Part shown: piece after piece, positions 1 through 64,000 of the stretch
Layout of the letters: each line of letters opens with the position of its first letter
Position numbering within the stretch: the stretch's first letter is position 1
NCBI GenBank assembly: GCA_014843695.1
Contig: CM026391.1
Coordinates: 34,285,597-34,349,596 of the forward strand
DNA: 64,000 nt
Source of the DNA: Archivesica marissinica
Taxonomy: Eukaryota; Mollusca; Bivalvia; Venerida; Vesicomyidae
Reading direction: 5' to 3'
Made by a program: the position numbers and the translations under genes
Notes under the pieces: model-generated
Seen by the model: only the letters and a program-made list of their open reading frames with translations
What the model was told of the DNA's origin: nothing
Databases searched by the model: none

Positions 1-3000
1 AGCGTTTGCATTGACAATCCACAGCGTTTGCATTGACAATCCACAGCGTTTGTACTGACAACCCACAGCGTTTGTACTGACAATCCATAGCGTTTGTATT
101 GACAATCCACAGTGTTCGTATTGACAATCTACAGTGTTTGCATTGACAATCCACATGGTTCGCATTGACAACCCACAGCGTTTGTATTGGCAATCCACAG
201 TGTTCGTATTGACAATTCACAGTGTTCGTATTGACAATCCACAGCGTTTGTATTGACAATCCAAAGTGTTCGTATTGACAATCTACAGTGTTTGCATTGA
301 CAATCCACATTGTTCGCATTGACAATCCACATTGTTCGTATTGACAATACATAGCGTTTGCATTGACAATCCACAGTGTTTGCATTGACAATCCACAGCG
401 TTTGCATTGACAATCCACAGTGTTTGTATTGACAATCCACAGCGTTTGCATTGACAATCCACAGTGTTCGTATTGACAATCCACAGCGTGTGTACTGACA
501 ATCCACAGCGGTTGTACTGACAATCCACACATTTGCATTGACAATCCACAGTGTTCGTATTGACAATCCACAGTGTTTGCATTGACAATCCACAGTGTTT
601 ACATTGACAATCCACAGCTTTTGTATTGACAATCCACAGTGTTTGCATTGACAACCCACAGCGTTTGCATTGACAACCCACAGCGTTTGCATTGACAATC
701 CACAGTGTTTGCATTGACAATCCACAGCGTTTGCATTGACAATCCACAGTGTTTGTATTGACACTCCACAGCGTTTGAATTGACAATCCACAGCGTTTGC
801 ATTGACAATCCACAGCGTTTGTACTGACAACCCACAGCGTTTGTACTAACAATCCACAGCGTTTGTATTGACACTCCACAGTGTTCGTATTGACAATATA
901 CAGTGTTTGCATTGACAATCCACATTGTTCGCATTGACAATCCACAGTGTTCGTATTGACAATCCACAGCGTTTGTATTGACAATCCACAGCGTTTGTAT
1001 TGACAATCCGCAGTGTTCGTATTGACAATATACAGTGTTTGCATTGACAATCCACATTGTTCGCATTGACAATCCACAGTGTTCGTATTGACAATACACA
1101 GCGTTTGCATTGACAATCCATAGTGTTTGCATTGACAATCCACAGTGTTTGCATTGCCTATCCACATTGTTCGTATTGACAATACACAGCGTTTGCATTG
1201 ACAATCCACAGTGTTTGCATTGACAATCCACAGTGTTCGTATTGATAATCCACAGCGTTTATACTGACAATCCACAGCGGTTGTACTGACAATCCACACA
1301 TTTTCATTGACAATCCACAGTGTTCGTATTGACAATCCACAGTGTTTGCATTGACAATCCACAGTGTTTGCATTGACAACCCACAGCGTTTGCATTGACA
1401 ACCCACAGCGTTTGCATTGACAATCCACAGTGTTTGCATTGACAATCCACAGCGTTTGCATTGACAATCCACAGTGTTTGTATTGACAATCCACAGCGTT
1501 TGCATTGACAATCCACAGCGTTTGCATTGACAATCCACAGCGTTTGTACTGACAACCCACAGCGTTTGTACTGACAATCCATAGCGTTTGTATTGACAAT
1601 CCACAGTGTTCGTATTGACAATCTACAGTGTTTGCATTGACAATCCACATGGTTCGCATTGACAACCCACAGCGTTTGTATTGGCAATCCACAGTGTTCG
1701 TATTGACAATTCACAGTGTTCGTATTGACAATCCACAGCGTTTGTATTGACAATCCACAGTGTTCGTATTGACAATCTACAGTGTTTGCATTGACAATCC
1801 ACATTGTTCGCATTGACAATCCACATTGTTCGTATTGACAATACACAGCGTTTGCATTGACAATCCACAGTGTTTGTATTGACAATCCACAGCGTTTGCA
1901 TTGACAATCCACAGTGTTCGTATTGACAATCCACAGCGTTTGTACTGACAATCCACAGCGGTTGTACTGACAATCCACACATTTGCATTGACAATCCACA
2001 GTGTTCGTATTGACAATCCACAGTGTTTGCATTGACAATCCACAGTGTTTACATTGACAATCCACAGCGTTTGTATTGACAATCCACAGTGTTTGCATTG
2101 ACAACCCACAGCGTTTGCATTGACAACCCACAGCGTTTGCATTGACAATCCACAGCGTTTGTATTGACAATCCACAGTGTTTGCATTGACAACCCACAGC
2201 GTTTGCATTGACAACCCACAGCGTTTGCATTGACAATCCACAGTGTTTGCATTGACAATCCACAGCGTTTGCATTGACAATCCACAGTGTTTGTATTGAC
2301 AATCCACAGCGTTTGCATTGACAATCCACAGCGTTTGCATTGACAATCCACAGCGTTTGTACTGACAACCCACAGCGTTTGTACTGACAATCCACAGCGT
2401 TTGTATTGACAATCCACAGTGTTCGTATTGACAATCTACAGTGTTTGCATTGACAATCCACATTGTTCGCATTGACAATCCACAGTGTTCGTATTGACAA
2501 TCCACAGCGTTTGTATTGACAATCCACAGCGTTTGTATTGACAATCCACAGCGTTTTCATTGACAATCCACATTGTTCGCATTGACAATCCACAGTGTTC
2601 GTATTGACAATCCACATTGTTCGTATTGACAATACACAGCGTTTTCATTGACAATCCACAGCGTTTGCATTGGCAATCCACAGTGTTCGTATTGACAATC
2701 CACATGTTCGTATTGACAATCCACAGCGTTTGTATTGACAACCCACAGCGTTTGTATTGACAATCCACAGCGTTTGTACTGACAATCCACAGTGTTCGTA
2801 TTGACAATCCAAGTGTTGTATTGACAATCCAGTGTTCGTATTGACAACCACAGCGTTTGTATTGACAATCCACAGCGTTTGTACTGACAATCCACAGTGT
2901 TCGTATTGACAATCCACAGTGTTCGTATTGACAATCCACAGCGTTTGTATTGACAATCCACAGTGTTGGTATTGACAATCCACAGTGTTTGTATTGACAA

Positions 3001-5418
3001 TCCACAGCGTTTGTATTGACAATCCACAGCGTTTGTATTGACAATCCACAGCGTTTGCATTGACACTCCACAGTGTTTGCATTGACAATCCACAGCGTTT
3101 GCATTGACAATCCACAGCGTTTGTACTGACAATCCACAGCGGTTGTACTGACAATCCACAAATTTGCATTGACAATCCACAGTGTTCGTATTGACAATCC
3201 ACAGTGTTTGCATTGACAATCCACAGTGTTTGCATTGACAATCCACAGTGTTTGCATTGACAATCCACAGCGTTTGCATTGACAATCCACAGCGTTTGTA
3301 TTGACAATCCACAGTGTTTGCATTGACAATCCACAGTGTTTGCATTGACAATCCACAGCGTTTGCATTGACAATCCACAGTGTTTGTATTGACAATCCAC
3401 AGCGTTTGCATTGACAATCCACAGCGTTTGCATTGACAATCCACAGCGTTTGTACTGACAACCCACAGCGTTTGTACTGACAATCCACAGCGTTTGTATT
3501 GACAATCCACAGTGTTCGTATTGACAATCTACAGTGTTTGCATTGACAATCCACATTGTTCGCATTGACAATCCACAGTGTTCGTATTGACAATCCAAAG
3601 CGTTTGTATTGACAATCCACAGCGTTTGTATTGACAATCCACAGCGTTTGCATTGACAATCCACAGTGTTTGCATTGATAATCCACAGCGTTTGCATTGA
3701 CAATCTACAGTGTTTGTATTGACAATCCACAGCGTTTGCATTGACAATCCACAGCGTTTGCATTGACAATCCACAGCGTTTGTACTGACAACCCACAGCG
3801 TTTGTATTGGCAATCCAGTGTTGTTTGTGGTTGTTGACAATCCACAGCGTTTGTATTGACAATCCCAGTGTTCGTATTGACAATCTACAGTGTTTGCATT
3901 GACAATCCACATTGTTCGCATTGACAATCCACAGTGTTCGTATTGACAATACACAGCGTTTGCATTGACAATCCACAGTGTTTGCATTGACAATCCACAG
4001 TGTTTGCATTGCCAATCCACATTGTTCGTATTGACAATACACAGCGTTTGCATTGACAATCCACAGCGTTTGCATTGACAATCCACAGTGTTCGTATTGA
4101 AATCACAGGTTCTTGACAATCACAGGTTGATTGCAATCCACAGTGTTGATTGACAATCCACAGTGTTCGTATTGACAATCCACAGCGTTTGTATTGACAA
4201 CCCACAGCGTTTGTATTGACAATCCACAGTGTTCGTATTGACAATCCACAGCGTTTGTATTGACAATCCACAGTGTTGTTATTGACAATCCACAGCGTTT
4301 GTATTGACAATCCACAGCGTTTGTATTGACAATCCACAGCGTTTGTATTGACGATCCTCAGTGTTCGTATTGACAATCCACAGCGTTTGTATTGACAATC
4401 CACAGTGTTCGTATTGACAATCTACAGTGTTCGTATTGATAATCCACAGTGTTCGTATTGACAATCCACAGTGTTCGTATTGACAATCCACAGTGTTCGT
4501 ATTGACAACCCACAGCGTTTGTAATGACAATCCACAGCGTTTGTACTGACAATCCACAGTGTTCGTATTGACAATCCACAGTGTTCGTATTGACAATCCA
4601 CAGCGTTTGTATTGACAATCCACAGTGTTGGTATTGACAATCCACAGCGTTTGTATTGACAATCCACAGCGTTTGTATTGACAATCCACAGCGTGTGTAT
4701 TGACGTTCCTCAGTGTTCGTATTGACAATCCACAGCGTTTGTATTGACAATCCACAGTGTTCGTATTGACAATCTACAGTGTTCGTATTGACAATCCACA
4801 GTGTTCGTATTGACAATCCACAGTGTTCGTATTTACAATCCACAGTGTTCGTATTGACAACCCACAGCGTTTGTATTGACAATCCACAGCGTTTGCACTG
4901 ACAATCCACAGTGTTCGTATTGACAATCCACAGTGTTCGTATTGACAATCCACAGCGTTTGTATTGACAATCCACAGTGTTGGTATTGACAATCCACAGC
5001 GTTTGTATTGACAATCCACAGCGTTTGTATTGACAATCCACAGCGTTTGTATTGACAATCCACAGCGTTTGTATTGACAATCCACAGCGTTTGTATTGAC
5101 GATCCACAGTGTTCGTATTGACAATCCACAGTGTTCGTATTGACAATCCACAGTGTTTGTATTGACAATCCACAGTGTTCGTATTGCCAATCCACAGCGT
5201 TTGTATTGACAATCCACAGTGTTCGTATTGACAATCCACAGCGTTTGTACTGACAATCCACAGTGTTCGTATTGACAATCCACAGCGTTTGTATTGACAA
5301 TCCACAATGTTAGTATTGACAATCCACAGTGTTCGTATTGACAATCCACAGTGTTCGTATTGACAATCCACAGTGTTGGTATTGACAATCCACAGCGTTT
5401 GTACTGACAATCCACAGC
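1..5418. repeat. 22-bp satellite array
   Basis: About 245 copies of a 22-bp unit, consensus acagYgtttgYattgacaat plus cc. Variable sites recur together (cgtttg versus tgttcg, cattg versus tattg versus tactg). Because 22 leaves remainder 1 modulo 3, three units make a 22-residue peptide period, and the minus strand stays open in all frames, producing several spurious long ORFs. Shortened units occur near 527, 1297, 1977 and 3157 and act as markers of higher-order duplication. The array is disturbed near 2810-2850, 3815-3870 and 4095-4155 and is more homogeneous after 4380. It continues beyond the left edge of the window. No coding function is supported. Confidence 0.97.
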
Positions 5419-5646
5419 GAAAATAACACAATAAACGTAAACACACACATACAATGCATAGCATGAACATACAAATGGTTTGGGCCAGCGTCACGGAGGC
5501 AGCTGGTGATAATTAACTAATCTTTACACATTTAACATTTATTTACATCATTTTCAATAACAAAATATGTAAGTAACGCCAATTTAAGTTTGCCTTTACT
5601 ATATGTATTAAAATGTGCAAATGAATTCGCTTAGCATCATATATAG

Positions 5647-5790
5647 AGAATATTACGTTACTGTCTTATAAATTTTAATTTATTAGGCGAGTCGGGAAAA
5701 AAAATACAAGGCGAGGCTCTACCGAGCCTTGTATTTTTTCGGAGATGAGCCTAATAAATTAAAATTTATAAGACAGTAACCTAATATTCT
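5647..5790. repeat. Long imperfect palindrome (hairpin)
   Basis: The two arms are reverse complements with one mismatch near the outer end; the inner arms include gttactgtcttataaatttt on the left and its complement ending at 5780. A second stem, caaggc-gaggctctaccga-gccttg, sits in the middle. It resembles the terminal hairpin of a non-autonomous element. A related motif, tttattaggca, recurs near 6120-6165, so 5647-6165 may be a single foldback element. Confidence 0.75.
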
Positions 5791-5900
5791 ATTTATCCTA
5801 CATTCTGAGTGTGCACCCGACACAAAAACAAACAAACTAGCCATGACAGCTTACAAACTCGCTACGCACTTGGTAATATGTTGTGCATTGATATTTCTAT

Positions 5901-6026
5901 TTATAGATAAATGATCAATGACATTTCTCTGACAACAGTAGTTTCCAGAGGGGTCTCATCGAGTGCTGTTAATTCATCCCAAACAACCTGAAAGTTTGCC
6001 TGTACACGACTTTCTTCTTGGGACAT
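5901..6026 (-). CDS. Possible 41-residue ORF, unidentified
   Basis: A short ATG-to-TAA ORF starts MSQEESRVQANFQVVWDELT and continues with an acidic, amphipathic sequence. I do not recognise it. It lies between the hairpin at 5647-5790 and the tttattaggca motifs near 6120-6165, so it may be a fragment carried by a mobile element or a chance ORF. There is no clear splice donor after it. Flanking bases 5419-5646 and 5791-5900 show nothing else I can support. Confidence 0.2.
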   Translation of the reverse strand: MSQEESRVQANFQVVWDELTALDETPLETTVVREMSLIIYL

Positions 6027-6301
6027 TTTCCAAACTCAGCAGACAACACAATGTGACGACAGACGCTTTGTTTATTTACAAACCGTAATCTGGGTCATAA
6101 AAGTAGTCCGTCATGAAAGCTTTATTAGGCACTGACTAATAAAGCAAAATTTATTAGGCATGCCGTTTTTGTACGTTATTTCGCATGAAGGTAGGATAAA
6201 AGAAATTTAGTACAATATAAAGAAACCTATTATACTTGAAGGTGTAAATTAAATGTCTAGCAATATAAGTCATAATCGTATCCTTAAGCAATGTCAAAGT
6301 T

Positions 6302-6376
6302 GGCATCCGTGGTCCAGTGGTATTGCGTCGGATTCGGAATCGATCGATCACGGGTCGATACTCGGTCAGGCCACGT
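6302..6376 (+). mobile_element. SINE head, tRNA-like (family A, fragment)
   Basis: The sequence reads ggcatccgtggtccagtggt followed by a degraded B box (gggtcgatactc) and closes with ggccacg. It matches the tRNA-like head of the copy at 6575. The missing T in the B box and the loss of the SINE body mark it as a dead fragment, not a tRNA gene. Confidence 0.6.
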
Positions 6377-6574
6377 ATGTCTAAGTAAAGGATAGATCAC
6401 GAATTGGTCCGTTTTAACGAAATATACACCGAGCGATCGATCTGACTTAGACAACGTACATAAGTAGGTCGCGTCTATACGATTTAGAAGCGAGATAATG
6501 TGGCTTTTTCATTGGACCATGTGGCTTAGTCGTTGTCTAAGTTGGATTTTTTACTGATATACTACTGTATTACG

Positions 6575-6798
6575 TGGCATACGTGGTCCAGTGGTAGAGC
6601 GTCGGATTTGGAATCGATCGTTCCCGGGTTCGATACTCGGTCAGGCCACGTATGTAGTGTCATTGAGCAAGGCACCTCACACACATTACTTAGTACTGGT
6701 TAACCACTTAGGTTAAGCTAATCTTGCCCAGGAAAACATGTCTACGTCCCCGCAAGGGGCTTGACATTAATGGAACATACATTCATACATACAAAGTT
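6575..6798 (+). mobile_element. tRNA-derived SINE (family A)
   Basis: A tRNA-like head (A box tggtccagtggtagagc, B box gggttcgatactc, ends pairing as gtgg/ccac) is followed by a body with gagcaaggcacctcacac and ccccgcaaggggcttgac and a short cata-rich tail. The head and body together are typical of a Pol III SINE. It is not a functional tRNA because the anticodon stem pairs poorly. Bases 6799-7356 hold nothing I recognise. Confidence 0.75.
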
Positions 6799-7357
6799 TC
6801 GTAATTGTGTGTTTTTCTTTAAATGGAAAAATAAATGGTTTTGCTTAATTTATCCCAATGTTGGCTAAAGTAAACTATCATATACAATTGTGATTTTCTA
6901 AAGAATTTTTCACAAAGGATAATTTACAAGTAGTAATTTTAATCGCTTTATCAACCCAGTCGGTCGTAAGTCAGTCTGATCTTAGCACCTTATATATAAC
7001 GTCTTAGCTGCGATCGTTTTTTATATAACGGGCCGAGGTGGTACGAAAGACATTACGATAGCCTACGACATTCTTGATACAGGACTTACGACCGTTACGA
7101 CCCAGTTCATTTCTGTGCAGATCACGTTTCTCTTAAATTGTTATTATTCCTTCTGTTGCTGCAAAATTTGCACAAAGTGCTATTTGGGCGTGGCCATTTT
7201 GGAATGTTGCCATTATCTGACATCAAACACTATCAAATTTTCAAATTCTTACCAGATTTATGTTCTACACTATATTTGGCCATAGCAAAAATCTATGCTT
7301 CAAGAGTTTTCATCAAAAAAGTATTAATATGCCCACCCTTAATAATATTATTATAAA

Positions 7358-7978
7358 TTCTAACACGACTCAGCTAATAACATACATACTTGTAGAGTAA
7401 TATCTACCTCGGGTTATTCTACGATATACCTACCTTGAACTATGTTGCGCGCACCGTGTTTTGGCTATTCCATTTATACAATGCGTATAAAGTTTAATGA
7501 ATGAAAGTCACGTGATGTTTGTAAATACTACCGTGGGAATTCGCGGAAGTGAGCTATTTTTAGAATCAGATAATCTCTTGTCCGTCTTGTTGTTCTGTTA
7601 AATAACGTTTCAGTTACTATTCTGTACAGTTTTATTTGACAAAATAAATAAAATTATTGATCAGTTACAACTTTTGTTCATTTATGCACTAGATTGATAT
7701 TTTCCATAAAAAATTAACATCATCACCCCACCCCTTACGCGGGAGGAAATTTCGAAAGCCAAATGCAGCGGAGTAGCACCGCGTTTGAAGAAAATACTCC
7801 TTTGATTCTCGTCTAAAATTATTAGAAGTAAGTCGTGTTAGAATCGAAATAATAAGTATCAGCCGTGGTATATCGCAGAATAACCCTCTTTTGCGCGAAG
7901 GCCTTCGTGATATATTTCTACGCATACGAATACGGGTTATTCTGCGATATACCACGGTTGATACTTATTATTTCTTAA
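7358..7978. mobile_element. MITE-like element, copy 1
   Basis: This segment is nearly identical to 56719-57384. It begins ttctaacacgac, and its inverse gtcgtgttagaa lies near 7832-7843. From about 7845 to 7974 it ends in a long palindrome whose outer arm reads gaaataataagtatcarccg and whose core contains ccgtggtatatcgcagaata. It has no ORF of its own and is presumably mobilised in trans. The autonomous partner is not visible in the window. Confidence 0.75.
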
Positions 7979-8144
7979 GTATCACTGCAAAACCAACTAT
8001 AATATTGTTACTACGATTTCAAATCGTCCACTCCTTAACATAGCCACCACATACGATGTTGGTGTTTAGTACATGACTCGAGTCGTCAATAAACTCAGTA
8101 AATGTTAAATTGCAACGTGTTTTGTCCCCTTATCCGTTAGTTTA

Positions 8145-8390
8145 AACTTTATTTATTTTACAACGATTGCGAAGCAAGTTTTAACAACGTATATTAATCA
8201 CTTTCGTTGGCGCAGATGAAAGCATAAATGCGATCATGCATGTGGAAGGAAACCGGAGTACCCGGAGAAAACCAACCTGTCCGATCTGGCGACAATCGTA
8301 CCATCTCACATACACCCCGGCCAGAGGATCGTACCCGGGTTGCATTGGTGAGAAGCGAGCGCGTTAACCACTGCGCTAATCGGACAGCCG
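8145..8390 (-). mobile_element. tRNA-derived SINE (family B)
   Basis: On the minus strand the tRNA-like head reads gattagcgcagtggttaacg with a degraded B box, followed by the body motif ctccgggtactccggtttcc and a tail with gcttcgcaatcgttgtaaaa and an aataaa-like end. Related copies are at 10127-10262, 35483-35721 and, degenerate, 57655-57758. Confidence 0.75.
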
Positions 8391-8816
8391 TTGATGCACA
8401 TGTCGGAAATGAGAAAACATAGCTGTCACTAAGTGAAATGTCAAGAATGCAGCAGCCTTCGTGCTATATGCGACAGCGGAAGAAGTATAGCGATATATTG
8501 ATGTGACGAGATTAATGTAAATAGATAATTTGAAACATTTTTCACACTCTATGATCATTATAACATATTATACAAGTGTTTTGTGATTGAGATACAAATA
8601 AATCAGTAATTTAAAATAGCGTCGACATTCTGAGAAATTGTTTTTACAAATCATAGTGAATGAATATGCATTTTTGCAATGAACGAAATATAGTTAGTTT
8701 TTACTCGCCATCGCAGAAAAGCACTGCACGAGTGAATAATATTAAGATGATTAAAAAAGTTAAATTATGTTTGTAATGTAACCAGACCGTTTTGTAGTGT
8801 ATCTAGAAGTAACTGA

Positions 8817-8893
8817 TATATATGTACAGGATTTCAGCATATATGTGTACAGGATTTCAGCATATATGTGTACAGGATGTCAGCATATATGTG
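8817..8893. repeat. 23-bp direct repeat, three copies
   Basis: Three near-identical copies of tatatgtgtacaggatttca plus gca stand in tandem. The third differs by one base (gatgtc). They lie about 200 bp upstream of the putative first exon. No regulatory meaning can be shown. Bases 8391-8816 and 8894-9096 contain nothing else I can support. Confidence 0.8.
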
Positions 8894-9096
8894 CCTAGGA
8901 ATAAAATAAATCCTGGTAAAATGATAGAGTTTTAATTAGCAGTGATACCAAGTCATGAAGTTTGCCGATAACAATAACTCTTAAGACACGAACTGTGAAG
9001 TAAACACCATTGGCAATGCATTTTTAATGAGGTCAGTGCTAAAACATACATAAACCGTGTACTCTAGTTGAATAGTTGGATACCAGCATCACAGCA

Positions 9097-9219
9097 ATGT
9101 CTATTAGGATTACCAGTAAAGTAGGCTTTTTTGACGACGAGGAGGATGGAGATCATGTAATGGAAGAGCAGGAACCGGATCCGGAGGTGATAACGAAACC
9201 GACTCCTATGCACGAAATG
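9097..9219 (+). CDS. Putative first coding exon, CNBD2-like gene
   Basis: The ATG at 9097 is the first in frame after a TAG at 9073. It opens a 41-codon segment that ends exactly at a consensus donor (atg|gtaagc). The peptide starts MSIRITSKVGFFDDEEDGDH and is strongly acidic before a proline-rich end (ITKPTPMHEM). The frame breaks down after the donor, supporting an exon boundary. It ends in phase 0, which fits the phase-0 start of the exon at 52419. The link across a 43-kb intron is inference. No conserved domain is visible in this part, so alone it could be the first exon of another gene. An upstream acceptor (ttggataccag) could also make it an internal exon. Confidence 0.45.
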
Positions 9220-9423
9220 GTAAGCTTTATTGTTGTTGACATAAGCAATATATTAACTAAGTTGTATCATGCAATCATTGCGGGTTGTAGCATCATAATA
9301 TATGAGGTATTAATGAATTCAGGTGTGGTAGAACTTAGTCTTCCGTTCGTAGTGTTAGCACACGGTATCGCCATGGTATCGGTATACTGTCATAGCTCTT
9401 GCTATAAATTGTGTTTTTGTATT

Positions 9424-9655
9424 TAAGTTTAGTTAACATAGCTAGCGGTTGCCCATTGGAACGACGGTTAGTTAAGCTAACAAAACCTTTCCTTGTCAAG
9501 CTCCAACGGTTAACCAGTACTTGGTATACCAATATCCGTAAGCAACTGCCATCTTTTCCATATAAAGAAGCACAGTCTGAGCGGGGCTCGAACCAGTGAC
9601 AATCAGTGATGATAGGTTACAATGGTATACAAGTCAGCGACCTTACTTTAGTGTG
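9424..9655 (-). mobile_element. SINE with class II-like tRNA head (family D), degenerate
   Basis: It aligns with the better preserved copy at 54731-54977. Shared motifs are ccattggaacgacgg-like, cggttaaccagtacttggta, ctgagcggggctcgaacc and gataggttacaatggtatac. In the minus direction the head has a long region between anticodon and B box, as in Leu or Ser tRNAs. Bases 9656-10126 hold no feature I can support. Confidence 0.6.
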
Positions 9656-10126
9656 TGTATTAATGTTTATTATATGTGCGGCGCGCTAATGGTAACTGAA
9701 CGGGGGCTGGTCATTTGGAGTAGCCATAACGTATCTAAATATCAACGGGGAAAGCCAAAAACAGATTACAGTCAAATTCAATTACTGAAATAGACAGTAT
9801 ATATGACTACATCACAGCTATATATATTAAATATATTGACGACAACGATTTACAGTTTATTGTAGACGTCATATTTGCATGGGCTGCTAAGCGTTATATA
9901 AACAGAATTTCTCTATCAACCGAACAGTACTATTTTTATTTTAAAATATTAAGCAAAGTATATACCCTAACATTCTTATATTATATAATTCTTAAAAGGG
10001 AACAGCTATTTTAAGGAATATAGAAAGTTCATTATGGGTCAAAGAGGAAAACCTCAGCTTTGGCTGATCTACACGGATATTATCAGAACATACTATTATA
10101 GCTAATGTTGATACGAGCCACACACA

Positions 10127-10262
10127 ACCGGAGTACCCGGAGAAAATCCACCTGTCCAATCAGACGACCACCGTACCATCTCATATACTTCCCGGTCCGA
10201 GGATCGAACCCGGTGTGCATTGGTGAGAAGCGAGCGCGCTAACCACTGCGCTAATCGGACAG
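10127..10262 (-). mobile_element. SINE family B, truncated copy
   Basis: This minus-strand copy retains the head (cgattagcgcagtggttagc, B box gggttcgatcctc) and the beginning of the body up to ctccgggtactccggt, then stops. The tail is absent, unlike the copy at 8145-8390. Bases 10263-10965 contain no supported gene. Confidence 0.7.
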
Positions 10263-10965
10263 AAAAGGCAGATTTGTTGATTAGATCAATGAATTCAGGA
10301 TATTTTATTCTTGTTTTTAATCCACATACGGTTAAAGCAGCATTACATTGTAATAAAGGATGTTTTGGGTAAAATATAAATACTAATGTGTGTGTGTTTA
10401 CAAAAATCGAAATAGTCGCTCAGAAACGATAAAATTCCAATAAATTTAAACCGTCGTATACGCGAATTTGTTTATCAACACACGAAACGTAAACACACAC
10501 AGTGCGCATGCGTGAAACAACGGAGGATGTAGAAAACAACGTATATATTTTGAACATGAAATACTATCTATCTATCTTCCTCTAATGTCGAACTTATCAA
10601 GTAATTTAATTAAAAAAGACAACGTGGGACAAATGGGGACGATGTATTCCGAATTCAAACAAGTGCGGACGATGCATTCTGGTTGTAAACAAGTGCGTGA
10701 CCGATCGACTCGGAAAGTCCTACTTTCGGTTTCGAGTTTGTTTTATCGCAAAAAACACTGTTTACCAAATGAACATAAGCATACAAATTATAATGTTAGA
10801 ATGTGTAGCAGCATTGCATACGTAAAAATGAATTTTTCAAATATCTTTTATTTCATACGATGTAATACTGCTTTAAAGTTCCTACTGTGATACTTGAATT
10901 AAGCTTGTCTTGTTATTGACTGTTTCTTACAATTCCACTATGGTGATGTTTGCTTTCACTGGCTG

Positions 10966-11567
10966 TCCTAGCCAGAACCATTAGACTGTTGGTGTACTTC
11001 TTTGCTACCTCGATCCGTATCCGCCGAGTTTTCAGGGTTCCGGCCTCGTAGTGAGACTGGATGCATTGTTATAGTATTCACTGACGCGGTCACAAGATGT
11101 GGTTATGGTGTATTACTCTCTGTTGAAATGGCCAAGGGGATGTAGTTAGCAGAGGTAGACTGAGATACCACGTTCAGCGTAGCCGGTGGGACAGTGGTGT
11201 TTTGAGTATTGGAATCTGAAGTTGCAGCAACAGTGACATTATTAGTTGTAGACATAGATATAGGTATGTCTCCAAAATTAGATTGGTCATCCGATGAAAT
11301 GTCTTCCTCAACCCGTCGGGGTGGTGGTGCTGACACGTCCATTGGTATATGGTGCCTTTGGGGCGGTTGATTGTTAGAGTTAATGTGGTCAACCGAGTAT
11401 TGAGCATATTTCTCCACGTTTGACTTCAATGTAAGAGACACTTGTTCCTGGATCTTCTCGTCACGATTTCCTCTCAGCACAGAATACCAATCAGGGAAAG
11501 TGTTAGCAGTGATCGTACCTTTCACCGCTATTGCAGCCGGGTAACGGAAGTTTACATTTGTTGACAC
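10966..11567 (-). pseudogene. Unidentified ORF, interrupted by one stop
   Basis: An open frame with no ATG at its start runs 11567 to 11103, ends at TAA, and then stays open in the same frame to about 10966. Plausible sequence continues after the stop (VTASVNTITMHPVSLRGRN). The first part has hydrophilic, Ser/Thr/Asn/Gln-rich, low-complexity composition, with a proline cluster (SAPPPRRVEEDISSDDQSNF). I do not recognise a domain. It lies in the same orientation as the ORF at 12198-12545, so both may be pieces of one decayed element or gene. A host exon is not excluded. Confidence 0.35.
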
Positions 11568-11702
11568 TGTGAACCTCTCTGGCTATTGAGTGGCCATAGA
11601 ACCATCCTAGCATCAGTTATTTATGGAGGATAGTCTTTGTTGAAACTGATATTTGGTTTCGAACCCATGAGATACGGCTCATGTACCATATCAACTTGAT
11701 AT

Positions 11703-11974
11703 GGGTCAGTCAATGTAACGAGTATTTGTCTGGGTTTTTCCCGACCTCACACTTGTTTACTATCCGGAATGGGTCAGTCAATGTAACGAGTATTTGTCTG
11801 GGTATTTCCCGACCTCACACTTGTTTACTATACGGACTGGGTCAGTCAATGTAACCAGTATCTGTTTGGGTATTTCCCGACCTCACACTTGTTTACTATC
11901 CGGAATGGGTCAGTCAATGTAACCAGTATTTGTCTGGGTATTTCCCGACCTCACACTTGTTTACTATCCGGAAT
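11703..11974. repeat. 68-bp tandem repeat, four copies
   Basis: Four head-to-tail copies begin gggtcagtcaatgtaacgag and end tactatccggaat. Copies differ at a few sites (cgag/ccag, tatttg/tatctg, tccgg/tacgg). It lies between two same-strand unidentified ORFs. There is no sign that it encodes protein. Confidence 0.92.
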
Positions 11975-12180
11975 GCTCTTTTTATTATTCATGCCTGGTT
12001 TCGTTGAAAGGACAGTAGTTATTTTTGTTTACACAATCTTCGTCCGTGACCTCATAAATGCCGGAGAAAATTAGGTTACTGCTCACGCACACGGGTTACA
12101 TGGTCAATAGATTTGTATTCGAGCAGACGTAATCGTTTATCAGTTATATAAAGTCTGGTCGTATTCATATACAAGCGTGA

Positions 12181-12290
12181 TTCTACTCCAGCCATCCTCA
12201 ATACGAGTGGTACAAGATTCTACTCCAGCCATCCTCAATACGAGTGGTGCAAGCTTCTACTCCATCCATCCTCAATACGAGTGGTGCAAG
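12181..12290. repeat. 37-bp tandem repeat, three copies, overlapping an ORF end
   Basis: Three copies of ttctactccagccatcctca plus atacgagtggtacaaga. On the minus strand the first copy read is the last coding part of the ORF at 12198-12545 (LVLRMDGVEACTTRIEDGW). The array therefore seems to be a duplication of the ORF's own 3' portion. The unit is not a multiple of three, so the frame is lost through the array. Confidence 0.85.
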
Positions 12291-12545
12291 ATTAGTTGAC
12301 ATTATATCATAAATGGAAGCTAGTTTCTCATCATTTGACAACGATTTAAAGTCATTTAATGTCGACAAGGCTTTGTAGAATCTGTTTTGGTCATTGTTTA
12401 TCATGGTGGGTTGGATACCCAAATATTGACGTAGCCTTTTTCTGTCATACCTGACCTCTTGAAAATCATCTCTGAACAGCGCAAATCTCGATCCCGTGTG
12501 TTCATAGTAATTTCCTTCCCGTAACGATAGATTACCCGTAGCCAT
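12198..12545 (-). CDS. Unidentified ORF, 115 residues
   Basis: The ORF opens with an ATG at 12545 (MATGNLSLREGNYYEHTGSR). It has a charged middle (FRDDFQEVRYDRKRLRQYLG) and a helical-looking stretch (FKSLSNDEKLASIYDIMSTN). I do not recognise the family. Its composition looks coding rather than random, and codon choice is ordinary. It ends inside the 37-bp array, which seems to have disrupted its true C-terminus. It may be part of an ORF1 or gag-like protein of a retroelement, or a host exon; both are guesses. Confidence 0.35.
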   Translation of the reverse strand: MATGNLSLREGNYYEHTGSRFALFRDDFQEVRYDRKRLRQYLGIQPTMINNDQNRFYKALSTLNDFKSLSNDEKLASIYDIMSTNLAPLVLRMDGVEACTTRIEDGWSRILYHSY

Positions 12546-12954
12546 GTTGAAGCTATGATGTCTAAAACTCGTGTGATTATGTAATTGGTTGTAATTTTTT
12601 CTTTCTCTGACAAAAATGGCGTCCAACTTCTGATGGCGATGTACATGTTTATGCCAATAAAATGACTTGGACTTGACTTGTATTTAAAACGGCATGTACG
12701 GTTTACCTATATTGTTTTATACCGATAATGACTAAACATAAAGACATTCTTAGTTGTTAGCTTTCAATTAGCGACTGCTCCTCCGTTTTAACATGTATAT
12801 TATACTTTGAGTGCATGCAATGTATATCGGTAAATATTTATTGAATGGCTATGTACGTTGTAAATTTGATATATGTTTATATGTGCTGTAACGTGCATAG
12901 ATGAGACTGAAATAAAGATGAAAATTATGCTACATAAAATAGTAACCATTTCGT

Positions 12955-13184
12955 GGAAGTCGTGATAGCGCCGTGGATGCGAGTTCGCTTCAGGTGCGAA
13001 AGGTCCGGAGTTCGAGCCCCACTGGAGCCGTTACGATTGCGCCCTTAGGCAAGCCATTAAATTCCACATTGCCTCTTCTCTCTCCCTCGTGGCGATGGAT
13101 TCCATCAGGAATGAGGTCTCGAGAGTGATTTATATAAGGTGAAATAACTTGTTTCGCAATCGAGCGAAAATTAATTTGTATAAA
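12955..13184 (+). mobile_element. tRNA-derived SINE (family F)
   Basis: The head is tcgtgatagcgccgtggatg with B box gagttcgagccccac. The body contains tggattccatcaggaatgag and tctcgagagtgatttatata. The tail is acttgtttcgcaatcgagcg with aaatttgtataaac. Other members are at 32833-33066 and 40387-40538, a gap-truncated one at 61785-61877, and an array-expanded one at 53890-54525. Confidence 0.8.
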
Positions 13185-13211
13185 CAATTTCACAAATAAG
13201 GTATCTTAAGT

Positions 13212-13227
13212 GATACGCCGGCGTATC
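13212..13227. repeat. 16-bp perfect palindrome
   Basis: gatacgccggcgtatc is a perfect palindrome 33 bp outside the left end of the Academ-like transposon. The identical 16-mer recurs at 20231-20246 on the other side, and decayed versions occur near 19961 and 20060. Confidence 0.9.
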
Positions 13228-13260
13228 CAAATTAAATGTGCGCAACATACACAAACATAT

Positions 13261-13640
13261 TAGTCCGGACCCAAGGGCTGGAAATGTAGCTTAGATATAC
13301 ACCCGACTGATACTAAGGTTTGATCATTTTTTTCAAAGCTCAGGACCAATTGACATATGATGCAGGTCAGAGTACGAACATTTAGGCCGGCGAAAGTGCT
13401 CAAAATGGCCGAAATCAAAGATGGCCGCCAAAATACATATATTTTTACTTTTTAATATGAAAATGATAATTTTTGTAACCAAGCACATATGGGTAATGTT
13501 TGGTGTTTTTCATGAAGAACAATGTATGTACTGTATGAAATAGACATAATTTCTGAATATATTCCGCTAGAAATATTTCAAAATGGCGGAAATTCAAAAT
13601 GGCCACCAAAAAATGAAAATATTCATGTTATACGTTTATT
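13261..13640. repeat. Left inverted terminal repeat of the Academ-like element
   Basis: It starts tagtccggacccaaggg and matches the reverse complement of the right end through landmarks in the same order: actgatactaaggtttgat, caattgacatatgatgcag, gatggccgccaaaat, gtgtttttcatgaagaacaa and aatggcggaaattcaaaatg. Divergence of the two arms suggests some age. Bases 13641-14247 inside the element hold no ORF I can support. Confidence 0.85.
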
Positions 13641-14247
13641 ACAAATATGCGGACATTCAGACAAATTTAAATGGTTATTAAGTGCTATATTTCTATATCA
13701 GACACTTCGAAGATATTTTTAAAATGTTTCTAGTGCATGTTTCAGTGTTTGTTTGTGCTACATACGTGACGTATTGGTAAATGACACGCTGATTATTATC
13801 ACATTAGGCAGTTTTAGCGAAATTGTATTGGTGTACTGTTAAAGGTATAAAATAGGTTACAATACCAATATGATCTATTAAAGATATTTGGGAATAATAT
13901 TCGTATTGCTATGCTAAATATGTATGTAACATACGTTACATACGTTACATGTTTAAGTTCTGGATCTTTAATAATGATTACATTATTTATTATACACGAA
14001 CACTAACAACTTGAATTACTATTATATACATGCACGATATATTGTTATATATATATTGGCATATGTATATACATATATCAATCGGTCCGCAAAGGAATAA
14101 TTGGTACGTTACCTTAAATAGTTAACTTGATAATACAGGGATTATTCAACTGTTGAACAAACTAATAATTGTCTGCCCGGACTTCTCTACATATAAACCA
14201 AGAAATCAATATATTTTACCATGTACAAAAATAGTGAAGATGATTAC

Positions 14248-16818
14248 CTATGTATTGTCCTCATCGAACTGGACACGAGCACATGTATCTCGATGTCCAC
14301 GGCACGTGCAGGCTATGTCACATTGTAATCCGAATTTCTTGCATGAACAATTTCGAACGCATCGCTTTTTACATTTGCAGTACTTGTCTTTGTTTAGATT
14401 AGCTGGTACATGATTATTTGTCATAAGTGTAGGCTTCGTTTTTCCCAAAACGGTCGTCCATCCATATTTAAATGGATCAAGTGGACGAGGGGTAGGGTTA
14501 TCTGCTGAAACCCAAATATGGGTTTGAAAGAGTGCACGTAAAACATGTTTGAAAGCATCATCAGTTGGAGGTATAGCTTCCAAAGATTTCGTTCCCCCAT
14601 AATACATGTGTGCTCGCACTATGTTCAAGTTATCAAATGAAGCTTTTGTGTATAGGTATGTCAGTACTGGTGTGGCTGTATCGATAGTGTCACTAATCAA
14701 GTAATCAGTGACATTAGATCTTGTATCGTTACATAGACGGGCTAGTTCTGTGCCTTTGCCAGTTTCTTGAACAGCCTTCATAAACATCCGCTTTCCCTTA
14801 CCAAACATATACCCATTAGTGTCACAGCCACTTAATGCATGCATTAAAGGCAACATTTCACGTTCAGTTTGACTGAAATGGTGTACTAATTCATGAATTG
14901 GTATAGCGTAATCTTTTGTCTTGATGTATAGCTCATGTAGCCCATCCTCGCTTAACTTTTGAAACATATACATAGCTATAACTACTATATCTGTATCAGA
15001 AGCGCACACGATAACCTTTTCACAACCACTTGTTATTGCAGCTTTGGTATGTAGGAAGATCCGTGTGTCTGCCTCTTCATGGGTACTTGTTAGAAGTTTT
15101 TGAATGTCTTCAGGTGCATCGTATTCTCCTTTAGAGCCGATTACTTTCATTTTTATTCTGTTCCTGAATCCACCTGATAGATACAGATGGGTGTTATCAG
15201 GTAGCATATCCGAGCTAGATGACCAAATGTCAAATAGAAATTCTATGAGATTGGCTTTGCTATCACTATTTCTTACAATGTCATCAAAGTTTTTCATCAC
15301 CAAACCTTTTCGTACTTCATACTCTTTTGTGGAACCACCGCGCCTCTGTCTACATCCGCTTGATTCTTTTAGATTTACGTTGCCTCCATTACTGTCTTCG
15401 ATACCATATAAACCATCATACCTATCTGCTGCCAGATGGATGTGTTTGCATTGGTACTTTCGAAGAATATTTTCCAGTAGCCGTTTTGCATAAGTTTCAC
15501 TTTCTTCAGTTTGAAGCGGGGGCGATGCTCTGACCATTCCCATTACGTCAACAACTAACCCAGTTTCAAATTCTGACTGGTTGATTTCAGGTGGCCAGTC
15601 ATCCATTTCTGCTCTCTTTTTCATGATATCTAATAGGGATGCTTTGTTTCCAGTTCTCAAATAGACGCCATGGCTCTCCTGATCCATTTCACATATAGAT
15701 GGTGGATATGATCTTAGTTCATGTTTCATGAGTTCCTCCAAGTAATCAGTATCGGTGGCGTCTCTGTTGAGTTCTAGTAAAGCTCTTTTCAAAACTTTGA
15801 TTTCACTTGTTAAGTCATTCTTGGATTTGATATACTTCTTGTTTGCCTTTGGAAGCTTTTCCATATCTGTAAAGGTCTTCAGATTAAGCCTGCAAGGTTT
15901 ATTATTCTGTACATAACTGCGTATTGCATTTTCTCCAAACAGTTCTATCCCAAGTAGATCACAGGTTATTTCCTCAGTGGCTTTAAGTCCGTTTTCAATA
16001 TTTACTAACGATCTACTTTCTGAATAAGTGAACGGATTTATCATTTCCTCATGTACTGTTTCAATGATGGCTTGTCTATTCTTCACCTCTCGTTTGCGAG
16101 TAGCTACATTGTCCTCATGATGGACTATCTCGGAATCATCCAGGTGGAGCATTGCCTTTACAGCTGAGGATACTGCTGCACAAAATGGTAAGGTTACAAA
16201 CCACTTCTCCTCTGTCTGGGCCTTAAGTGTTGCTCCTTTAAGTCCTGCTTGGCCGGTTTTACCCTTTGCGTCACAGTTCTGCGAACATTCCAGAGCCATG
16301 TCCGTCCATATACCATTAAAACTGCCACCAGCTCTCTTAACTATAAAGTGTCCATGCTGGAACTGTTCTTCAACGTATGGGGCTGTTTCGGGCAAGCTTC
16401 TCATATCGTCAAGATATGTAACAATTGCTTTCACATATTTGTGGTGGTCAGCAGCGGCTATGATTTTTATCATTGAGGACACCGCTGCCAAATGTTCATT
16501 CCAAACACCCTCTCGCTCAGCATGTATATATAGAAGGACTGTTTCAATCATGGATACATATTTCATCCAAAATGCATGTGTTTTGAACTCGGATCGGATT
16601 CGGTTAAATTCATTGATTGCTGTTTTCAATTTTGACAAACAACTGCGCATTTTCGACAGAGTTTCAAGAATCTGTGCTTTGTCCTTGGTTATCAGAAATT
16701 CATTTAGAACAGTAATATTTTCACCGAGTTCTGCAAAGGTTCCAAGTTCGTCTTCAACATCCCGTTCAACGCAATAGTTTTTCAAAAGCTGTCCACCACA
16801 ACGACAACATACCTTCAT
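14248..16818 (-). pseudogene. Academ-like transposase, C-terminal piece with XPG nuclease and CXC cluster
   Basis: This is an open 856-codon stretch, though its ATG is probably not the real start because the frame continues from the piece upstream through a frameshift near 16766-16818. Around residue 100 it has HAEREGVWNEHL, a motif familiar in this metazoan family. Near 577-585 is EADTRIF, near 608 SDTDIVV, and near 659-675 HALSGCDTNGYMFGKGKR. These match the acidic EAxA, xDxD and GCD-x-GxGxK order of the XPG/FEN1 nuclease fold. Residues from about 811 carry C-x-C-x3-C-x3-C-x-C-x6-C-x3-C-x-C, close to a tesmin/TSO1 CXC domain. The reading frame is otherwise intact, so damage to the element is limited. 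Confidence 0.75.
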
Positions 16819-17161
16819 GAACTCTCATGTGTGCATTGATCGCCTGGTAGTATCCCTTTCCTGAAAGGATTTTGTTGGCTGTACCCTCCAGCATTATTTG
16901 GCTAGACACTAATAGCGTCCTAAGGCCAGATCCAGTCATAAACTTCCCAACAGCTCCAAGATAGTTCATCAAAAGATGGAAGCCTCCTAAGCGCAACACT
17001 AGATTTGGGTAATCATCTGGGGTTACCTTTCGAAGTGTGTAACTTATCTCATATATTGCTTGATCTTGTGTGATTACAGTGTGTTGCAGTCCAAGCTTGG
17101 CACTTGCTTTTATGCATATTTGCAAAGCTTCTCTTACTACATTTGGATTAGTAGGAGGACT
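16766..17161 (-). pseudogene. Academ-like transposase, middle piece
   Basis: The frame is the same as that of the upstream piece, interrupted only by TAA at 17162-17164. It encodes ITQDQAIYE, a candidate second catalytic aspartate, and then VLRLGGFHLLMNYLGAVGKF, a strongly conserved block that I recall from many repeated invertebrate proteins. It runs off into a different frame at 16766-16818, where the downstream 856-codon piece takes over, so a 1- or 2-base indel occurred there. The change lies near the A-rich run in gaaaaacta. Confidence 0.7.
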
Positions 17162-19126
17162 TTAAATGAAAGGGCAATACCCTATAGCTGTAGGTGAGGA
17201 CTTTGTCTGACTTATAGCAGCATTGAAGACTTTCCAGCCTGGACAGTCAATATCGACCTCGAGCAGCTTTGTTGGACAAAGCCTAGCTGCTGCCCAGCAC
17301 AGATTCAACTCCGAGGTGTCACCGCCTGACTCTTGGTGTAGAATCCACTCTGTGTCTACAGGGGTAATTGATTGCATGTCTCGGCGCAATTTTCGTATTT
17401 CAAATACATGATGAAGGTATTCTAGACAACCTGACTCCCCAAGACTACCCTTGCTAGATACACGTTTAGGGATACTTCCCATGGAACCCCCGTGTAACAC
17501 CTTCTCTAATTCACAGCCTTGATACATCACCATGCTGGTGACATGCATGCTTTTCCCGTCTAACGTACATTCTGAAAAGTCTAAATTGTCAATAGCATAC
17601 TGTGTAAATATTCCCGGTACGATGTTTGATGGAATGAAAATATTGTCTTCCGAGCACTTATCTGTAATATCCAGAGCAACTGATGTTAGTATTCTTTGAA
17701 GTTCTGTATAACTAATACATAGTCCTAGTCTATGTAAAACTGTCATCAAGTCCTTGCTCCTTGTCTTGTGGTATACATATACAGCAAGACCAACATGTTG
17801 TGGGGTTTTGACACCAGTTTTAAGAAATACTACATTTTGGGACAAGTTGAGAACTCTCTCATTCATCAATAGTCCTGACCTGTCATTGTTCAAAAGACAA
17901 TCATCGCAATTCACTCTGCCGTCTTTGTCTATGGGTATGTCGGCTATATCTGGTTTGTCATACAGTATAAACGCTATCAAGTTATGTAGACTATTTGGAA
18001 CTATACTACAGGCCTGATTGTAGTCAACATTCCATGAATCGTTTTCATTCTCCTTTTCGTTGCATTTCATATTCTTCAAGTCCGCCTTTATCTTTTGTGC
18101 AGCTTGAAACATCACTTTGTTCATGATATCACTCTCAGAATCATTTGGAACTTCGTCATCAGAGCTTGGCAATGCAATGTAATTATCTTCTAGATTTTGT
18201 TTAAGGTCCACCAATGCCGATATCAATTTACCTGCTGATAAAGAAGCTGAGCAAATCAGTTCGGATTTATTATTATCTTGGGGCCAGAACAGAATAGAAT
18301 CTGCATATGTTTTGCGTAGCCTTCGCTTTAGAGATTGATTCCGATAAGTTTCTGCCACTTCTGGTAACACACCTGTCTCCTTTAAGTATCTTCTGTATGT
18401 TGCATTTAGCGTATTAAGGTACGTCAGCTTTCCATTCTTTAACAAGCTTTCCATATCAGCGCACAGTTTTTTATAAGCTTCATTGTATATTGAATATTTC
18501 TCTTCTCCTGATACCGGTCTAACTTTGTTTCGCAGTATTAAATAGCAACTTCTATGATACCTGACTTCATAAGCAATCATGTCAATTGAACACACCCCGT
18601 CTCCTTGAATTCTGCGTAAAATGGTTTCATCATTTACATCATTTGCACTCTTGTAAATACTGCATTGAACCTCATTTGTCATTACCGTAACCATTTTTTC
18701 ATGTTTCTTTTTACCAGAAAGCCTTGCTTTCCCACATATGATACACATTTCTTTATATTCGAACTCCGGAATATGCTGTCTAGTAGAGTGTCTCTTTTCA
18801 CTACTAGATGATGTAACTGGCGACAACTTTCTCTTTCTAGCGTGAACATTTCGCTTACTTGTCCACGATGTGCGACACTTTTCATGCCAAACAGGATTTT
18901 GATCATAGAACACCGAGTCAGATGTTATGTCAAGTTGTAAACGTTGAGCAACGTCATCGCGTCTCGAGTTAGCTGTATCAGTAATAGTCTCAAAACTCTT
19001 TTCTTTTATTTGCTGAGGTTTTTCTTTAGTAATGGTTTGGCATATTATGCACTGCTCGAAATTTATAGTGGTTTTCAAGTTCTTTTCAGGACTGGGAAGC
19101 AGTGAAACAACATTTGAATCCATCAT
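17162..19126 (-). pseudogene. Academ-like transposase, N-terminal piece
   Basis: The ORF begins with two adjacent methionines (MMDSNVVSLLPSPEKN) and is open for 654 codons. It has two C-x2-C...H-x2-C fingers: CIIC near residue 26 with WHEKC near 80, and CIIC near 128 with YHRSC near 193. A candidate first catalytic aspartate lies in AIDNLDFSECTLDGKSMHVT near residue 510. The TAA at 17162-17164 follows YCPFI, and the frame continues as SPPTNPNVVREAL, which points to a point nonsense mutation. No intron boundary fits there. Confidence 0.72.
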
Positions 19127-19559
19127 GTAACATTTATAGTTCGATTATTCTTTTACCTGACATAAACACATCCATTAATATAATATTTTCTTCTTCAGAC
19201 AACACCTTAGCAAATGGCGGATATGTGTCAAAGGGGAGCAACTCAGTATAAACTATTTGTATACCTGTATAATATACATGTACGTAGTATGCATTACATG
19301 CAATCAATTGTATAATATATATTTGCATTCATACAATAAATAGACTGGAATCTTACTATTTGCTTAATATACAATTTTGATATTATTGAGCTTTATCATA
19401 ATTATGAAGTTTTTACTTTTTTTGGCCTGAAATGAAACTAAAATACTAAAGGGATAAATAAAAAAATACAACTAAGTAATGTTTTTAAAAAACATCTTCT
19501 ATGTGTCTGTTATTTGTATAATCCTCCAAATATTCATTATATTTGGATTTGATCCAGTA

Positions 19560-19908
19560 AGTAGTGTCCTAAACATACAGTAAGCGTTTATTAGTATATT
19601 GGCCGCCATCTTGAATTTCGGCTATTTTCAAATATCTATCATGGAATATTTGTAGCATTTATGTTCATTTTATACACAATACATATTGTTCTTCATAAAA
19701 CACTCCACACATTACCTCCTATATGTTTTATGACAAAAATATTTGTTTCTCACAGAACAGAACACAAATTGTAATTTTGGCGGCCATCTTTATCTGCATC
19801 ACATGCTAATTGACCCTGTCTATCGAAAAAATGCATCAAAGCTTAGTATCAATCGGATGTATACCTTTGTGAAAATTTGCACGATAGCCACTTCTTGGGT
19901 CCGGACTA
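19560..19908. repeat. Right inverted terminal repeat of the Academ-like element
   Basis: It is the inverse of 13261-13640, ending cttcttgggtccggacta followed by TAT. Order-preserving landmarks are ggccgccatcttgaatttcg, gttcttcataaaacac, ttggcggccatcttt, catgctaattgaccctg and gcttagtatcaatcggatg. Bases 19127-19559 are presumably the transposase upstream region; nothing more specific is visible there. Confidence 0.85.
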
Positions 19909-20340
19909 TATATACGATAACGTCACATAGAAATAAGTTTAGTATTATTGTCTATGAAATGATACGCCTGTGCATCAACATAACATTTTCATAAAATTAA
20001 TGTTAAAAGATAGACGAAACATCAAACAGAAATGATTTTAGTAAAATTGTCTATGAAATGATACGCACGTGTATCAACATAAAATCGTCATCAATATGAA
20101 ACGACAAGATGCGACATTAAAGTAGAAATACATTGAGTAAAGTGTCTGTGAACATGAAAGTCTTCAGAAATGTGACAAGACAGATATGACATAAAACATA
20201 GAATAATTGTAGTAAGATTGTCTCTGAAATGATACGCCGGCGTATCAACAAAAAGAAATCTCTAGAAATGTAAAAGATAATAAAAAAGCTGGCTATACAC
20301 GTGTGATTCTTGTACAGTATGTTGCATGAAAACACACAAC
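19909..20340. repeat. Degenerate tandem copies with a palindromic core
   Basis: Segments of about 85-100 bp repeat the string tgtctatgaaatgatacgc followed by gtatcaacataa or a variant. Copies lie near 19950, 20050 and 20220, and a more decayed one near 20140 lacks the palindrome. The best preserved core is the palindrome gatacgccggcgtatc at 20231-20246. The Academ-like element appears to have landed within or beside this repeat. Confidence 0.55.
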
Positions 20341-20463
20341 TTGTTAACTAATTTCCTATTATTTTGAGTTTGATACCACTTGTATCTGGTTCAAATACCA
20401 AGCGCTCCCTTGAACACTATGCTGGTTTTCAAATGGTATGACGCAAACATGTTGCTGACTTCT

Positions 20464-20954
<491 letters not shown>

Positions 20955-21683
20955 TGTCGTCGTCGTCGTCAAATGCAACAACAACAGTAAATTAATGAAT
21001 TTGGCGTGATGCGTAGGACCAAGGATTGGATTCGGAAAGGATTAGGCCTACTGATATTCATAAGAGGTGTCATAAGTCAGAAATGACTAGACATTTCACT
21101 ATTATATTATAAATTTGGCAACTTTAAAATGCCCTTTGTTGTCTCGAAATATAATTTAAATACGTATTTTCAATATGATTGATAATACCTTTGTTATACA
21201 AGCACACCATAGAGGCAAATGTTTTTGGTACTATTTATAAAGAGATCTGTGACGTGAAGTTAACAAAAAATATTAAAGGGACATGTTTGTTGTATAAACG
21301 CTCTATAATTATATATATTACAACAACATCTTTCACGATTTAAACTTCAATGAGATAGAGACGGTGCTTTATTCATTTTTTTCACGGTATGTCAATTTTG
21401 CACTCCCAAAACTCTTTCTGTTACTTTGTAAACAAGAAACACAATACGGATCTGTAGTTACATACAGACAACATTAACAGTGAACGAACATTACCTTTTG
21501 TAAGCTGACGTTTATTTTCATTTGAATAGAAGCATCAATACCATGTAGTACCATTCAATTATTATATATAATCTAACTTTAAATACCGAAATCATTAAAG
21601 TGACATTACATAGCAAAACGCAAATATATACATGTTTACGTATCTATAGTGTTGCTACCTCAAATTCTTCCGAACTAATTCCA

Positions 21684-21975
21684 ATGTGTGTTTTTACGTT
21701 TATTTATCATCGCTACCGGTTGCCCATATGAGCGACGCCTCCTGAAGAGATTAGTCATTTTAGATGTTTGGAGGATAATGCAATGATACAGACAGATACC
21801 CATTCCAGAGTCTACTCTGGTTCTGTTAAGTGCACGGTGTAAAGCACCGATATTAGATCTCGATTTAACGTCCCATCTGAAAGACTGTTACTTTTATTAT
21901 GGTCAGACGGGGGATCGAACCTGCGATCCCTGGATTGCCAGTCCAATGTGTTACTACTGGACTACAGATCCGTCT
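21684..21975 (-). mobile_element. tRNA-derived SINE (family C), full length
   Basis: In the minus direction there is a head tgtagtccagtagtaacaca with B box ggttcgatccccc, a body with cggtgctttacaccgtgcac and agaaccagagtagactctgg in related copies, and a tail cggtagcgatgataaataaa plus cgt and an acacac end. It faces a separate tail fragment at 22031-22116. Confidence 0.85.
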
Positions 21976-22030
21976 ATACTAATTCCAACAATAACTTTCT
22001 ATCAATAAATTGTGTGTGAGAATAACTAGA

Positions 22031-22116
22031 ATCTAAAATAACTAATCTCTTCAGGAGGCGTCGCTCATATGGGCAACCGGTAGCGACGATAAATAAACGT
22101 AAAACACACACACACA
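22031..22116 (+). mobile_element. SINE family C, tail fragment in opposite orientation
   Basis: It contains atctaaaataactaatctct, gcgtcgctcatatgggcaac and ataaataaacgtaaaacaca, the last third of the SINE. Together with 21684-21760 it makes an inverted repeat of about 80 bp separated by some 270 bp. Confidence 0.85.
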
Positions 22117-22245
22117 ATTGTGTTTAAAGTATTGTTAAGACATACGTTCTGAGCTATTTCAAAGCCCGACACCTCACACTCGTGTGCACGACTAGGCAGA
22201 ACAGTTTTAATTGGATATCCATTGGTAAATCATTGTTATAGATTA

Positions 22246-22503
22246 TCATGTACAGTATGTGTATTGCCTTTTCGCCTGGGTAGAAAGTAATTGTCTTGCG
22301 CTTAAAAGGCTACCAGATGATGACAATAATATACCTAAATATTTATATTCTTTTGCAACCTCAATGTGCTCGTCATTTAGAAAGTTGCGTGGTCTGTTAG
22401 ATTCAAACCATATTATAGTTTTACTCGTATCGATTGATAGCTTCCAAGTTTTACAATAGTTAAAGACCGTGCTACGGTCAGACACCGCTATTGAAATTTC
22501 CAT
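22246..22503 (-). pseudogene. LINE reverse transcriptase fragment
   Basis: About 85 codons on the minus strand match the region just after the YADD motif of the LINE at 45-49 kb: NYCKTWKLSIDTSKTIIWF corresponds to DYCNDWHLKVNISKTKIIVF, and YKYLGILLSSSGSLLSARQL to YHCLGVTFSSSGSFLKARKH. The piece is truncated on both sides. Bases 22504-22969 contain no supported gene. Confidence 0.75.
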
Positions 22504-22969
22504 AGTCCACCATTATAACACATAGTGCCATTAGATTTTCCCCAAAAATAGTTTTGCACAAAAGACAGTAGTTGTCAACAGACTGGCCGTTGAGCCACAG
22601 AAAAATGCAAATTTCAATGCGGTTGAACATTGCGGTTTTTTTTATTTCCCACTAAAGGCATCCCCCTTCTCTGAACGCAATTTTGGTGGCGAGTGTTGCA
22701 CCACTGACACCTGCATTTATAATATGATGTTTATTGGTCAACAAATAGTATGCAAATATTATACAATATTCCAAAATGCAGCTCATATATTATATTTTAA
22801 TGTGTATTAGTCATTTTCACTATTTGTGACAACACCTACTCAGCCAATCAGTTCATGTATCAATAACTCTTAAGGGCTTCCATACACCTTTTCAACCAAT
22901 CCCAGACCACTATATCAATAACACCGTCTGACCTAAAGTAATTTTTGAAATTCCTCACGAGTATCGCTA

Positions 22970-23744
22970 ATAATAATACCGGGTAGTACCATCTGCATAA
23001 TACCGGGTAGTACCATCTGTATAATACCGGGTAGTACCATCTGCATAATACCGGGTAGTACCATCTGCATAATACCGGGTAGTACCATCTACATAATACC
23101 GGGTAGTACCATCTGCATAATACCGGGTAGTACCATCTGCATAATACCGGGTAGTACCATCTACATAATACCGGGTAGTACCATCTGCATAATACCAGGT
23201 AGTACCATCTACATAATACCGGGTAGTACCATCTGCATAATACCGGGTAGTACCATCTACATAATACCGGGTAGTACCATCTGCATAAGTAATACCGGGT
23301 AGTACCATCTGTATAATACCGGGTAGTACCATCTGTATAATACCGGGTAGTACCATCTGCATAATACCGGGTAGTACCATCTGCATAAGTAATACCGGGT
23401 AGTACCATCTGCATAAGTAATACCGGGTAGTACCATCTGTATAATACCGGGTAGTACCATCTGTATAATACCGGGTAGTACCATCTGCATAATACCGGGT
23501 AGTACCATCTGCATAATACCGGGTAGTACCATCTGCATAATACCGGGTAGTACCATCTGCATAATACCGGGTAGTACCATCTGCATAATACCGGGTAGTA
23601 CCATCTGCATAATACCGGGTAGTACCATCTGCATAATACCGGGTAGTACCATCTGTATAATACCGGGTAGTACCATCTGCATAATACCGGGTAGTACCAT
23701 CTGCATAAGTAATACCGGGTAGTACCATCTGCATAAGTAATACT
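22970..23744. repeat. 24-bp minisatellite array
   Basis: About 31 copies of ataccgggtagtaccatctg plus cata. Some units carry an extra agta, giving 28 bp (cataagtaata), near 23288, 23388, 23413, 23706 and 23731. A period of eight codons gives spurious ADGTTRYY or CRWYYPVL repeats on the minus strand. The unit contains the small palindrome ggtagtacc. Bases 23745-24191 hold nothing I can identify. Confidence 0.97.
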
Positions 23745-24191
23745 ATACGTTAGACATAGGTTTATGTCTGTGGTTATGTTAGTGAGCTGGTGTATAGTCT
23801 CATTTTTTTAAATTTAAAGATACATTTCTGGTCAAAATCACTTAAGCAAGTTCTAAGGTTTTATCTTTTAATTAACTTGTACTAATTATAAACGTTGTGA
23901 CCATTATTAACTTATTACCCAAGTGGCTCAGTAAACAAATTGTCACGTGATCATAATTTTTAAAAAAATCTAGAAATAGCACATAGGGTATAGATAGTAT
24001 TAGCATCACCGATTGTTTCCGGGCATTTCCGTGGGGCTTATCAATGGCCGGGGATCAAATATGACATATTTTATCCAGTCTCATGCGCTTAGTAATTCAC
24101 AATAGCGAAGAACTGACTGCGTAATTCGTTTTTAGCATGTTTTAGTCATATTGTAAGTATAAAACCTGGATACGCACTCATATATTGTTAT

Positions 24192-24488
24192 GGCGGATAT
24201 GTAGTCCAGTGGTAGCACGCTGGACTGGGAATCCAGGGATCGCAACTTCGATCCCCCATCTGACCCTAATACAATTAACATTCTTTCAGTTGGGACTTTA
24301 AACAGAGGTCTCATGTCGGTGCTTTTTACCGTGCATGTTAAAGAACCAGAGGAGACTCTGTAATGGGTCTATGCCTGTATCATTGCACTATCCTCCACAA
24401 ATCTAAAATGACTAATCTCTTCAGGAGGCGTCGCTTATATGGGCAACCGGTAGTGATGATAAATAAACGTAAAACACACACACACACA
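24192..24488 (+). mobile_element. tRNA-derived SINE (family C), full length
   Basis: The head is ggcggatatgtagtccagtg with an intact anticodon-like stem (ctggactgggaatccag) and a degraded B box (acttcgatccccc). The body carries aaagaaccagaggagactct, and the tail is ggcaaccggtagtgatgata with a (ca)n end. This is the clearest reference copy in the window. Bases 24489-24901 have no supported gene. Confidence 0.88.
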
Positions 24489-24901
24489 ATGTTATTTTCC
24501 ATTTCTGAACAAGCTATCTTTAACAACCGCAACTTCAGATTGTATTCAATACATCTGAGGTAATTCCAAACATACGAATTACTTTCATTAAATCAATTTA
24601 ATCCGAGGACTTGCTGGTGTGATTAACAGCCTATAATAGCATGGGCTGTCAGAAAGGTCACGTTACTGCATTTAATATTGACATTTGTTTCCTTCACTCA
24701 AGTTCACTGGCGGCCGTCATCAAATCAGTTCAGTGGATATGTAATTCAGTTTGTTTCCGATATCATTTTAGCAACGAATGCAATACTTTTGTTTCAAACT
24801 GCTACATTTATCTTAATTTGTGTCCTACTATTAAATGTCATATTTTCCCCATAGACCGCGATTTATTATGACGTGACGTCGGCGAAGTTCCCTGAAGTTC
24901 G

Positions 24902-25112
24902 TTTTAGATTTTTGGACGATAGTGCAATGATACAGACAGAGACCCATTCCAGAGTCTCCTCTGGTTCTTTTACGTGTACGGTGTAAAGCACCGACACGAG
25001 ACCTCGGTTTAACGTCCCATTAGAAAGACTGTTAATTTTATTAGGGTCAGACGGGGGATCGAACCTGCGATCCCTGTATTACCAGTCCAGCGTGTTACCG
25101 CTTGGCTACAGA
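24902..25112 (-). mobile_element. SINE family C, tail-truncated
   Basis: The minus-strand head and body are present (ggttcgatcccccgtctgac, ggtgctttacaccgtacacg), but the terminal part with the atatgggcaaccgg motif is missing. It stops 45 bp before the 19-bp satellite begins. Confidence 0.8.
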
Positions 25113-25156
25113 TACTACTACGTCATTTTAACGGTACTGGCGCTGTATGGAAGCGT

Positions 25157-28100
25157 TGGTATACACATTACATGTCTACATACACAGTACATGTCTACAT
25201 ACACAGTACACGTCTACATACACAGTACATGTCTACATACACAGTACATGTCTACATACACAGTACACGTCTACATACACAGTACACGTCTACATACACA
25301 GTACATGTCTACATACACAGTACACGTCTACATACACAGTACATGTCTACATACACAGTACACGTCTACATACACAGTACATGTCTACATACACAGTACA
25401 TGTCTACATACACAGTACATGTCTACATACACAGTACATGTCTACATACACAGTACATGTCTACATACAGTCTACATACACAGTACATGTCTACATACAC
25501 AGTACATGTCTACATACACAGTACATGTCTACATACACAGTACATGTCTACATACACAGTACATACACAGTGACATGTCTACATACACAGTACATGTCTA
25601 CATACACAGTACATGTCTACATACACAGTACACGTCTACATACACAGTACACGTCTACATACACAGTACATGTCTACATACACAGTACATGTCTACATAC
25701 ACAGTACATGTCTACATACACAGTACATAAACAGTACACGTCTACATACACAGTACATGTCTACATACACAGTACATACACAGTGACATGTCTACATACA
25801 CAGTACACGTCTACATACATGTCTACATACACAGTACATGTCTACATACACAGTACATGTCTACATACACAGTACATATCTACATACACATTACATGTCT
25901 ACATACACAGTACATGTCTGCATACACCGTGACATGTCTACATACACAGTACATATCTACATACACAGTACACGTCTACATACATGTCTACATACACAGT
26001 ACATGTCTACATACACAGTACATATCTACATACACATTACATGTCTACATACACAGTACATGTCTACATACATGTCTACATACACAGTACATGTCTACAT
26101 ACACAGTACATGTCTACATACACAGTACATGTCTACATACACAGTACATGTCTACATACACAGTACACGTCTACATACACAGTACATGTCTACATACACA
26201 GTACATGTCTACATACACAGTACACGTCTACATACACAGTACATGTCTACATACACATTACATGTCTACATACACAGTACACGTCTACATACACAGTACA
26301 TGTCTACATACATGTCTACATACACAGTACATGTCTACATACACAGTACATGTCTACATACACAGTACATGTCTACATACACAGTACATACACAGTACAT
26401 GTCTACATACACAGTACACGTCTACATACACAGTACACGTCTACATACACAGTACACGTCTACATACACAGTACACGTCTACATACACAGTACATGTCTA
26501 CATACACAGTACATACACAGTACATGTCTACATACACAGTACATGTCTACATACACAGTACACGTCTACATACACAGTACATGTCTACATACACAGTACA
26601 TACACAGTACATGTCTACATACACAGTACATGTCTACATACACAGTACATACACAGTACATGTCTACATACACAGTACACGTCTACATACACAGTGACAT
26701 GTCTACATACACAGTGACATGTCTACATACACAGTGACATGTCTACATACACAGTACATGTCTACATACACAGTACACGTCTACATACACAGTACATGTC
26801 TACATACACAGTACATGTCTACATACACAGTACATGTCTACATACACAGTACATGTCTACATACACCGTGACATGTCTACATACACAGTACATGTCTACA
26901 TACACAGTACATGTCTACATACACCGTGACACGTCTACATACACAGTACACGTCTACATACACAGTACACGTCTACATACACAGTACATGTCTACATACA
27001 CAGTACATGTCTACATACACAGTACATGTCTACATACACCGTGACATGTCTACATACACAGTACATGTCTGCATACACAGTACACGTCTACATACACATT
27101 ACATGTCTACATACACAGTACATGTCTACATACACAGTACATGTCTACATACACAGTACACGTCTACATACACAGTACATGTCTACATACACCGTGACAT
27201 GTCTACATACACAGTACACGTCTACATACACAGTACATGTCTACATACACCGTGACATGTCTACATACACAGTACATGTCTGCATACACCGTGACATGTC
27301 TACATACACAGTACATGTCTACATACACAGTACACGTCTACATACACAGTACATGTCTACATACACAATACACGTATACATACACAGTACATGTCTGCAT
27401 ACACCGTGACATGTCTACATACACAGTACATGTCTACATACACAGTACACGTCTACATACACAGTACACGTCTACATACACAGTACATGTCTACATACAC
27501 AGTACATGTCGACATACACAGTACACGTCTACATACACAGTACATGTCTACATACATGTCTACATACACAGTACATGTCTACATACACAGTACATATCTA
27601 CATACACAGTACATGTCTACATACACAGTACACGTCTACATACACAGTACATGTCTGCATACACCGTGACATGTCTACATACACAGTACATGTCTACATA
27701 CACAGTACACGTCTACATACACAGTACACGTCTACATACATGTCTACATACACAGTACATATCTACATACACAGTACATGTCTACATACACAGTACATGT
27801 CTACATACATGTCTACATACACAGTACATGTCTACATACACAGTACATGTCTACATACATGTCTGCATACACCGTGACATGTCTACATACACAGTACACG
27901 TCTACATACATGTCTACATACACAGTACACGTCTACATACACAGTACATGTCTACATACACATTACACGTCTACATACATGTCTACATACACAGTACACG
28001 TCTACATACACCGTGACATGTCTACATACACATTACACGTCTACATACATGTCTACATACCCAGTACACGTCTACATACACAGTACATGTCTGCATACAC

Positions 28101-31100
28101 CGTGACATGTCTACATACACAGTACATGTCTACATACACATTACACGTCTACATACATGTCTACATACACAGTACACGTCTACATACACAGTACATGTCT
28201 ACATACACAGTACATGTCTACATACACAGTACATGTCTACATACACAGTACATACACAGTACATGTCTACATACACAGTACATGTCTACATACACAGTAC
28301 ATGTCTACATACACAGTACATGTCTACATACACAGTACATGTCTACATACACAGTACATACACAGTACATGTCTACATACACAGTACATGTCTACATACA
28401 CAGTACATGTCTACATACACAGTACATGTCTACATACACAGTACATGTCTACATACACAGTACATACACAGTACATGTCTACATACACAGTACATGTCTA
28501 CATACACAGTACATGTCTACATACACAGTACATGTCTACATACACAGTACATGTCTACATACACAGTACATACACAGTACATGTCTACATACACAGTACA
28601 TGTCTACATACACAGTACATGTCTACATACACAGTACATGTCTACATACACAGTACATGTCTACATACACAGTACATACACAGTACATGTCTACATACAC
28701 AGTACATGTCTACATACACAGTACATGTCTACATACACAGTACATGTCTACATACACAGTACATGTCTACATACACAGTACATGTCTACATACACCGTGA
28801 CATGTCTACATACACAGTACATGTCTGCATACACCGTGACATGTCTACATACACAGTACATGTCTACATACACAGTACACGTCTACATACACAGTACATG
28901 TCTACATACACAATACACGTATACATACACAGTACATGTCTGCATACACCGTGACATGTCTACATACACAGTACATGTCTACATACACAGTACACGTCTA
29001 CATACACAGTACACGTCTACATACACAGTACATGTCTACATACACAGTACATGTCGACATACACAGTACACGTCTACATACACAGTACATGTCTACATAC
29101 ATGTCTACATACACAGTACATGTCTACATACACAGTACATATCTACATACACAGTACATGTCTACATACACAGTACACGTCTACATACACAGTACATGTC
29201 TGCATACACCGTGACATGTCTACATACACAGTACATGTCTACATACACAGTACACGTCTACATACACAGTACACGTCTACATACATGTCTACATACACAG
29301 TACATATCTACATACACAGTACATGTCTACATACACAGTACATGTCTACATACATGTCTACATACACAGTACATGTCTACATACACAGTACATGTCTACA
29401 TACATGTCTGCATACACCGTGACATGTCTACATACACAGTACACGTCTACATACATGTCTACATACACAGTACACGTCTACATACACAGTACATGTCTAC
29501 ATACACATTACACGTCTACATACATGTCTACATACACAGTACACGTCTACATACACCGTGACATGTCTACATACACATTACACGTCTACATACATGTCTA
29601 CATACCCAGTACACGTCTACATACACAGTACATGTCTACATACACATTACACGTCTACATACATGTCTACATACACAGTACACGTCTACATACACAGTAC
29701 ATGTCTACATACACAGTACATGTCTACATACACAGTACATGTCTACATACACAGTACATACACAGTACATGTCTACATACACAGTACATGTCTACATACA
29801 CAGTACATGTCTACATACACAGTACATGTCTACATACACAGTACATGTCTACATACACAGTGACATGTCTACATACACAGTACATACACAGTGACATGCC
29901 TACATACACCGTACATGTCTACATACACAGTACATACACCGTGACATGTCTACATACACAGTGACATGTCTACATACACAGTGACATGTCTACATACACA
30001 TTACATATCTACATACACAGTGACATGTCTACCTACACATTACATGTCTACATACACAGTACATGTCTACATACACAGTACATGTCTACATACATCGTAC
30101 ATGTCTACATACACAGTACATACACCGTGACATGTCTACATACACAGTGACATGTCTACATACACATTACATATCTACATACACAGTGACATGTCTACCT
30201 ACACAGTGACATGTCTACCTACACATTACATGTCTACATACACAGTACATGTCTACATACACCGTACATGTCTACATACACCGTGACATGTCTACATACA
30301 CAGTGACATGTCTACATACACCGTACATGTCTACATACACAGTACATACACCGTGACATGTCTACATACACAGTGACATGTCTACATACACAGTGACATG
30401 TCTACATAAACATTACATGTCTACATACACAGTGACATGTCTACATACACAGTGACATGTCTACATACACAGTACATACACAGTGACATGTCTACATACA
30501 CAGTGCATGTCTACATACACAGTACATGTCTACATACACAGTACATGTCTACATACACAGTACATGTCTACATACACCGTGACATGTCTACATACACAGT
30601 GACATGTCTACATATACAGTACATGTCTACATACACAGTACATGTCTACATACACAGTACATACACAGTGACATGTCTACATACACTGTGACATGTCTAC
30701 ATACACAGTGACATGTCTACATATACAGTACATGTCTACATACACAGTACATGTCTACATACACCGTGACATGTCTACATACACAGTGACATGTCTACAT
30801 ATACAGTACATGTCTACATATACAGTACATGTCTACATACACAGTACATACACAGTGACATGTCTACATACACCGTGACATGTCTACATACACAGTGACA
30901 TGTCTACATACACAGTGACATGTCTACATACACAGTACATACACCGTGACATGTCTACATACACAGTGACATGTCTACATACACAGTACATACACCGTGA
31001 CATGTCTACATACACCGTGACATGTCTACATACACAGTGACATGTCTACATACACAGTACATACACAGTGACATGTCTACATACACAGTGACATGTCTAC

Positions 31101-31580
31101 ATACACCGTGACATGTCTACATACACAGTGACATGTCTACATACACCGTGACATGTCTACATACACAGAACATGTCTACATACACAGTACATGTCTACAT
31201 ACACAGTACATGTCTACATACACAGTACATACACAGTGACATGTCTACATACACATTGACATGTCTACATACACAGTGACATGTCTACATACACAGTGAC
31301 ATGTCTACATACACAGTGACATGTCTACATACACAGTGACATGTCTACATACACAGTGACATGTCTACATACACAGTACATGTCTACATACACAGTGACA
31401 TGTCTACATACACAGTACATACACAGTGACATGTCTACATACACAGTACATGTCTACATACACAGTGACATGTCTACATACACAGTACATACACAGTGAC
31501 ATGTCTACATACACAGTGACATGTCTACATACACAGTACATGTCTACATACACCGTGACATGTCTACATACACAGTGGCA
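25157..31580. repeat. 19/20-bp satellite array, 6.4 kb
   Basis: More than 300 copies of acatgtctacatacacagt (19 bp). Variants have acacgtc or acatatc, a 20-bp form with gtgacatg that dominates after 29860, and short 10-bp units (acatacacag). Three units give a 19-codon period, so the plus strand is open in all frames and yields spurious STYTVHVYIH peptides up to 484 residues. Higher-order structure is present: a duplication with 1545-bp offset, and a 105-bp block of five full units plus one short unit repeated across about 28190-28690. Bases 31581-32107 hold no supported gene. Confidence 0.97.
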
Positions 31581-32107
31581 CTAAGCACACCGATCCGTAG
31601 CGCCATCTCGCTAGATATGATTATACCACTGTATTTATGTTAAATTTACTTATAATAAAATAAACAAAAATGAGGAGCTACTGGTATGTGGGACGGACTT
31701 AGTGCGGCTACAGGGGTATGTACGTCGCCTGGAGTGATGAACGGTATCGAGTATAGGGCGACGTTATAAAACAAAAACACGCGGAATGATATATAGATCA
31801 ATACATGCGACTCTCTGTAAAGTTCATAAGTTATTTGTAGTTATATCTCGCTGGCACAAAGTGCAGAATTTTGAGATCGCAATGCACTGACATCTGGAAC
31901 ACCCATACTTTCATGACATTATGTATCGCTATAGTTTATGTCAAAATAAAGCGGAGGTTCTGAGCTGTAATTTCATGTACATACCAATACATTGAGATAT
32001 AGGTACTGTTCATATATAACATGTTAAAATATACAATTCCGCCTGCACAATGTACTAAGCCAAGTCACGCAACATCGCAGAGCTCATAGAACCCTCATTG
32101 TTTCTAT

Positions 32108-32588
32108 AAGTAAGTGAGTGAGTGAGTGAGTGAGTGAGTGAGTGAGTGAGTGAGTGAGTGAGTGAGTGAGTGAGTGAGTGAGTGATGAGTGAGTGAGTGA
32201 GTGAGTGAGTGAGTGAGTGAGTGAGTGAGTGAGTGAGTGAGTGAGTGAGTGAGTGAGTGAGTGAGTGAGTGAGTGAGTGAGTGAGTGAGTGAGTGAGTGA
32301 GTGAGTGAGTGAGTGAGTGAGTGAGTGAGTGAGTGAGTGAGTGAGTGAGTGAGTGAGTGAGTGAGTGAGTGAGTGAGTGAGTGAGTGAGTGAGTGAGTGA
32401 GTGAGTGAGTGAGTGGTGAGTGAGTGAGTGAGTGGGTGAGTGGGTGGGTGAGTGAGTGAGTGGTGAGTGAGTGGTGAGTGAGTGAGTGAGTGATTGAGTG
32501 AGTGAGTGAGTGAGTGAGTGAGTGAGTGAGTGAGTGAGTGAGTGAGTGAGTGAGTGAGTGAGTGAGTGAGTGAGTGAGTGAGTGAGTG
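32108..32588. repeat. (AGTG)n tetranucleotide array, about 480 bp
   Basis: An almost pure gtga repeat with occasional slips near 32185, 32414, 32435-32475 and 32493. On the minus strand it reads as a THSL repeat of 182 residues, which is an artefact. Bases 32589-32832 hold nothing I can support. Confidence 0.97.
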
Positions 32589-32832
32589 AAAATATTTACA
32601 CAACTTTAAGATGCACCCGGCCCGATTGGCCTATTTGTCACCGAATGCCTGCATAACAATATAAATGAAAGCAAGATATTATCAAAATGTCAACACAAGA
32701 ATAAAGATTCATCACATTGAACTTAGACGACTGTCAGAATGTTCTCATATAGAAAGCGAGCAGTATATTATGTCCTTACATAGTGTTACATATTACATAT
32801 CAAAACAAAGCTGATGTTTGACTGTATATATT

Positions 32833-33066
32833 TGGAAGTCGTGATAGCTCAGTGGTAGCGCGTTCGCTTCACTTGCGAAAGGCCCGGAGTTCGAGCCCCG
32901 CTGGAACCGTTACGATTGTGCCCTTATGCAAGGCATTTAAATTCCACATTGCCTCTTCTCTCTCCCTCGTGGAGATGGATTCCATCAGGAATGAGGTCTC
33001 GAGAGTGATTTATATAAGTTGAAATAACTTGTTTCGCAATCGAGCTAAAATAAATTTGTATAAACT
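32833..33066 (+). mobile_element. tRNA-derived SINE (family F), full length
   Basis: The head is tcgtgatagctcagtggtag with B box gagttcgagccccgc, very tRNA-like. The body contains ccttatgcaaggcatttaaa and tggattccatcaggaatgag, and the tail is gtttcgcaatcgagctaaaa. It is the best preserved family F copy in the window and serves as the reference for the array at 53890-54420. Confidence 0.87.
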
Positions 33067-33238
33067 AATCAATTAATCTATATCTAACATTTATAAATAA
33101 AATGTTGAAATGCTGTCACAATTTATTAAAACTGTTATATGTATAGCTGTGAGTTGTATATTGCTTGTATACACTTCAAATTAAACCAGCAGTTTAATGG
33201 TGGCACCGACCTTAAACCACACGTATGTTATGTATATA

Positions 33239-33438
33239 TACAGTCAAACCTGTCTTAAGCAGCCAGCAAAGGGACTCACACAAAGCGGCTGCTTAGCACA
33301 GATGGCTGCGTAATAGAGGTCAAATATATAGCAAAACAACATATTGGGAATCTGGAAACTGGCTGCTTAATGCAGGTTGGCTGCTTAATGCAGGTTGGCT
33401 GTTTAATAGAGGTGACCACTAACACAGGTTTGAATGTA
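33239..33438. mobile_element. Palindromic MITE-like element, copy 1
   Basis: It begins tacagtcaaacctgtcttaa and ends caggtttgaatgta, with repeated ggctgcttaatgcaggtt and cttaagcagccag motifs that pair across the element. A related copy in opposite orientation lies at 50920-51100. No ORF. Bases 33439-33760 contain nothing else I can support. Confidence 0.7.
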
Positions 33439-33760
33439 ATTGGTAATTCTGAATAATGTGTCATTTTTATAGCATCGCTTTATAGCTTTATAGCTTTATT
33501 TAACACATTAAGCCATACAATCGGACAATCGGAAATTGCATTCCACACGATGTATGCGGATATCGGAAACAGTCTAGCTGGGGTAATATTTACTATTCAC
33601 ATTCATTCTTGTTAACTTTATGATCCGTTGCTTCTATTTTCAGCTATATGTCTTTCCAAATGTAGATATTCTGGTATTGTAATTGTATTAGTTTAATGAT
33701 GTATCGCATTAAAGTTAAATGTGCACTTTTTATAACTAACTTGCCAGCTATGCATCACAA

Positions 33761-34105
33761 CTGCTTAATGTTGTACTGCTAAATGTTGTACTGCTAAATG
33801 CTAAATGTTGTACTGCTTAATGTTGTACTGCTAAATGTTGTACTGCTAAATGTTGTACTGCTTAATGTTGTACTGCTAAATGTTGTACTGCTAAATGTTG
33901 TACTGCTAAATGTTGTACTGCTAAATGTTGTACTGCTTAATGTTGTACTGCTTAATGTTGTACTGCTAAATGTTGTACTGCTAAATGTTGTACTGCTAAA
34001 TGTTAAATGTTGTACTGCTAAATGTTGTACTGCTTAATGTTGTACTGCTAAATGTTGTACTGCTTAATGTTGTACTGCTTAATGCTAAATGTTGTACTGC
34101 TAAAG
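33761..34105. repeat. 15-bp minisatellite array
   Basis: About 22 copies of ctaaatgttgtactg, alternating with cttaatgttgtactg. Shorter or partial units occur near 33800, 34003 and 34083. The five-codon period gives a spurious LLNVV repeat. Bases 34106-34750 hold no supported gene. Confidence 0.96.
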
Positions 34106-34750
34106 TGTGGTATTTATCTCTATATTTAGTCATTTTAATTGAGCTTAGAAATGATGGGATTCGTGTCATATTTAAATGTCATATAACTTAGAACTATTGT
34201 CTAACACAAAGAGTGTACAGTCAGACCGTGTGATATGATATTAATCACATGTGTTTAAAACATGTTGAAACTTCAAACGTCGGTGATAATATGAACTAAT
34301 GCACTGCTTCAAATGGGAATACGTCATCAACATATCCTTTTAAGCATAATAAATATTTACATTCTAAGAGTGTTTAGGGGGTTGGGGGGCCCTCAGGAGT
34401 GGACATTGCATCGTAAATGACCAAAGAGGGGGACATTATAGAATGACTAACAGGTTAACTGCACGTGCTCTGGTCATCTAACCACATTTTAATTTTCAAA
34501 ATTGTTCAAAGTTTCGTCGGTGTTAATCACGGATCGGACAATGTTAAAGTAAGTTTATAGTCATTACACAGATAAACGATATAATCAGATAATGTGTTTA
34601 TGAAACATGGACTATAAATATATGTTAACACCGAGACTAATAATTGGGTTGTATTGAGTTTCTGATCATATGAAGAAACATGTCATTTTGCCAGAAGTTA
34701 AAAAGTGAAAATTCAACAGACTGGCACCCAGGCTAATATAATGTATGCAA

Positions 34751-34820
34751 TACATACACAGTTCAACCGTATACACACAGTTCAACGGTATACACACAGT
34801 TCACCCGTATACACACAGTT
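34751..34820. repeat. 19-bp direct repeat, about four copies
   Basis: Copies of gttcaaccgtatacacaca with single-base changes (aacggt, cacccgt). Bases 34821-35073 hold nothing else recognisable. Confidence 0.85.
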
Positions 34821-35073
34821 CATAGCGCAAGCAGCAATTAATCATCGCTTTTGACAACACGCTATTTAAGCGTCCTCACAATGTGTCAGGTAAACTCTGT
34901 TCTTGTTCAACGATATAAAGGATGGTTGCGTTTATAGTGTAATAATGTAAAGAGATCACTGGATTTTGTATTTATACTAGTGGCATGACAACATTTGCAC
35001 AAATTCTAATTAGCTAGATGGGCTAGTGAACAGTACAATAAGTAGATCAGTTATGCTTATAGTTACCTAAGTT

Positions 35074-36005
35074 ATATTCATACAATACTTCATTCTCGAA
35101 AGAACAGTTCTAAGGTCATTATAAATAGTACATTATAACAATGCATGGCGTTCATCTTCCAACACAATACAAAACGGACAGTTACAATATTCCAAAAGTA
35201 ATTATCATACCTTCCATACCATATGTGAAGTGTTGCAACTCCATACCTAAATGTACTATATGCAGATATATGTTTTGTAGGTAAAGTTAATTTACAATGT
35301 TCCTCAGTTCGAAAATTAATTTTAAACGTACAAAATGTTCTTAATTTGTTGCGACCTCTTCGTGATGTACCAGTAATGTTAGCTATAGAGGAAGACCACT
35401 TTGTTACATAAGTTATCATATCACATTGTTCTACACAATTTGCACATGTGTGCGCAGATAAAGGTACACACACATTACAAAATTCAACCATTAGCGCAGT
35501 GGTTAGCGCGCTCGCTTCTCACCAATCGATCCTCGGACAGGGAAGTATGTGAGATGGTACGATGGTCGCCAGATCGGACGGGTCGGTTTTTCTCCGGGTA
35601 CTCCGGTTTCCTCCCACATGAATGACCACATATACGCTTACATCCGAGCCAACAAGAGTGATTAATATAAGTTGTTCAAAACTTGCTTCGCAATCGTTGT
35701 AAAATAAATAAAGTATAAAAAACAAATCAACCAAATTGTGATCAGCAAATAGCAGAGATAGCGTTTGCCCAGAATGCAATGCGTTTATATAGTCTGGAAT
35801 TGTTCGTATTAGCTAACCGTGTCCATAATATTACAGTAGTTTTCCATTGGCGAACAGTAGATGGAATCCAACCCATTTCACCCGAGACGACAGCATTATG
35901 CGTATATTTGCTCACACCAAGAACACATCTCAAGGCTCGGTTTTGGACTGCATTTATAAAACCCCATACTGAAGCACCATAAGCAATTACTGACCAAACG
36001 ATTCG
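35074..36005 (-). pseudogene. LINE 3' coding remnant, split by a SINE
   Basis: Reading on the minus strand from 36005, the sequence encodes VIAYGASVWGFINAVQNRAL and then VLGVSKYTHNAVVSGEMGW, followed by WTRLANTNNSRLYKRIAFWA. This is the usual order downstream of a LINE reverse transcriptase. The coding sequence resumes beyond the SINE at 35491-35090 with KLRTFCTFKINFRTEEHCKL and FRYGVATLHIWYGRYDN, the typical C-terminal region, now decayed where a CxxC zinc knuckle is expected. It is a dead, 5'-truncated copy. Bases 36006-36116 are not assigned. Confidence 0.75.
35483..35721 (+). mobile_element. SINE family B inserted into a LINE remnant
   Basis: The head is accattagcgcagtggttag with gctcgcttctcaccaatcga, where part of the B-box region has been deleted. 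The body is ttctccgggtactccggttt and the tail gcaatcgttgtaaaataaat. Flanking strings acaaaattcaacca on the left and acaaatcaacca on the right look like a 12-14 bp target-site duplication with one indel. Insertion came after the LINE was already present. Confidence 0.82.
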
Positions 36006-36116
36006 CCATGTAAATGAAATAATGATATGTTTTTATAAGTATGGCTCTTATGTTGTAATAAGTTAATTGTTTTATGTATTATGTCAATTTTGAAGTTAAA
36101 TTTTGAAATAAATTAA

Positions 36117-36725
36117 TTATAGCTACTGTTTTAAGATCGTGTATAACTAATGTGATATATCTACTGTTTTAAGTCCGTATTTAAGCTTCTAGCTTTGTAG
36201 CATTCATCAAATTTAAATTATTGTTTTAAGATCGTGTATAATTAATGTGATATAGCTACTGTTTTAAGATCGTGTATAATTAATGTGATATAGCTACTGT
36301 TTTAAGATCGTGTATAATTAATGTGATATCGCTATTGTTTTAAGATCGTGTATAATTAATGTGATATAGCTACTGTTTTAAGATCGTGTATAATTAATGT
36401 GATATAGCTACTGTTTTAAGATCGTGTATAATTAATGTGATATAGCTACTGTTTTAAGATCGTGTTTAATTAATGTGATATAGCTACTGTTTTAAGGTCG
36501 TGTTTAATTAATGTGATATAGCTACTGTTTTAAGGTCGTGTATAATTAATGTGATATAGCTACTGTTTTAAGGTCGTGTTTAATTAATGTGATATAGCTA
36601 CTGTTTTAAGATCGTGTATAATTAATGTGATACAGCTACTGTTTTAAGATCGTGTTTAATTAATGTGATATAGCTACTGTTTTAAGTCCGTATTTAAGCT
36701 TCTAGCTTTGTAGCATTCATCAATT
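36117..36725. repeat. 38-bp minisatellite array
   Basis: About 14 copies of ctactgttttaagatcgtgt plus ataattaatgtgatatag. A non-array block, ttaagtccgtatttaagctt continuing to gcattcatcaa, occurs both inside the array (36170-36212) and at its right border (36680-36724). The array therefore seems to have expanded between two copies of its own flank. Bases 36726-37058 hold nothing supported. Confidence 0.93.
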
Positions 36726-37058
36726 TTAGGTATTTAAATTATTGCTCAAGATATTGTCTTAGTTTTACCAAGTGTCACCTTTATTTACCTGTATTCTCTC
36801 GTAACTCATTATTGAGTGGCTTTGTATTTTATTTGATAGTACATGTATAATATCATGCATATTGTGTATACTATTTATGCTGTCTCAATGTCTGTACAAT
36901 GGTGAGACTTTAATCAAATATCTGCATGTCTGTCTGTCGTTACGCAGTGTAATGTATAACGTATGTCTTAACGTATATGTATGCACCATGTATATGTAAT
37001 ATTGTATATGCAACAATGTTTGTTTATATTAAACATGCCAGACCGCATGCCTATTTCA

Positions 37059-37168
37059 CTAGCGCGAGTCTCGCTCACTGCTAGCTCGAGTCTCGTGCAC
37101 TGCTAGCTCTAGCCTCGTTCACCGCTAGCTCGAGTCTCGTTCACTGCTAGCTCGAGTCTCGCTCACTG
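37059..37168. repeat. 22-bp direct repeat, five copies
   Basis: Five copies of ctagctcgagtctcgttcac plus tg with scattered changes. The unit includes the palindromes ctcgag and ctag. Bases 37169-37392 contain no gene. Confidence 0.9.
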
Positions 37169-37392
37169 CAAACGTGTGTGTGTTGTGTGTGTGGAGGTAC
37201 GTTAAGACTAGTGCAATCTATTGTATTATACAATACAACATTAACCTTCTTTACTCTTCTCTGATGAGCGCTTTGTTAAATACTTGACCTGATATTTGAC
37301 TTGAAATACTTATACCATTATTATATGTCATTATATTGAATTATGCATATTGATTATTATTGTTAGCGAACGTTGCAATGTACACAATTATA

Positions 37393-37579
37393 CCTTAAAC
37401 AGAGGACTCATGTCGGTGCTGTACACCGTGCACGTAAAAGAACCAGAGGAGACTCTGGAATGGGTCTATGTCTGTATCATTGTACTATCCTCCAAAAATC
37501 TAAAATGCCTAATTTCTTCATGAGGCGTCGCTCATATGGGCAACCGGTAGCGACGATAAATAAACGTAAAACACACACA
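37393..37579 (+). mobile_element. SINE family C, head missing
   Basis: The copy starts at ccttaaacagaggactcatg, inside the body, and continues through aaagaaccagaggagactct to the tail gcaaccggtagcgacgataa and an acacac end. The tRNA-like head is absent, consistent with 5' truncation on insertion. Confidence 0.85.
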
Positions 37580-37695
37580 GACAGACATATAGACAGACAT
37601 GAACTTTTATTTTCTCTCAGGTACATATGTAGAACATGAGGGTATAAACAAAGCAGAAACAAATATTTAACCAATGGTGCTTCCGATAATGACCT

Positions 37696-39998
37696 GAAAG
37701 GAACAACAGTTGTATAACTAACCATATCATACATAATGTATAGTAACTTGATGGAAGGAACAACAGTTGTATAACTAACTGTATCATACATAATGTATAG
37801 TAACTTGATGGAGGGAACAACACTTGTATAACTAACTGTATCATACATAATGTATAGTAACTTGATGGAAGGAACAACAGTTGTATAACTAACCATATCA
37901 TACATAATGTATAGTAACTCGATGGAAGGAACAACAGTTGTATAACTAACCATATCATACATAAGGTATAGTAACTTGATGGAAGGAACAACAGTTGTAT
38001 AACTAACCATATCATACATAATGTATAGTAACTTGATGGAAGGAACAACAGTTGTATAACTAACCATATCATACATAATGTATAGTAACTTGATGGAAGG
38101 AACAACAGTTGTATAACTAATTATATCATACATAATAATGTATAGTAACTTGATGGAAGGAACAGCAGTTGTATAACTAACTGTATCATACATAATGTAT
38201 AGTAACTTGATGGAAGGAACAACAGTTGTATAACTAATTATATCATGCATAATGTATAGTAACTCGATGGAAGGAACAACAGTTGTATAACTAACTGTAT
38301 CATACATAATGTATAGTGACTCGATGGAAGGAACAACAGTTGTATAACTAATTATATCATACATAATGTATAGTAACTTGATGGAAGGAACAACAGTTGT
38401 ATAACTAACTGTATCATACATAATGTATAGTAACTTGATGGAAGGAACAACAGTTGTATAACTAACTGTATCATACATAATGTATAGTAACTTGATGGAA
38501 GGAACAACAGTTGTATAACTAACCATATCATACATAATGTATAGTAACTTGATGAAAGGAACAACAGTTGTATAACTAACTGTATCATACATAATGTATA
38601 GTAACTTGATGGAAGGAACAACAGTTGTATAACTAACCATAGCATACATAATGTATAGTAACTTGATGGAAGGAACAACAGTTGTATAACTAACCATAGC
38701 ATACATAATGTATAGTAACTTGATGGAAGGAACAACAGTTGTATAACTAATTATATCATACATAATAATGTATAGTAACTTGATGGAAGGAACAGCAGTT
38801 GTATAACTAACTGTATCATACATAATGTATAGTAACTTGATGGAAGGAACAACAGTTGTTTAACTAATTATGTCATACATAATAATGTATACTAACTTGA
38901 TGAAAGGAACAACAGTTGTATAACTAATTATATCATACATACTCATGTATAGTAACTTGATGGAAGGAACAACAGTTGTATAACTAACTGTATCATACAT
39001 AATAATGTATAGTAACTTGATGAAAGGAACAACAGCTGTATAACTAACTGTATCATACATAATGTATAGTAACTTGATGGAAGGAACAACAGTTGTATAA
39101 CTAACCATATCATACATAATGTATAGTAACTTGATGAAAGGAACAACAGCTGTATAACTAACTGTATCATACATAATGTATAGTAACTTGATGAAAGGAA
39201 CAACAGTTGTATAACTAACTGTATCATACATAATGTATAGTAACTTGATGGAAGGAACAACAGTTGTATAACTAATTATATCATGCATAATGTATAGTAA
39301 CTTGATGAAAGGAACAACAGTTGTATAACTAATTATATCATACATAATGTATAGTAACTTGATGAAAGGAACAACAGTTGTATAACTAACTGTATCATAC
39401 ATAATGTATAGTAACTTGATGAAAGGAACAACAGTTGTATAACTAACTGTATCATACATAATGTATAGTAACTTGATGGAAGGAACAACAGCTGTATAAC
39501 TAACTGTATCATACATAATGTATAGTAACTTGATGGAAGGAACAACAGTTGTATAACTAACCATATCATACATAATAATGTATAGTAACTTGATGGAAGG
39601 AACAACAGTTGTATAACTAACTGTATCATACATAATGTATAGTAACTTGATGGAAGGAACAACAGTTGTATAACTAACTGTATCATACATAATGTATAGT
39701 AACTTGATGAAAGGAACAACAGTTGTATAACTAATTATATCATACATAATGTATAGTAACTTGATGAAAGGAACAACAGTTGTATAACTAACTGTATCAT
39801 ACATAATGTATAGTAACTTGATGAAAGGAACAACAGTTGTATAACTAATTATATCATACATAATGTATAGTAACTTGATGAAAGGAACAACAGTTGTATA
39901 ACTAATTATATCATACATAATGTATAGTAACTTGATGGAAGGAACAACAGTTGTATAACTAACCATATCATACATAATGTATAGTAACTTGATGGGGG
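37696..39998. repeat. 57-bp minisatellite array, 2.3 kb
   Basis: About 40 copies of the unit aactaaccatatcatacata plus atgtatagtaacttgatgga and aggaacaacagttgtat. Variants are ccatatc/tgtatc/ttatatc, tggaa/tgaaa, and a 3-base insertion (cataataatg) in some units. The 19-codon period makes all minus-strand frames open (MYDTVSYTTVVPSIKLLYI and others), so the ORFs of up to 448 residues are artefacts. Rare markers such as aacagcag at 38161 and 38791 suggest block duplication of 630 bp. Confidence 0.97.
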
Positions 39999-40202
39999 AT
40001 TCTTCATATCCTAGATTTACATACAAATACAATATTATTCAAAACACAAAGAAATATAGTGAATTAACTAAATGTATTAAAAAAACATTTTGATGAACAT
40101 TTGTATATATGTCATGACATGTACACATAAATAAAAAAGAGGAAAAAAAGAAATATATCTAAATAAATAAAACAAAACAAAATACGTTATTTGAAAAGTA
40201 TG

Positions 40203-40271
40203 GTTCGAACCTGCACCACACAAAGACAATAATATTGGAAGTCGGATAAACTATCCACTAGACCACGAATC
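40203..40271 (-). mobile_element. Isolated tRNA-like sequence, likely SINE head remnant
   Basis: On the minus strand it reads ttcgtggtctagtggatagt (A box-like) and later gcaggttcgaacc (B box). The anticodon stem does not pair well and no SINE body follows that I can recognise, so this is more likely a mobile-element head than a tRNA gene. Confidence 0.45.
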
Positions 40272-40386
40272 GGTTACGAAATAAATCAATGCATTTAAAT
40301 TTAAGAATACGAAAAGCATTTAAATTTAAGAATACGAAAATATACAAATTAACGCCAATTATTGGATAATATTCCTGATTTACTAG

Positions 40387-40538
40387 TTTATACAAATTTA
40401 TTTTAGCTCGATTGCGAAAAGTTATTTCAACTTATATAAATCACTCTCGAGACCTCATTCCTGATGAAATCCATCGCCACGAGGGAGAGAGAAGGGACAA
40501 CGTGGAATTTAAATGCCTTGCCTAAGGGCACAATCGTG
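40387..40538 (-). mobile_element. SINE family F, head missing
   Basis: The minus-strand copy starts within the body (cgattgtgcccttaggcaag), includes atcaggaatgaggtctcgag and ends gcaatcgagctaaaataaat plus ttgtata. The tRNA-like head is absent. Bases 40539-40740 are not assigned. Confidence 0.8.
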
Positions 40539-40740
40539 ATATACTGTATATGGATATTACCAGGTACCATTAAAATAAAATTATATATATTCCGATTTTG
40601 AATACCTATTCTGTACGGCTTCTGTCGATATTACTGTTGACATTTATTTAGGTAAGAGGTCATTCGATTGTTATCCTGTGACGTATGATGAATGAAACAT
40701 TGTATTACTATCAATCTGACACATGTTATAGATAAAGTAG

Positions 40741-43700
40741 CAGTGGCGTAGCTAGGGTATATTTTGCAGGGGGGCATATGGGGGGGCACAAGGTTCAGTG
40801 TGGGGGGCACACATTTTTAAGTGAAAACAGTCGCGGAGCAGTAAAAAGTACAGTTTATGAGCATATAGTATATTTAAACCATAAACATTCATAATTACTT
40901 TAGTCTAACAAATGATATATTATAGTCCGTCAATCGTGTATGTTTTCTCTTATTACATTATACAGTATTATATAAACATGTTCTAGTCAGTATTACATTT
41001 TCATATAATACTTCATATTTATATAAGATAAAAAAACAAACAAACAGACATGCCTACTCACTATATTTATATAAGTCCTACTTAATTCCTTGCACATCTA
41101 TATTGTATCCATTCAGTCTGATTTAGAATAGTTGGATCTTCCTATTGTTATGCTTTCTAACGAATAGATTAACAAATTCTTCCATATTGAGTTGTTTTGC
41201 TCTTTGAGGATGAATACCAATTACTCCGAGTGAAGATAGCTTTTTGTCAGACATAGTATTCCTTAAGTAGCTCTTGGTCAGTTTCATTGAGGAAAAGCTT
41301 CGTTCACATGATGCGGATGTTGGTGGCAACACAAGCGCAATGTTCAACAATTTACATAGATCTGGAAAAGCATCTCGGTACGGGAACATAAATGTGGCCA
41401 ATTGGCCAATGCTCCCGATATCAATTCCCGATGCCCGTTTGGTGTCTATTAACCGTTTTGCCTGTCGCAATTCTATGTCCAGATACTCATCGTCAATGTG
41501 ATATTGTACTGTCATCTTACTAAGCTGTCCTAGTTCTAGAAATCTGGCATTACATGGGTCTAGGGCTGAGATTGCACGAAGAAGATCGCGATTTGCACCA
41601 TCAAATCGGGAACTTAGTTCAGCTATTAATCTGTCCATCACGGGATAGTACAGTGTATGGCAGTACTCTCCAGGTAGATCTTCCTGCACACCTGTTGGTG
41701 CCATAACAATGCTGTCTTGTAGATGCCTCGGTTGTCTTCTGACTCTTCGTGGAGGCGGGATCACATCAACATCAATTACTTCACATAAATCCTTTGTTGT
41801 TGCCCAAATACCATTCCATACCTCCTCACATCGCTCATCGACTAGATCATGTTGTACCACCTCCACCAAATCTGCAGCTGCTGCTAGATCTAATGCTGGT
41901 GACTGCAGCGTATCTGATAACAGTTTGGTTCTACACAGAATGTGTGTGAACATAACTAGACATGTCACCATACCAACATCAATGTGCACCAAAAGACTTC
42001 TAGCATCATGTGCTCTCTTTCCAGTGTGACTCTCTGCTATTTCCTGCAGTGTTGCCACCACCGCCGGTAGTGTATCGAGCAATACCTTGCAGGACACATA
42101 CTGGCATGACCATCTAGTGTCGCTCAGCTTCTTGAGGGTGCGCTTTTGCTTTCCAGGAAATAGTTTTACCTGTTGTTGCAGATAGATTTCATGAGGTGTG
42201 TGTGATGATATGAACACATATAATTGTTCTAACAAAGTGAAGAAGTTGTCTGCCATTTTCACAGACTTTACACTATCTACAATAACGAGATTGAGCCTGT
42301 GATTGTAGCAGTGTATGTATATAGCTAATGGCGCAAACTTTTCTCTGAATAGCTGCTGGACACCACGATTGACACCACTCATAACAGAGGCACCATCATA
42401 AGTCTGACCAACGCAGTCTTTACAGTTAATTCCACATGTGCTCAGTACCTCACCTAACTTGTCTTTCAGATATTCCGCATTCAATTCATGAAGCCTGGTG
42501 AAATCGAGAAACTCCTCATGTACTGAGTTCTTGTATACATATCGTACGACAATAGATAGTTGCTCTTTCTTGCTGATATCTTTTGACTCATCGATCATGA
42601 CTGAGTATTGCACGCTTGAAGCCAACTCTCTACTGATTTCATCACGGATCATACTTGCTAATATAGCCAACATCTCATTCTGTATCTCCGGACTGGTGTA
42701 CTTGACCCTGTACGGCCCTCTTAGTCTATCTCTCACAACAGTATCACTTTCACTGATGAGTTCCAGTATCTCAAGAAAGTTCCCTTTGTTTGTACTGTCC
42801 ACATCCTCCTTGTGTCCTCTTTGTGCTATTTTCTGTCTCGCTGTTAGACACAACACTTTTCCTACTTGCTTGACGTAATGTCTGTTCTCATTTAGTATCT
42901 TCTCATGTGCTGATGTTAGAGCCACATCTATTGTCGCACCTGCCTTGACATGTTCTTGGAATTCCCTCCATGCACAAAATGTCAGATGGTGGTAATCACT
43001 CCGTTCATGTTGAGCGAACCCTGCATCCTTCTCAGTGGCCTTTTTCCATTGGCGATAACCAGTAGATGTGTATGTGTTCTCTGGTGGCCTTTTGTTTGGT
43101 ACTGGAAACATTCTGCAACAGAAGCAGAATACTGAATCATGGCTCACAGAATATTCCAACCATTTGTGCGTATCATACCAGGCAGACAGAAATGAACGCC
43201 GTTTTGTCCCAAATAGTCTTGAGGGGAATGCTACATTGGGTTGTGTTGGGGCTTCTCTCCTTCCACTACTAATATCAGATGGTCCTGGATTGTGTTGAGT
43301 ATCTCCTCCATGGTCTGGTTTGGGGATTACTGTCAATGTGTCAAGTTGTTGTGAGTCACTTTCATTATCTGACGAATCACTGTCTGAATAACAACCAAGC
43401 CAAACGTCCTCTTCAACGGTTGCTTGTAGCAGATCATCCACATGTTGACGTTTGCTGCATGAGTCTTTTGCATCAGCAGAACGTTTCCCAAAGAAATCTT
43501 TGATGTTGGCTTGCATATTATGCATACTCATTAATCAATTGAACTTGGAACTTCAGAACCTATAAATGTTAGAATGATTATTTTAAATACTATGTGGAAA
43601 AGATGATAATTCGTGTCCGAAGCTGGGATCTATTTTAACAATCTAAAGAGCGCAAAAATATGTATATATATGTGCTCATTTATATATGTACTGTAGTACA

Positions 43701-44710
43701 GTAGTACTGTACATGTATAAAATTAATCATATTTCCTTTACTTTTCCACTGTCGTATAACTATACTAACTAATACTGTATGAGTAGTACAATAGCTGCAC
43801 TATTGCATCAGATGATATCACCAGTTACCAGTACTGTAACTGTACAGCGGGTAACAGTGCTACATAAATATTGATCAATTACATACTTCATAATACATAC
43901 ATTTTTAGTGAAATTAGTGTACATGTATGTGTGATTTCTGCGCAGCCGATTACCTGTTGATAATACTGCATATTGCATAAATCCCACAGTAACACTTATA
44001 ATCAGTTGTAATCATAACTGCCTGCAAATATAGGCCTATATATATATTATACTCATGGGGAAAACAAAATATAAAGAAATTAATATATATATTCCACTCA
44101 CCTAATCAAATGAAGCAGTTTTCCAGTGAACCAATATGTTGTAAAAGCAAGTATTACGCCTTGCGAAGTATTGCAATTAACATGCGCTGGTACATTTGCC
44201 GAATTATCCCAATGTACACACGGCGGTAGACTTCAAAGAGAATGGAACAGTTCAACTACCAAATTTGAAAGCTTGTGACACTGAAAGGTTACAGTCTATC
44301 AACACAATATAGAAACAAATATGTTTTATCCATCTGTCAATGCTATAAATTGCACGTGAACAAAATAAACAGGTGGATAAAATAATGCCATCCAGTCTCA
44401 GAGTGATTGACATTTAGCTCTTACTGGTGGTGGGAAATTGGCGTGAATGTTCAGTATTCGTATGCGTAATGCTTTGAACTCTGTTGAGTGTTTTTATTTC
44501 GAATATGTTTGGACGTACGTTAATTTCACATTGATAACTTGCATGATCAGAAATTAAGTTAATCTGAACATGGTAATCCAAGTAAATGTTTTAAAATACA
44601 CAATTATATTTCCGCAAAACAAAAGTTCTAGTGGGGGGGCACCTGGGGGGGCACATCTGTTCAGTGGGGGGGCACAGGCCCCCCCGTGCCCCCCCATAGC
44701 TACGCCACTG
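40741..44710 (-). mobile_element. hAT DNA transposon, complete
   Basis: Inverted ends read cagtggcgtagctagggt on the left and the inverse of cagtggcgtagctatggg on the right, a typical hAT terminus beginning CAG. Just inside both ends are several copies of gggggggcac, in the same and opposite senses. The element encloses one intact transposase ORF on the minus strand. I cannot find a clean 8-bp target duplication: the left flank reads taaagtag and the right flank tttaaaagtag, similar but not identical. Element length of 3,970 bp is normal for an autonomous hAT. Bases 43532-44620 are its 5' noncoding region with no other ORF. Confidence 0.9.
41123..43531 (-). CDS. hAT transposase, apparently intact, 802 residues
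   Basis: The ORF runs from an ATG (MSMHNMQANIKDFFGKR) to a TAG-side stop without interruption. After an acidic N-terminus there is a TTF/BED-like zinc-binding region (residues about 105-190: FGTKRRSFLSAWYDTHKWL, then FCFCCRMF and a later H-x-H). The RNase H-like core follows: YSVMIDESKDISKKEQLSI near 310, CVGQTYDGASVMSGV near 377, and HCYNHRLNLVIVDS near 410, with an insertion containing DTRWSCQY near 470. The C-terminus has the hAT dimerisation motif PPTSASCERSFSSMKLTKS near 738, which includes the expected catalytic Glu. It resembles ZMYM1-like hAT proteins. All key residues are present, so the protein could be active; whether it is expressed is unknown. Confidence 0.92.
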   Translation of the reverse strand: MSMHNMQANIKDFFGKRSADAKDSCSKRQHVDDLLQATVEEDVWLGCYSDSDSSDNESDSQQLDTLTVIPKPDHGGDTQHNPGPSDISSGRREAPTQPNVAFPSRLFGTKRRSFLSAWYDTHKWLEYSVSHDSVFCFCCRMFPVPNKRPPENTYTSTGYRQWKKATEKDAGFAQHERSDYHHLTFCAWREFQEHVKAGATIDVALTSAHEKILNENRHYVKQVGKVLCLTARQKIAQRGHKEDVDSTNKGNFLEILELISESDTVVRDRLRGPYRVKYTSPEIQNEMLAILASMIRDEISRELASSVQYSVMIDESKDISKKEQLSIVVRYVYKNSVHEEFLDFTRLHELNAEYLKDKLGEVLSTCGINCKDCVGQTYDGASVMSGVNRGVQQLFREKFAPLAIYIHCYNHRLNLVIVDSVKSVKMADNFFTLLEQLYVFISSHTPHEIYLQQQVKLFPGKQKRTLKKLSDTRWSCQYVSCKVLLDTLPAVVATLQEIAESHTGKRAHDARSLLVHIDVGMVTCLVMFTHILCRTKLLSDTLQSPALDLAAAADLVEVVQHDLVDERCEEVWNGIWATTKDLCEVIDVDVIPPPRRVRRQPRHLQDSIVMAPTGVQEDLPGEYCHTLYYPVMDRLIAELSSRFDGANRDLLRAISALDPCNARFLELGQLSKMTVQYHIDDEYLDIELRQAKRLIDTKRASGIDIGSIGQLATFMFPYRDAFPDLCKLLNIALVLPPTSASCERSFSSMKLTKSYLRNTMSDKKLSSLGVIGIHPQRAKQLNMEEFVNLFVRKHNNRKIQLF

Positions 44711-45245
44711 TTTAAAAGTAGTCCCATCATGCGGATTAACCTTCATGATGTTAGGTATTTAGGTAATAAGGTCTCGTGATTAGTTTGATGTTATTATTCC
44801 CATGGTCATGAAGTACGGTTATAGCTTTTGTAGAAATTGTTTCCAGTTTGTGAACGATATTTTGGTTTTATGTAATTATTACACGGCAGCAAGAGTATAT
44901 GGGTATCAGGCTTTTATAATTAGCCTAGTATGAATCTAAGTGATTAAAGTTTAGTATAATTAATTATACTTTCATACGTATTCGTTATGGATAACCACCG
45001 TTTAGCACCCTATATAGTGGTAAGTATAGTTCTGACATTATTATAATTAATGCAGTACAATTTAAATCTCGTAATGTGTCCAACATGCATTGTCGAGGTT
45101 GAAATACATGTATATAAATGTATTCACAACCTTAACAATGGTACAGCATCAAGTCCGGCGGATAACATTATTAATGAATACATCAAAAGCACGAAAGACC
45201 TACTTATCCCTATATATACTAAATTATTTAACAGCATACAGGTTT

Positions 45246-46130
45246 TAGGTACAGATATACAGATAGATACAGATATACAGATATACAGATATACAGATAT
45301 ACAGATATATACAGATATACAGATATGCAGATAGATACAGATATACAGATATACTGATAGATACAGATATACAGATATAAAGATATACAGATATACAGAT
45401 ATACAGATAGATACAGATATACAGATATACAGATAGATACAGATATACAGATAGATACAGATATACAGATATAAAGATATACAGATATACAGATATACAG
45501 ATAGATACAGATATACAGATAGATACAGATATACAGATAGATACAGATATACAGATATACAGATATACAGATATACAGATATACAGATAAAAGATACAGA
45601 TATACAGATATACAGATATACAGATATACAGATAGATACAGATATACAGATAGATACAGATATACAGATAGATACAGATATACAGATATACAGATATATA
45701 CAGATATACAGATAGATACAGATATACAGATAGATACAGATATACAGATAGATACAGATATACAGATATACAGATATACAGATAGATACAGATATACAGA
45801 TAGATACAGATATACAGATAGATACAGATATACAGATATACAGATAGATACAGATATACAGATAGATACAGATAGATACAGATATACAGATATATACAGA
45901 TAGATACAGATATACAGATAGATACAGGTTTTAGATACAGATATACAGATAGATACAGGATTTAGATACAGATATACAGATAGATACAGATTTTCGATAC
46001 AGATATACAGATAGATACAGATTTTCGATACAGATATACAGATAGATACAGATATACAGATAGATACAGGTTTTAGGTACAGATATACAGATAGATACAG
46101 GTTTTAGATACAGATATACAGATAGATACA
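45246..46130. repeat. Tandem array of acagata-type units inside the LINE RT
   Basis: A mixture of 8-bp (acagatat) and 10-bp (acagatagat) steps fills nearly 900 bp. Toward the right end longer units with caggttttagatacagatat appear. Left flank codes KLFNSIQVLG and right flank FIPHSWLEGII, which would be contiguous in an intact LINE (FNSI...GFIPDSW). The array therefore lies inside one codon neighbourhood of the RT and probably grew from the local sequence ggttttaggtacagat. Confidence 0.93.
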
Positions 46131-46825
46131 GATTTTATTCCGCACTCCTGGTTAGAGGGCATAATTATTCCAATTTTTTAAAATAAAGGCCAGCCTAAGG
46201 ATCCTAAAAATTATCGTCCTATTATAATATTAAGTTGCCTAGGAACAGTATTTACATCAGTCTTAAATCAGAGATTAACACTATATATCGAGGAGAGCAA
46301 TATTTTAAATGAAAATCAAGCAGGTTTCCGAAAAGGGTACTCGTGCGCCGACCATATTTTTACTTTACACTCCTTAATCGAAATACAAAAAATGAAGAAA
46401 AAAGCTCTTCTGTGCCCTGGTAGATTTCTCACAGGCGTTTGATAATAAGGTCTGGAGTATATACCTTTATTACCTCCAATACTGGAGAGCAGAACAAGAA
46501 GTGTTCATATATAATTTACATAGAAATCAACACAAACAGAATGTAAAATTGCATAGAAGATTGTGGCAAGTCGGTGTAAGATCTCCATCGGTCAGACATG
46601 ACAGTAGATCACCAATCCCTCATATATAAGCGATACACATCTTCCACCGAGTCACTCTACATGTAATCCAAGATGTGTGTATTATAATGCACACGTGGAT
46701 AAATAATATTCAGGGGAATTCGTATTGAGTTAGATAATTAAGTCACATGCACTTATCATCAAATTCAGTATCCTTGTCGAAACGAAATACAAGGAGGAAA
46801 ATGTGACTTCTGATTGGAATACAAT

Positions 46826-47236
46826 TTAAGACCGTAACATGAATAAATGTGCTATTATCAATTTCATAATAGCATCATCATTATCATTTACATTGTAGTT
46901 GTATAAACCAGACAATAGGTGACAAAATTGCAAACAAGCACTACCTGTAACGAAATTGGAAAAGGCTTGGTCTCCGAGTATATGTAATGTGTCTCGCCAT
47001 AGGCTATCCCTTATTATATTGTTGCTTATACAGTGATTTAAGAGATGTAATACTTTCTTCTCAACAGTAAGTCCGCATTTATGACAACTTTCAGTTCTAT
47101 TAAACGAGAATATGTTCCCAAATGCCCTTATTATAGTTTCGCATTTAAGTTTGATAAGTGGGTACTTCTGGCTTAATTTCCATATGCGACAGGGACCCCT
47201 GTGACTGAATATACTAGTGTGAAGTTCTCTGTACAT
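46826..47236 (-). pseudogene. Inverted LINE C-terminal fragment within the plus-strand LINE
   Basis: On the minus strand it encodes REL then WKLSQKYPLIKLKCETIIRA and a zinc-knuckle-like CHKCGLTVEKKVLHLLNHC, followed by IRDSLWRDTLHILGD. This CxxC...H-x4-C arrangement before an Arg-x3-W segment is typical of the C-terminal domain of LINE proteins. It opposes the surrounding LINE and sits in an 800-bp insertion (46480-47295). The remaining bases of that insertion (46480-46825) are unassigned. Confidence 0.65.
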
Positions 47237-47529
47237 TAAAATATCAAAACGCGCATTGCGTTCAAAGTTTTGGAAACCTGGAGGTTAGGTCGTTGACACA
47301 AGTTGCTCCAAAATACCATCAATGGCAAATTCTTTAGGGTTATAAATAATATGTGCCAACATATAAAATCAAACGTTTCACACAAAGGTGTTTTATCAGC
47401 CTCATTCATTTCAGAAATTGGGGTACGCCAAGGCGAAAATGTATCCCCAGCACTATTTTCTATATACTTGACTTGAATGATTTACAAACATATTTATATA
47501 ACAATGGTACTGTAGGGGTAGAACTTCTT

Positions 47530-48717
47530 GATACTGAGGACTTGACACGTTGGCTTAAACGTTTAGTTCTACTGTACGCAGATGATACTGAGGACTTGAC
47601 ACGTTGGCTTAAACGTTTAGTTCTACTGTACGCAGATGATACTGAGGACTTGACACGTTGGCTTAAACTGTTAGTTCTACTGTACGCAGATGATACTGAG
47701 GACTTGACACGTTGGCTTAAACGTTTAGTTCTACTGTACGCAGATGATACTGAGGACTTGACACGTTGGCTTAAACTTTTAGTTCTACTGTACGCAGATG
47801 ATACTGAGGACTTGACACGTTGGCTTAAACCTTTAGTTCTACTGTACGCAGATGATACTGAGGACTTGACACGTTGGCTTAAACTGTTAGTTCTACTGTA
47901 CGCAGATGATACTGAGGACTTGACACGTTGGCTTAAACGTTTAGTTCTACTGTACGCAGATGATACTGAGGACTTGACACGTTGGCTTAAACGTTTAGTT
48001 CTACTGTACGCAGATGATACTGAGGACTTGACACGTTGGCTTAAACTTTTAGTTCTACTGTACGCAGATGATACTGAGGACTTGACACGTTGGCTTAAAC
48101 CTTTAGTTCTACTGTACGCAGATGATACTGAGGACTTGACACGTTGGCTTAAACTGTTAGTTCTACTGTACGCAGATGATACTGAGGACTTGACACGTTG
48201 GCTTAAACTGTTAGTTCTACTGTACGCAGATGATACTGAGGACTTGACACGTTGGCTTAAACTGTTAGTTCTACTGTACGCAGATGATACTGAGGACTTG
48301 ACACGTTGGCTTAAACCTTTAGTTCTACTGTACGCAGATGATACTGAGGACTTGACACGTTGGCTTAAACTGTTAGTTCTACTGTACGCAGATGATACTG
48401 AGGACTTGACACGTTGGCTTAAACTGTTAGTTCTACTGTACGCAGATGATACTGAGGACTTGACACGTTGGCTTAAACCTTTAGTTCTACTGTACGCATA
48501 TGATACTGAGGACTTGACACGTTGGCTTAAACGTTTAGTTCTACTGTACGCATATGATACTGAGGACTTGACACGTTGGCTTAAACGTTTAGTTCTACTG
48601 TACGCAGATGATACTGAGGACTTGACACGTTGGCTTAAACTTTTAGTTCTACTGTACGCAGATGATACTGAGGACTTGACACGTTGGCTTAAACGTTTAG
48701 TTCTACTGTACGCAGAT
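47530..48717 (+). repeat. 54-bp array repeating the RT YADD motif, 22 copies
   Basis: Each unit is 18 codons, DTEDLTRWLKxLVLLYAD, in frame with the downstream RT (LVLLYADDTILIS). Variation is almost confined to codon 11 (cgt, ctg, ctt or cct, giving Arg, Leu, Leu or Pro); two units read YAYD instead of YADD. A block Arg-Leu(ctt)-Pro-Leu(ctg) recurs (units 4-7 and 9-12), showing higher-order duplication. 1,188 bp equals exactly 22 units. The antisense strand is also open, giving an artefactual SSAYSRTK repeat. It is not expected to form a functional polymerase. Confidence 0.97.
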
Positions 48718-49747
48718 GATACCATTCTTATTTCTAACTCTGCAACAGGTTTACAAAAATGCTTGGACTCTTTTAACGACTACTGTAATGACTGGCACTT
48801 GAAGGTAAATATAAGCAAAACAAAAATAATAGTGTTTGGGGCTAGGCAATTGGGACATTTTCATGTTAAAATAGGTGATCAAAATATTGAAATAGCCCAG
48901 AGTTACCACTGCCTTGGAGTGACATTTTCTAGCAGCGGTTCTTTTCTTAAAGCCCGAAAACATGTAACAGAACAGGCAATCAAGGCCATGCACCTTAATT
49001 AAATTAATATCTCTGATCTACCCAGAAACGTTTGTAAATTTGTTAATATAATTATGAAACATTTTGCAAATTAATCCCAGTACCGCCAAAAGCATCATGC
49101 TACTATTTAATAATAATTTATATATATACAGGGTACTACAGTATCCATTATACCTAAAATCAGCTATAACAGTATGCTGTAACACTAGGATTATATCATT
49201 TATAGCGTTGGCGAACAATTACACTCAAATTCATTCATGCAAGCTTACCTGTTTGTAACCGATATCACAATTATTCCCATTCATGTTTGCACACATATTT
49301 GTCTTGACCACGTGATTTTAATGTGCCCGTGTAATCTAAAAGCGTGACCTAGTCCAGGGCTATCTACCAATCCAAGGTATGTCCAAATATTATCCCTAAG
49401 ATAAAATATTTGCTATTGCAGAAGCACAGAAAAATAATTCAGAGGCAATCTCTGAACAGGGAACATACAACTCCCGTTTTTAGGCAACATTCATATTCAA
49501 ATTACTAAATGGAACTATTTTATGGTGAAGAAATATTGTGATATTCGGCTACATATTTTCATTGCAGGGACGTATCTTGAGACACCTTTCTAGTTGAAGT
49601 GCTATCTTTCCCCCACGTTGGAATACTATATCACAATTATGTTTAGCATATCATGTATCGGAACCATTATGTATATGTTTAAATGTATTACGTTATATAT
49701 CCTCATGTTGTACATGAATGTACCTGAGTGAAATAAAAGAATATAGC

Positions 49748-50745
49748 TGTCTGTCTGGTAACGGTTTGACGGCATATCAACAGTATTGTTCTAGATAAAT
49801 GAGTTCTGGTAACGGTTTGACGGCATATCAACAGTGTTTCACTAGATAAATGAGTGCTGGTCACGGCTTGACGGCATATCAACAGTGTTTCACTAGATAA
49901 ATGAGTGCTGGTCACGGCTTGACGGCATATCAACAGTGTTTCGCTAGATAAATGAGTGCTGGTAACGGTTTGACGGCATATCAACAGTGTTTCACTAGAT
50001 AAATGAGTGCTGGTCACGGCTTGACGGCACATCAACTGTGTTGTTCTAGATAAATGAGTGCTGGTAACGGCTTGACGGCACATCAACTGTATTTTTCTAG
50101 ATAAATGAGTGCTGGTAACGGTTTGACGGCATATCAACAGTGTTTCACTAGATAAATGAGTGCTGGTCACGGCTTGACGGCACATCAACTGTGTTGTTCT
50201 AGATCAATGAGTGCTGGTAACGGCTTGACGGCACATCAACTGTATTTTTCTAGATAAATGAGTGCTGGTAACGGTTTGACGGCACATCAACTGTGTTGTT
50301 CTAGATCAATGAGTGCTGGTAACGGCTTGACGGCATATCAACAGTGTTGTTCTAGATCAATGAGTGCTGGTAACGGCTTGACGGCACATCAACCGTGTTT
50401 CGCTAGATAAATGAGTGCTGGTAACGGCTTGACGGCATATCAACGTGTTTCGCTAGATAAATGAGTGCTGGTAACGGCTTGACGGCATATCAACCGTGTT
50501 GTTCTAGATAAATGAGTGCTGGTAACGGCTTGACGGCATATCAACTGTGTTGTTCTAGATAAATGAGTGCTGGTAACGGCTTGACGGCAATATAAATCGT
50601 ATTTTTCTGTCGAGAAATGAATGCTGGTGACGGCTTGACGGCACTATAAATCGTGTTTTTTCTAGATAAATGAGTGCTGGTAACGGCTTGACGGCATATC
50701 AATAGTGTTATTCTTTTGAGAAATGAATACTGATAAAAAACGGTT
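49748..50745. repeat. 51-bp minisatellite array
   Basis: About 20 copies of gtgctggtaacggcttgacg plus gcatatcaacagtgtttcac and tagataaatga. Alternatives gttgttctag, tttcactag and atttttctag segregate between units. The last few units, 50590-50745, are diverged and of different length. The period of 17 codons produces spurious ICRQAVTSTHLSSETLL repeats on the minus strand. Bases 49011-49747 contain no gene I can support. Confidence 0.96.
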
Positions 50746-50919
50746 TGACGGCACATCAGTAGTGGGTTTTCGAAACAAGCGGTATGAAGCAATACAGGCT
50801 TTACAATCAATGTACGCATAGTATGCACTCATTGTAAATACACAACGTGTATTGGTCAATTCAAGCTGAAGTAATTTAATTAGTATATTATTATACAGGT
50901 TAAAAGCATATTTCATTTA

Positions 50920-51100
50920 TACAGTCAAACCTGCGTTAGTGGTCACCTCTATTAAGCAGCCAACCTACATTAAGCAGCCACTTTTCATATTCCCAATATG
51001 TTGTTTTATTATCAAGTTGACCTCTATTAAGCAGCCACCTGTGCTACGCAGCCACTTTCTGTGATTCCCTTGACTGGCTGCTTAAGACAGGTTTTACTGT
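50920..51100. mobile_element. Palindromic MITE-like element, copy 2
   Basis: It runs from tacagtcaaacctgcgttag to ctggctgcttaagacaggtt plus ttactgta, with internal ctattaagcagccacctgtg repeats. It is inverted relative to the copy at 33239-33438. Ends pair as tacagtcaaacctg / caggttttactgta. Bases 51101-51340 hold nothing supported. Confidence 0.72.
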
Positions 51101-51340
51101 ATGTAGTTTGAAATCCTCATTCATAGTGCGGTTCTATGTGTATTACTTTTGACTTTCATATATATGTATGTACAAAGGGTGTTCACACTCTTTCAAATAT
51201 CATTAGAGGAGACGAATTATAGTATATAGCTGTCTCTCATTTCATTCTATTTCCTGTAAATTGCTATGCGTAGTAGATGCATTATACAAACTGTACGATA
51301 TTTGGAAATAAAATAGGTTTAAACAAAACACTATTCTTAT

Positions 51341-52018
51341 TGTCTTTCTTAGTTGACAGTAATGAATAGCAGTGTCTGTCTTAGTTGACAGTAATGTATA
51401 GCATTGTCTGTCTTAGTTGACAGTAATGAATAGCAGTGTATGTCTTAGTTGACAGTAATGTATAGCATTGTCTGTCTTAGTTGACAGTACTGTATAGCAT
51501 TGCATGTCTTAGTTGACAGTAATGTAGAGCATTGTCTGTCTTAGTTGACAGTAATGTATAGCATTGTCTGTCTTAGTTGACAGTAATGAATAGCAGTGTC
51601 TGTCTTAGTTGACAGTAATGTATAGCATTGTATGTCTTAGTTGACAGTAATGAATAGCATTGTCTGTCTTAGTTGACAGTAATGAATAGCAGTGTCTGTC
51701 TTAGTTGACAGTAATGAATAGCATTGTTTGTCTTAGTTGACAGTAATGAATATCATTGTCTGTCTTAGTTGACAGTAATGAATAGCATCGTCTGTCTTAG
51801 TTGACAGTAATGAATAGCATTGCCTGTCTTAGTTGACAGTAATGTATAGCATTGTCTGTCTTAGTTTCACAGTAATGAATAGCATTGTCTGTCTTAGTTG
51901 ACAGTAATGAATAGCATCGTCTGTCTTAGTTGACAGTAATGAATAGCATCGTCTGTCTTAGTTGACAGTAATGAATAGCATCGTCTGTCTTAGTTGACAG
52001 TAATGAATAGCATTGTCT
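51341..52018. repeat. 32-bp minisatellite array
   Basis: About 21 copies of cttagttgacagtaatgaat plus agcattgtctgt, with variants gtatag, gcagtg, gcatcg. One unit has a base insertion (gtttcacag near 51865). It ends 400 bp before the exon at 52419. Confidence 0.96.
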
Positions 52019-52034
52019 CTCTTTATATATATGT

Positions 52035-52418
52035 ATTTTCTTTGTAGAGATGTATAAGTAGAGATGTATACGTTTCCTTTGTAGAGATGTATACGTTTCC
52101 TTTGTAGAGATGTATACGTTTCCTTTGTAGAGATGTATACGTTTCCTTTGTAGAGATCTATACGTTTTGGAACTGAAACCAGTCCCATGAACTTCGTCTC
52201 TAAAACTCTGTCAATATGTATTTCATTACAGCGATATGTTCGTTTCCGGTTAAGGAACCAGGCCGGTGAAATCCGTTTTAAGTATCTGTCTATATTCATT
52301 AATCACAATTAAATACTCTGTAGCGATGTATCCGTTCCCAGTTCGTAACCAGACCGCCGCTGAATTTGTTTACGATTGACGTATAAGTTATACACACATG
52401 TTTGTATTTATATTACAG
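52035..52418 (+). repeat. 23-bp array and decayed copies of the next exon's start
   Basis: Five copies of gtagagatgtatacgtttcc plus ttt (52040-52155) are followed by three longer segments starting near 52155, 52232 and 52322. These resemble the acceptor and beginning of the exon at 52419. The best, at 52226-52280, has attacag followed by a frame reading RYVRFRLRNQAGE, against PFVRFRRIARAVK in the exon. Spacing is about 80-97 bp. The 23-bp unit also resembles acagccattcgtccgtttcc, the exon edge. These appear to be successive tandem duplicates of a splice acceptor region. Confidence 0.6.
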
Positions 52419-52489
52419 CCATTCGTCCGTTTCCGTCGTATAGCCAGGGCTGTGAAGCTGCTCATCCAAGTGTGCCATGTCTGTAAGAA
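52419..52489 (+). CDS. Internal exon, CNBD2-like gene
   Basis: The acceptor is tttatattacag and the donor aa|gtaagac. The peptide is PFVRFRRIARAVKLLIQVCH plus VCKK, a basic, helix-forming segment. A segment of the form FRR-x-A-R-x-V lies upstream of the cNMP-binding domain in CNBD2-like proteins as I remember them. The exon has 71 bases: it starts in phase 0 and ends in phase 2, which matches the exon at 55049 requiring two incoming bases. An alternative donor (tct|gtaaga) would break the frame. Identification is tentative, but the exon structure is well supported. Confidence 0.6.
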
Positions 52490-52526
52490 GTAAGACAATC
52501 TATACACATTGTATATTAAGCATACT

Positions 52527-52600
52527 CATAATTACATTTTTTTTTATTTAAGTTAAGTTTAGCGATGTTAAATAAATAAACTTAAATAAAAAAAAATGTT
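52527..52600. repeat. A/T-rich foldback
   Basis: acatttttttttatttaagtt-like left arm and aacttaaataaaaaaaaatgt right arm are reverse complements, with roughly 30 bp between them (aagtttagcgatgttaaata). It may be a small MITE remnant or a palindrome from tail sequences of a SINE. Bases 52601-52831 hold nothing else supported. Confidence 0.65.
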
Positions 52601-52831
52601 ATATTAACAAATCCAAACAGCTATTGAGTAAATGTGCCTACACCACGCTTACCATGTTTTATTAATGTATGTGCATACATGTCTACAACTATGTTTATTA
52701 CTATTGCTGGCATATAAAACGGGACACTCGCATACACTGTAATTTCGTTTTCTCGAACAGGAATATATATTTAAGATAGAGAAATTGTTTCGCTAATGTC
52801 ATATTCCTGTTCAGAAACATGAACGGTTGCA

Positions 52832-53123
52832 GTGTGTGTTTTACGTTTATTTATCGTCGCTACCTGTTGCCCATATGAGCAACACCTCCTGGAGATATTA
52901 GTCATTTTAGATTGTTGGAGGATAGTGCAATGATACAGACAGAGACCCATTCCAGAGTCTCCACTGGTTCGTTTACGTGCACGGTGTAAAGCACCGACAC
53001 GAGCACTCGGTTTAACGTCCCATGTGAAAGACTATTCATATTATTAAGGTCAGACGGAGGATCGGACCTGCGATCCCTGGATTCCCAGTCCAGCGTGTTA
53101 CCACTGTACTACAGATCCGTCTG
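52832..53123 (-). mobile_element. SINE family C, full length
   Basis: Minus-strand copy with tail (gtgtgtgttttacgtttatt on plus), body (gtgcacggtgtaaagcaccg) and head (gatccctggattcccagtcc, then tactacagatccgtct). It closely matches the copy at 24192-24488. Confidence 0.87.
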
Positions 53124-53219
53124 TTTGCTGTATGCGAGTCTTTCCAATTTTTATACCAGCTATTTTAATCAAGCATTCTAAAATAATCTCGGCACGGTGT
53201 TGTTCATTTGTATTGTGTT

Positions 53220-53477
53220 TGGGGTTTATTGTCGAACCCACAGCTTAGGTCACGTTGCGACTCTCCAACTATTATTGGTAGAGGCAGACCCCGGGTGCCC
53301 CTCCGAGCAGTATTCCGGGCATGGACGGGCACCCGGGTAGAACCGCCGAACTATCGCAAGCCAGCTTGATAGCTGCTTCACTTGAAATAATTCGCCACTC
53401 CAGTGGTATTCGAACATACAGTGGTGAGAGGCAAGTACTTTGAAGTCAACGACCGTAACCACTAGGCCACGAACGAC
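53220..53477 (-). mobile_element. SINE with class II-like tRNA head (family E)
   Basis: On the minus strand the head is gttcgtggcctagtggttac with ggtcgttgactt, a long variable region and gttcgaatacc. The body includes tgcttgcgatagttcggcgg-like sequence and gcacccggggtctgcctcta. Only one copy is in the window, so family boundaries are estimated. Bases 53478-53885 hold nothing else supported. Confidence 0.55.
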
Positions 53478-53889
53478 CCCCCCCCCATTTAAGCACATTA
53501 AATCCATTGATAGTGTGATGTGTTACGGAGAAACAATCTCTAAGAAATCTATAAGACTTAGTATTTCATTCTTCACCTTATTTTTTATTATTGTCATTTG
53601 TTGTAAATAAATAAAATATAAAATGTGTTAAAACAAATAAGTTGGATTAACGAGTTGTTTACTGTAAAACGTGCATAACACTGGTTTTATCATAACATTG
53701 CATGAAAACAACTGTTTTAGACAGTATGACTGTCAGTTTGAATAATCAGACATTGCATTTTTAAAAGGTTAAACGCTTGAAACAATAACAAAGGAAATAC
53801 AAACAGTTCAAGCAACTATCTAACATTGTGGTATATGTAATAAGCAACCAGTCTTGGGATTCCAATGGTACCATGTCAGTTATCATATC

Positions 53890-54525
53890 GCAGTAGTTAC
53901 GCGTTCGCTTCAGGGGTGATAGGTCCGAAGTCTATACCCAGCTGTGCTTCAGTGGTGGTATGCCCGAAGTATATAACCAGCTGTGTTTCAGGGTGATATG
54001 CCCGAAGTATATACCCAGCTGTGTTTCAGTGGTGATATGCCCGAAGTCTATACCCAGCTGGGTTTCAGTGGTGGTATGCCCGAAGTATATAACCAGCTGT
54101 GTTTCAGGGTGATATGCCCGAAGTCTATACCCAGCTGTGTATCAGTGGTGATATGCCCGAAGTATATACCCAGCTGTGGTTCAGGGGTGATAGGTCCGAA
54201 GTCTATACCCAGCTGTGCTTCAGGGGTGATAGGTCCGAAGTCTATACCCAGCTGTGTTTCAGGGTGATAGGTCCGAAGTCTATACCCAGCTGTGCTTCAG
54301 TGGTGATATGCCCGAAGTCTGCACACAGCTATGTTTCAGTGGTGATATGCCGGAAGTCTGCACACAGCTGTGTTTCGGTGGTGATATGCCCGAAGTCTGC
54401 ACACAGCTGTAGCCGCTACACTCACAATTCCAACAGAATGTGATATCTAGAGAGATTAAAACTAATGTTGTAAGAGTTTCTTTCGCAATCGATACGAAAT
54501 GTTACCAATAAATCGTGTATACAAT
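53890..54525 (+). repeat. 38/39-bp array grown from a SINE family F head, with SINE tail
   Basis: The left edge reads cgcgttcgcttcaggggtga then aggtccgaagtctataccca, aligning with the SINE head cgcgttcgcttcaggtgcga, aggtccggagttcgagcccc. About 13 units of tgcttcaggggtgataggtc plus cgaagtctatacccagctg follow up to 54420, with variants gatatgcccgaag and gtctgcacacag. The SINE tail then returns: gagagattaaaactaatgtt and ctttcgcaatcgatacgaaa. The array therefore sits inside a SINE and repeats its Pol III head. Plus-strand ORFs (MPEVYTQLCFSGD) are artefacts. Bases 54526-54730 include a faint relative of the same SINE body (54600-54720). Confidence 0.75.
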
Positions 54526-54730
54526 TAATCTTATATTGTGTTATATACATGCACACTTCTTATGTCTGAGTTAAGGTTAATTGTACTTCATTCGATTGCT
54601 CGGTGATGGCGTTGTGACCTTCTATACCGTTTGGTACAATGCCTCATCTCTCTCTCCGAGTTGGCAATATATTCCACCAGTAGTGATGTCTTGGGAGCGA
54701 TTAGTATAAGTGTGTAAGAATATATTTATT

Positions 54731-54977
54731 ATTTAAGTTTATTTAACGTCGTTACCGGTTTCCCATTTGAGCGACGGGCAGTTTACCTAACAACACCTTT
54801 CTTGGGCAGGCTCCAGCGGTTAACCAGTACTTGGTGCACCAACCTCCGTAAGAAACTGCCAACTTCTTCATATAAATGAGACACGGTCTGAGCGGGGCTC
54901 GAACCCATGACCATCAGAGATGATAGGTTACAGTGGTATACAAGTCAGCGACCTTAACCACTCGACCACGGAGGTGG
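54731..54977 (-). mobile_element. SINE with class II-like tRNA head (family D)
   Basis: Minus-strand head: acctccgtggtcgagtggtt, aaggtcgctgacttgtatac, long arm, then catgggttcgagccccgctc. The body has actggttaaccgctggagcc, and the tail carries gacgttaaataaacttaaat. It is better preserved than the copy at 9424-9655. Confidence 0.72.
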
Positions 54978-55048
54978 TTTTGTAAGAATTTGCTACGCAA
55001 TCGAGCTCAAATAGTATTATATAATCCAGCCGTTCTTTCTATTTCTAG

Positions 55049-55235
55049 TTTGTTGGAAGACTCTGTGTCGCAGGAAGCTTGGTTTTCACTTGTTGATAAT
55101 ATCGCTGCTGCAGCTGCATTGACAAATGATAAGAAGAAGGGAAGGGCATTCGTGACGATTGTGCCCAATGAACACAGGGAATTAGAACAACTAAGCTTCG
55201 ATGTAACTGAATATATGAGGCACAAAAAGGCAGAG
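55049..55235 (+). CDS. Internal exon, CNBD2-like gene
   Basis: A strong acceptor (cgttctttctatttctag) precedes 187 coding bases that end in gag|gtaaaa. The peptide includes LLEDSVSQEAWFSLVDNIAA, then KKKGRAFVTIVPNEHREL and LSFDVTEYMRHKKAE. The first base completes a codon from the previous exon (phase 2) and the end is phase 0, as the next exon requires. Sequence of the type LSFDVxxY before a Pro-x2-Arg-Thr-x2-Gln segment is what I expect in front of the cNMP-binding domain of CNBD2-like proteins. Opposite-strand ORFs here are shadows. Confidence 0.7.
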
Positions 55236-56718
55236 GTAAAATAACCATTGACCGAGCCAACACAATACACACATAATGTACACACATACATACATGGTTA
55301 GCATCAACAACTCAAATGTCACTGTAAATCTCGACATCGGTAATTTAATAATACACATGTATCATGTAAACTGTTGACTGACAAACGTTCCTGATTTGAT
55401 GTACATACTCCTGACATAGTAGGAAAACATAACTACTAAATATGCCATTCCACGTGTTTCCAATATAACATATATATCCGATACGGTCAAACAGTTCACA
55501 ATCATTTGAAGATAATCAGGAATCACCATTACATATACTATATGTATACTTTTAGTACTAATAATACACGTTGGTCTAAGTGTCAAAGTCTATATTAATA
55601 GATTAGGATTGGACAATTTTTTAATCAAACTTTAAAGTGACATTACATCGCAAAAAGCAAATACAGTGCATGTATTCACGTATAAATGCATTGCTACTAC
55701 ATATTCTTCCGAACATATTCGAAGACTAACATTGAATCAATAAACAGTGTTTTTGTGGTCAACAAACTTTCAAAATTGAAAGTAGGATTTCATATAACGG
55801 TCATCCATGCTCCTGGCGTTTATAGATAATTTAACTAAGATTAGTCCACAAATAAATATACATAGGCACACATGTGAGATATAACGGTAAATATGTACCA
55901 TAAATCTCGTTATTCGGGATACACAGTTTGTAGTACGCATGTATGTCGACACTGTTTACATTATTTTGTTATGTCAACAAATCGCGTATACGACGCATGT
56001 TTATTAGTTGAAATACTCAGCTTTTGAGGCAAAAATTTGGAGAAAAAATTATACCATATAATAGGAAATTACATTCTGTATAAATTTGCGTTTTCACTGA
56101 TGTAGTGTCGCTTTAAGCTACATGTATACATATGCCTATGTTTAAGAAAAGTTTTTATATGTGGCAAATATGTTCAAGAATGGAAATGTTGTCTCCAAAC
56201 ATAAATATTATAGAAAATTTATAATCAAGTTTGGTCATGAATTATAGACAAACAGACAGACAGTTTATTCAAAACCATTAGGCTAAAAAGCCCATGAGGT
56301 CAAAACATATGCATGATAGAGATAGCGAACAGTGAAACTACATTTTGTAGTGACAATCTACACAACACACAAAACATCATCGTACACAACAAAAAGAAGG
56401 CTCTGTAATTTTATACCCCAAAATCATTTGAACTTTATGTAATTATTTATTTCATTGTATACGAAAAAAAAGAGAAAAATTTAGTGCAATAGTCTTTCCA
56501 ATATGATTTAATTATTTGCATGTATAATACAATGTACATGAATATATATATATAATTATACATTGATGCTTAAAATGGATTGTGTAGATATGACGGGAAT
56601 TGATAGACAAGATGGTATATGTAAATGATGTACTAAAACTGCTACAGGCTATGAATGTCACTAGTTATGCAGTCCAATAAAAGGTAATATTTTAGAGCAG
56701 ATTATTAATTAATTATTA
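55236..56718. other. Non-repetitive intron sequence, nothing recognised
   Basis: A/T-rich sequence without a supported ORF, SINE or array. It includes a long A/T-rich stretch (56400-56700) and short direct strings. No RNA gene was recognised. Confidence 0.6.
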
Positions 56719-57384
56719 TTCTAACACGACCCAGCTAATAACATACATACTTGTAGAGTAAAACTACCTCGCGTTATTCTGCGATATACCTACCTTGAAC
56801 TATGCTGCGCGCGCACCGTGTTTTCGCTATTCCATTTATACAATGCGTGTAAAGTTTTATGAATGAAAGTCACGTGATGTTTGTAAATACTACCGTGGGA
56901 ATTCGCGGAAGTGAGCTATTTTTAGAATGAGATAATCTCTTGTCCGTCTTGTTTTTCTGTTAAGTAACGTTTCAGTTACTATTCTGTACAGTTTTAGTTG
57001 ACAAAATAAATAAAAGTATTGATCAGTTACAACTTTTGTTCATTTATGCACTAGATTGATATTTTCCATAAAAATTAACATCATCACCCCTTACGCGGGA
57101 GAAAATTTCGAAAGACAAATTCAGCGGCGTTTGAAGAACATACTCCTTTAAAATTATTAGAAGTAAGTCTTGTTAGAATCGAAATAATAAGTATTAACCG
57201 TGGTATATCGCAGAATAACCCGAGTTTGAAGTTCTTATGCATAGAAATATATCACGAAGGCCTTCTTATGCGTAGAAATATATCACGGCCTTTTCTTCGG
57301 CCTTCGTGATATATTTCTACGCATAAGAACTTCAAACTCGGGTTATTCTGTGATATACCACGGTTGATACTTATTATTTCTTAA
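56719..57384. mobile_element. MITE-like element, copy 2, with enlarged terminal hairpin
   Basis: It matches 7358-7978 from ttctaacacgac through aacgtttcagttactattct and the internal cacgtgatgtttgtaaatac. It carries small deletions near 57100-57150. Its terminal palindrome (about 57183-57384) is longer than in copy 1 because an inner inverted segment, tatcacgaaggccttcttat and atatatttctacgcataaga, has been repeated. No ORF. Confidence 0.77.
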
Positions 57385-57386
57385 AT

Positions 57387-57590
57387 AGTCTTTCATATGA
57401 AATGTTAAACCGAGGTCTCGTGTCGGTGCTTTACATCGTGCACGTAAAAGAACCAGAGAAGACTCTGGAATGGGTCTCTGTCTGTATCATGCACTATCCA
57501 TCAAAATCTAAAATGACTAACCTCTTCAGGAGGCGTCGCTCATATGGGCAACCGGTAGCGACGATAAATAAACGTAAAACACACACAGAT
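57387..57590 (+). mobile_element. SINE family C, head missing
   Basis: Begins agtctttcatatgaaatgtt in the body, continues through aaagaaccagagaagactct and catatgggcaaccggtagcg, and ends taaacgtaaaacacacacag. It directly follows the MITE copy 2. Confidence 0.85.
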
Positions 57591-57654
57591 TATTAAAGCA
57601 TAAGTATTACTTCACTGGGTGAATTGTTTTTGTATGTGCTGTGTTTGCCTTACA

Positions 57655-57758
57655 TGCTGGATATCTGTATTACCGCACCATCTCACATACGTATGAATCC
57701 TAGCATCAACCCCGGGTGACATTGGTGAGAAGGCAGTGTACTAAGCACTGCTAGTCGA
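57655..57758 (-). mobile_element. SINE family B, degenerate fragment
   Basis: Contains ccatctcacatac, aaccccgggtgacattggtg and agaaggcagtgtactaagca, which match in order the family B B-box and A-box region on the minus strand but with many changes. Confidence 0.5.
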
Positions 57759-57759
57759 T

Positions 57760-58048
57760 GTGTGTGTTTTACGTTAATTTATCCTCGCTACCGGTTACCC
57801 ATATGAGCGACGCCTCCTGAAGAGATAGTCATTTTAGATTTTGATGGATAGTGCATGATACAGACAAAGACCCATTCTATAGTATCCTCTGGTTCTTTTA
57901 CGTGCACGGTGTAAAGCACCGACACCAGACCTCGGTTTAACGTCCCATCTGAAAGACTGTTAATTTTATTAGGGTCAGACGGGGAACCGAACCTGCGATC
58001 CCTGGATTACCAGTCCAGCATGTTACCACAGGACTACAAATCCGTCTG
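57760..58048 (-). mobile_element. SINE family C, full length
   Basis: Minus-strand copy with tail (gtgtgtgttttacgttaatt on plus), body (gtgcacggtgtaaagcaccg) and head (tggattaccagtccagcatg then ggactacaaatccgtct). With the copy at 57387-57590 it makes another inverted pair of the same family. Bases 58049-58239 hold only intron sequence. Confidence 0.86.
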
Positions 58049-58239
58049 TAGTCGATGAGTAAAACATTAGCAGTGTGTTATTCTACCGACACACACTGTT
58101 ATGCGATCATATAGTACATTTTGCTTTTACATTACATAATCAATGTACGTTGTACAACCGAATATTTCTTGGAATGATATTTAAAGCGTTCAGCAATTCG
58201 CTTTTATGAATCATCAGTGACAAGTTTTTGTCATTTCAG

Positions 58240-58314
58240 GACTATCTGACTGAAGAAATAAGGACTGCCATGAAACAAACACCAGGAACGCGAACAGATG
58301 AGCAGATTGTCGAG
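58240..58314 (+). CDS. Internal exon, CNBD2-like gene; donor repeated downstream
   Basis: The acceptor is tttttgtcatttcag and the donor gtcgag|gtaagt, a near-ideal U1 match. The 25 codons read DYLTEEIRTAMKQTPGTRTD then EQIVE, both ends in phase 0. The Pro-x2-Arg-Thr-x2-Gln-Ile pattern is typical of the helix leading into a cNMP-binding domain. The exon's last six bases and the donor are the seed of a 29-bp array that follows immediately. If the first donor is skipped, the next codons are gta agt agt gag tag, so read-through hits a stop after four residues. The cNMP-binding domain itself is not in the window. Confidence 0.68.
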
Positions 58315-60784
58315 GTAAGTAGTGAGTAGATCATAGTGTCGAGGTAAGTAGTGAGTAGATCAGAGTGTCGAGGTAAGTAGTGAGTAGACCAGATTGTCGA
58401 GGTAAGTAGTGAGTACATCATAGTGTCGAGGTAAGTAGTGAGTAGATCATAGTGTCGAGGTAAGTAGTGAGTAGATCAGAGTGTCGAGGTAAGTAGTGAG
58501 TAGATCATAGTGTCGAGGTAAGTAGTGAGTAGATCAGAGTGTCGAGGTAAGTAGTGAGTATATCAGAGTGTCGAGGTAAGTAGTGAGTAGATCAGAGTGT
58601 CGAGGTAAGTAGTGAGTAGATCATAGTGTCGAGGTAAGTAGTGAGTAGATCATAGTGTCGAGGTAAGTAGTGAGTAGATCAGAGTGTCGAGGTAAGTAGT
58701 GAGTAGATCAGAGTGTCGAGGTAAGTAGTGAGTAGATCAGAGTGTCGAGGTAAGTAGTGAGTAGATCAGAGTGTCGAGGTAAGTAGTGAGTAGATCAGAT
58801 GTCGAGGTAAGTAGTGAGTAGATCAGAGTGTCGAGGTAAGTAGTGAGTAGATCAGATTGTCGAGGTAAGTAGTGAGTAGATCAGAGTGTCGAGGTAAGTA
58901 GTGAGTAGATCAGAGTGTCGAGGTAAGTAGTGAGTAGATCATAGTGTCGAGGTAAGTAGTGAGTAGATCAGAGTGTCGAGGTAAGTAGTGAGTAGATCAT
59001 AGTGTCGAGGTAAGTAGTGAGTAGATCATAGTGTCGAGGTAAGTAGTGAGTAGATCATAGTGTCGAGGTAAGTAGTGAGTAGATCAGATTGTCGAGGTAA
59101 GTAGTGAGTAGATCAGAGTGTCGAGGTAAGTAGTGAGTAGATCATAGTGTCGAGGTAAGTAGTGAGTAGATCAGAGTGTCGAGGTAAGTAGTGAGTAGAT
59201 CATAGTGTCGAGGTAAGTAGTGAGTAGATCATAGTGTCGAGGTAAGTAGTGAGTAGATCATAGTGTCGAGGTAAGTAGTGAGTAGATCATAGTGTCGAGG
59301 TAAGTAGTGAGTAGATCATAGTGTCGAGGTAAGTAGTGAGTAGATCAGAGTGTCGAAATAAGTCGTGAGTAGATCAGATTGTCAGATTGTCGAGGTAAGT
59401 AGTGAGTAGACCAGAGTGTCGAGATAAGTAGTGAGTAGATCAGATTGTCGAGGTAAGTAGTGAGTAGATCAGATTGTCGAGGTAAGTAGTGAGTAGACCA
59501 GAGTGTCGAGGTAAGTAGTGAGTAGATCATAGTGTCGAGGTAAGTAGTTAGTAGATCAGAGTGTCGAGGTAAGTAGTGAGTAGATCAGATTGTCGAGGTA
59601 AGTAGTGAGTAGATCAGATTGTCGAGGTAAGTAGTGAGTAGACCAGAGTGTCGAGGTAAGTAGTGAGTAGATCATAGTGTCGAGGTAAGTAGTGAGTACA
59701 TCATAGTGTCGAGGTAAGTAGTGAGTAGATCATAGTGTCGAGGTAAGTAGTGAGTAGATCAGAGTGTCGAGGTAAGTAGTGAGTAGATCATAGTGTCGAG
59801 GTAAGTAGTGAGTAGATCAGAGTGTCGAGGTAAGTAGTGAGTAGATCATAGTGTCGAGGTAAGTAATGAGTAGATCAAATTGTCGAGGTAAGTAGTGAGT
59901 AGACCAGAGTGTCGAGGTAAGTATTGAGTAGATCAGAGTGTCGAGGTAAGTAGTGAGTAGATCAGAGTGTCGAGGTAAGTAGTGAGTAGATCAGAGTGTC
60001 GAGGTAAGTAGTGAGTAGATCAGAGTGTCGAGGTAAGTAGTGAGTAGATCAGAGTGTCGAGGTAAGTAGTGAGTAGATCAGAGTGTCGAGGTAAGTAGTG
60101 AGTAGATCAGAGTGTCGAGGTAAGTAGTGAGTAGATCAGAGTGTCGAGGTAAGTAGTGAGTAGATCATAGTGTCGAGGTAAGTAGTGAGTAGATCAGAGT
60201 GTCGAGGTAAGTAGTGATTAGACCAGAGTGTCGAGGTAAGTAGTGAGTAGATCATAGTGTCGAGGTAAGTAGTGAGTAGATCATAGTGTCGAGGTAAGTA
60301 GTGAGTAGATCAGAGTGTCGAGGTAAGTAGTGAGTAGATCAGAGTGTCGAGGTAAGTAGTGAGTAGATCAGAGTGTCGAGGTAAGTAGTGAGTAGATCAG
60401 ATGTCGAGGTAAGTAGTGAGTAGATCATAGTGTCGAGGTAAGTAGTGAGTAGATCATAGTGTCGAGGTAAGTAGTGAGTAGATCAGAGTGTCGAGGTAAG
60501 TAGTGAGTAGATCAGATTGTCGAGGTAAGTAGTGAGTAGATCAGAGTGTCGAGGTAAGTAGTGAGGATCAGAGTGTCGAGGTAAGTAGTGAGTAGATCAG
60601 AGTGTCGAGGTAAGTAGTGAGTAGACACAGATGTCGAGGTAAGTAGTGAGTAGATCAGATTGTCGAGGTAAGTAGTGAGTAGATCAGAGTGTCGAGGTAA
60701 GTAGTGAGTAGATCAGAGTGTCGAGGTAAGTAGTGAGTAGATCAGAATGTCGAGGTAAGTAGTGAGTAGATCAGAGTGTCGAGG
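58309..60784 (+). repeat. 29-bp array repeating a 5' splice site, about 85 copies
   Basis: The unit gtaagtagtgagtagatcag plus agtgtcgag (29 bp) begins at the donor of the exon at 58240 and repeats to the assembly gap. Each unit ends gtcgag and the next starts gtaagt, so nearly every unit recreates the exon-like end and consensus donor. Variants are cagagtg/catagtg/cagattg. Short or altered units occur near 58799, 59355-59390, 60401, 60563 and 60625. The true array length is unknown because of the gap. Confidence 0.97.
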
Positions 60785-61784
60785 NNNNNNNNNNNNNNNN
60801 NNNNNNNNNNNNNNNNNNNNNNNNNNNNNNNNNNNNNNNNNNNNNNNNNNNNNNNNNNNNNNNNNNNNNNNNNNNNNNNNNNNNNNNNNNNNNNNNNNNN
60901 NNNNNNNNNNNNNNNNNNNNNNNNNNNNNNNNNNNNNNNNNNNNNNNNNNNNNNNNNNNNNNNNNNNNNNNNNNNNNNNNNNNNNNNNNNNNNNNNNNNN
61001 NNNNNNNNNNNNNNNNNNNNNNNNNNNNNNNNNNNNNNNNNNNNNNNNNNNNNNNNNNNNNNNNNNNNNNNNNNNNNNNNNNNNNNNNNNNNNNNNNNNN
61101 NNNNNNNNNNNNNNNNNNNNNNNNNNNNNNNNNNNNNNNNNNNNNNNNNNNNNNNNNNNNNNNNNNNNNNNNNNNNNNNNNNNNNNNNNNNNNNNNNNNN
61201 NNNNNNNNNNNNNNNNNNNNNNNNNNNNNNNNNNNNNNNNNNNNNNNNNNNNNNNNNNNNNNNNNNNNNNNNNNNNNNNNNNNNNNNNNNNNNNNNNNNN
61301 NNNNNNNNNNNNNNNNNNNNNNNNNNNNNNNNNNNNNNNNNNNNNNNNNNNNNNNNNNNNNNNNNNNNNNNNNNNNNNNNNNNNNNNNNNNNNNNNNNNN
61401 NNNNNNNNNNNNNNNNNNNNNNNNNNNNNNNNNNNNNNNNNNNNNNNNNNNNNNNNNNNNNNNNNNNNNNNNNNNNNNNNNNNNNNNNNNNNNNNNNNNN
61501 NNNNNNNNNNNNNNNNNNNNNNNNNNNNNNNNNNNNNNNNNNNNNNNNNNNNNNNNNNNNNNNNNNNNNNNNNNNNNNNNNNNNNNNNNNNNNNNNNNNN
61601 NNNNNNNNNNNNNNNNNNNNNNNNNNNNNNNNNNNNNNNNNNNNNNNNNNNNNNNNNNNNNNNNNNNNNNNNNNNNNNNNNNNNNNNNNNNNNNNNNNNN
61701 NNNNNNNNNNNNNNNNNNNNNNNNNNNNNNNNNNNNNNNNNNNNNNNNNNNNNNNNNNNNNNNNNNNNNNNNNNNNNNNNNNNN
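60785..61784. other. Assembly gap, 1000 N
   Basis: Exactly 1000 unknown bases. The left side stops inside the 29-bp array and the right side starts inside a SINE, so the gap was probably caused by the array. The true size and the relative orientation of the two sides are not given by the sequence. Confidence 0.99.
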
Positions 61785-61877
61785 GGGCACAATCGTAACG
61801 GCTCCAGCGGGGCTTGAATTCCGGACCTTTCGCACATGAAGCGAACGCGCATCCACTGCGCTACCACGACTTCCACA
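61785..61877 (-). mobile_element. SINE family F, truncated by the gap
   Basis: On the minus strand: tggaagtcgtggtagcgcag, tggatgcgcgttcgcttcat, and a B box of aattcaagccccgct type, then ggagccgttacgattgtgcc where the gap begins. Bases 61878-62090 hold no supported feature. Confidence 0.8.
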
Positions 61878-62090
61878 ATACAATACAATAATGTAATAAA
61901 TGAAAAAGCAAACATAATTGCATCACTATATACTTCATGATATTGTACTCAAAGACAAAATTATACACACATACGTATATGTTTTCAAAGAGAGGAAATA
62001 TAATTGAGTATACGGTTGTCTAGGCTTCAGATTTAAATCACAAGTGGTTCTAATTTAGTTATATAAAACTTATACGTTTATATTTATATA

Positions 62091-62640
62091 CCTAAGCTAT
62101 TTCGTAATCCTGCCCAAGGGGACTTACTTCCGTTGCCATCTGCGATGAAACCTAAGATATTTCGTAATCCTGCCCAAGGGGACTTACTTCCGTTGCCATC
62201 TGCGATGAAACCTAAGATATTTCGTAATCCTGCCCAAGGTGACTTACTTCCGTTGCCATCTGCGATGAAACCTAAGATATTTCGTAATCCTGCCCAATGT
62301 GACTTACTTCCGTTGCCATCTGCGATGAAACCTAAGATATTTCGTAATCCTGCCCAAGGGCACTTACTTCCGTTGCCATCTGCGATGAAACCTAAGATAT
62401 TTCGTAATCCTGCCCAAGGGAACTTACTTCCGTTGCCATCTGCGATGAAACCTAAGATATTTCGTAATCCTGCCCAAGGGCACTTACGTCCGTTGCCATC
62501 TGCGATGAAACCTAAGATATTTCGTAATCCTGCCCAAGGTGACTTACTTCCGGTGCCATCTGCGATGAAATCTAAGATATTTCGTAATCCTGCCCAAGGT
62601 GACTTACTTCCGTTGCCATCTGCGATGAAATCTAAGATCT
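62091..62640 (-). repeat. 60-bp array carrying an exon end and splice donor, nine copies
   Basis: Exact 60-bp period. On the minus strand each unit reads atcttagatttcatcgcaga, tggcaacggaagtaagtcac, cttgggcaggattacgaaat or a close variant. In every unit cggaa|gtaagt is a plausible donor, and the preceding bases equal the end of the exon at 62608-62752. 60 is a multiple of three and the unit lacks stops in that frame, so the minus strand stays open through all nine copies (ILDFIADGNGSKSPWAGLRN per unit). The plus strand is also open by chance. Confidence 0.96.
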
Positions 62641-62752
62641 TCTTTTTCTTATGATACGTAGACTGTTCCTCCATCTGTTGTTGTATTTTCTTTCTTCTAG
62701 CCTTGACGTCCACCCTTCCTGGTTCCAGATGCTTCAATACCCGAGCCTCGCC
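62608..62752 (-). CDS. Minus-strand exon of an unidentified gene
   Basis: The acceptor is cgtttcag|ggcgag and the first donor cggaa|gtaagt. 145 coding bases start in phase 0 and end in phase 1. The peptide begins GEARVLKHLEPGRVDVKARR and continues KKIQQQMEEQSTYHKKKK, then ILDFIADGNG. It is highly charged and likely helical. I do not recognise the family. Both edges touch tandem arrays: the 60-bp array repeats its 3' end and donor, and a 35-bp array stops about 10 bp from its acceptor. Phase 0 at its start is compatible with the exon at 58240-58314, but that exon is on the other strand. Confidence 0.55.
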
Positions 62753-62757
62753 CTGAA

Positions 62758-64000
62758 ACGACAGTAATGCCGTTATCGAGAACATTAAAGACTCGACAGT
62801 AATGCCGTTATCGAGAACATTAAAGACTCGACAGTAATGCCGTTATCGAGAACATTAAAGACTCGACAGTAATGCCGTTATCGAGAACATTAAAGACTCG
62901 ACAGTAATGCCGTTATCGAGAACATTAAAGACTCGACAGTAATGCCGTTATCGAGAACATTAACGGTTCGACAGTAATGCCGTTATCGAGAACATTAAAG
63001 GTTCGACAGTAATTGCCGTTATCGAGAACTTTAAAGACTCGACAGTAATGCCGTTATCGAGAACATTAAAGACTCGACAGTAATGCCGTTATCGAGAACA
63101 TTAAAGTCGACAGTAATGCCGTTATCGAGAACATTAACGGTTCGACAGTAATGCCGTTATCGAGAACAGTTAATACTCGACAGTAATGCCGTTATCGAGA
63201 ACAGTTAATACTCGACAGTAATGTCGTTATCGAGAACATTAAAGGTTCGACAGTAATGCCGTTATCGAGAACATTAAAGACTCGACAGTAATGCCGTTAT
63301 CGAGAACATTAAAGACTCGACAGTAATGCCGTTATCGAGAACATTAAAGGTTCGACAGCAATGCCGTTATCGAGAACTTTAAAGACTCGGCAGTAATGCC
63401 GTTATCGAGAACATTAAAGACTCGACAGTAATGCCGTTAACGAGAACATTAAAGACTCGACAGTAATGCCGTTATCGAGAACATTAACGGTTCGACAGTA
63501 ATGCCGTTATCGAGAACAGTTAATACTCGACAGTAATGCCGTTATCGAGAACAGTTAATACTCGACAGTAATGCCGTTATCGAGAACAGTTAATACTCGA
63601 CAGTAATGTCGTTATCGAGAACAGTTAATACTCGACAGTAATGCCGTTATCGAGAACATTAAAGGTTCGACAGTAATGCCGTTATCGAGAACATTAAAGA
63701 CTCGACAGTAATGCCGTTATCGAGAACATTAAAGACTCGACAGTAATGCCGTTATCGAGAACATTAAAGGTTCGACAGTAATGCCGTTATCGAGAACATT
63801 AAAGGTTCGACAGTAATGCCGTTATCGAGAACATTAAAGGTTCGACAGTAATGCCGTTATCGAGAACAGTTAATACTCGACAGTAATGCCGTTATCGAGA
63901 ACAGTTAATACTCGACAGTAATGCCGTTATCGAGAACAGTTAATACTCGACAGTAATGCCGTTATCGAGAACATTAAAGACTCGACAGTAATGCCGTTAT
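62758..64000. repeat. 35-bp array, continuing past the window
   Basis: About 35 copies of acagtaatgccgttatcgag plus aacattaaagactcg. Four main variants at the unit end (attaaagactcg, attaaaggttcg, attaacggttcg, agttaatactcg) follow each other in recurring blocks, for example near 63130-63350 and 63480-63770. It abuts the acceptor of the exon at 62608-62752. Confidence 0.97.

Follow-up and report, generated by a model that had tools for sequence, protein, structure and literature searches.

A nine-fold repeated splice donor in a CNBD2-like gene of the bivalve Archivesica marissinica: an exon/intron-boundary minisatellite probably tolerated by splicing

The question raised by this locus is whether a splice donor that stands nine times in a row lengthens the encoded protein or is tolerated as a repeat. 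The locus lies in a stretch of 64,000 nucleotides from the vesicomyid bivalve Archivesica marissinica (assembly GCA_014843695.1, contig CM026391.1, forward-strand positions 34,285,597 to 34,349,596), which was analysed as a whole and is called the window below; positions are counted from its first base. An earlier note on this DNA had proposed that a minus-strand exon could be closed at any of nine donors spaced 60 bp apart, and could thus give a ladder of isoforms differing by 20-residue modules. Our analysis indicates that the array is probably a repeat tolerated by splicing rather than a maker of longer proteins.

The host gene and its exons in the window

The exon in question (62608..62752, minus strand) was delimited by protein homology. 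It measures 145 nt (48 codons plus one base), has phase 0 at its 5' boundary and phase 1 at its 3' boundary, and ends with GGAA at donor 1. A 222-residue read-through of exon and array, scored on residues 1-68, matched one protein, P0001; P0001 as query then gave 11 proteins and a composite query 31, together 36 different proteins. The named relatives are all from molluscs (Ruditapes, Mactra, Mya, Dreissena, Mercenaria, Potamilus, Mizuhopecten, Haliotis and others), the closest being those of Ruditapes, Mercenaria, Mactra and Mya. Three relatives (Mya, Elysia, Plakobranchus) bear the name CNBD2-like or cyclic nucleotide-binding domain-containing protein 2-like, and most others are called uncharacterized or hypothetical. 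A segment equivalent to the exon is present in 34 of the 36 relatives, P0009 and P0011 being the two without it, and all 48 exon residues are identical in P0002 and in the Ruditapes protein P0012, and 47 of 48 in a Mercenaria protein (P0019). The coding exon with its donor, as described in the earlier note, is thus borne out, and by its homology the exon is part of a gene of the CNBD2-like cyclic-nucleotide-binding family.

The cNMP-binding domain PF00027 occurs once each in P0012, P0019 and P0016, ahead of the position of the exon, and the matching exons lie outside the window. In P0001 a putative second cNMP-binding fold scores below the Pfam cut-off (19 vs 27.5 bits), and no PDB match was obtained for this protein up to E = 1. 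The exon peptide by itself has no match in Pfam. Pfam matches of the 220-aa array read-through were weak and look like repeat artefacts, and a PDB search returned a single match, to a ribosomal protein (E = 5.4), which is not meaningful. In an AlphaFold2 model of P0012 (mean pLDDT 66.8, pTM 0.38) the exon corresponds to residues 323-370 and ends just behind a predicted helix (354-368), and pLDDT falls below 50 over residues 383-392 and 394-504. Parts of this model were matched by Foldseek to PKA and PKG at their tandem cyclic-nucleotide-binding domains, with a best E of 6e-13 and TM-scores of at most 0.20 by query and 0.43 by target among the 50 matches listed. We infer that the exon belongs to a second cyclic-nucleotide-binding fold. 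Behind the exon, the relatives carry a linker of 68-367 residues (31 of 36 measurable), and the model places the insertion site of the array at the start of this long and variable linker, which is predicted to be disordered.

Four further exons were placed on the plus strand by tblastn with six relatives. Exon 1 (9097..9219) contains the start codon and begins with MSIRITSKVGFFDDEE; exon 2 (52419..52489) begins with PFVRFRRIARAVKLLIQVCHVCK, its 3' limit being set from a GTAAGA donor and the continuous frame; exon 3 (55049..55235) extends from LLEDSVSQEAWFSLVDN to YMRHKKAE and shares 56 of 62 residues with P0012; and exon 4 (58240..58314) encodes DYLTEEIRTAMKQTPGTRTDEQIVE, with 19 of 25 residues identical to P0012. 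When exons 1 to 4 are joined, they read as one uninterrupted frame of 152 codons, and AG and GT signals flank the joints. Within the window, tblastn detected neither the counterpart of P0012 residues about 151-322 nor that of any residue following exon 62608-62752, and searches with P0001 and with six other relatives yielded no downstream exon there. The plus-strand exons are separated from the minus-strand exon by a run of exactly 1,000 N (60785..61784). The contig starting at 61785 was probably placed in the wrong orientation; this is the simplest reading. A true inversion would have disrupted the gene, with which the perfect preservation of the exon is at odds.

Two donor arrays among the minisatellites of the window

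Tandem Repeats Finder reports a minisatellite at 62090..62638 with a period of 60, 9.1 copies and 96% match. Read on the minus strand, each full copy consists of the 31 last bases of the exon followed by 29 intron bases that include the donor. The G of the donor GT lies at 62607, 62547, 62487, 62427, 62367, 62307, 62247, 62187 and 62127, and GTAAGT is intact in all nine copies, preceded by GGAA in eight of them and by GGAC in copy 3. Donor 1 (62602..62607) is the one implied by the relatives; use of donor 9, the most distal (62122..62127), would add 480 nt or 160 codons. With donor n the exon would measure 145+60(n-1) nt (145, 205 ... 625), in the same frame throughout and stop-free as far as donor 9, beyond which the reading meets a stop after 14 further codons. 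Nine copies, each with an exon end and a donor, and a 20-codon unit that keeps the frame had likewise been claimed in the earlier note, and both descriptions hold at all nine donors.

The array as such is far above chance. An open frame, by contrast, comes cheaply: when unit length, exon part and GTAAGT were held fixed and the remaining 23 intron bases were shuffled, 48% of the shuffles stayed open. Given that, in addition, the unit length is a multiple of three in 11 of the 24 arrays listed for the window, the frame-keeping of the 60-bp array is unremarkable. On its other side the exon is bordered by the acceptor TTTCAG (62753..62758, minus strand), whose six bases are all that separates it from a 35-bp minisatellite (62759..64000, minus strand; 35.5 copies) which forms the 3' end of the upstream intron and runs off the window. 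The 145-nt exon is thus squeezed between two minisatellites, one ending six bases before it and the other lying behind it.

A second donor array is found at exon 4. This exon ends with ...CAG ATT GTC GAG|GTAAGTAGTGAGTAG, and from there on a 29-bp unit with an identical donor is repeated. The resulting plus-strand minisatellite (58303..60784; 85.4 copies, 95% match, Tandem Repeats Finder) is seeded on the exon 4/donor boundary and ends at the N gap, so that its size of about 85 copies is a lower bound on its length. GAG|GTAAGT occurs 83 times in it, and of the 85 complete copies 83 have kept it intact. The donor core of this array looks strikingly conserved when the copies are anchored on GTAAGT, which is circular; an unanchored alignment counts two broken donors in 85 complete copies, and we treat it as uninformative. 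The unit length of 29 is not divisible by three, and the intron opens with the codons GTA AGT AGT GAG TAG; splicing at any of the 82 later donors therefore brings a stop into the product.

Arrays of this general type are frequent here. The list merged from Tandem Repeats Finder rows comprises 24 arrays in the window, with units of 15-99 bp, that cover 25.3 kb or 40% of the called bases; the birth of arrays from unique sequence is therefore common in this stretch. GTAAGT is absent, on either strand, from the other 22 of the 24 listed arrays. Two of the five donors lie in array seeds (P = 0.005 under random seed placement); given that the minus-strand donor had been picked by the earlier note, the probability that at least one of the remaining four would do so is 0.09. 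Donors thus appear enriched among array seeds, which is a post hoc observation and suggestive only.

Several other elements were noted in the window. A 54-bp array (47529-48722, plus strand; 22 copies of 18 codons in frame) repeats a segment bearing LVLLYADDT and lies in an open frame (47350-48999, plus strand) whose end matches the reverse transcriptase PF00078; we consider it a coding minisatellite inside a retrotransposon. The other Pfam matches of this frame look like repeat artefacts. An 803-residue open frame at 41126-43534 (minus strand) contains DUF4371 and hAT dimerisation domains, as in a hAT-type transposon gene. Two long open frames on the minus strand, 14251-16824 (858 residues, no Pfam match up to E = 0.01) and 17165-19144 (660 residues), are possibly another mobile element. 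A dispersed short repeat with similar translations is present at 61785-61922 (minus strand), 12946-13128 and 32822-33022 (plus strand); it is tRNA-like by eye only, and the sole Rfam tRNA match (53063-53118) lies away from it.

Choice among the donors

The closest relatives read GNG|RKSCY at the junction. In 30 of the 34 relatives with the exon the junction is followed by R, K, I, T or S, residues whose codons can start with A, and in the other four (P0025, P0026, P0029 and P0031) by L or V; among the 30 compatible relatives, P0015 lacks one residue and P0024 diverges straight after the junction. Codons starting with A fit a phase-1 junction at donor 1, and on these alignments the ancestral junction was most likely that at donor 1. 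ILDFIADG, as in the close relatives, is encoded by copies 1 and 2, and ILGFIADG by copies 3-9; copies 1 and 2 alone match at D, which points to copy 1 as the original edge. Based on these data, a 60-bp boundary stretch (31 exon bases, the donor and the following intron bases) has evidently been amplified to nine copies, of which, judging by their order, the first remained the exon edge and the later ones fell into the intron.

We consider it likely that the 60-bp array is an exon/intron-boundary minisatellite of the kind named 'mirage', at which donor 1 is mostly used and the protein remains unchanged. Donor 1 would most likely serve in most transcripts, the other copies leaving with the intron. 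The first of many equal donors might be chosen through exon definition, or through first-come binding of U1 in the order of transcription. The preserved frame would be fortuitous, and occasional use of a later donor would probably be harmless, as it would only lengthen a linker predicted to be disordered. The locus shows the features of a mirage, namely minisatellite-like repeats, a unit lying across an exon/intron boundary of a homology-supported gene, and splice signals in most units. This reading is further favoured by the agreement of exon identity and phase-1 junction with the relatives, by the single open frame that exons 1 to 4 form, and by the 83-donor sister array. At exon 4, given that all 82 later donors lead to a stop, the full-length protein needs donor 1 of 83 if the gene is functional; no other argument speaks as strongly, in our view, for splicing at donor 1 in the nine-donor array too, and for an accidental origin of its frame-keeping.

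Some observations weigh against this reading, for which donor use is itself deduced from the genomic sequence. Donor 1 pairs with U1 at -5.8 kcal/mol, as do six other copies, and copies 3 and 5 do slightly better (-6.8 and -6.7 kcal/mol), so that strength does not mark out donor 1. Structure gives no ground to prefer any donor: the RNA fold of about four array units was not more stable than those of shuffled sequences (z = 1.47), 187 of 200 of which equalled or exceeded it in stability. Where two donors are comparable, a preference for the intron-proximal one is reported (PMC6002489), which would predict use of the later donors. Moreover, human repeats at exon boundaries are described as altering splicing (PMC2812944), which shifts the odds slightly toward isoforms of variable length.

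That the nine donors do yield a ladder, adding 0 to 8 modules of 20 residues with a set altered by repeat number, we consider unlikely. The frame is kept and free of stops at all nine donors. U1 is reported to protect 23 nt upstream and 12 nt downstream of a donor (PMC6002489); with a spacing of 60 nt all nine donors could be occupied together, which does not apply to neighbouring donors of the 29-bp array. In the model the insertion point lies after a helix, at the start of the poorly modelled, length-variable linker. A frame-keeping splice ladder has been documented for UBC (PMC10809524), and tandem repeats at human boundaries are reported to give alternative splicing (PMC2812944).

The claim that the cell puts the array to this use nevertheless fares poorly. 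None of the eight module words was found in any of the 36 relatives, and the 34 that carry the exon continue past it without a module. This absence is weak evidence, because short-read contigs tend to break in tandem arrays like this one and many of the relatives are gene models. The nine copies differ from their consensus by seven distinct changes, one synonymous and six non-synonymous; without constraint 23% of the changes should be synonymous (P = 0.49 for one or fewer), and the copies thus appear to bear no sign of protein-level selection, in a comparison of little power. The sister array at exon 4, being out of frame, is unable to work as a ladder, which indicates that frame-keeping is no general design in this gene. 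Finally, splicing is reported to proceed undisturbed in the mirages of lancelets (PMC3087553, PMC3902484). A wider scenario holds that donors are preferred seeds of minisatellites, that a ladder dependent on copy number lengthens the disordered linker in the second cNMP-binding fold, and that the 29-bp array, with at least 83 donors, acts as an on/off control by truncation; we hold this combination to be distinctly improbable.

It is very unlikely, by our estimate, that the arrays damage the gene, be it through competing donors or through the strand break, and leave a pseudogene or a poorly expressed allele. The opposite strands of exons 1-4 and exon 62608-62752 would agree with such damage, and a preference for intron-proximal donors, as reported elsewhere (PMC6002489), would give truncated products at exon 4. 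However, all five exons are open with AG/GT signals where expected, the 48/48 identity to Ruditapes fits ongoing constraint, and the strand change coincides with the 1,000-N gap, as a scaffolding flip would give. Scarcely credible is a further reading in which the array units are small introns and micro-exons spliced internally, each unit providing an acceptor-like ATCTTAGGTTTCATCGCAG, then 12 coding bases, then a donor. A CAG site preceded by 65% pyrimidines does recur eight times with ATGG behind it, and most units continue with ATGGCAACGGAA|GTAAGT; intron gain from boundary repeats has been proposed for human duplicated genes (PMC2812944) and for amphioxus globins. Yet the pyrimidine tract is short and mixed, no good branch site is seen by eye, the introns would measure about 48 nt unless units were skipped, and no relative was seen to carry a four-residue insert at the junction.

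Comparison with known systems

The closest likeness to the preferred reading, a boundary minisatellite spliced mostly at donor 1, is found in amphioxus, where tandem repeats spanning exon/intron boundaries have been named mirages and described for Adh3, globin, TnC and PGBD5. As reported, many of their units hold splice signals, array length varies and regular splicing is undisturbed; for PGBD5 this claim is argued from homology, without RNA over the repeats (PMC3087553, PMC3902484). The present arrays share with them tandem units that span exon, splice site and intron, many of which keep their signals. The PGBD5 repeat, moreover, also has a unit of 60 bp and adjoins a 5' splice site; its copy number is 2 or 7, depending on which of two assemblies is read (PMC3087553, PMC3902484). 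The present case differs in that a bivalve gene carries two arrays at two donors, one of about 85 copies compared with the 2-7 given for lancelets (PMC3087553, PMC3902484), and in that one array keeps an open frame whereas the other does not.

In human genes of segmental duplications, variable tandem repeats at exon-intron boundaries are described as giving rise to alternative splicing and novel introns, and for 66% of the intron changes a transcript retaining the repeat is also reported (PMC2812944). Expansion of a minisatellite at an exon-intron boundary, with a possible effect on splicing, is common to both systems. In the human case, transcripts from primate paralogs support both the novel introns and the retained repeats, and the units average 30 bp in four copies, whereas the copy number at exon 4 here is higher (PMC2812944). 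Intron gain by tandem genomic duplication (PMC4974935) likewise involves tandem duplication within a gene; here, an existing boundary was multiplied rather than a new intron formed.

Human UBC consists of coding ubiquitin monomers in which AGGT serves as donor and acceptor, and its ladder of products was shown by RT-PCR (PMC10809524). In both genes splice sites recur at regular intervals that keep the frame, an arrangement from which such a ladder could arise (PMC10809524). The bivalve array differs from UBC in that its donor reads GGAA|GT or GGAC|GT, about half of its unit is intron, and it is known from genomic DNA. The dual-specific AGGT is thus absent from the 60-bp donors; it is present at the 83 donors of the 29-bp array, which does not keep the frame.

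Competition among donors for U1 has been described for ER-alpha exon 1, where two comparable donors lie 33 nt apart and the intron-proximal one is used; why this position is favoured is, according to that source, not known (PMC6002489). Nearby donors of equal strength are common to both cases, two in ER-alpha (PMC6002489) compared with nine and 83 here. Multiple occupancy by U1 is reported to alter donor choice and not efficiency, unless the sites are very close (PMC5389562). If the arrays are real and the gene works, a single gene would contain 83 and nine near-identical donors in a row, and would offer a direct test of an old question, namely by what rule the spliceosome selects one of several equal donors that lie close together. 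With 29 nt shorter and 60 nt longer than the 23+12 nt quoted for the U1 footprint, the two spacings would provide a useful contrast.

For molluscs, a 27-bp intronic minisatellite of variable length has been reported in abalone, in an account that, in the text available, describes no repeat at a boundary (PMC6905558); a word-match search of the open-access literature found no boundary minisatellite in a mollusc. The arrays thus belong to a known though little-noticed kind, which as far as could be seen is new to this animal group and is here doubled within one gene. If the arrays are real and the gene works, a mollusc joins the lancelets and the human duplicated genes, in which boundary minisatellites have been linked to intron gain or altered splicing.
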